Positions 1-31,404 of a stretch of DNA of 31,404 bases are shown piece after piece. Location of the stretch: the IMG/VR virus record IMGVR_UViG_3300017744_000083, positions 1 to 31,404 of that record. One strand, given 5' to 3'. The position numbers were made by a program, and so were the translations under genes. Each line of letters starts with the position of its first letter. Within the stretch, counting starts at the first letter, position 1. The DNA is from a virus. Below the pieces are notes generated by a model. The model made no database searches and was not told where the DNA came from. It was given only the letters and a program-made list of their open reading frames with translations.

Positions 1-1
1 T

Positions 2-3000
2 ACTTTTTATCAAGCAAATGATGTATATAAAGCACAATCATACTGGGATAGTACGGGTTTACGTACAGAGGTGGTATCAGGTGCAGGAGGTGTTAGTTGG
101 TACACAGCGGGTTCAAGACGTATGGATATTTTATCAGATGGAAAAGTTGGAATCGGAACTGCTTCGCCTGGTTCTTACGACGCTGAATCAGATGATTTAG
201 TTGTATTTAATTCAACAACTCCAGGAATTACAATAGCAACTGACGATACATCAAGTAGAGGAGCATTAAGATTTGCAGATGGTACTAGTGGTAACGAAAG
301 ATATAGAGGAGGAGTTGAATATAATCATGATGGTGACACTATGTCTTTTAGAACAGCAGGTGCTCAAGTGGTTAGTATAGATTCAAGTGGAAATGCAACT
401 TTTGCAGGGACAGTAAATATAACAGCAGGCACAACAGGAAGTGTTGGTGGTGGTCACGCTGGTATAGTCATGACAAACAAGTTTGACAATCCAGATAATA
501 GCTTTTCTATAAAACCTCAAATATCAGGCGTTTCTAATACAGGTTTAGAAATAAGAGATGAAACAGATAACGCATCAAGACTTGTTATAGACGGCTCAGG
601 AAACGTAGGAATTGGAACAACTTCGCCTACAAATGGTAAATTTGTAATAAATAAAGATTCATCTGCTGGTTCTTTCGGCGGTAACGTATGCCAACTTTTT
701 GAAAACTTTAATACAACTGATGGTCAAATGATGTCTATTGGTTTTAGAAATAACAATAGCGTTGGAACTACTGCTTATATTGATGCAGTAGCTTATGACC
801 AAAGCATTGGAGCAACAGATTTAAGATTTAGTTTATACAGCGGAAGTGCTTGGAATTCTAATATGGTAACTTTTCAACACACAGGTCGAGTAGGAATCGG
901 AAAGACAGACCCAAATAATAAATTACACGTTCACGGTGGTGGTATTGAAATATCTTCATTTACCAACAACGCAGGTTTTGTAATGAATTATGGTAATGCT
1001 ACTGGTACAATTAATTTTATGAACCTAATATCCAATGGTGTTACCGCGAACATAGGTCAAGTAATGAGACAATCACCTAATGAAGCAGATTTATTTTTAG
1101 GTGGTTCAGGTGGTACAACTATGACCTTGACAAGTGGTAAACGCGTAGGAATAGGAACACCAGTACCTCAAACAATTTTAGATATTAGAAATAATACAGG
1201 AACAGCATATCCTGAAGTTTTAGTGAAGTGGGATTCTAACAACGATTCAACAGCACCTACTGCAAGTTTATTATTATCACCAGGAGCTTTTAGTGCAAAT
1301 TCAACAGCACCAAGAATAGTTGGTTACAGAACTGCAAACTTTCAATCAGCAGCGGCAAGAAGTGCAGGTTTAATCTTTGGTGTTGCTCAAAACAACGTTG
1401 CAAAAGAGGCAATGAGAATTACAGAAGCTCAAAACGTAGGTATAGGAACTGATTCGCCAGGAGCCACGCTTCAAGTTGGTGGTGGAACTGCTAACGTTTT
1501 ACAAAAGATTCACGGATCTGCTACAGCTGGCGTACAAATATTTACGGGAGGGGGTGCTGGAACTAAAATAGCCGCTTTAGAACAGTGGTTTTCAAACGAA
1601 GGTTCTCTTCAGTTATTTTATGACGGCACAAGTAAGGTTAGGCTTAGAGCAAATGATGATAGTTATTTTAATGGCGGAAACGTAGCAATCGGAACGAATG
1701 CGCCTAATAATACATTGGAAATAGCTTCAGGAAAAGGAATTTATGTTCTTGATGCCGCAGGAGATTTAACAACAGGAACGACATTAAGCACAAATTATTC
1801 TACCAACGCTACTGTTACTGCTAGAGGTTTTCAGCTCTATAGGTCTCTAAATACTAATACAGGATTTATGGGTGTTTATGGTTTTTTCAACACAGCAAAT
1901 AGTAGTGTAGCTCAAGGTAATAGTGGTACTGAAAAATTTATTGCAGGTATGGGAGCGAGAGTTGTAACTTCAGATGATAACGCAAGTGATGACTCTGGTG
2001 GTTATTTAGAATTTTTTACAAAGCCTGAGGCTGGAGATAGTAGTCTCGCTTTAACATTAGGTAGTGACAACAATGCAACTTTTGAAGGTACTGTAACAGC
2101 AGCAGGTGTTTACTTTGATGGTGGTGCTCATACATATATAAAAGAGCTTAGCGCAGATAGATTAGGTATACACGCTGGTGGTAGATTACTATTAGATTTA
2201 TTTGAAAATGGCGATGCATCAAGTTACATTGACATGCACGCACCTGACGTAGGCATACACTCATCTGTTACTTTAAAACCAAAGTTTTTTATCAAAAATA
2301 CAAATGCAGATGCTAACGCTCCTCAGTTAGTTTTACAAAAAGATTCTGCAAGCCCAGCAGATAATGATGAGACCGGTAGAGTTTATATGTATGGTGATAA
2401 TGATGCTGGTGAATTAATAGAGTCTGTATTAATAATAGGTTCTATGACTGATGTTAGCGATGGAACTGAAGATTCTAAATTAAGATTTTACACATACAAA
2501 GCTGGTACACAAACAGAAACTTTAACACTTAATAGTGGCGAAGCGCATTTTGGGGGACCAGTGCAAGTCATAGGACATATAGAGTCTACAACTTTATTGG
2601 TAGCAGGAAATGGTCTTGTTGGTGCACCTTCACACACATTCGCAAGTGATTTAAATACTGGAATGTTTAGAAATGGAGCCGATACTATAGGATTTACAAC
2701 TGGAGGTTCTCTTGCTTTAACTATAGCAGATAATAACGCAACTTTTACAGGAACAATAATAGGAACAACTGCAGATTTTCAACCAGATGGTGATAGTATG
2801 CTTAGAATTAGAAACGCAGGAACAGATGCTATTTCTATATTTGCAGACGTTGGAGATACATTGTATTTAGGTGGTAACAATACAACTGGTATGTATTTAG
2901 ACGCTAATGCTCACGCGTGGTTTGCAAAGGATATATACCTGCACAGTGCTAGTAGTCCAGCTATTAGAATAAAAGATACAACAAATGATTGTACATTATT

Positions 3001-4030
3001 AATGTATGCACAAGACTCAGAATCTATTATTGGTACTTACAGTGCTCATAATTTAAAGTTTTTTACTGATAGCGGTTTAACATTAACATTAGATACATCA
3101 CATAACGCAACTTTTGCAGGTCACGTTAGTTTAGCGGATGGTAAATCAGGAAGATTTGGAGATAGTAATGATCTAAAATTATATCACGCAAGTGGAGCTA
3201 GTTATATAGAAAATGACACTGGAGATTTAAATATAACTCAAAACAACGGTTCTGGTGAAATGATTTTTACCCAAAACCAAAATGATGGAAATATTAATTT
3301 CAATTGTGATGATGGTAGTAATGGTGTAACAACATATTTATCTTTAGATGGTGGAGACACGCAAATAAATATGTATAAAAATATTGTTTCTACAGGCTCT
3401 GTATCCATAACTGCTGACGGCCAACCAGCTTTATCTGTTACAGGAGGTATAAGTTGCGGTCTAAATCTTAACGTGAGTGGTAATGTTATTGTCGCGCAAA
3501 ACAAACAGTTACAAGCTAGTAGAAACACAACCACAGATAGTGTAGCAGCGGCAGCAGCTAGTTTTATAGATCACAACACAGATTCTGGTAATAGAGCCAC
3601 TATAGCAATGGAAGCTAACTCTTATCAAGGAGCTAAACATATAGAATTTTACCAAGGTAGCACAGTTAATGGTTCTATATCCGCTGGGTACAACGCCACT
3701 GGGTTTAACACCTCATCAGATTATAGATTAAAAGAAAACATCAATGATTTATCTGACGCTTTAACAAAAGTAGATCTATTATCACCAAAGACATTTACTT
3801 GGAAAGGTGGTAATGATACAGTCGTTCAGGGATTTTTAGCACACGAAACTCAAGAAGTAGTACCTCAAGCTGTAACAGGTGTGAAAGATGAAAAAGACGA
3901 AAACGGAAAAGGTATATTCCAAAGTATTGACCAATCTAAATTAGTCCCACTACTAACAGCTGCTATAAAAGAACTCAAAGCTCAAAACGAAGATTTACTC
4001 GCTAGAGTAAAAGCGTTAGAAAGCAAGTAA
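2..4030 (+). CDS. Tail fibre/spike protein with C-terminal Peptidase_S74 chaperone (5' end missing)
   Basis: The frame is open from base 2, so the gene begins outside the window; the GTG at 71 is only an internal codon. The visible 1342 residues are Gly/Ser/Thr/Asn-rich and beta-rich, with recurring VGIGTxSP blocks and NATFxGT blocks typical of long trimeric phage fibres. The last ~104 residues form an intramolecular chaperone auto-processing domain (Peptidase_S74): the SDYRLKEN signature, with the serine at codon 3716-3718 and the lysine at 3731-3733, followed by a helical end resembling AIKELKAQNEDLLARVKALE. In this family the domain folds the trimer and then cuts itself off at that serine. 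The product should bind the host surface at the virion tip. A hairpin terminator follows the stop. Function class is confident; the receptor is unknown. Confidence 0.93.
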   Translation, partial: TFYQANDVYKAQSYWDSTGLRTEVVSGAGGVSWYTAGSRRMDILSDGKVGIGTASPGSYDAESDDLVVFNSTTPGITIATDDTSSRGALRFADGTSGNERYRGGVEYNHDGDTMSFRTAGAQVVSIDSSGNATFAGTVNITAGTTGSVGGGHAGIVMTNKFDNPDNSFSIKPQISGVSNTGLEIRDETDNASRLVIDGSGNVGIGTTSPTNGKFVINKDSSAGSFGGNVCQLFENFNTTDGQMMSIGFRNNNSVGTTAYIDAVAYDQSIGATDLRFSLYSGSAWNSNMVTFQHTGRVGIGKTDPNNKLHVHGGGIEISSFTNNAGFVMNYGNATGTINFMNLISNGVTANIGQVMRQSPNEADLFLGGSGGTTMTLTSGKRVGIGTPVPQTILDIRNNTGTAYPEVLVKWDSNNDSTAPTASLLLSPGAFSANSTAPRIVGYRTANFQSAAARSAGLIFGVAQNNVAKEAMRITEAQNVGIGTDSPGATLQVGGGTANVLQKIHGSATAGVQIFTGGGAGTKIAALEQWFSNEGSLQLFYDGTSKVRLRANDDSYFNGGNVAIGTNAPNNTLEIASGKGIYVLDAAGDLTTGTTLSTNYSTNATVTARGFQLYRSLNTNTGFMGVYGFFNTANSSVAQGNSGTEKFIAGMGARVVTSDDNASDDSGGYLEFFTKPEAGDSSLALTLGSDNNATFEGTVTAAGVYFDGGAHTYIKELSADRLGIHAGGRLLLDLFENGDASSYIDMHAPDVGIHSSVTLKPKFFIKNTNADANAPQLVLQKDSASPADNDETGRVYMYGDNDAGELIESVLIIGSMTDVSDGTEDSKLRFYTYKAGTQTETLTLNSGEAHFGGPVQVIGHIESTTLLVAGNGLVGAPSHTFASDLNTGMFRNGADTIGFTTGGSLALTIADNNATFTGTIIGTTADFQPDGDSMLRIRNAGTDAISIFADVGDTLYLGGNNTTGMYLDANAHAWFAKDIYLHSASSPAIRIKDTTNDCTLLMYAQDSESIIGTYSAHNLKFFTDSGLTLTLDTSHNATFAGHVSLADGKSGRFGDSNDLKLYHASGASYIENDTGDLNITQNNGSGEMIFTQNQNDGNINFNCDDGSNGVTTYLSLDGGDTQINMYKNIVSTGSVSITADGQPALSVTGGISCGLNLNVSGNVIVAQNKQLQASRNTTTDSVAAAAASFIDHNTDSGNRATIAMEANSYQGAKHIEFYQGSTVNGSISAGYNATGFNTSSDYRLKENINDLSDALTKVDLLSPKTFTWKGGNDTVVQGFLAHETQEVVPQAVTGVKDEKDENGKGIFQSIDQSKLVPLLTAAIKELKAQNEDLLARVKALESK
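143..1705 (+). repeat. Six degenerate VGIGTxSP repeats in the fibre
   Basis: Within the fibre gene a nine-residue motif recurs six times: KVGIGTASP (143-169), NVGIGTTSP (about 602-628), RVGIGKTDP, RVGIGTPVP, NVGIGTDSP and NVAIGTNAP (1679-1705). Unit spacing is irregular, about 60 to 155 codons. A second motif, NATFxGT, recurs near 395, 2070, 2733 and 3104. They are protein-level repeats; the DNA copies have diverged. Confidence 0.8.
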
Positions 4031-4038
4031 TAAGATAT

Positions 4039-4063
4039 TTAGCTGGCAACAGCTAATTTGTTT
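4039..4063 (+). terminator. Hairpin terminator with GCAA tetraloop after the fibre gene
   Basis: TTAGCTG (4039-4045) pairs perfectly with CAGCTAA (4050-4056) around a GCAA loop (GNRA class), followed at once by TTTGTTT. It lies 9 bases after the fibre stop codon. A short 7-bp stem plus an imperfect U-run suggests a modest intrinsic terminator. Confidence 0.65.
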
Positions 4064-4082
4064 AACCTTTAAATTTAAAAAC

Positions 4083-4454
4083 ATGGCATTAAAAGGATCA
4101 TATGATTACAAAGGCATCGCAGTAGCAGATGCGTATGTAAAAATATCAAGCGTAAATTGGAGTTGCAATAGTAATTCTGAGAATTACGTAAAGACTGCAG
4201 CTGTGTACAATTCTGATGGTACAATTAAAACCCCTGAAGTGAAAGCTGACAGGTGGACACAAACTACAATTGGAAATTGGCACGCAAATGTTTATAAAGA
4301 TAAAGCTGCTAGAGATGCAAATCCTAACAATCATATCTGCTCAATAAGTGGATCATTTGATATGGACTTGAAAGATAGCGCTAAAAACCCTGTAAAACAG
4401 GCTTACGTTGCTGCAAAAGCAATGGATCTTTATAAAGGTATGGCAGACGCTTAA
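4083..4454 (+). CDS. Small unknown protein downstream of the fibre
   Basis: This 123-residue protein is not recognised. It starts MALKGSYDYKG, is predicted from composition to be mostly beta strand up to about residue 100, and ends in an Ala/Lys-rich helix-like segment. There is no signal peptide or membrane segment. The ATG at 4083 follows an A/T-only leader (TTTAAATTTAAAAAC). The gene stands alone, with a hairpin in front and another behind, so it may be transcribed as a single unit, as is common for abundant virion proteins. Position next to the fibre suggests a tail-tip, fibre-accessory or decoration role, but that is only inference from context. Confidence 0.75.
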   Translation: MALKGSYDYKGIAVADAYVKISSVNWSCNSNSENYVKTAAVYNSDGTIKTPEVKADRWTQTTIGNWHANVYKDKAARDANPNNHICSISGSFDMDLKDSAKNPVKQAYVAAKAMDLYKGMADA

Positions 4455-4474
4455 TAGCGGTGACAATAGCTATT

Positions 4475-4505
4475 TAATATTGTTATATTATATGTAATAA
4501 TATTA
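4475..4505 (+). terminator. AT-rich hairpin after the small fibre-adjacent gene
   Basis: TAATATTGTTA (4475-4485) can pair with TAATAATATTA (4495-4505), 11 bp with one G-U pair, around a 9-base loop. AAGTAAATTTTT follows. The stem is almost all A-U, so it is weak; it may be a terminator, an mRNA-end stabiliser or chance in AT-rich DNA. Confidence 0.35.
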
Positions 4506-4538
4506 AAGTAAATTTTTAACAATTAAATTAAATTAATT

Positions 4539-4808
4539 ATGAGTAAAGAAGTGAAAAATATCTCTGAAGAACAATTAAAAGAACTTCAAGGACACGTTAA
4601 CAAAATTAACCAAGCACAATTACAGCTTGGTGGCTTAGAATCTCAAAAACATAATTTACTACACGCAGTAGTAAAAATGCAAACTGAGTTGACTGAGTTT
4701 CAAGGTAAACTAGAAGAGGAGTACGGAAAAGTAAGTATTAACATACAAGACGGATCTATTGCACCACTTCCTGAAAACGTGGAAGATGAAGCTGATACGC
4801 AAGATTAG
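4539..4808 (+). CDS. Small coiled-coil protein
   Basis: An 89-residue protein. Residues about 5-70 are Gln/Glu/Lys/Leu-rich with heptad-like leucines, which reads as one long coiled coil; the tail (IAPLPENVEDEADTQD) is acidic and probably disordered. It opens a run of overlapping small genes leading into the terminase: the next gene starts inside it at 4786. The leader AATTAAATTAAATTAATT contains no Shine-Dalgarno. No enzymatic motif is visible. It may act as a small assembly or accessory factor, but no specific function can be given. Confidence 0.78.
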   Translation: MSKEVKNISEEQLKELQGHVNKINQAQLQLGGLESQKHNLLHAVVKMQTELTEFQGKLEEEYGKVSINIQDGSIAPLPENVEDEADTQD

Positions 4809-5004
4809 TATCGGTAAAGATTATAAAAATGACGCAATGCATTACTCTGTAGGCCAAGAGGTCTACGGAGGGCACGTCATTTGTGATATATTAGAATCTA
4901 CAACTAAATACAGTGTGTATATTAAAAAAAACAATGAGGTTTTGCCTTGGAAAGATTTTAATAAAAACATGGCTGTTTCTGTAGAATATAATCTTCAATA
5001 TTAA
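4786..5004 (+). CDS. Conserved-type 72-residue phage protein of unknown function
   Basis: I choose ATG 4786 over the upstream ATG at 4759. The protein from 4786 begins MKLIRKISIGKDYKNDAMHY, a natural N terminus that I remember as the beginning of a recurrent short protein in marine phage contigs; the nine extra upstream residues look unrelated and would lengthen the overlap with the preceding gene. The gene overlaps its predecessor by 23 bases and its stop overlaps the next start as TAATG (5002-5006), so translational coupling is likely. The fold appears to be a small beta protein (VGQEVYGGHVICDIL, then KYSVYIKKNNEVLPWKDF). Function unknown. Confidence 0.75.
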   Translation: MKLIRKISIGKDYKNDAMHYSVGQEVYGGHVICDILESTTKYSVYIKKNNEVLPWKDFNKNMAVSVEYNLQY

Positions 5005-5600
5005 TGCGTAGTATATTTGATTTTGTAATACAACCAAAACAATCAAGATATAGTAACGTTAAAAAAGTTGGTGATAAAGAATTAATTTTAAATACTGAAA
5101 TATTTAATCACCAATATGTTAGTCGAGAAGCTACAGTGTTACAAACGCCAATAAAGTTTGATACGCCAATAAGTATAGGTGATAGTGTAATTGTTCACCA
5201 TAATATATTTAGAAGATGGCATAATGTAAGAGGTGAAGAAAAAAACAGCAAAAGTTACTTGTCTGAAAACAAATACTTATGTCAACTGGATCAACTGTAT
5301 CTTTATAAGAAAAATAATAAATGGATACCACAAAGTGGATTTTGCTTTGTAAAACCCATTGAAAATAATGATACATTTAATATTGATAAAGAGAAACCAT
5401 TAGTAGGTGTTTTAAAGTACGCTGGTGATGATTTAAACGCGTTAGGATTAAACGAAAATGATTTAGTAGGGTTTTCGCCTAATAGCGAGTTTGAGTTTGT
5501 TATAGAAGGCGAGAGGCTTTATAGGGTGTTAACTAATTCAATTACAATTAAATATGAATACCAAGGACAAGAAAAAGAGTATAATCCAAGCTGGGTATAG
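5004..5600 (+). CDS. GroES-fold-like protein, possible phage co-chaperonin
   Basis: The 198-residue protein reads like a GroES/Cpn10 beta-barrel with an insert. The N-terminal part has REATVLQTP and then ISIGDSVIVHHNIFRRW, where GroES has its value-added strand and G-D-V-V/I motif. After a central loop (residues about 70-105) the C-terminal half has GVLKYAGDDLNALGLNENDLV and FVIEGERLYRVLTNSITIKY, matching the GroES pattern of GD-V-F, E-I-G-E-Y and L-S-ILA. The obvious role would be to cap or replace the host GroES during capsid folding, analogous to T4 gp31. The family call comes from pattern recognition only. The gene overlaps both neighbours, just upstream of the packaging genes. Confidence 0.6.
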   Translation: MRSIFDFVIQPKQSRYSNVKKVGDKELILNTEIFNHQYVSREATVLQTPIKFDTPISIGDSVIVHHNIFRRWHNVRGEEKNSKSYLSENKYLCQLDQLYLYKKNNKWIPQSGFCFVKPIENNDTFNIDKEKPLVGVLKYAGDDLNALGLNENDLVGFSPNSEFEFVIEGERLYRVLTNSITIKYEYQGQEKEYNPSWV

Positions 5601-5829
5601 AGCGGTTGATGAACTTATAAAAGTTGCTAAAGAAAAGATAGTTGATAGTGATGATGATGTTTCTGCGGACAGGTTAAAAAATGCAGCAGCAACGAAGAAG
5701 CTAGCGATATTCGATGCGTTTGAAATACTAAATCGTATTGATGAAGAAAAAGCTATGCTTGAGGGCAAAGCAAAAGAAGAAAGTACACCAAAAGCATTTG
5801 GTGGATTTGCAGAAACTAGATCTAAATAA
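5554..5829 (+). CDS. Small protein directly before TerL, candidate small terminase
   Basis: This 91-residue, mostly helical protein starts inside the previous gene (47-base overlap) and its TAA overlaps the terminase ATG (5827-5831). The central segment SADRLKNAAATKKLAIFDAFEIL is a regular amphipathic helix; the rest is Lys/Glu-rich. Small terminase subunits are typically encoded immediately before TerL and are helical DNA-binding oligomers, so the position fits, but this protein is shorter than usual and I see no clear helix-turn-helix. A long overlap might suggest a later start, but no better in-frame ATG keeps the conserved-looking KSIIQAGYRAVDELI helix. Role is therefore tentative. Confidence 0.65.
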   Translation: MNTKDKKKSIIQAGYRAVDELIKVAKEKIVDSDDDVSADRLKNAAATKKLAIFDAFEILNRIDEEKAMLEGKAKEESTPKAFGGFAETRSK

Positions 5830-8048
5830 TGCATAAGCAAACATTATATAAAATTGTTAAGCCGGTAAAAATCAATACACTTAATAGACTTAATAAAAGT
5901 AAAAAGTGGAAATATGGTTACAATAAAGAAAATGATATTGTAGTCATAAGCAAGACAGGGCAAATAGGTGATATTGTTGAAATACAAAATTTAAAAATAG
6001 CATTACCAAAGCAACCTGCAAAAATAAAGAAATTTAAAAGTGATAAGTGGGAAGTATCTTCTTATCCAAAAGAACTCAATAGAATAAAAACAATATTTGA
6101 CTGGAGAGATTATCCTGATGAGTTTAAAAATAAATACATTGATTATATAGAGGATGAGTTTACAAGAAGAGATGAAGGGTTTTGGTATTATAACAAAGGT
6201 GTTCCCACTTATATCACTGGTACTCATTACATGTACCTCCAATGGTCAAAAATTGACGTTGGACACCCTGATTTTAGAGAAGCAAATAGATTATTCTTTA
6301 TATTCTGGGAAGCTTGCAAAGCAGACGTTAGATCATATGGCATGTGTTACCTTAAAAACAGACGATCAGGTTTTTCATTTATGGCCTCAGGTGAAATCGT
6401 TAATCTTGCCACAATATCATCAGACGCAAGATTCGGTATATTATCTAAGTCTGGTGCCGATGCTAAAAAGATGTTCACAGACAAAGTTGTACCAATATCA
6501 GTCAACTACCCTTTCTTTTTCAAACCTATACAGGATGGAATGGACAGGCCGAAGACAGAACTTGCGTACAGAGTACCTGCGTCTAAGCTTACAAGAAGAA
6601 AACTTACCACAGCTGCCAGTGATCAACCAGAAGAACTTACCGGTCTTGATACGACTATCGATTGGAAAAACACCGGTGATAATTCATATGACGGTGAGAA
6701 ACTAAAGCTTCTTGCACATGATGAATCAGGCAAGTGGGAAAGACCAGATAATATATTAAATAACTGGAGGGTAACAAAAACAACTCTAAGATTAGGTAGT
6801 AGAATTATAGGTAAGTGTATGATGGGTTCAACCTGTAACGCACTAGATAAAGGGGGTGATAATTTTAAAAAACTATATTATAATTCAGATGTTACCAAAC
6901 GAAACAGAAATGGTCAAACTAATTCGGGTCTTTACTCTTTTTTTATACCAATGGAGTGGAATTATGAGGGTTTCATTGATGAACATGGAATACCTGTCTT
7001 TGAAAGTCCAGAAAAAGAAGCAATTGGTCCACATGGCGATGTCATTGACACAGGCGTTATTGACCACTGGCAAAACGAAGCTGAAGGACTTAAGAACGAC
7101 CAAGACGCGTTAAACGAGTTTTATAGACAGTTCCCAAGAACTGAAGAGCACGCATTTAGAGATGAAACAAATAATAGTATATTTAATCTAGTAAAAATAT
7201 ACGAACAAATAGATTATAATGAAGAGCTTTATAACTCATCGGTAATTACTAAAGGTAATTTTCAATGGATTAATGGTATAAAAGACACAAGCGTTATATT
7301 TTATCCAGATAAAAACGGTAGATTTTACGTGTCTTGGGTGCCACCAATGCACATGCAAAACAAAGTTACTGTAAAAAATGGATTAAAATACCCTGGTAAT
7401 GAGCACGTTGGAGCATTTGGATGTGATAGCTATGACATATCAGGAACAGTTGACGGCAAAGGATCAAAAGGATCGCTGCATGGTTTAACAAAGTTTAGTA
7501 TGGACGAAGCTCCCGCTAATCATTTTTTCTTAGAATATGTAGCTCGACCAGCAACAGCCGAAATGTTCTTTGAAGACGTTTTAATGGCGTTAGCGTTTTA
7601 TGGTATGCCTTTACTAGCAGAAAACAACAAGCCGCGTTTATTATACTACTTAAGAAGAAGAGGTTATAGAGGCTACTCAATGAATAGACCTGATAAAGCT
7701 TGGAATAAACTGTCTGTTACAGAAAAGGAAATAGGTGGCATACCTAACTCCAGCGAAGATATTAGGCAAGCACACGCTGCCGCTATTGAAATGTACATAC
7801 AAGAACACGTTGGCGTTAAAAGTGATGACACACATGGTGATATGTATTTTAACAGAACATTAAACGATTGGTCTAGATTTGATATAAACAAAAGAACAAA
7901 GTTTGATGCTGCTATTAGTTCAGGCTTAGCTATAATGGCTTGTAATAGACATTTATATACACCAAATATAGATAAAGAAAAAACTAAAGTAAATATAAGT
8001 TTTGCTAGGTACTCAAATACCGGTGCAAGATCACAAATAATTAAATAA
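5829..8048 (+). CDS. terL: Terminase large subunit (TerL)
   Basis: A 739-residue DNA-packaging motor, at the upper size range for TerL. The ATPase half has a Walker A-like KNRRSGFS (residues 176-183), a Walker B LLAHDE (294-299) and a coupling motif GST (333-335). The nuclease half shows the RNase H-like start GCDSYDISG (531-539; acids D533 and D536) and a late acid in KFDAAISSGLA (D693). The segment TYITGTHYMYLQW (127-139) precedes the ATPase as in TerLs of Bacteroidota phages. The usual GK(S/T) of Walker A is replaced by GFS. The protein translocates and cuts concatemeric DNA at the portal. It overlaps the small upstream gene by one base; the portal gene starts 2 bases after its stop. Confidence 0.92.
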   Translation: MHKQTLYKIVKPVKINTLNRLNKSKKWKYGYNKENDIVVISKTGQIGDIVEIQNLKIALPKQPAKIKKFKSDKWEVSSYPKELNRIKTIFDWRDYPDEFKNKYIDYIEDEFTRRDEGFWYYNKGVPTYITGTHYMYLQWSKIDVGHPDFREANRLFFIFWEACKADVRSYGMCYLKNRRSGFSFMASGEIVNLATISSDARFGILSKSGADAKKMFTDKVVPISVNYPFFFKPIQDGMDRPKTELAYRVPASKLTRRKLTTAASDQPEELTGLDTTIDWKNTGDNSYDGEKLKLLAHDESGKWERPDNILNNWRVTKTTLRLGSRIIGKCMMGSTCNALDKGGDNFKKLYYNSDVTKRNRNGQTNSGLYSFFIPMEWNYEGFIDEHGIPVFESPEKEAIGPHGDVIDTGVIDHWQNEAEGLKNDQDALNEFYRQFPRTEEHAFRDETNNSIFNLVKIYEQIDYNEELYNSSVITKGNFQWINGIKDTSVIFYPDKNGRFYVSWVPPMHMQNKVTVKNGLKYPGNEHVGAFGCDSYDISGTVDGKGSKGSLHGLTKFSMDEAPANHFFLEYVARPATAEMFFEDVLMALAFYGMPLLAENNKPRLLYYLRRRGYRGYSMNRPDKAWNKLSVTEKEIGGIPNSSEDIRQAHAAAIEMYIQEHVGVKSDDTHGDMYFNRTLNDWSRFDINKRTKFDAAISSGLAIMACNRHLYTPNIDKEKTKVNISFARYSNTGARSQIIK

Positions 8049-8050
8049 AT

Positions 8051-10471
8051 ATGTCCGAGAAAGCAATAAAAGGTTATTTTCCTAGTCAAGTGGTTAGCGA
8101 CCAAGAAAAAGCTAGTTATGATTATGGTTTGAAAGTAGCTAAAGCTATTGAGTATGAGTGGTTTGGTAAAGACACTGGTTTAAATAGATTTAAAACCAAT
8201 CAAGCTTCATTTCATAAGTTAAGGTTATACGCGAGAGGCGAGCAAAGCATACAGAAATATAAAGATGAGTTATCTATTAATGGTGACTTATCTTATCTTA
8301 ATTTAGACTGGAAGCCAGTCCCAATAATCCCTAAGTTTGTAGATATAGTAGTAAACGGTATTGCTGAAAGAACATATGACGTTAAAGCATATTCTCAAGA
8401 TCCGTACGGCGTGAGCAAAAGAACTGAGTACATGGAATCAGTCATGAGAGACATGAGGTCAAAAGAACTAAATAACTATGTACAAGACGCGTTTGGCATA
8501 AATATGTTTGAAAATGACCCTCAGTCATTACCAGAAAATAATGAAGAGCTATCATTGCATATGCAGTTAAGTTACAAGCAATCGGTTGAGATAGCAGAAG
8601 AGCAAGCAATAAACGTTTTATTAGAAGGAAATAAATACGAACTCACAAAAAGAAGGTTATATTATGATTTAACGGTACTAGGTATAGCTGCTGTTAAAAA
8701 TTATTTTACAACTTCAGAAGGTGTTAAAATAGAATATGTTGATCCTGCTAATTTAGTGTATTCATACACAGAAAATCCTTATTTTGACGATATATATTAT
8801 GTTGGTGAAGTAAAAAATATTCCAGTAAATGAACTTAAAAAGCAGTTTCCTGATTTAACAGATGGTGAGCTAGAAGAAATACAACAACAAGGTATTTATA
8901 ATGACGGTTACTCTAATAGATCGTCATATGAAAGAACGCATTTAGATAAAAACATTATACAGGTTTTATACTTTAATTATAAAACTTATGCTAACGAGGT
9001 TTATAAAGTAAAACAAACCTCGTCAGGTGCTACAAAAATGCTACAAAAAGACGATTCATTTAATGTACCTCAAGGGGAAGAAAAGTTTACTAGAGTATCT
9101 AACGCTTTAGAAGTTTTGTATGAAGGAGCTTTGGTATTAGGTAGTAAAAGATTATTAAAGTGGGAGCTAGCTACAAATATGGTTAGACCTAAAAGTGATT
9201 ATACTAAAGTTAAAATGAACTACAGTATTGTTGCACCACGTATGTATAAAGGTAAAATTGAATCTTTAGTTGGTAGAATAACTGGTTTTGCTGACACTAT
9301 ACAGTTAACTCACTTAAAGTTACAACAGATAATGTCACGTATGGTTCCTGATGGAGTGTACATGGATGCTGATGGTTTAGCTGAGGTTGACTTAGGTAAC
9401 GGCACAAATTATAACCCACAAGAAGCGCTAAACATGTTTTTTCAAACTGGTAGTGTTATAGGTAGATCATTAACTTCTGAGGGTGACATGAATCCAGGTA
9501 AAGTACCTATACAAGAAATAGCTAGTGGTAGCGGTGGTGCTAAGCTTCAAAGTTTAATTGGCACATACAACTATTACCTACAAATGATAAGAGATGTAAC
9601 TGGTTTAAATGAAGCAAGAGACGGAAGTGTTCCAGATAAAAACGCCCTAGTAGGTGTACAAAAACTTGCAGCTGCTAATAGTAACACAGCAACTAGACAC
9701 ATACTACAAAGTGGTTTATTTTTAACATCGGAACTAGCAGAGTCTTTATCACTTAGAATATCTGATATAATAGAATATGCACCAACAAAAGATGCGTTTA
9801 TACAAGCTATAGGTGCTCACAACGTAGGTACTTTAGAAGAGATGCAAAATTTACACCTATATGATTTTGGAATATTTATAGAGTTAGCGCCAGATGAAGA
9901 AGAAAAACAGTTACTTGAAAACAACATACAAGTTGCTATAGCGCAGAAAAACATAGAGCTAGAAGATGCTATAGACGTTAGAGAAATTAAAAATTTAAAA
10001 CTTGCTAATCAATTACTAAAATTAAGGCGTAAAAAGAAAATTGAAAGAGATCAGATGATCCAGCAGCAAAACATACAAGTACAATCGCAAGCTAACGCAC
10101 AAGCACAGCAGGTTGCTGCTCAAGCTGAAGTTCAAAAGCAACAAGCTTTAACACAGAGCAAAATACAACTAGAGCAAGCTAAAGCTCAACTAGACACGCA
10201 GAAACTACAAAGCGAGGCTATGTTGAAAAAAGAATTAATGAACCACGAGTTTCAAATTAACATGAAGTTAAAAGATATGGAGATCGTGGCATTAAAAACT
10301 AAAGAGTCTAATAAAGAAGATCGTAAAGATGAACGTACTAGAATACAAGCATCGCAGCAATCTGAATTAATAGACCAAAGAAAAACTGGCAAACCACCTA
10401 AAAAATTTGAGTCTACAAGTAATGATATACTTAGTGGCGATTTTGATTTAGGTATGTTTGAGCCAAGATGA
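8051..10471 (+). CDS. Portal protein
   Basis: An 806-residue protein placed between TerL and the scaffold/capsid genes. The N-terminal third has the portal-like RLYARGEQSIQKYKDEL and DWKPVPIIPKFVDIVVNGIAER segments, followed by clip/wing-like alternation of helix and strand (YVDPANLVYSYTENPYFDD near residues 232-248) and a long crown/stem helix region around 440-560 (TGLNEARDGSVPDKNALVGVQ). From about residue 614 it becomes highly helical, with a Gln/Ala/Lys-rich coiled coil at about 667-760 that probably extends into the capsid as a barrel. The twelve-subunit ring would be the DNA entry and exit channel and the nucleus for head assembly. It uses a TGA stop. Portal identity rests on position and these motifs. 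Confidence 0.88.
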   Translation: MSEKAIKGYFPSQVVSDQEKASYDYGLKVAKAIEYEWFGKDTGLNRFKTNQASFHKLRLYARGEQSIQKYKDELSINGDLSYLNLDWKPVPIIPKFVDIVVNGIAERTYDVKAYSQDPYGVSKRTEYMESVMRDMRSKELNNYVQDAFGINMFENDPQSLPENNEELSLHMQLSYKQSVEIAEEQAINVLLEGNKYELTKRRLYYDLTVLGIAAVKNYFTTSEGVKIEYVDPANLVYSYTENPYFDDIYYVGEVKNIPVNELKKQFPDLTDGELEEIQQQGIYNDGYSNRSSYERTHLDKNIIQVLYFNYKTYANEVYKVKQTSSGATKMLQKDDSFNVPQGEEKFTRVSNALEVLYEGALVLGSKRLLKWELATNMVRPKSDYTKVKMNYSIVAPRMYKGKIESLVGRITGFADTIQLTHLKLQQIMSRMVPDGVYMDADGLAEVDLGNGTNYNPQEALNMFFQTGSVIGRSLTSEGDMNPGKVPIQEIASGSGGAKLQSLIGTYNYYLQMIRDVTGLNEARDGSVPDKNALVGVQKLAAANSNTATRHILQSGLFLTSELAESLSLRISDIIEYAPTKDAFIQAIGAHNVGTLEEMQNLHLYDFGIFIELAPDEEEKQLLENNIQVAIAQKNIELEDAIDVREIKNLKLANQLLKLRRKKKIERDQMIQQQNIQVQSQANAQAQQVAAQAEVQKQQALTQSKIQLEQAKAQLDTQKLQSEAMLKKELMNHEFQINMKLKDMEIVALKTKESNKEDRKDERTRIQASQQSELIDQRKTGKPPKKFESTSNDILSGDFDLGMFEPR

Positions 10472-10497
10472 TTTGTTTAATTTTATAATATTATATT

Positions 10498-11718
10498 ATG
10501 GCTAAAAAAGATGTAAAAAAAGCAGAGGAGGCTGTTGAGAAAATTGATGAAACTCAACAAGCTAAACCAAAAGAAGAGGTTAAGTTTAAAGTAAAACCTA
10601 AAATGAAAAAAATCAACAAAGATGAAATAATAAAAGTTGATTTACGACAGGTTGACAAAGACGAACCAAATAAAGAAGAAGAAGTTAAAGAAACTACAGA
10701 GGAAAAAGTAGAAGAAACTTCAGAAGCTGTTTTAGAAGAAGTAAAAGATGAAGTAGAAGACGAAAAAGAAGAGCAAGAAGAAACACCTATATTAGAAGAG
10801 GTGAAAGAAGAAGAAACTAAAACAGAAAGTAAAGAAGAGATTAAAGAGGATGTGGTTGAGGAAACTCAAGAAGAAGTAGAACCGCCACAACCTAAGTTAC
10901 CAGAGAACATTCAAAAAGTTGTAGACTTTATGGAAGAAACTGGTGGTGATCTTGAGGATTACGTTAAATTAAATCAAGACTACAGTAAGTATGATGATAC
11001 AGCTGTGTTGAGAGAATATTACAGACAAACAAAACCTCATTTAACATCAGGTGAAATTGACTTTTTAATGGAAGACGGTTTCACATATGATGAAGAGGTT
11101 GACGATCCAAGAGATGTAACTAGAAAGAAATTGGCTTTTAAAGAGCAAGTTGCTTCTGCCAGAAGCCATATGGATAAATTAAAATCCGAATACTATACAG
11201 AAATCAAAAGTGGGGTTAAGTTAACTTCAGAACAGCAAAAAGCTATTGATTTTTTTAGTAGATACAATGATGAGAAACAAGAGAGTGATAAGACACTTAA
11301 AACTCAACAAACAACTTTTGTCAATAAAACTAATGACGTTTTCAATGATAACTTTAAAGGTTTTGAATACAACGTTGGCGACAAAAGATACAGATTTAAC
11401 GTTAAAAATACTAGCGAGGTAAAATCAACTCAAAGCGATATTAACAATTTTGTAAAGCGTTTTGTTGATAAAAAGAATATGATGAGCGACGCAGTTGGTT
11501 ATCATAAATCTTTATTTACCGCTATGAATGCTGACGCTGTAGCTAATCATTTTTATGAACAAGGTAGAGCAGACGGTATAAAACATAGTATGGCTAATGC
11601 TAAAAATGTAGATATGACACCGCGTCAAGCATCAACAGATGTTCAAGCGAGTGGAATTAAAGTTAGAGCTGTAAGTGGTGATTCACCATCTAAAATTCGA
11701 TTCAAGATTAAAAAATAA
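10498..11718 (+). CDS. Acidic scaffold-like head assembly protein
   Basis: A 406-residue protein between portal and capsid genes, the scaffold position in T7-like genomes. Residues about 8-135 are almost only Glu, Lys, Val, Asp and Thr, an unusually long disordered acidic tract. A helical domain follows (about 137-260, including REYYRQTKPHLTSGEIDFLM and RKKLAFKEQVASARSHMDKL). The C terminus is basic (SKIRFKIKK), as in scaffolds that contact capsid subunits through a positively charged tail. Expected to guide procapsid assembly and be expelled or digested. The ATG follows a pure A/T leader 26 bases downstream of the portal stop. No protease motif is seen. Confidence 0.8.
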   Translation: MAKKDVKKAEEAVEKIDETQQAKPKEEVKFKVKPKMKKINKDEIIKVDLRQVDKDEPNKEEEVKETTEEKVEETSEAVLEEVKDEVEDEKEEQEETPILEEVKEEETKTESKEEIKEDVVEETQEEVEPPQPKLPENIQKVVDFMEETGGDLEDYVKLNQDYSKYDDTAVLREYYRQTKPHLTSGEIDFLMEDGFTYDEEVDDPRDVTRKKLAFKEQVASARSHMDKLKSEYYTEIKSGVKLTSEQQKAIDFFSRYNDEKQESDKTLKTQQTTFVNKTNDVFNDNFKGFEYNVGDKRYRFNVKNTSEVKSTQSDINNFVKRFVDKKNMMSDAVGYHKSLFTAMNADAVANHFYEQGRADGIKHSMANAKNVDMTPRQASTDVQASGIKVRAVSGDSPSKIRFKIKK

Positions 11719-11745
11719 GTTTAACATTACAAAATATAATAAAAA
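11719..11745 (+). promoter_or_regulatory. A/T-rich leader of the capsid gene with TTTAA element
   Basis: The 27 bases before the capsid ATG contain GTTTAAC, then only A, T and two C residues, ending AATAAAAA directly before ATG. A TTTAA element 22-26 bases before ATG is shared with the genes starting at 4083, 4539, 10498 and 13214. It could be a phage promoter core or a translation enhancer; AT-richness makes chance possible. Confidence 0.35.
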
Positions 11746-13137
11746 ATGGCAGTAATAACTCCCTCGGGCGGGTCGAATTTAAATTCGGTTCCTGCTCCGG
11801 CAAAACAAACACTCTCATCAAATTATATAGATTTTACTGCGTCTGGCACAGCGGGTTGGGCACAGCAGTATCTACCAGATTTGATGGAGGCAGAAGCAGA
11901 GGTGTTCGGAAAAAGAACTATCTCTGGATTTTTAGAAATGGTCGGCGCTGAAGAAGCAATGACATCAGATCAAGTAATTTGGTCAGAACAAGGTAGATTA
12001 CATATTAAGCTTGCAGCTACTGTAACTACTGCGTCTTCTGGTTTAATTACATTTGGCTCAGCTCATGAAATTAGAGTAGGTGATACTATTCTTGTACACA
12101 AGGCTGCTGCAACATTAAAATGCTATGTTTCAGCTGTTCCAAGTGCAACTACTATCACGGCTCTTCCTTATGCGCAAGCTAACCTAGGAACTGGATCATC
12201 TTTTGGCGATGGTAACTCTGTAACTGTATTAGTTTACGGTTCTGAATTTGCTAAAGGTGTTGCAGGTAGAACTGAAGCGATAGCTCCTTCTTTTAAATCA
12301 TTTACTAACAAACCAATTATAATTAAAGACATGTATCAGGTTTCAGGATCTGACGCTTCTCAAGTAGGTTGGGTTGAAGTAACTGGTGAAGACGGACAAA
12401 ATGGATACTTGTGGTATCTAAAAGCTGAAGGTGACACTAGAGCTAGATTTGCTGATTACTTAGAGATGTCTCTAGTAGAATCAGAAAAGAAAGCAGCAAG
12501 TGCAGCTGGTGGCGTACCTGATGGTACTGAAGGTTTATTCGCGGCTATAGAAGATAGAGGTCACACTACAACTGGTGTTGACGGAAACACTGCAGCTGAG
12601 GATTTAGATGATTTTGATGAAATACTCAAAAAATTTGATGGTCAAGGAGCAATTGAAGAAAACATGTTATATGTTAACAGAAAAGTATCATTATCAATTG
12701 ATGATATGTTAGCAGCTCAGAACTCTTATGGTTCTGGTGGTACTTCTTACGGAGTATTTAATAACTCTGAAGACATGGCTCTTAATTTAGGATTTACAGG
12801 ATTTAGAAGAGGTTCTTATGACTTCTACAAGCAAGACTGGAAATACTTAAATGATCAAGGTACAAGAGGAGCTTTCGGTGATAACGATATAAGAGGTGTT
12901 ATCGTTCCTGCTGGTACTTCATCTGTTTATGATGAAGTTCTTGGTAGAAACTTAACAAGACCTTTCTTACACGTTAGATACAGAGCTTCACAAGCTGATG
13001 ATAGAAGAATGAAAACTTGGATCGTAGGTTCAGTAGGTGGAAACATCACAACTGACATTGACAAGATGGAAGTTCACTACCTATCTGAAAGATGCTTGGT
13101 AGTACAAGGTGCAAATAACTTTATGTTATTTAACTAG
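11746..13137 (+). CDS. Major capsid protein
   Basis: A 463-residue protein directly after the scaffold-like gene and directly before the strongest terminator in the window, the classic place for the most abundant virion protein. The N-terminal arm (to about residue 30) is loose and Ser/Ala-rich. A helix follows (QYLPDLMEAEAEVFGKRTISGFLEM), then a beta-rich insertion at about 85-165 with an RVGDTILV strand, and a mixed HK97-like core (GYLWYLKAEGDTRARFADYLEMSLVESEKKAASAAGG; DDFDEILKKF; MLYVNRKVSLSIDDMLA). The C-terminal part contains the final sheet (KMEVHYLSERCLVVQGANNFMLFN). HK97 fold is inferred. No N-terminal pro-domain is obvious. Confidence 0.87.
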   Translation: MAVITPSGGSNLNSVPAPAKQTLSSNYIDFTASGTAGWAQQYLPDLMEAEAEVFGKRTISGFLEMVGAEEAMTSDQVIWSEQGRLHIKLAATVTTASSGLITFGSAHEIRVGDTILVHKAAATLKCYVSAVPSATTITALPYAQANLGTGSSFGDGNSVTVLVYGSEFAKGVAGRTEAIAPSFKSFTNKPIIIKDMYQVSGSDASQVGWVEVTGEDGQNGYLWYLKAEGDTRARFADYLEMSLVESEKKAASAAGGVPDGTEGLFAAIEDRGHTTTGVDGNTAAEDLDDFDEILKKFDGQGAIEENMLYVNRKVSLSIDDMLAAQNSYGSGGTSYGVFNNSEDMALNLGFTGFRRGSYDFYKQDWKYLNDQGTRGAFGDNDIRGVIVPAGTSSVYDEVLGRNLTRPFLHVRYRASQADDRRMKTWIVGSVGGNITTDIDKMEVHYLSERCLVVQGANNFMLFN

Positions 13138-13148
13138 TATATATTTTT

Positions 13149-13192
13149 AAAAGAGTTAGGTGCTTCGGCACCTAGCCCTTTTATTTTTTTTT
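13149..13192 (+). terminator. Strong intrinsic terminator after the capsid gene
   Basis: AAAAGAGTTAGGTGC (13149-13163) pairs with GCACCTAGCCCTTTT (13168-13182), a 15-position stem with one A-C mismatch and one G-U pair, around the extra-stable loop TTCG (13164-13167). After one A comes an uninterrupted run of nine T (13184-13192). It starts 11 bases after the capsid stop. This is a textbook rho-independent terminator and ends the packaging/head transcript, or lets a fraction read on. Confidence 0.92.
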
Positions 13193-13213
13193 AATATTTA
13201 ATTTTATTATATC

Positions 13214-13954
13214 ATGGCAAAAAAAGAAACCAACAAATGGGAGGTTAAAGATAGAACTTATTATCTTTTAAATGGTAAATCTCCACTAACTTGCACAATA
13301 AAAAGCAAGGCAATCTTTTGGTACGACGAAGAAAAAGGGTACGAAAGAGAATTAAAATACACACTTAATCAAAAAACACCTTTTGTAGATGAATTTAAAG
13401 GTGAAGCTAGATTAGGTCACATTGTTTTTGAAGATGGAATTTTAAACGTTCCAAAAGAAAAACAAACATTACAAAAATTATTATCAATATATCATCCATC
13501 AAGTAATATTATTTACAGTGAATTTGACGCTGTTCAAGAGGCACAAGATGATCTAGTTGATATTGAAATGGAAATAGAAGCTTTAAATATAGCACAGAGT
13601 TTAGAATTAGATCACGCTGAAGCTATATTAAGAGTTGAACAAGGAAGTTCAGTTTCAGAAATGACTTCTAAGGAAATAAAAAGGGACGTATTAGTATTTG
13701 CTAAGAAAAACCCTAAATTATTTATTGACTTAGTAAATGATGAAAATGTAGAAGTTAGAAACTTTGGTATTAAAGCTGTTGAGGCAAATATATTAAAGTT
13801 GTCTGATGATCAGAGAACATTTAATTGGGTTAGTAACGGTAGAAAAGTTATGACTGTACCGTTTGACGAACACCCATACTCTGCTTTAGCTGCATTTTTT
13901 AAAACCGATGAAGGTTTAGAAATTTACAAAAGCATAGAAAAAAGATTAAAATAA
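13214..13954 (+). CDS. Head-associated protein of unknown function
   Basis: A 246-residue protein between the capsid terminator and the adaptor genes. The N-terminal half is beta-rich (YYLLNGKSPLTCTIKSKAIFWYDEEKGYERELKY; TPFVDEF; HIVFEDGILNVPK), the middle is a helical, acidic stretch (residues about 115-165), and the C-terminal part has NPKLFIDLVNDENVEVRNFGIKA and ends HPYSALAAFFKTDEGLEIYKSIEKRL. I remember proteins of this layout in large marine phages but know no function. It sits where T7 has no gene and may be a capsid-decoration, completion or connector factor. Confidence 0.75.
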   Translation: MAKKETNKWEVKDRTYYLLNGKSPLTCTIKSKAIFWYDEEKGYERELKYTLNQKTPFVDEFKGEARLGHIVFEDGILNVPKEKQTLQKLLSIYHPSSNIIYSEFDAVQEAQDDLVDIEMEIEALNIAQSLELDHAEAILRVEQGSSVSEMTSKEIKRDVLVFAKKNPKLFIDLVNDENVEVRNFGIKAVEANILKLSDDQRTFNWVSNGRKVMTVPFDEHPYSALAAFFKTDEGLEIYKSIEKRLK

Positions 13955-13963
13955 TAATCACTT

Positions 13964-13998
13964 ATAGAGTAGTCATCTCTATGAGGTGACTACACTAT
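13964..13998 (+). other. Long intergenic hairpin
   Basis: ATAGAGTAGTCATCTC (13964-13979) pairs with GAGGTGACTACACTAT (13983-13998): 11 bp next to the loop (one G-U), an A-A mismatch, then 4 more bp, with only a 3-base TAT loop. It occupies most of the gap between stop 13954 and the next ATG 14012. It is not followed by a U-run, so an mRNA-processing, stabilising or start-modulating element is more likely than a terminator. Confidence 0.6.
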
Positions 13999-14011
13999 AT
14001 AAAAAGAAATT

Positions 14012-14716
14012 ATGGCAGTAAGTATAGATACAGTATATCAAAGAGTTTTAGCAATAGCTAATAAAGAGCAAAGAGGTTATATAACACCTCAAGAGTTTAA
14101 CTTATTAGCTAATCAAGCGCAGCTAGATATTTTTGAACAATATTTTTATGATTTAAATCAATTCAGTAGAATACCTGGCAATGAAACAAAATACGCTGAT
14201 ATGGTTGATATTATTGAAGAAAAAATATCTGTATTTGAAAAGTTTAGACAAGATGTAACTATGGCATCAGGAGGTGTTGGTACGTTACCGGCAAATAATC
14301 ATAAGCTAGGTGTTGTTAGTTTTAACAACTCAGGTACATACGTAGAAATAGAACATATAAATCAAAATGAGCTAAACACATATATTAACTCGCCTTTAAC
14401 AGCACCCACATCAGCAAGACCGTTATATATAAAAACATCAGAAACAGCAATACAGGTTTACCCAACTACTATAACAAGTGGTGTAACGTGTAATCATATA
14501 GCTAAACCAGCAAGCGTAGTGTGGAATTTTACCACTGTGTTAGGCGAAGCTTTACATAACTCTAACGGAACTGTTAACTTTGAGCTTCATGAATCTGAGG
14601 AAACAGAATTAGTATTAAAAATATTAGAATTAACTGGTGTAACAATAAAATCACCTGATTTATATCAACTTAGCGATAAAGAAGATATTGAAGATATACA
14701 ACAAGAAAAATTATAA
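14012..14716 (+). CDS. Head-tail adaptor-type protein
   Basis: A 234-residue protein with helical N terminus (DTVYQRVLAIANKEQRGYITPQEFNLLANQAQLDIFEQYFYDL), a segment I associate with a recurrent virion protein of podovirus-like contigs. The middle has beta strands (HKLGVVSFNNSGTYVEIEHI, PLYIKTSETAIQVYP) and the C terminus is acidic and helical. Adaptors that sit under the portal combine an N-terminal helical bundle with such a beta part, and the position between capsid and nozzle genes supports it. The ATG lies 13 bases after a 35-base hairpin. The next gene starts 3 bases after the stop. Confidence 0.68.
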   Translation: MAVSIDTVYQRVLAIANKEQRGYITPQEFNLLANQAQLDIFEQYFYDLNQFSRIPGNETKYADMVDIIEEKISVFEKFRQDVTMASGGVGTLPANNHKLGVVSFNNSGTYVEIEHINQNELNTYINSPLTAPTSARPLYIKTSETAIQVYPTTITSGVTCNHIAKPASVVWNFTTVLGEALHNSNGTVNFELHESEETELVLKILELTGVTIKSPDLYQLSDKEDIEDIQQEKL

Positions 14717-14719
14717 TAA

Positions 14720-15628
14720 ATGGCTTTATTTACAGGAACACAACAATCGTATTACCAAGGATCAGACAACTCTTTCAATACAGCTGATGATTTAAGCACG
14801 TATGGCAACTATCAGTATGTTAATTTAAAAGACCTAGTTAATAACTTTATGGTTGCATATGTTGGTGAAGGTAAAATAATAAACAAAATAAAAAGGCCAG
14901 ATGTTAATTTTCATGCACAAAGAGCAATAGCTGAGTTAAGCTATGATACATTAAGAACTGTTAAAACTCAAGAGGTAGAAGTAGGGGCTAATCTTACAAT
15001 GCCACTACCACACGATTATGTTAACTACGTTAAAATAGCTTTTGTTGATGATAACGGTATTGAAAACATTTTATACCCTTCGAGAAAAACTAGTAACCCG
15101 CAACCTTTAAATCAAGATGGAAACTTTAGTTATCAGTTTGATAGTGATGGTAACTTAACACAAGCAAGTGATTCTAACTCGTGGACAAGGTATAAAGATA
15201 ATTCTAATATTGATACTGGTGATACTGTTAATGAAAATGAGCCTGGTGCTTTATTACACGAAGGTGGAAGACACGGTATTGATCCAGAGTTTGCTAATTC
15301 TAATGGAATATACTACATTGATTTACATAGAGGTAGAATACACTTTAGCTCGAATATGTTGGAAAAAACAATATTATTAAAGTATATAAGTGATAGTTTA
15401 GCAACAGAAGGCGAAATGAAAGTTCATAAGTTTGCAGAAGAAGCTGTATATAAATTTATTGCACATGCTATTTTATCTACAAGGGTTAACACACCTGAGT
15501 ATTTAGTAGCAAGATTTAAAAAAGAAAGGTTTGCAGAAATAAGAAAAGCAAAAATTAGATTATCGAACTTTAACGCTGAAGAAATGGCTCAAGTAATGAG
15601 AGGTAAGTCGAAACAGATTAAACATTAA
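14720..15628 (+). CDS. Second connector/gatekeeper-type protein
   Basis: A 302-residue protein. Residues about 35-75 (LKDLVNNFMVAYVGEGKIINKIKRPDVNFHAQRAIAELSYD) form helices as in T7 gp11-like adaptor/gatekeeper proteins; then comes VEVGANLTMPLPHDYVNYVKIAFVD, a beta segment seen in that class, an acidic loop region (about 140-190), and a helical C terminus (KFAEEAVYKFIAHAILS; FKKERFAEIRKAKIRLSNFN). It should form part of the ring stack between portal and nozzle. It is nearly fused by position to its neighbours: 3 bases after the previous stop and 6 before the next ATG. Assignment is from pattern and position. Confidence 0.7.
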   Translation: MALFTGTQQSYYQGSDNSFNTADDLSTYGNYQYVNLKDLVNNFMVAYVGEGKIINKIKRPDVNFHAQRAIAELSYDTLRTVKTQEVEVGANLTMPLPHDYVNYVKIAFVDDNGIENILYPSRKTSNPQPLNQDGNFSYQFDSDGNLTQASDSNSWTRYKDNSNIDTGDTVNENEPGALLHEGGRHGIDPEFANSNGIYYIDLHRGRIHFSSNMLEKTILLKYISDSLATEGEMKVHKFAEEAVYKFIAHAILSTRVNTPEYLVARFKKERFAEIRKAKIRLSNFNAEEMAQVMRGKSKQIKH

Positions 15629-15634
15629 TAAAAT

Positions 15635-18600
15635 ATGCCGGAGTTAAGAAGAAATTTTACATCAGGTCGTATGAATAAAGACCTTGATGAAAGGTTGGTA
15701 CCTAATGGTGAATATAGAGACGCTTTAAATATTAGCGTTTCAACATCTTCATCATCTGACAAAGGCTCTGTTGAAAGCGTTAAGGGTAATTCAAGAATAT
15801 CAACATTAGGCATTACAGGCCAAAAGTGCATAGGCTCAGTTCGAGACGAAAAAACAAATAAAATTTATTGGTTTATATCAGGCACCACTATAGATGCTAT
15901 AGCTGAATATGATGAAGACACTAATCAGGTGCAGCCTGTTTTAGTTTGTATTAAAGCCACATCTAACGCTTTAAAGTTTTCTTCTACATCAATAATAACT
16001 GGTGTAAATATACTTGATGGCATTATATATTTTACAGACAATATTAACGAGCCAAAACAAGTAGATATTGTTAAATGTAAAAACGGATCAACAAACTTCT
16101 CTACGCATACAAAGTTGAAAATAAAAAACATTGATAAAGGAAATATAACAGAAGAGCATATAGCACTAATTAAAAAATCACCACTTAACGCGCCTAGTAT
16201 AACAATGTCTAACAGTTTACGTGGTGGTGTTATCAGCTCAACATTTAGCTCGGCAGCAAATTTTTTTGGTGATAGTAATGGATCTAAAGCGCCCGGCACG
16301 GAGTTAGCTAACATAACGTTTTCACCAAAGCCTAATTTTGAGGTAGGTGATAATTTAAAGTTTACACACTCTGCTGTTGAAGATGGTGAGGTTGTTTTAT
16401 ATGAGGTTAGAGTAGTTTTAACAACTCTAGTAAGTGAAACCGCTGTAGCTAAGGTATTTAAATCAAAGATATTAAGTATAACAGAAGATGTTATAACCAC
16501 CGCTACTATTCAATGGGATGTTGCTTTAGAGCAGAAAGATCCATTTTTTGAGTTAGTATTTCCAAGGTTTGCTTATAGATGGAAATACGCTAACGGTCAA
16601 TACTCTGCTTTCTCTCCATTTTCTGAGGTAGCTTTTTTACCTGACGAGGTAAATGGGTATAAATTTGATTCTAAAAACGGATTTAATTTATCAATGGCAA
16701 ATACTATTAGAAAAATAACATTAGGTACTTTTGATACTAAACCTAGTGACGTGGTGGAAGTTGATATACTATTTAAACAGTCTAACAATACCAATGTATA
16801 TACGGTAAAAAGTTTAAAAAATAACGAGACAGCATTTGATATAACATCAGAGCAAATATACGCTACAGTTCCTTCAAATCAAATAATAAGACCATATGAC
16901 AATGTACCTAAAAAAGCATTAGCTCAAGACATTGTGGCTAATAGATTAGTCTTTGGTAACTACACACAGAATTATAATGTATTAGAGGTACCAGAGTTTC
17001 AAACAAATGTTTTATCGTCAAAAATTAGTAATAACACTCCAACAAAATCTTTAAAGTCAATACGTAAATATCAGTTAGGTGTTATATTCTTAGATGAGTT
17101 TGGTAGGCACACGCCTGTTTTCGCTGATGACTCTGGCGTTGTCACTATAGACCAAATACAATCAAACACAGCAAATAAAATAGAGTCAAAAATTACAACA
17201 AAAGCACCAGACTGGGCAACGCATTATAGGTACTACGTTAAAGAAATATCAAACGAGTTTTATAATTTACCTATGGATAGGTATTACGAGGCTGAAGATG
17301 GTAATGTTTGGTTAAGCTTTCCTTCTGCTGATAGAAATAAAGTTGATTTAGAGACGTTTTTAATTTTAAAAAAGAAACACACAGAAAATGGTAGCGTTTT
17401 TAATACTAGTGGCGGTACTGTGAAATACAAAATACTTGACATTTCAAATGAAGCGCCTTCGTTTATTAAGCAAAAGAAAACAACATTAGGTAAAATTACA
17501 ACTACGTTTGGCACTAACGCAGACGCTGCTAATGGTTTTCCAGAAAAAGGCTTTTTATCTTTTAAGTTAAAAGGCTCTGAAATAAATACATTTAAAGATC
17601 TCAATACAACTTCGGTATCAGATAAGTATATACGTATATCAACTAGTAGTAATTCATCTGAACTATATCAATTAACTAGTATCAATGTTACCGATGGTAA
17701 TACTGATGGTGATAATGTAGATGCAGGTGACACTTGGACATTTAATATAGCTGAGGCTTTTGGTGATGATATAAGCTTTGTAGGAACAGGCACAAACAAA
17801 ACTAGTGGTTTGTCATTAGAAGTTTTAAAAGAAGAAGTTGACGAAAATAACCCTGAGTTTGTTGGAAAGTTTTTTGTAAAAATACCTAGAGACAGTATAT
17901 TAGACGCTAATATATTAAGTAAATCTGTTGATAGGGTGTATAAGGTTAAAAATGCTCAAAATATACACAAGATTGACACGCAACACGACTCAAAAGCTGA
18001 TTACAGTGGAACACAATTATATGCTATTGACAAAGCTGGTGGTTTTGATGAAGATAAAAACACATTAGCAACTGGTATTGGAGCTAGAAGAGGTAAAAAG
18101 AACATACATATAAGATTGATTGAAATAGGTCCAGATAAAGAGCCACATACGTTATTTCCTAATATTGTAAATTTAACTGCTAACGCGACACTAGACGGAC
18201 AATTACGTACACCTGGAACTCTACTACGTTGGAGAGATGATCCTAGCCAGGAGGTATACGAGATTGTTTCTGCGAGCGCTATTAAAGTATTTAATCACGG
18301 CACAGGACCAATAAAGAGAAAAAAATCAGATAATAAAGGCATAAGATATAAAATAACATTAGATAAAGCCCTAAATTTTAACGCTGAGCAAGTGGCATCA
18401 AGTGGTGTTACGGCAGATAGTGGATCAACAACTGTATTAGAGGTTGTTTCAGAGGTTATCAACGAAAGTACATTTACTAGTGACAGTCCAGCTGTATTTG
18501 AAACAGAGCCTAAACAAGCCACTGATTTAGATTTATATTACGAAACAAGTAAAACATATGCTATAGCTGACTTAGCAGTAACTAAAACTTTAGATTATTT

Positions 18601-21523
18601 TAACTGCTTTAGCTTTGGTAATGGCGTTGAGTCAAATAGAATACGTGATGATTTCAACGCTCCTACTATAGATAAAGGTGTTAGAGTTTCAACTGTATTA
18701 GCTGAACAATATAAAGAAGAGCATAAGCCAAGTGGTTTAATTTATTCAGGTATATATAATTCTACCAGTAGTATAAATAGACTAAATCAATTTATTGCAG
18801 GTGAAAAGATAACAAAAGATTTAAATCCAGAGTACGGATCAATACAAAAATTACACACAAGAAATACAGACTTAATTGCTTTATGTGAAGATAAAGTATT
18901 AAAGATATTAGCAAATAAAGACGCTTTATTTAACGCTGATGGTAATGTCAATGTAACATCGACTAACAATGTGTTAGGTCAAGCTATGCCTTTTGGCGGC
19001 GAGTTTGGTATAGGCAAAAACCCTGAAAGCTTTGCATACTATGGCTACAGATCCTACTTTGCTGACAAAGCAAGAGGTGCTGTGTTAAGATTATCAATGG
19101 ATGGTATTACTAAAATATCTGATTATGGTATGGGTAACTATTTTAAAGATAACTTAGCAGCTGCAACCACTATTTTAGGATCGTATGATGAAGATGAAGG
19201 TAATTATAATATAACTTTAAACAACGATACTGTTAGTTTTGCAGAAGCGATAAATGGTTGGGAAAGTAGAAAGTCATTTATACCAGAAAGTGGAATATCA
19301 CTAAACAAAACATATTATACTTTCAACACTGGTGATATGTGGAAACATACAGACACGGCGACAAGAAACACTTTTTATGGTAATGCTTTTGTTGATTCGC
19401 AAATAACATTATTATTAAATGACGTCCCATCTAGTGTAAAAAAATACAAAACAATAAATTACGAAGGTAGTGCATCAAGAGCGTTTACTGGCGAAAACCA
19501 AACAACGACTGGTTGGTATGTAAACAACATTACTACAGATCAGCAGTCTGGTGAAATAAAACAATTTAAAGACAAAGAAAACAAGTGGTATAATTATATA
19601 AAAGGTAAGGCTACTACAGGCACAAATATTGACACTAAAGAGTTTAACATACAAGGCGTGGGTAAGCTGTCATCAATAAGCGCTGGCAATCAAAGTTTAT
19701 TTAATGTAAATATTACTGTTAACGGTTTAGCAGCGCAAAACATGACATTAACAAGCGTTAGTAGTGACAATGCAACCTGGACACTAAGTGGCAATACCGC
19801 TACCTGTACTGGTGTAGGGCAAATAGCAGATACAGATCCTGTTGTACTAACTTTTACTTCTAATGACGGCTTTGTTAATCCAACATCACAAAGCGTAAGC
19901 AGTCTACCCTCTGAGTTTAATGGCCAACCTACTTATAACGCCACAAATAACACGTTAAGTATAACATTTAATTCCGCTGTTTTATCGGCTAACAAAAATA
20001 TAACTATAGCCTTAGCAAACCCAGCAACGCAAGAAACTTTCACAGTAGCCGGTACGTTTGATGTTGATGTTGCTAATACAACAGGTAGTAGCTCTACAAA
20101 TAACGCTTACACAGGCAGCACTGTAATAAACGGTAATATATCTAACTTCATAGATCAAACGTTTACAGCATCAACAGATCATTATTTCTTTGATGAGCCA
20201 AAAATAGAGTTTACTGATGTTGATCATGAGGACAATTACGATGTTGTTATAACAGATACTAATGATGGTAGTGGTAATTTAACAGCTAGGCGTTTTCAAG
20301 TTTCATATAACGTAAACGAAAAAGAAAACATATCAAGCGAAAAGATTAATTTTATAGCTAGAGCAATAAACAACCAAGCGTCTACAGGTAAATTATATAA
20401 TTTTACTTGCGACGACACAACACTAGACTATTTTGGTGACGAAAGAACTATTGGTGTTTATGGTGATCCAGGTGCTACGTATAAACTTTCTATATCAGAT
20501 GGTAGTAATACATATGATTTTACTACTAATACATTTACAAGCGGCTCTACAGAAAGTAGTACGTTAACCATAGGAACACAAGGCTCTTCGTTAACAACAA
20601 TTGATTTTCCTACAGTAACCGCCAATAAAACATACACAACCACTATAACGCCAGTTGGTGGAGGTGTATCGTGGAACGACGGTGATTCAACTAAAACATT
20701 TACTATAGAACAAAAAAAGTCAGTAACTATAACTTTCCAATTAACAAACGCTAACGCTATTGATACTGCCAGCGGCGAAACAGTTACGCCAAGCACAATA
20801 ACAACAACAGCTACAGCTGGTAGCTCAGAGCCTAATCTTTTGCGGTTGCTATACACAATCACAACCACAAATGATATGGTACTTTTAAGCAACCCGCAGT
20901 TTAACAGCTGGGGTGGTATAGGCACATCTGTTAACAACACAACAAGAGAGATTACGCTTTCTAATGGTAGTAAAGTAACTGTTGATAAGCACTTAATAAA
21001 TATTGATAACACTGTAACACCTAACGAGGCAATTTACACAGCTAGCGTTTTAGTTTCTGAATTTGGCACAGCTAATGACGTTGTATCTTTAAACATTAGC
21101 AATCACTTAACCGCGCAGTCTAATTCAAATCAATTTGTTAATCTTGGTGCAACGGTAGCTGCTAACGGTGCTGGCGAAACAAACTTAACAGCGGTGTCAT
21201 TAACTTCTGGCTCTCAAGTTTTAAGCAGCGCAACAGTTGCTACTGGTACTGGTAAAGTAACAGGTGACTTTAGTGGTCAGAGTATATACGATATTACAAT
21301 AAACGTTCAATCAATAACAGACTCAAGTCAAATAACTGGATTTGGATTAAGCACAAGCACTAGTAATTTAGTACAAACAGCGCAACCAACGTCTTTAACA
21401 CAAATATCAAGTAACGTTTGGGAAGCAACTTTTAACTGGGCAGCAACACTAAACAGTGGTAACACAGTTGCAAACAACACATACAACGTTGCTATAAGTG
21501 TAGATTTAGACGCAACACCTTAA
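15635..21523 (+). CDS. Giant nozzle/tail-stabilisation-like protein with beta-rich C-terminal extension
   Basis: A 1962-residue protein. The N terminus RNFTSGRMNKDLDERLVPNG then EYRDALNI followed by GSVESVKGN matches the general N-terminal theme of podovirus nozzle/stabilisation proteins (T7 gp12, P22 gp10): G-x-nKD-x-e-r-l, a residue-N pair, and G-x-V-x-GN. Residues about 60-1300 are beta-rich, propeller-like; a conserved-looking block is at about 1115-1150 (GEFGIGKNPESFAYYGYRSY, FADKARGAVLRLSMDGITKI). From about 1340 to the end it becomes Thr/Ser/Asn/Gly-rich strands without Cys-rich or enzymatic motifs, probably several Ig-like or stalk domains. T7 gp12 has about 794 residues, so this is far longer. 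It probably forms the tail tip and a fibre platform. Confidence 0.75.
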   Translation: MPELRRNFTSGRMNKDLDERLVPNGEYRDALNISVSTSSSSDKGSVESVKGNSRISTLGITGQKCIGSVRDEKTNKIYWFISGTTIDAIAEYDEDTNQVQPVLVCIKATSNALKFSSTSIITGVNILDGIIYFTDNINEPKQVDIVKCKNGSTNFSTHTKLKIKNIDKGNITEEHIALIKKSPLNAPSITMSNSLRGGVISSTFSSAANFFGDSNGSKAPGTELANITFSPKPNFEVGDNLKFTHSAVEDGEVVLYEVRVVLTTLVSETAVAKVFKSKILSITEDVITTATIQWDVALEQKDPFFELVFPRFAYRWKYANGQYSAFSPFSEVAFLPDEVNGYKFDSKNGFNLSMANTIRKITLGTFDTKPSDVVEVDILFKQSNNTNVYTVKSLKNNETAFDITSEQIYATVPSNQIIRPYDNVPKKALAQDIVANRLVFGNYTQNYNVLEVPEFQTNVLSSKISNNTPTKSLKSIRKYQLGVIFLDEFGRHTPVFADDSGVVTIDQIQSNTANKIESKITTKAPDWATHYRYYVKEISNEFYNLPMDRYYEAEDGNVWLSFPSADRNKVDLETFLILKKKHTENGSVFNTSGGTVKYKILDISNEAPSFIKQKKTTLGKITTTFGTNADAANGFPEKGFLSFKLKGSEINTFKDLNTTSVSDKYIRISTSSNSSELYQLTSINVTDGNTDGDNVDAGDTWTFNIAEAFGDDISFVGTGTNKTSGLSLEVLKEEVDENNPEFVGKFFVKIPRDSILDANILSKSVDRVYKVKNAQNIHKIDTQHDSKADYSGTQLYAIDKAGGFDEDKNTLATGIGARRGKKNIHIRLIEIGPDKEPHTLFPNIVNLTANATLDGQLRTPGTLLRWRDDPSQEVYEIVSASAIKVFNHGTGPIKRKKSDNKGIRYKITLDKALNFNAEQVASSGVTADSGSTTVLEVVSEVINESTFTSDSPAVFETEPKQATDLDLYYETSKTYAIADLAVTKTLDYFNCFSFGNGVESNRIRDDFNAPTIDKGVRVSTVLAEQYKEEHKPSGLIYSGIYNSTSSINRLNQFIAGEKITKDLNPEYGSIQKLHTRNTDLIALCEDKVLKILANKDALFNADGNVNVTSTNNVLGQAMPFGGEFGIGKNPESFAYYGYRSYFADKARGAVLRLSMDGITKISDYGMGNYFKDNLAAATTILGSYDEDEGNYNITLNNDTVSFAEAINGWESRKSFIPESGISLNKTYYTFNTGDMWKHTDTATRNTFYGNAFVDSQITLLLNDVPSSVKKYKTINYEGSASRAFTGENQTTTGWYVNNITTDQQSGEIKQFKDKENKWYNYIKGKATTGTNIDTKEFNIQGVGKLSSISAGNQSLFNVNITVNGLAAQNMTLTSVSSDNATWTLSGNTATCTGVGQIADTDPVVLTFTSNDGFVNPTSQSVSSLPSEFNGQPTYNATNNTLSITFNSAVLSANKNITIALANPATQETFTVAGTFDVDVANTTGSSSTNNAYTGSTVINGNISNFIDQTFTASTDHYFFDEPKIEFTDVDHEDNYDVVITDTNDGSGNLTARRFQVSYNVNEKENISSEKINFIARAINNQASTGKLYNFTCDDTTLDYFGDERTIGVYGDPGATYKLSISDGSNTYDFTTNTFTSGSTESSTLTIGTQGSSLTTIDFPTVTANKTYTTTITPVGGGVSWNDGDSTKTFTIEQKKSVTITFQLTNANAIDTASGETVTPSTITTTATAGSSEPNLLRLLYTITTTNDMVLLSNPQFNSWGGIGTSVNNTTREITLSNGSKVTVDKHLINIDNTVTPNEAIYTASVLVSEFGTANDVVSLNISNHLTAQSNSNQFVNLGATVAANGAGETNLTAVSLTSGSQVLSSATVATGTGKVTGDFSGQSIYDITINVQSITDSSQITGFGLSTSTSNLVQTAQPTSLTQISSNVWEATFNWAATLNSGNTVANNTYNVAISVDLDATP

Positions 21524-21532
21524 AAGAAAAAT

Positions 21533-21895
21533 ATGGCACAATTAACATTAACAATAAGCGGGAATATAAACGTATCATTGCAACCTAAAACTGACGCGAC
21601 GCTGTCAGGTAATGATATAATATACTATGGTACACCAAGTGGTACTACAGTGTCTTCTATAACAAGATTAGGTGAGTGTGTAGGCGTTAACAGAACAAAT
21701 AACACAATTACAGTTGAAGTTGGTAACGATGTTGTAAGGCCATCTGCAAATGACTTTATATTATTTGGTAAAGATAGTCAAGCTAGCACATCTGGTTTAT
21801 TAGGATACTACGCTGAAGTAGAAATGAAGAACAATTCAACGGATAAAATTGAATTATTTTCAGTAGGATCTGAAATATTTGAATCTAGTAAATAA
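21533..21895 (+). CDS. Small beta-rich virion-associated protein
   Basis: A 120-residue protein starting MAQLTLTISGNINVSLQP. It is composed of beta strands with a central SSITRLGECVGVNRTNNTITVEV and a C-terminal block DFILFGKDSQASTSGLLGYYAEVEMKNNSTDKIELFSVGSEIFESSK (split here only in description), a pattern I have seen in other phage contigs next to tail genes. No catalytic motif. It starts 9 bases after the nozzle stop, so it is probably co-translated with it, and precedes the ejection-type genes. It may be a nozzle plug or tail-tip protein; that is inference from position. Confidence 0.75.
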   Translation: MAQLTLTISGNINVSLQPKTDATLSGNDIIYYGTPSGTTVSSITRLGECVGVNRTNNTITVEVGNDVVRPSANDFILFGKDSQASTSGLLGYYAEVEMKNNSTDKIELFSVGSEIFESSK

Positions 21896-21934
21896 CGTGT
21901 GATTATATATGTATAAAAATAAAATTAAAAAATT

Positions 21935-22636
21935 ATGATTCCACCACAAGCAATAGGGGTAGTAGCTGAAGCAGCGGGTTCAGCAGTTCAGGGTTTAACT
22001 AGCATAGCTAGCGGTATTATCGGTAGTGGCGCAAGAAGAAGAGAACAAAGGCAAGCTCAAGCAGAATACGATATGAATATGCAGAGATTTGCACAGCAGG
22101 ATACATCGAACTTATATGCAAATATGGAAAACCCATATGCGGACTTAACTGTTAATCAACAGGCTGCTAATTTTGCTAAACAACAACAGCAGCAGAGTTC
22201 AGCTAATATAATGCAAGGACTACAAGGCGCAGCTGGTGGATCAGGTATTGCAGCGCTAGCGCAATCATTGGCACAACAAAATGCAGCAGCAGCACAAGCA
22301 TCATCAGCATCAATCGGACAGCAAGAACAAAGAAACCAAGCTATGGCAGCGCAAGGTGCTATGAGCATACAAATGCAAGAAAGAGCTGGAGCAGAACAAT
22401 CAAGAGCGCTAGAAGCAAATAAAACACAAACAATGTTAGGCATGTCACAAGAAAGACTAGCAGCAGCTGATCAAGCGAGAAAAGATGCTACAGGTGCAAT
22501 TGTTGGTGGTATCGGGCAATTTGCAGGTGGTGCCGCGGCAGCAGCAACAGCAGCGAGTGGCGAGTATGATGCAAACGGTGAACTTACAGGATTTGGTGGT
22601 ATAGGTAAAGGTTTTCAAAATTTAGTAGGTAAATAA
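21935..22636 (+). CDS. Ala/Gln-rich internal virion protein (gp14-like)
   Basis: A 233-residue protein, strongly Ala/Gln/Gly-rich and helical. The N-terminal segment (about 4-30, AIGVVAEAAGSAVQGLTSIA) and the C-terminal segment (about 188-212, AIVGGIGQFAGGAAAAATAA) are glycine-zipper-like and could insert in membranes; the middle is a polar Gln-rich helix. This is the composition of short ejection proteins such as T7 gp14, which is 196 residues and forms the outer-membrane pore. The gene precedes a 500-residue and a 2364-residue gene, in the same order as T7 genes 14, 15 and 16. Function is inferred from order and composition. Confidence 0.65.
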   Translation: MIPPQAIGVVAEAAGSAVQGLTSIASGIIGSGARRREQRQAQAEYDMNMQRFAQQDTSNLYANMENPYADLTVNQQAANFAKQQQQQSSANIMQGLQGAAGGSGIAALAQSLAQQNAAAAQASSASIGQQEQRNQAMAAQGAMSIQMQERAGAEQSRALEANKTQTMLGMSQERLAAADQARKDATGAIVGGIGQFAGGAAAAATAASGEYDANGELTGFGGIGKGFQNLVGK

Positions 22637-22643
22637 TAATAAA

Positions 22644-24146
22644 ATGGCAAACGGAAATTTAATACAAGGAGCAAGAAGAATAGGTCAAGCAAGACGGTTT
22701 GTTGATTATGGTAAAATAATCGGTGATAACATTAAATCGCCAGCCTTAACACAATACTTTGAAGAAGCTAGGGCTCAACACTTTCAGAATATAAAAGAAA
22801 AAGAAGCTAAGCTAGCTAGTTTTATAAATCAAAAAGCCTACATGGATACGTCTAAAATCAACGAATATAATGTTGATATGGCTAGTGATTTTTTAAGTAA
22901 TAAAAAAGCAGAGTATTTAGATGCGGCAAATATAGCAGCTACAGCAAGCGTAGGTTCTGATGAGTATGTTAATGCGGTATCAACAATGAATGCTGCTAAT
23001 AATGCTATTAAAAACTTTGACGTAGAACTTCAAGCCTGGAGACAATTAGACGCCGAGCAAACTGGTGACTTTGATAAAAACGCGATATCAAAAGGCAACC
23101 TAAACTACGGTGACATAATAGAAACAATGCAAGATCCTAAATCTGAAAACGGACCTAGCTTTATTGTTAATGACAATGGTAAAGTCACTATGGTTATAAG
23201 AGACGCTGAAGGTAATATCATAAAAGAACTTGAAAGACAAGAGTATTTTTTAAAAGCAAATGAAAAAATGATGGACCTTAGTAAAATTGGAGACGCGTTT
23301 TACAACATGGGTGGTAACAACTCAAGCTTTGATCAGAAAATTGCCGATGAAAAAATACATATGTGGTTAGGAGAAGATCATACAAAATTATTATCGTTAG
23401 CGAGAGATAGCTTTCTTGATTCACCCGCTATGATAAAAGATCAAGACTTAGAAGTTGTAGTATTTGAAGGTTTAACAGGTAGAGAGCTTTTGCAAAAAAA
23501 CAACCAAGTACAACTTAAAAAATTTTTAGCAGCAAAATACGGTGGCGTTTTAAAAGATAGACACACAACGGGACTTAATGATTATATTAGAAAAAATCCG
23601 CCTGAAACAGGAACTGGAGATTCTGGTAGTAGTATATCAAAAAGTTTAAGAGAATCATCAGTAGTAGCTATAGATGATCCAACTGCACCAGTTGGTTATA
23701 GTAGTTACGAAGAATTTTATAATGATGATACATTTCAAAATGATAAAGAAAGAAACGCTTACTTAAATGAAAAAGGAGTTAGAAAACTTGAAAACACTGA
23801 AAAGATAGAAACCAGTAACTTAAATTATGCTAACAAGTTAACAACACTATTAAATGCGCCGCGCTACGGTAGACAATTTAATATATACCTTAGCAGAGAT
23901 GAGCTGGTAAGAGAGGTATTACAAAATGAAGATCAGTTTGAAGCTAGAGGTATTATTGATAGTTCAGACACAGAGGCTGCTTTAAAATTTGTTAAAGCAA
24001 ATTATGGTGATGGTTACTTATACTCATATAAAAAGGATCAAGGCTCTGCAAGCATGCAAGTAATTCCTATAGATGTATTTGCAGAAGAAGATACTTATAT
24101 AGATGCTTTATTAGCCGGTTCTGATGCTATAGACGGAGACCTTTAA
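22644..24146 (+). CDS. Mid-size internal virion/ejection protein (gp15-like position)
   Basis: A 500-residue protein with a helical N-terminal half (ALTQYFEEARAQHFQNIKEKEAKLASFINQ; KKAEYLDAANIAATASVGSDEYV) and a mixed C-terminal half ending in an acidic tail (AEEDTYIDALLAGSDAIDGDL). No transmembrane segment or enzyme motif is evident. It lies 7 bases after the Ala/Gln-rich protein and 9 bases before the 2364-residue protein, so the three form a cassette. T7 gp15 (747 residues) is the channel component between gp14 and gp16. Sequence relation to it is not visible; the assignment rests on order and size only. Confidence 0.62.
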   Translation: MANGNLIQGARRIGQARRFVDYGKIIGDNIKSPALTQYFEEARAQHFQNIKEKEAKLASFINQKAYMDTSKINEYNVDMASDFLSNKKAEYLDAANIAATASVGSDEYVNAVSTMNAANNAIKNFDVELQAWRQLDAEQTGDFDKNAISKGNLNYGDIIETMQDPKSENGPSFIVNDNGKVTMVIRDAEGNIIKELERQEYFLKANEKMMDLSKIGDAFYNMGGNNSSFDQKIADEKIHMWLGEDHTKLLSLARDSFLDSPAMIKDQDLEVVVFEGLTGRELLQKNNQVQLKKFLAAKYGGVLKDRHTTGLNDYIRKNPPETGTGDSGSSISKSLRESSVVAIDDPTAPVGYSSYEEFYNDDTFQNDKERNAYLNEKGVRKLENTEKIETSNLNYANKLTTLLNAPRYGRQFNIYLSRDELVREVLQNEDQFEARGIIDSSDTEAALKFVKANYGDGYLYSYKKDQGSASMQVIPIDVFAEEDTYIDALLAGSDAIDGDL

Positions 24147-24155
24147 AATTAAAAT

Positions 24156-27100
24156 ATGGAGAATTTAATAAGAAATCTTTATGCTAAATATGCTCCAGAT
24201 AAAGATGTCGAAGAGCAAATTAAATACGTACAACAAAAATACGGATCTAACGTTGGGTTGTTTGTAAATGAATTTTATAAGAAATATGCGTCTGGTAAGC
24301 TAAATCAAGACACGGTAAATCACATTAACGAAAATTATCTACAGCAAAGCACTTCAGCAGAAAACATAAATAAAAACGTTGGCGGCGCGCTCGGAGTCGT
24401 TCAAAGTATGGCTGGTGCTCTTGGTGAAGGTGGCGCTACTTTAGCCGGTGGTTTTGCTGACTTGACAGTTGGTTTAGCATTAAATACTAAAATGTTTTGG
24501 GAAAAAAACTTTGGCGACGGTAATGTTAGTGAAGATGACAAAGCAAGGTTTAGAAAAGAAGCTTATCTTGAAAATAAAGACAACATACTATTAAACCCTG
24601 ATTTCTGGAAAGGCACGGAAGATTACTTTAGAAGCATACAAAAAGAATACGAGGATCCTACAATATCGCAAGCTTTTGAAAAAGCTAGTAGTTTAGGTGA
24701 TTATGCTGAATTAGGTGCAAGAACTGTCGAGGGTATCTTTAAATCAGCACCGTCATTAATAGCCGCGTATTCAGGTCCAGGCGCTCTAGCTGTTTACGGA
24801 ACTAGCTTAGCTGGTGATAAATATTTAGAAGAGTTTGATAAAGATCCTACACAGGCAAACTCTAGACTACTTGCTAGCGCTATAGGTACATCTGCAATTG
24901 AAGTTGGTTTTGAGTTCGCGACGAGACGCTTAATGATAGGAGCTGGTTTAGTGGGAAAGCAAGGAAACAAGGCAGCTGCAGAAGCTTTAATAAAAGGTGG
25001 AGTGCAAAGTATGTTAACGCGTTTTGGAAAGCCTTTAGCTCAAGAAGGCGCGTCAGAAGCTGCAACTGAGCTAACAAGTTTAATATATGATGCCGCTATA
25101 TTAAATCCAAATGGCGTCTCGGGTATAGATTGGTCTAAAGAAAAATATAGAATATTTGACGCGGGTATTGTTGGTTCTGCTATGGGTGGTGGAATAGCAA
25201 CATTAGGAGGTGTTAATAATCGTAATGAAAGAAGAAGATTAGAACAAATATTAATGCCAGATGAAATTAAACAACAAATAGAAAAGTCTGGCGATAGAAT
25301 ATCTAAGTTAGTTATAGAGTCAGATGGCGTAGATGCTGACACAAAATCTTTAATCGAAGATCAAATAAATAAAGAAAATAGAAACATAGTTAGATTAAAA
25401 AATGAAGTTTCTACAAAACTCGGCAACATGAACGAGACTGAGTTAAGAACATACGCAAAAAATAAAAACGAAATACTTAAAACTCAAAATCAACTAAAAA
25501 AGCTTGATAATAATTCTGAAATATATAAGCCTATAAAAGCAAAATACGATCTATTAATAAAACAAAATTCCACGTTATATCAAAATGCTACAAAAAGAAG
25601 ATTACAAGAGGATATTACTTCTGTTAAAAAAATAGCTAAAAAACAAGGTATTAAAAAAATTAACGTATTAGATGACAATGGTTTTCAGAAAGCATTTAAA
25701 AATACAGAAGAAGGCAAAAAGCTAGACGATAAGCAATTAGCATTACAAGCAGCAGGAGTTTCAGGTTTTTATGATCCTTCAACTAATAGTATTTTTATAA
25801 ACAAAAAAGCCGCAGAAAATTTTGGTCAAGTAACCGTTGCTAGTCATGAGTTATTACACCCTGTTTTAAATAAAGTCTTTGGCTCAACCGAAAGTCAAGC
25901 TGCTAAAGTTGCTGAGTTTAAAAATATATTATCTAGCAAACAAACACGGTTAATGGATCAAGAGATGATTGACCGTGGTTATACTAAAAAAGAAGAAGCA
26001 ACAGAATACTTTAACGTGTTTTTAGACGCGGTTGCTGATAAAAATTCAGAAATAGCTTTTGAGAAAAACTTATACACACGTATAGGCGAGTTTTTAAAAT
26101 CAGTATTTAGAGAATACAACATAAACAATATGGATTTTGGCGATGCTAATGGTGTTTTTAACTTTTTAAAAGCGTACCAAGAAGGCGTTAAGCAAGGTGA
26201 ATTTACACAAGAAGTATCTGATATAATAGGTGATTTAAGTGACTTAAGAGACTTAGATGCTACTGGAAGACAAGATTCAAAAAAAGCATCTGATCAAGTA
26301 CAGCAAATATATGAACAACAAGGTTCAGCTGGCGCCTTTGACATCATAGAACTTTTTAAGCCTATTACAAATAAAATAGTAGAGAAACGTAGAGGAGCGC
26401 CTAACTTTGATAAAACATTATTAACGGAGGAAGTTGAAACAGGTGAGCGTGGTATAATAGATTTAATAAACGAATATAATCCAGATTCTGGCGTACCATT
26501 AGCAGCATATATAAATAAGTTTTTACCAGCTAGAGCAATTGAAGCATCAAAAAGAATTTTAGGTGAAGAATTTACTACAGATATAACGGAAGCTAGAGGA
26601 GTTGCTGCAGAAGAAGTTGCTACACCAGAAGTACAAACAAAGCCAAAAGCTAGAAAAATAAATCCTATAGATTTAGCTAGAGACGAAAATATAAAAGAAC
26701 AATATATAAAAGAAGTTTCAGATAAAATCAAAAACATAGACATTAATAAAGCTACGTTTAAAAACTTAAAAGATTTAGCATCAGAAATAACAGCTAAAAT
26801 ATTTAATGTTTCTTCTAAAAAAATAACAGATCCTACAGCTAACTTAACAAAGCAAGAAAAAGAAAATGCTTTGAAGTTTATAAGAGCTAACGCATTAGAT
26901 TTAATTGCTTTACTACCTGAAGGAGCAATAACAGAGGCGGCATCTGAAAAATTAATAGGCACATCAACTGGTATACCAAAAAGTTTATTAAATAAATTTT
27001 ACACTAAACAAGATAGAATAACTAAAGGAGCTGGTTTATCACCTTATACAAAAAATACAGACATAAATAAAAAAGAGTTTTTAGAAGCGTTTGGTATAGT

Positions 27101-30100
27101 TGAAGGCAAAAAGTCTACAGACTTTGGACCAAGAACACCTGAAGCACAAGCGGTAAAAGCCATGATGTCATTGTATGGTAAGTTAGCTACTAACAGTATA
27201 GTGCGTGAACAATTAACAAATCAAGAAGTTGATCAAAGTATTATACGTAATTTAGAAGCTGGTAAATCTAGTGTTCAATTTAGCAAAAACATAAAGGCTT
27301 TTATGGAAAACAACGACCTTGATGGTTATGTTAACGTTATGAAAGACCCTGATTACTATATAAATGACATGGTTCCTCTAATTATAGAGGTTTTAGGTGA
27401 TAGAATACTAGGTGTTAATTTTGATAATAGACGTGGAGAATTAAATGCTGAATTATGGACTGGTTTATTTGGTAAGCACCCAGATAGAAAACGTATTATA
27501 AGTGAGCTACAAAAATTAAGGATTGAACCTGATAACAACCCACCAACAGGTAACCCAAATTTTAAAACAACATTTTTTAAAGACGGAAGATTTGATCAAA
27601 GTAAAATAAAAGACGTACAAAAATTTAACGAACAAGTTGGTAAGACTTTTGACGAAATGTGGATGAGAATTTTTGACGCTGTATCGCGAGATACAAAATA
27701 TGTTTTACCAATAATGACATATATGCAAGCTTCGACTAGCTCTAAAACACATCCTATGAGAAATGGAGCTCAAGCAACGCACATGGATTTAAAATCAAGT
27801 AATATTACTTTAGAGCACGCGTACCCACAGTCGCAAGCTGCTAGAGATTTAATGCAAGCTATTATAGATCATAGAAACGACAAGTCAGCATTTATAAAGA
27901 AGTTTAACAGGATAAAAGAAGAATACGTTTTACATGGAATTGATATAACTGAAGATGCTAAAATAAACAAAGCAAAAGATTTAGTAACAGATAAGAATCA
28001 CAAAAGCTTTGGTAAAGTTACCTCGTTGAAAGATCATAATGGCAAGGACTTTGATTACATGACAGATACCCACTTGCGTAGATATGTAAAAGCGGGTGTA
28101 AATCTTGACTTGCTAACTTCGTTAAAAACAGGCAAGCCTTTAACAGAAGAACTTAGCATAGATGGTTATGGGAACCCTATATCTAAAGAGGCTGCAGAAA
28201 TAAGAAAAGAAGCTGCTAGGTTAAATGATGAATTATTTGACAATTTAATTAAAGGCAAGCCAGTAGAGCAACAAGCATCTGACTTAAAACAAATAGATAA
28301 AGCTTTACAGTTTTCAAGAACACCAAAGCCAGAAAAAGGAATAAGCATATTTGATTTTGATCAAACACTAGCTAATACTAAAGAAAAAATTAAAGTTACT
28401 ATGCCGGGTGAAAGTGTAGTTTACAATGCTAGTCCTAAAACTTTTGATCAATTAGGTAAAAGAACTGGGTTAATATTTTTAGCTACAGACATAAAAGAAG
28501 CTCAAGAATATGCTAAAAGTAATCGGGGTAAAGTTAGAGAGATTTCAATAAACGACTCTAGCTTAGCTACTGAAGATCAAGTTTTAGATGCAATGAAAAC
28601 CCTAAACATTGATACTAGCGAAGGATTGTTATATGAAATGATCGATTCTAGGTTTAAAGATTTTTATATTGGAGATGCAAACTTAAACAAACTTAAAAAA
28701 GCTTTAAAACAAAGAGGTTTTGGTGGCTTTAAATATAACGATGGATCTCAATTGTCTAGCAAAGGAACTGAAAGTGTAGCTATTATAGACAAGTCTATAA
28801 TAAAACAACCAACTAAAATTGATGCTGCTGAGTTTGCAAGGAAAGCAGAGCAACTTGAAGCTAACGGTGCTAAGTTTGATTTTACTGAGTTTGATAAAGT
28901 AAAAGGCGCAACTAAAGGTCCTTTCTTTGAGCTAGCACAAAAAATAAAAGGTAAGTTTGGTAATAAAGATATATTTATATTAACAGCAAGACCACAAAAT
29001 GCAGCGCCAGCTATACAAAAGTTTTTAAAAGGTGTAGGTTTAGATATACGGCTTGAAAATATAACTGGGTTAGAAGATGGAACACCACAGGCTAAAGCGC
29101 AGTTTGTAACTGAAAAAGTTGCTGAGGGTTATAATAACTTTTTCTTTGGTGATGACGCTTACAAAAATGTTAAGGCAGTTCAAGATGTTTTAGATGTTGC
29201 AGATGTTAAATCTGATGTTCAGCAAGCTAAAATACAATTCAGTAAATCACTAGACTCTGAGTTTAATAAAATTATAGAAGATAATAAAGGTATACCAGAA
29301 AACGCAGAATTTTCTGAGGCGGCTGCAAAAGTACGTGGGGCCCAGTCTGATAAATTCTGGTCAAGATTATTTGTTCCACCTTCAGCTGAAGATTTTAAAG
29401 GTTTATTGTACATGCTTATAGGCAAAGGCAAAAAAGGTGATGGTCAAATGGCATTTCTTGAAAAGGCATTGATAAAACCATTTGCAAGGGCATATAGAGA
29501 TATGAACGCTGCTAAAGAAAAAATATCAAATCAATATAAACTTCTTACATCAGAGTTTAAAGATATTAAGAAAAAATTATTAACAGCCACAGATTATAAT
29601 AATTTTACTTTTGATCAAGCTGTAAGAGTTTATTTGATGAGTGAAAATGGTATTGATATACCTGGCATATCAAAAAGAGATACAGAAGCGTTAACAAAAA
29701 TAGTTAAAAGCGATCAGCGATTAAAGGATTTTGCAGGTAAATTATCTACAGTAACAGGTTTAGAAGAAGGTTATGTAACGCCTAATGATGTTAATTGGCT
29801 AGCATCAACTATAGAAATGGATATTAAGTCTATTAATAATGATATAAGAAGATCTGAGTTTTTAAACGAATGGATAGAAAACAAAAAAGTAATATTCTCT
29901 GAAAAGAACTTAAATAAGCTCGAAGCTTTATACGGTACATCTTACAGAAATGCATTAGAAGATATACTATATAGGATGGAGACTGGAAGTAATAGGCAAA
30001 AAGGCAGTAGTAAGCTTGTTAATCAATTTACAGACTGGATAAATAACGCAACTGGTAATATAATGTTTTTAAACGTTAGAAGCTCAGTATTGCAGGTTTT

Positions 30101-31250
30101 ATCATTTACAAACTTTATAAACTGGAGCGATAATAACCCAATAAAATACGCGGCAGCTGTAGCAAACTTTCCACAGTTTACAAAAGATTTTGCTATGATA
30201 TGGAATTCAGACTTTCTAAAGCAAAGAAGATCAGGCTTGCAAACAGATGTTAGCGCTTCTGAAATAATGAACCAAGCGGCTAATTCAAAAAACAAAATTG
30301 GCGCAATGATAAGCTACATACTTGGTAAAGGTTACTTACCAACACAAATGGGTGATAGTTTCGCTATATGTTTAGGTGGTGCAGGCTTTTATAGAAATAG
30401 ATTAAAAAAGTATTTAAAACAGGGTTTAAGTCAAGCAGAAGCAGAAAACAAAGCTTTTCAAGATTTTGCAGAAACATCTGAAGATGCTCAGCAGTCAGCA
30501 AGACCAGATAAAATATCAGAACAACAAGCTGGTCCACTTGGTAGATTTATATTAGCTTTTCAAAATACACCTATGCAGTACACGCGTATGATAAAGAAAG
30601 CTGGGTTAGATTTAGCGAATGGTAGAGGAGATGCTAAAACTAACATATCAAAAATACTTTATTACGGCGCTATGCAAAACTTTATATTCTCAGCTTTACA
30701 AAATGCGTTATTTGCCTTAGCGTTTGATGAAGAAGAAGAAGAAAAAACACAACAGAGATATTCAAGAATAGCAAACAATATGTCTGATACAATATTGAGA
30801 GGTACTGGTATATACGGGGCAGCGGCATCTACGCTAAAAAATATAGCTTTGCAGTTTATAAGACAAGAACAAAAAGGTCACAGAGCTGATCATGCTTACA
30901 CTGTAATAGAAGGAATAAACTTATCCCCACCTATTGGTAGTAAAATAAGAAAATTGTACAGTGCTACACAATCTATTAAGTTTAATAGAGATGAAGTAGC
31001 AGAAATGGGATTTCATATAGATAATCCTGCTTATGATGCTATAGCTAATACAACTTCAGCAATAACAAATATACCGCTAGATAGAGCTATAAGGATTACT
31101 GATAACGCAAGGGCAGCACTAGATAAAAATAATCAAGCTTGGCAAAGAATAGCTTTAGTTTTAGGTTGGAACACATGGGATTTAGGTATAGAGCAAAGTA
31201 AAACTAAAAAAACTAGAAAGAAAAAAAATAACAAAAGAGTGTTATTTTAG
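24156..31250 (+). CDS. Giant multidomain polyvalent/ejection protein (HExxH, HAD with ART-like insert)
   Basis: A 2364-residue protein, last of the ejection-type cassette. Visible parts: hydrophobic Gly/Ala segments near 78-115, 195-220 and 335-352; a charged coiled coil about 365-480; a zinc-peptidase-like motif HELLH (564-568) with candidate third ligand in EEATEYF (613-619); a sigma-factor-like segment (about 764-802); an EHAYPQS element (H1221); a HAD phosphatase with DxDxT (D1400, D1402, T1404), T1610, K1647 and D1666-D1667; an ADP-ribosyltransferase-like insert (about 1421-1553) between HAD motifs I and II; and a long helical C-terminal region (about 1700-2364) ending in basic KTKKTRKKKNNKR. 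The motif QFS(K/R) occurs at 1041, 1385 and 1694. Likely ejected into the host with the DNA, but activity is untested. Confidence 0.72.
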   Translation: MENLIRNLYAKYAPDKDVEEQIKYVQQKYGSNVGLFVNEFYKKYASGKLNQDTVNHINENYLQQSTSAENINKNVGGALGVVQSMAGALGEGGATLAGGFADLTVGLALNTKMFWEKNFGDGNVSEDDKARFRKEAYLENKDNILLNPDFWKGTEDYFRSIQKEYEDPTISQAFEKASSLGDYAELGARTVEGIFKSAPSLIAAYSGPGALAVYGTSLAGDKYLEEFDKDPTQANSRLLASAIGTSAIEVGFEFATRRLMIGAGLVGKQGNKAAAEALIKGGVQSMLTRFGKPLAQEGASEAATELTSLIYDAAILNPNGVSGIDWSKEKYRIFDAGIVGSAMGGGIATLGGVNNRNERRRLEQILMPDEIKQQIEKSGDRISKLVIESDGVDADTKSLIEDQINKENRNIVRLKNEVSTKLGNMNETELRTYAKNKNEILKTQNQLKKLDNNSEIYKPIKAKYDLLIKQNSTLYQNATKRRLQEDITSVKKIAKKQGIKKINVLDDNGFQKAFKNTEEGKKLDDKQLALQAAGVSGFYDPSTNSIFINKKAAENFGQVTVASHELLHPVLNKVFGSTESQAAKVAEFKNILSSKQTRLMDQEMIDRGYTKKEEATEYFNVFLDAVADKNSEIAFEKNLYTRIGEFLKSVFREYNINNMDFGDANGVFNFLKAYQEGVKQGEFTQEVSDIIGDLSDLRDLDATGRQDSKKASDQVQQIYEQQGSAGAFDIIELFKPITNKIVEKRRGAPNFDKTLLTEEVETGERGIIDLINEYNPDSGVPLAAYINKFLPARAIEASKRILGEEFTTDITEARGVAAEEVATPEVQTKPKARKINPIDLARDENIKEQYIKEVSDKIKNIDINKATFKNLKDLASEITAKIFNVSSKKITDPTANLTKQEKENALKFIRANALDLIALLPEGAITEAASEKLIGTSTGIPKSLLNKFYTKQDRITKGAGLSPYTKNTDINKKEFLEAFGIVEGKKSTDFGPRTPEAQAVKAMMSLYGKLATNSIVREQLTNQEVDQSIIRNLEAGKSSVQFSKNIKAFMENNDLDGYVNVMKDPDYYINDMVPLIIEVLGDRILGVNFDNRRGELNAELWTGLFGKHPDRKRIISELQKLRIEPDNNPPTGNPNFKTTFFKDGRFDQSKIKDVQKFNEQVGKTFDEMWMRIFDAVSRDTKYVLPIMTYMQASTSSKTHPMRNGAQATHMDLKSSNITLEHAYPQSQAARDLMQAIIDHRNDKSAFIKKFNRIKEEYVLHGIDITEDAKINKAKDLVTDKNHKSFGKVTSLKDHNGKDFDYMTDTHLRRYVKAGVNLDLLTSLKTGKPLTEELSIDGYGNPISKEAAEIRKEAARLNDELFDNLIKGKPVEQQASDLKQIDKALQFSRTPKPEKGISIFDFDQTLANTKEKIKVTMPGESVVYNASPKTFDQLGKRTGLIFLATDIKEAQEYAKSNRGKVREISINDSSLATEDQVLDAMKTLNIDTSEGLLYEMIDSRFKDFYIGDANLNKLKKALKQRGFGGFKYNDGSQLSSKGTESVAIIDKSIIKQPTKIDAAEFARKAEQLEANGAKFDFTEFDKVKGATKGPFFELAQKIKGKFGNKDIFILTARPQNAAPAIQKFLKGVGLDIRLENITGLEDGTPQAKAQFVTEKVAEGYNNFFFGDDAYKNVKAVQDVLDVADVKSDVQQAKIQFSKSLDSEFNKIIEDNKGIPENAEFSEAAAKVRGAQSDKFWSRLFVPPSAEDFKGLLYMLIGKGKKGDGQMAFLEKALIKPFARAYRDMNAAKEKISNQYKLLTSEFKDIKKKLLTATDYNNFTFDQAVRVYLMSENGIDIPGISKRDTEALTKIVKSDQRLKDFAGKLSTVTGLEEGYVTPNDVNWLASTIEMDIKSINNDIRRSEFLNEWIENKKVIFSEKNLNKLEALYGTSYRNALEDILYRMETGSNRQKGSSKLVNQFTDWINNATGNIMFLNVRSSVLQVLSFTNFINWSDNNPIKYAAAVANFPQFTKDFAMIWNSDFLKQRRSGLQTDVSASEIMNQAANSKNKIGAMISYILGKGYLPTQMGDSFAICLGGAGFYRNRLKKYLKQGLSQAEAENKAFQDFAETSEDAQQSARPDKISEQQAGPLGRFILAFQNTPMQYTRMIKKAGLDLANGRGDAKTNISKILYYGAMQNFIFSALQNALFALAFDEEEEEKTQQRYSRIANNMSDTILRGTGIYGAAASTLKNIALQFIRQEQKGHRADHAYTVIEGINLSPPIGSKIRKLYSATQSIKFNRDEVAEMGFHIDNPAYDAIANTTSAITNIPLDRAIRITDNARAALDKNNQAWQRIALVLGWNTWDLGIEQSKTKKTRKKKNNKRVLF
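25845..26009 (+). other. Zinc-metallopeptidase-like motif region inside the giant protein
   Basis: HELLH at residues 564-568 (codons 25845-25859) sits after a strand SIFINKKAAENFGQVTVAS and is followed 45-50 residues later by EEATEYF (613-619), giving the spacing of two zinc histidines plus a downstream acidic ligand, as in gluzincin-type peptidases. The ligand identity is a guess between E613, E614 and E617. Confidence 0.55.
28341..29190 (+). other. HAD domain interrupted by an ART-like domain
   Basis: HAD motif I is FDFDQTLA (D1400 and D1402), motif II is ILTARP (T1610), motif III is K1647 and motif IV is FFGDDA (D1666-D1667). Between motif I and the continuation AAEFARKAEQL (from about 1557) lies about 130 residues resembling polyvalent-protein ADP-ribosyltransferases: VVYNASP (1421-1427, where the family usually has YHG), LIFLATDIKEAQEYA (1439-1453) and LKQRGFGGF with E1539 in GTESVAIIDKSII. 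The usual His is Asn here. Confidence 0.5.
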
Positions 31251-31273
31251 AAAAAATCAAGTAATAATTAACT

Positions 31274-31404
31274 ATGGCTATTAACAAGAATCAGACAACC
31301 AAAGAGCTTTTAAAATTAGTAGAATATCAAATAGAGCAGATATTTACTGAATTACAAACTCTCAAAGAAGATAATCAAATTGCACATGAAGACGTAAAAG
31401 ACGA
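31274..31404 (+). CDS. Start of a gene running off the right edge (small coiled-coil protein)
   Basis: ATG 31274 follows an A/T-rich leader 24 bases after the preceding stop; the frame stays open to the window end, 43 complete codons. The visible protein (MAINKNQTTKELLKLVEYQI, then EQIFTELQTLKEDN) is Leu/Glu/Lys-rich and looks like a coiled coil. The function and true length cannot be seen. Hydrophobic spacing would suit a small accessory or holin-adjacent protein, but there is no evidence for either. Confidence 0.6.
   Translation, partial: MAINKNQTTKELLKLVEYQIEQIFTELQTLKEDNQIAHEDVKD

What the first reader, a model, noticed from the sequence alone, without database searches (positions are those of the whole stretch)
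28341..29190. HAD phosphatase with an ADP-ribosyltransferase-like domain inserted in its cap position
The HAD motifs in order (D1400/D1402, T1610, K1647, D1666/D1667) are split by about 130 residues of ART-like sequence (VVYNASP, IFLATDIKEAQEYA, LKQRGFGGF, E1539). The flanks, KVTMPGE and AAEFARKAEQL, would join naturally without the insert; I remember uninterrupted relatives with that junction. A nested ART in a HAD inside a virion-type giant protein is an unusual architecture. H-to-N at 1424 suggests altered or lost ART chemistry. Polyvalent proteins of phages are known to carry ART domains among others.
Basis: partly seen in the sequence, partly recalled or inferred. Interest (0 to 1): 0.78.

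Follow-up and report, generated by a model that had tools for sequence, protein, structure and literature searches.

The report
Swappable domains nested in phage phosphatase
In a giant virion-type protein of marine phages, a phosphatase domain has a hairpin loop into which whole other protein domains (here a probably inactive ADP-ribosyltransferase) have been inserted and exchanged between phages, which suggests a plug-in site for changing what the injected protein acts on.

Summary
Residues 1394-1690 of the 2364-aa ORF (24156-31250) form one HAD phosphatase domain, split in its flap hairpin (the C1-cap site) by about 135 residues with an ADP-ribosyltransferase (ART) fold. The HAD catalytic residues are invariant in 67 relatives. 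The insert models at pLDDT 90, and most of its best structural matches are ARTs. Nearly all HAD relatives lack the insert.

The larger finding is that this hairpin is a recurrent insertion slot. In related phages it holds the same ART, a second ART lineage with the histidine and tyrosine motifs intact, a DUF6934-like module, a P-loop kinase (AAA_33/zeta), or shorter unknown inserts. Three insert families are 87-92% identical between phages whose flanking HAD is only 51-60% identical. Slot ARTs are not one clade (AU p 5e-7). The inserts therefore move independently of their hosts.

The ART carried here lost its catalytic His (N1424) and Tyr (F1441) but is under purifying selection. It is most likely a non-catalytic binding cap on an active phosphatase. 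Function is inferred, not shown. It is a new variant of polyvalent phage proteins.

The parts
24156..31250 (+). Giant polyvalent-type ORF, 2364 aa, last gene of the virion block
   Evidence: the gene order GroES-TerL-portal-...-giant structural protein matches Flavobacterium phage elemoE_6-9C
25845..25859 (+). HELLH zincin metallopeptidase motif (residues 564-568)
   Evidence: weak DUF6782 metallopeptidase match at 532-568, E 0.07
28311..28319 (+). FSR joint motif (1386-1388) just before the HAD
   Evidence: motif enriched about 6-fold over shuffles in 76 relatives, with peaks around the HAD
28335..28406 (+). HAD domain, N-terminal part (1394-1417): strand 1, motif I DFDQT, first arm of flap hairpin
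28353..28367 (+). HAD motif I, D1400 and D1402
   Evidence: invariant in 67 sequences
28407..28811 (+). Inserted ART-like domain (1418-1552); replaces a 5-7 residue hairpin loop
28425..28427 (+). N1424, position of the catalytic His of H-Y-x ARTs
   Evidence: H in 14 of 23 family members, N/T/A in the window's subclade
28476..28478 (+). F1441, position of the second-motif Tyr
   Evidence: Y in 13, F in 10 of 23
28740..28742 (+). D1529, near-invariant acid of the insert family
   Evidence: D in 22 of 23
28770..28772 (+).
   Evidence: E in 11 of 23, Q in L082
28812..29225 (+). HAD domain, C-terminal part (1553-1690): second hairpin arm, helices, motifs II-IV
28983..28985 (+). HAD motif II T1610
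29094..29096 (+). HAD motif III K1647
29151..29156 (+). HAD motif IV D1666 D1667
29238..29246 (+). FSK joint motif (1695-1697) just after the HAD

Best explanation
The giant protein is a polyvalent virion protein, probably injected with the genome, that carries a small HAD phosphatase. The HAD's flap hairpin (C1-cap site) is a permissive slot that tolerates whole folded domains. In this phage the slot holds an ART-fold domain that lost its catalytic His and Tyr but is still selected for. The insert families spread between phages independently of the HAD, most likely by recombination in the conserved HAD coding sequence on both sides. Most likely action: the HAD core hydrolyses a phosphoester, and the nested domain sits over its mouth as an exchangeable cap or binding module (for the degenerate ART: NAD/ADP-ribose-type ligand, nucleic acid or a host protein) that sets what the phosphatase meets, rather than ADP-ribosylating anything itself. 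Shown: anatomy, ART fold, slot diversity, independent movement, purifying selection. Inferred: virion injection, phosphatase activity, the cap/binding role, the recombination route.
For: HAD catalytic residues are invariant in 67 relatives, and the HAD core matches the T4 Pnkp 3'-phosphatase best (Z 11.2, 2.6 A over 123). The insert alone gives pLDDT 89.9; PDB matches include NatT 7.8, ParT 7.0, MbcT 6.7, KptA 6.0 and tankyrase 5.2, and ART-PolyVal proteins appear in BFVD. Slot contents: empty in 126 of 149; ART-H, DUF6934-like, P-loop kinase and shorter inserts in others. Insert versus HAD-flank identity between carriers: window/L081 87-89 vs 57-60%, L171/L174 92 vs 55%, L142/L208 91 vs 51%; L142 against empty L132 has 97% flank identity. 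The window's HAD groups with empty L001/L002. Slot ARTs as one clade rejected, p-AU 4.9e-7. Insert dN/dS about 0.13 (dN 0.064, dS 0.51 vs L081). His lost across the window's subclade, including members outside any HAD.
Against: No assay exists for either domain. In the AF2 model of the whole nested unit the ART is low confidence, so the placement of the ART over the HAD active site is not modelled. Direction of movement (gain versus loss) rests on parsimony, and some HAD forks are weakly supported. Third catalytic residue unassigned. The kinase-bearing HADs come from two short contigs of one MAG. Virion location rests on synteny and annotation, not proteomics of this phage.
Confidence: 0.6

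Rival explanations
1. The nested ART is an active effector. The HAD hairpin is only a docking scaffold that carries it into the cell, where it ADP-ribosylates a host target with altered active-site residues.
For: A second slot ART lineage (L170-L175, L181) keeps the H and Y motifs. ART is the commonest protein-modifying enzyme of polyvalent proteins, and T4 Alt is a delivered ART (PMC5512222). Insert under purifying selection.
Against: In the window's lineage His is Asn and Tyr is Phe, and the canonical acid position is not conserved. The loss of His is shared by the whole subclade, so it is old and stable.
Confidence: 0.2
2. The slot is a neutral landing pad. Inserted domains have no functional tie to the HAD and are merely tolerated because the hairpin is surface exposed; each acts on its own or is in transit.
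For: The inserts are unrelated in sequence and size, most relatives do without any, and the same ART family also occurs outside the HAD in sister giant proteins.
Against: Two ART lineages entered the same slot, and a P-loop kinase sits in a HAD whose best fold match is the phosphatase of kinase-phosphatase T4 Pnkp, which hints at functional pairing.
Confidence: 0.2
3. Assembly chimera or frame artefact joining unrelated reads.
For: Single metagenomic contig, no read data available.
Against: The same junction recurs in L081, L082 and L084 from separate metagenomes, in frame, with coherent dN/dS.
Confidence: 0.02

Closest known systems
Polyvalent proteins of phages and conjugative elements, with ART domains (PMC5512222)
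   Same: Giant multidomain ORF at the end of the virion gene block, zincin HExxH motif, ART-PolyVal-like domain
   Different: That paper describes domain shuffling along the polypeptide; a text search for 'inserted', 'insertion', 'haloacid' and 'phosphatase' gave no hit. Here the exchange happens inside one domain's hairpin.
HAD superfamily phosphatases with C1 caps; T4 Pnkp 3'-phosphatase domain
   Same: Fold (Z 11.2) and all four catalytic motifs; insertion at the classical C1-cap position
   Different: The caps known to me (own knowledge) are lineage-fixed helical or small alpha/beta units; here the cap position is usually empty and otherwise holds unrelated, mobile, foreign domains.
ART-PolyVal (PF18760) / Tox-ART-HYD2
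   Same: Fold, phage giant-protein context, profile matches in 17 of 23 family members (best E 2.5e-6)
   Different: Window copy scores below Pfam's cut-off, lacks the H and Y of the active site, and is nested in a HAD
Cyanophage A4 pre-ejectosome protein (PDB 9k3a chain B, residues 1420-1602)
   Same: Top structural match of the insert (Z 8.0, 4.0 A over 121), in an ejected virion protein by the entry title
   Different: 8% identity; whether that stretch is annotated as an ART was not checked

Membership tests
HAD superfamily | Motifs I DxDxT, II T, III K, IV DD | tested here: met
   Invariant in 67 sequences
HAD superfamily | HAD Rossmannoid fold | tested here: met
   HAD part mostly pLDDT above 80; T4 Pnkp phosphatase Z 11.2, lipin, NagD and others
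HAD superfamily | Pfam HAD model over curated cut-off | tested here: not met
   HAD_2 15.9 bits against 23.8; only motif I matched; divergent subfamily, so filed as HAD by motifs and fold, not by Pfam family
HAD superfamily | Phosphatase activity | not testable with these tools
   -
ADP-ribosyltransferase superfamily | ART fold | tested here: met
   AF2 pLDDT 89.9; bulk of the best VIA-align matches are ARTs, Z 4-8; Foldseek against PDB alone gave no E <= 0.001; against BFVD 11
ART-PolyVal PF18760 | Pfam score over cut-off 31.2 bits | tested here: not met
   Window 14.4 bits; best family member E 2.5e-6
ART-PolyVal / HYD2 | His in strand 1 | tested here: not met
   N1424; His kept in 14 of 23 relatives
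ART-PolyVal / HYD2 | Tyr in strand 2 | tested here: not met
   F1441; Tyr in 13 of 23
ART-PolyVal / HYD2 | Acid in strand 5 | tested here: inconclusive
   E1539 at the expected place but variable; D1529 near-invariant on the strand before
Polyvalent protein | Several unrelated domains in one polypeptide | tested here: met
   HExxH motif, HAD and ART
Polyvalent protein | Packaged in the virion and delivered | not testable with these tools
   Synteny with an annotated elemo structural protein only
T4 Pnkp-type 3'-phosphatase | Acts on nucleic acid 3' ends | not testable with these tools
   Closest fold only

The most novel reading that the evidence does not exclude
The HAD hairpin is a dedicated exchange slot: a fixed, injected phosphatase core whose cap is swapped between phages for ART, polynucleotide-kinase-like and other domains, retargeting the enzyme. 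The kinase-in-phosphatase form would rebuild a Pnkp-like end-processing enzyme in nested topology, and the degenerate ART would act as a ligand-sensing or host-binding cap.
Probability: 0.3. Interest if true: 0.82.

Novelty: new variant of a known kind. Interest (0 to 1): 0.62.

Why it matters
Modular exchange in phage polyvalent proteins is known as addition and loss of domains in a string. Here whole domains are exchanged inside another enzyme's catalytic domain, at the spot that in other HADs controls substrate access. That makes a testable case of cap-domain evolution caught in progress: the same HAD exists empty and filled with several unrelated caps, in natural pairs whose flanks are up to 97% identical. 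The HAD family is abundant (at least 577 viral contigs) yet had no match in the 50,697 phage records searched.

Tried and rejected
Pfam and PHROGs on the window protein alone were too weak to decide; the unexplained best PHROG is phrog_25401 'DNA binding protein' (E 1e-4 window, 3e-6 L084). AF2 of the whole nested unit gave low confidence for the insert because only four rows covered it, so the insert was modelled alone. Sequence search of PDB found no convincing match for the insert. Plasmids: no match. Comparison with the Roseovarius podovirus vRNAP ART by profile was not significant. Intein or intron: rejected, because the insert is in frame, stays coding under purifying selection, and ends in PTKI-D rather than an intein-like end (sequence). 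E1539 as catalytic residue rejected. One clade of slot ARTs rejected. First genome scan with the nested unit found nothing.

Full report
WHAT WAS CHECKED. The window is a viral contig (31,404 bases) with a late block S74 tail fibre - GroES-like - TerL - portal - virion proteins - giant ORF. Its TerL is 63% identical to a 60.8-kb podovirus from Manatee Spring and 45% to Flavobacterium elemo phages. The order of genes up to a giant 'structural protein' is the same in elemoE_6-9C. The giant proteins share a weak stretch (28.8% over 163 columns, E 1.7e-6) and each has a HExxH motif.

THE HAD. Searching with the C-terminal half alone gave 132 relatives, best 80 kept, and a second query at least 577; none lies in the phage-record collection. 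In most of them the distance from motif I to the DATEFA junction is about 26 residues. A uniform count over 159 loci gives 149 resolved: 126 with 77-79 residues between motifs I and II, and 23 longer. The ART carriers came from directed searches, so 23 of 149 is not a frequency. The catalytic residues are invariant. The AF2 model is confident over most of the HAD and matches the T4 Pnkp 3'-phosphatase first, Z 11.2, followed by other HADs. Standalone 168-193-aa versions occur in Bacteroidetes and Flavobacteriaceae assemblies, so the flanks do form one domain.

THE INSERT. Relatives of the insert were first found in only three contigs. A wider profile gave 24 loci; after removing duplicates, 23 sequences including the window were aligned. 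17 of 23 hit Pfam ART-PolyVal, best 2.5e-6. The window insert modelled with these rows reaches pLDDT 89.9, pTM 0.84. VIA-align gives cyanophage A4 pre-ejectosome 8.0, NatT 7.8, ParT 7.0, MbcT 6.7, KptA 6.0 and tankyrase about 5. Each Z is modest (8.0 or less), but the list is dominated by one superfamily. Foldseek alone was weak against PDB and good against viral models, several named ART-PolyVal.

ACTIVE SITE. Iyer et al. (PMC5512222) describe the polyvalent ARTs as H, Y, D. In this family His is present in 14 of 23 and is N, T or A in nine: the window's group plus L168/L169. The strand-2 Tyr is Phe in the window. The expected acid position is Glu in 11 of 23, while D1529 is kept in 22 of 23. 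Non-slot members L165-L167 share the loss of His, so it does not result from nesting.

A SLOT, NOT A SINGLE EVENT. The same hairpin holds: the window-type ART (window, L081, L082, L084); an ART with intact H and Y (L170-L175, L181); a DUF6934-like module (L077, L142, L208; the DUF6934 match itself is weak, 2.1e-4 in L077 only); a P-loop kinase (L195, L197: AAA_33 E 2.9e-17, Zeta_toxin 1.5e-13; remote match, E 0.0012, to 4gp7, deposited as 'Metallophosphoesterase', which from memory is the kinase domain of a bacterial Pnkp); and unidentified inserts (L012, L013, L025, L026, L028, L036, L074).

MOVEMENT. Window against L081: insert 87-89%, HAD 57-60%, rest 21-53%. Window against empty L002: 65-93% through the rest of the protein. 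L171/L174: 92 against 55%. L142/L208: 91 against 51%; and L142 against empty L132 97% in the HAD C-part. At codon level identity jumps at 1417-1423 and falls at about 1555. In the HAD tree the four window-type carriers need four separate changes and the window lies with empty L001/L002. In the ART tree the slot ARTs do not form one clade, p-AU 4.9e-7.

SELECTION. dN/dS for the insert is about 0.13 (L081), 0.26 (L082) and 0.31 (L084); dS against L081 is 0.51 in the insert and 1.16 in the HAD flank. The domain is functional although its ART chemistry is probably gone.

INTERPRETATION. Anatomy, ART fold and independent movement are shown (my confidence about 0.9). That the filled hairpin modulates the HAD is inference from its place at the C1-cap site and from the recurrence of nucleotide-related domains there (about 0.45). 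That the window's ART is non-catalytic is inference from residue loss (about 0.75). Virion delivery is inference from synteny and from the polyvalent-protein literature.

Noticed in passing
L195:3394-3993 and L197 (contigs binned in an Aliivibrio MAG): A P-loop kinase (AAA_33/zeta, GGPGAGKT) nested in the same HAD hairpin; the HAD's best fold match is the phosphatase half of the T4 kinase-phosphatase.
   Followed up: partly
window residues 1042, 1386, 1695, 2202 (28311-28319, 29238-29246 flank the HAD): [QKR][FY]S[KR] tetrapeptides: 4 in the window against 0.3 expected, 142 against 25 in 76 relatives, with peaks just before and after the HAD; possible linker or processing site of the zincin.
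   Followed up: partly
L077, L142, L208: A second mobile insert (DUF6934-like, phrog_6387) in the HAD slot, 91% identical between L142 and L208 while the HADs are 51% identical.
   Followed up: yes
L168, L169, L177, L182: The ART occurs without a HAD directly upstream of the FSK..PPSADDF region, about where the HAD lies in the window protein.
   Followed up: partly
L038 near position 5000: HAD reading frame breaks right at the slot edge (KITPRRICS*); the downstream half continues in another frame. Indel or assembly error not told apart.
   Followed up: no
insert, window 28407-28811: phrog_25401 'DNA binding protein' matches the middle of the insert (E 1e-4; 3e-6 in L084), unexplained.
   Followed up: no
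L202-L207: Standalone 168-179-aa versions of this HAD in Bacteroidetes and Flavobacteriaceae assemblies.
   Followed up: no
window 5004-5600: GroES-like gene next to TerL, as in elemo phages.
   Followed up: no
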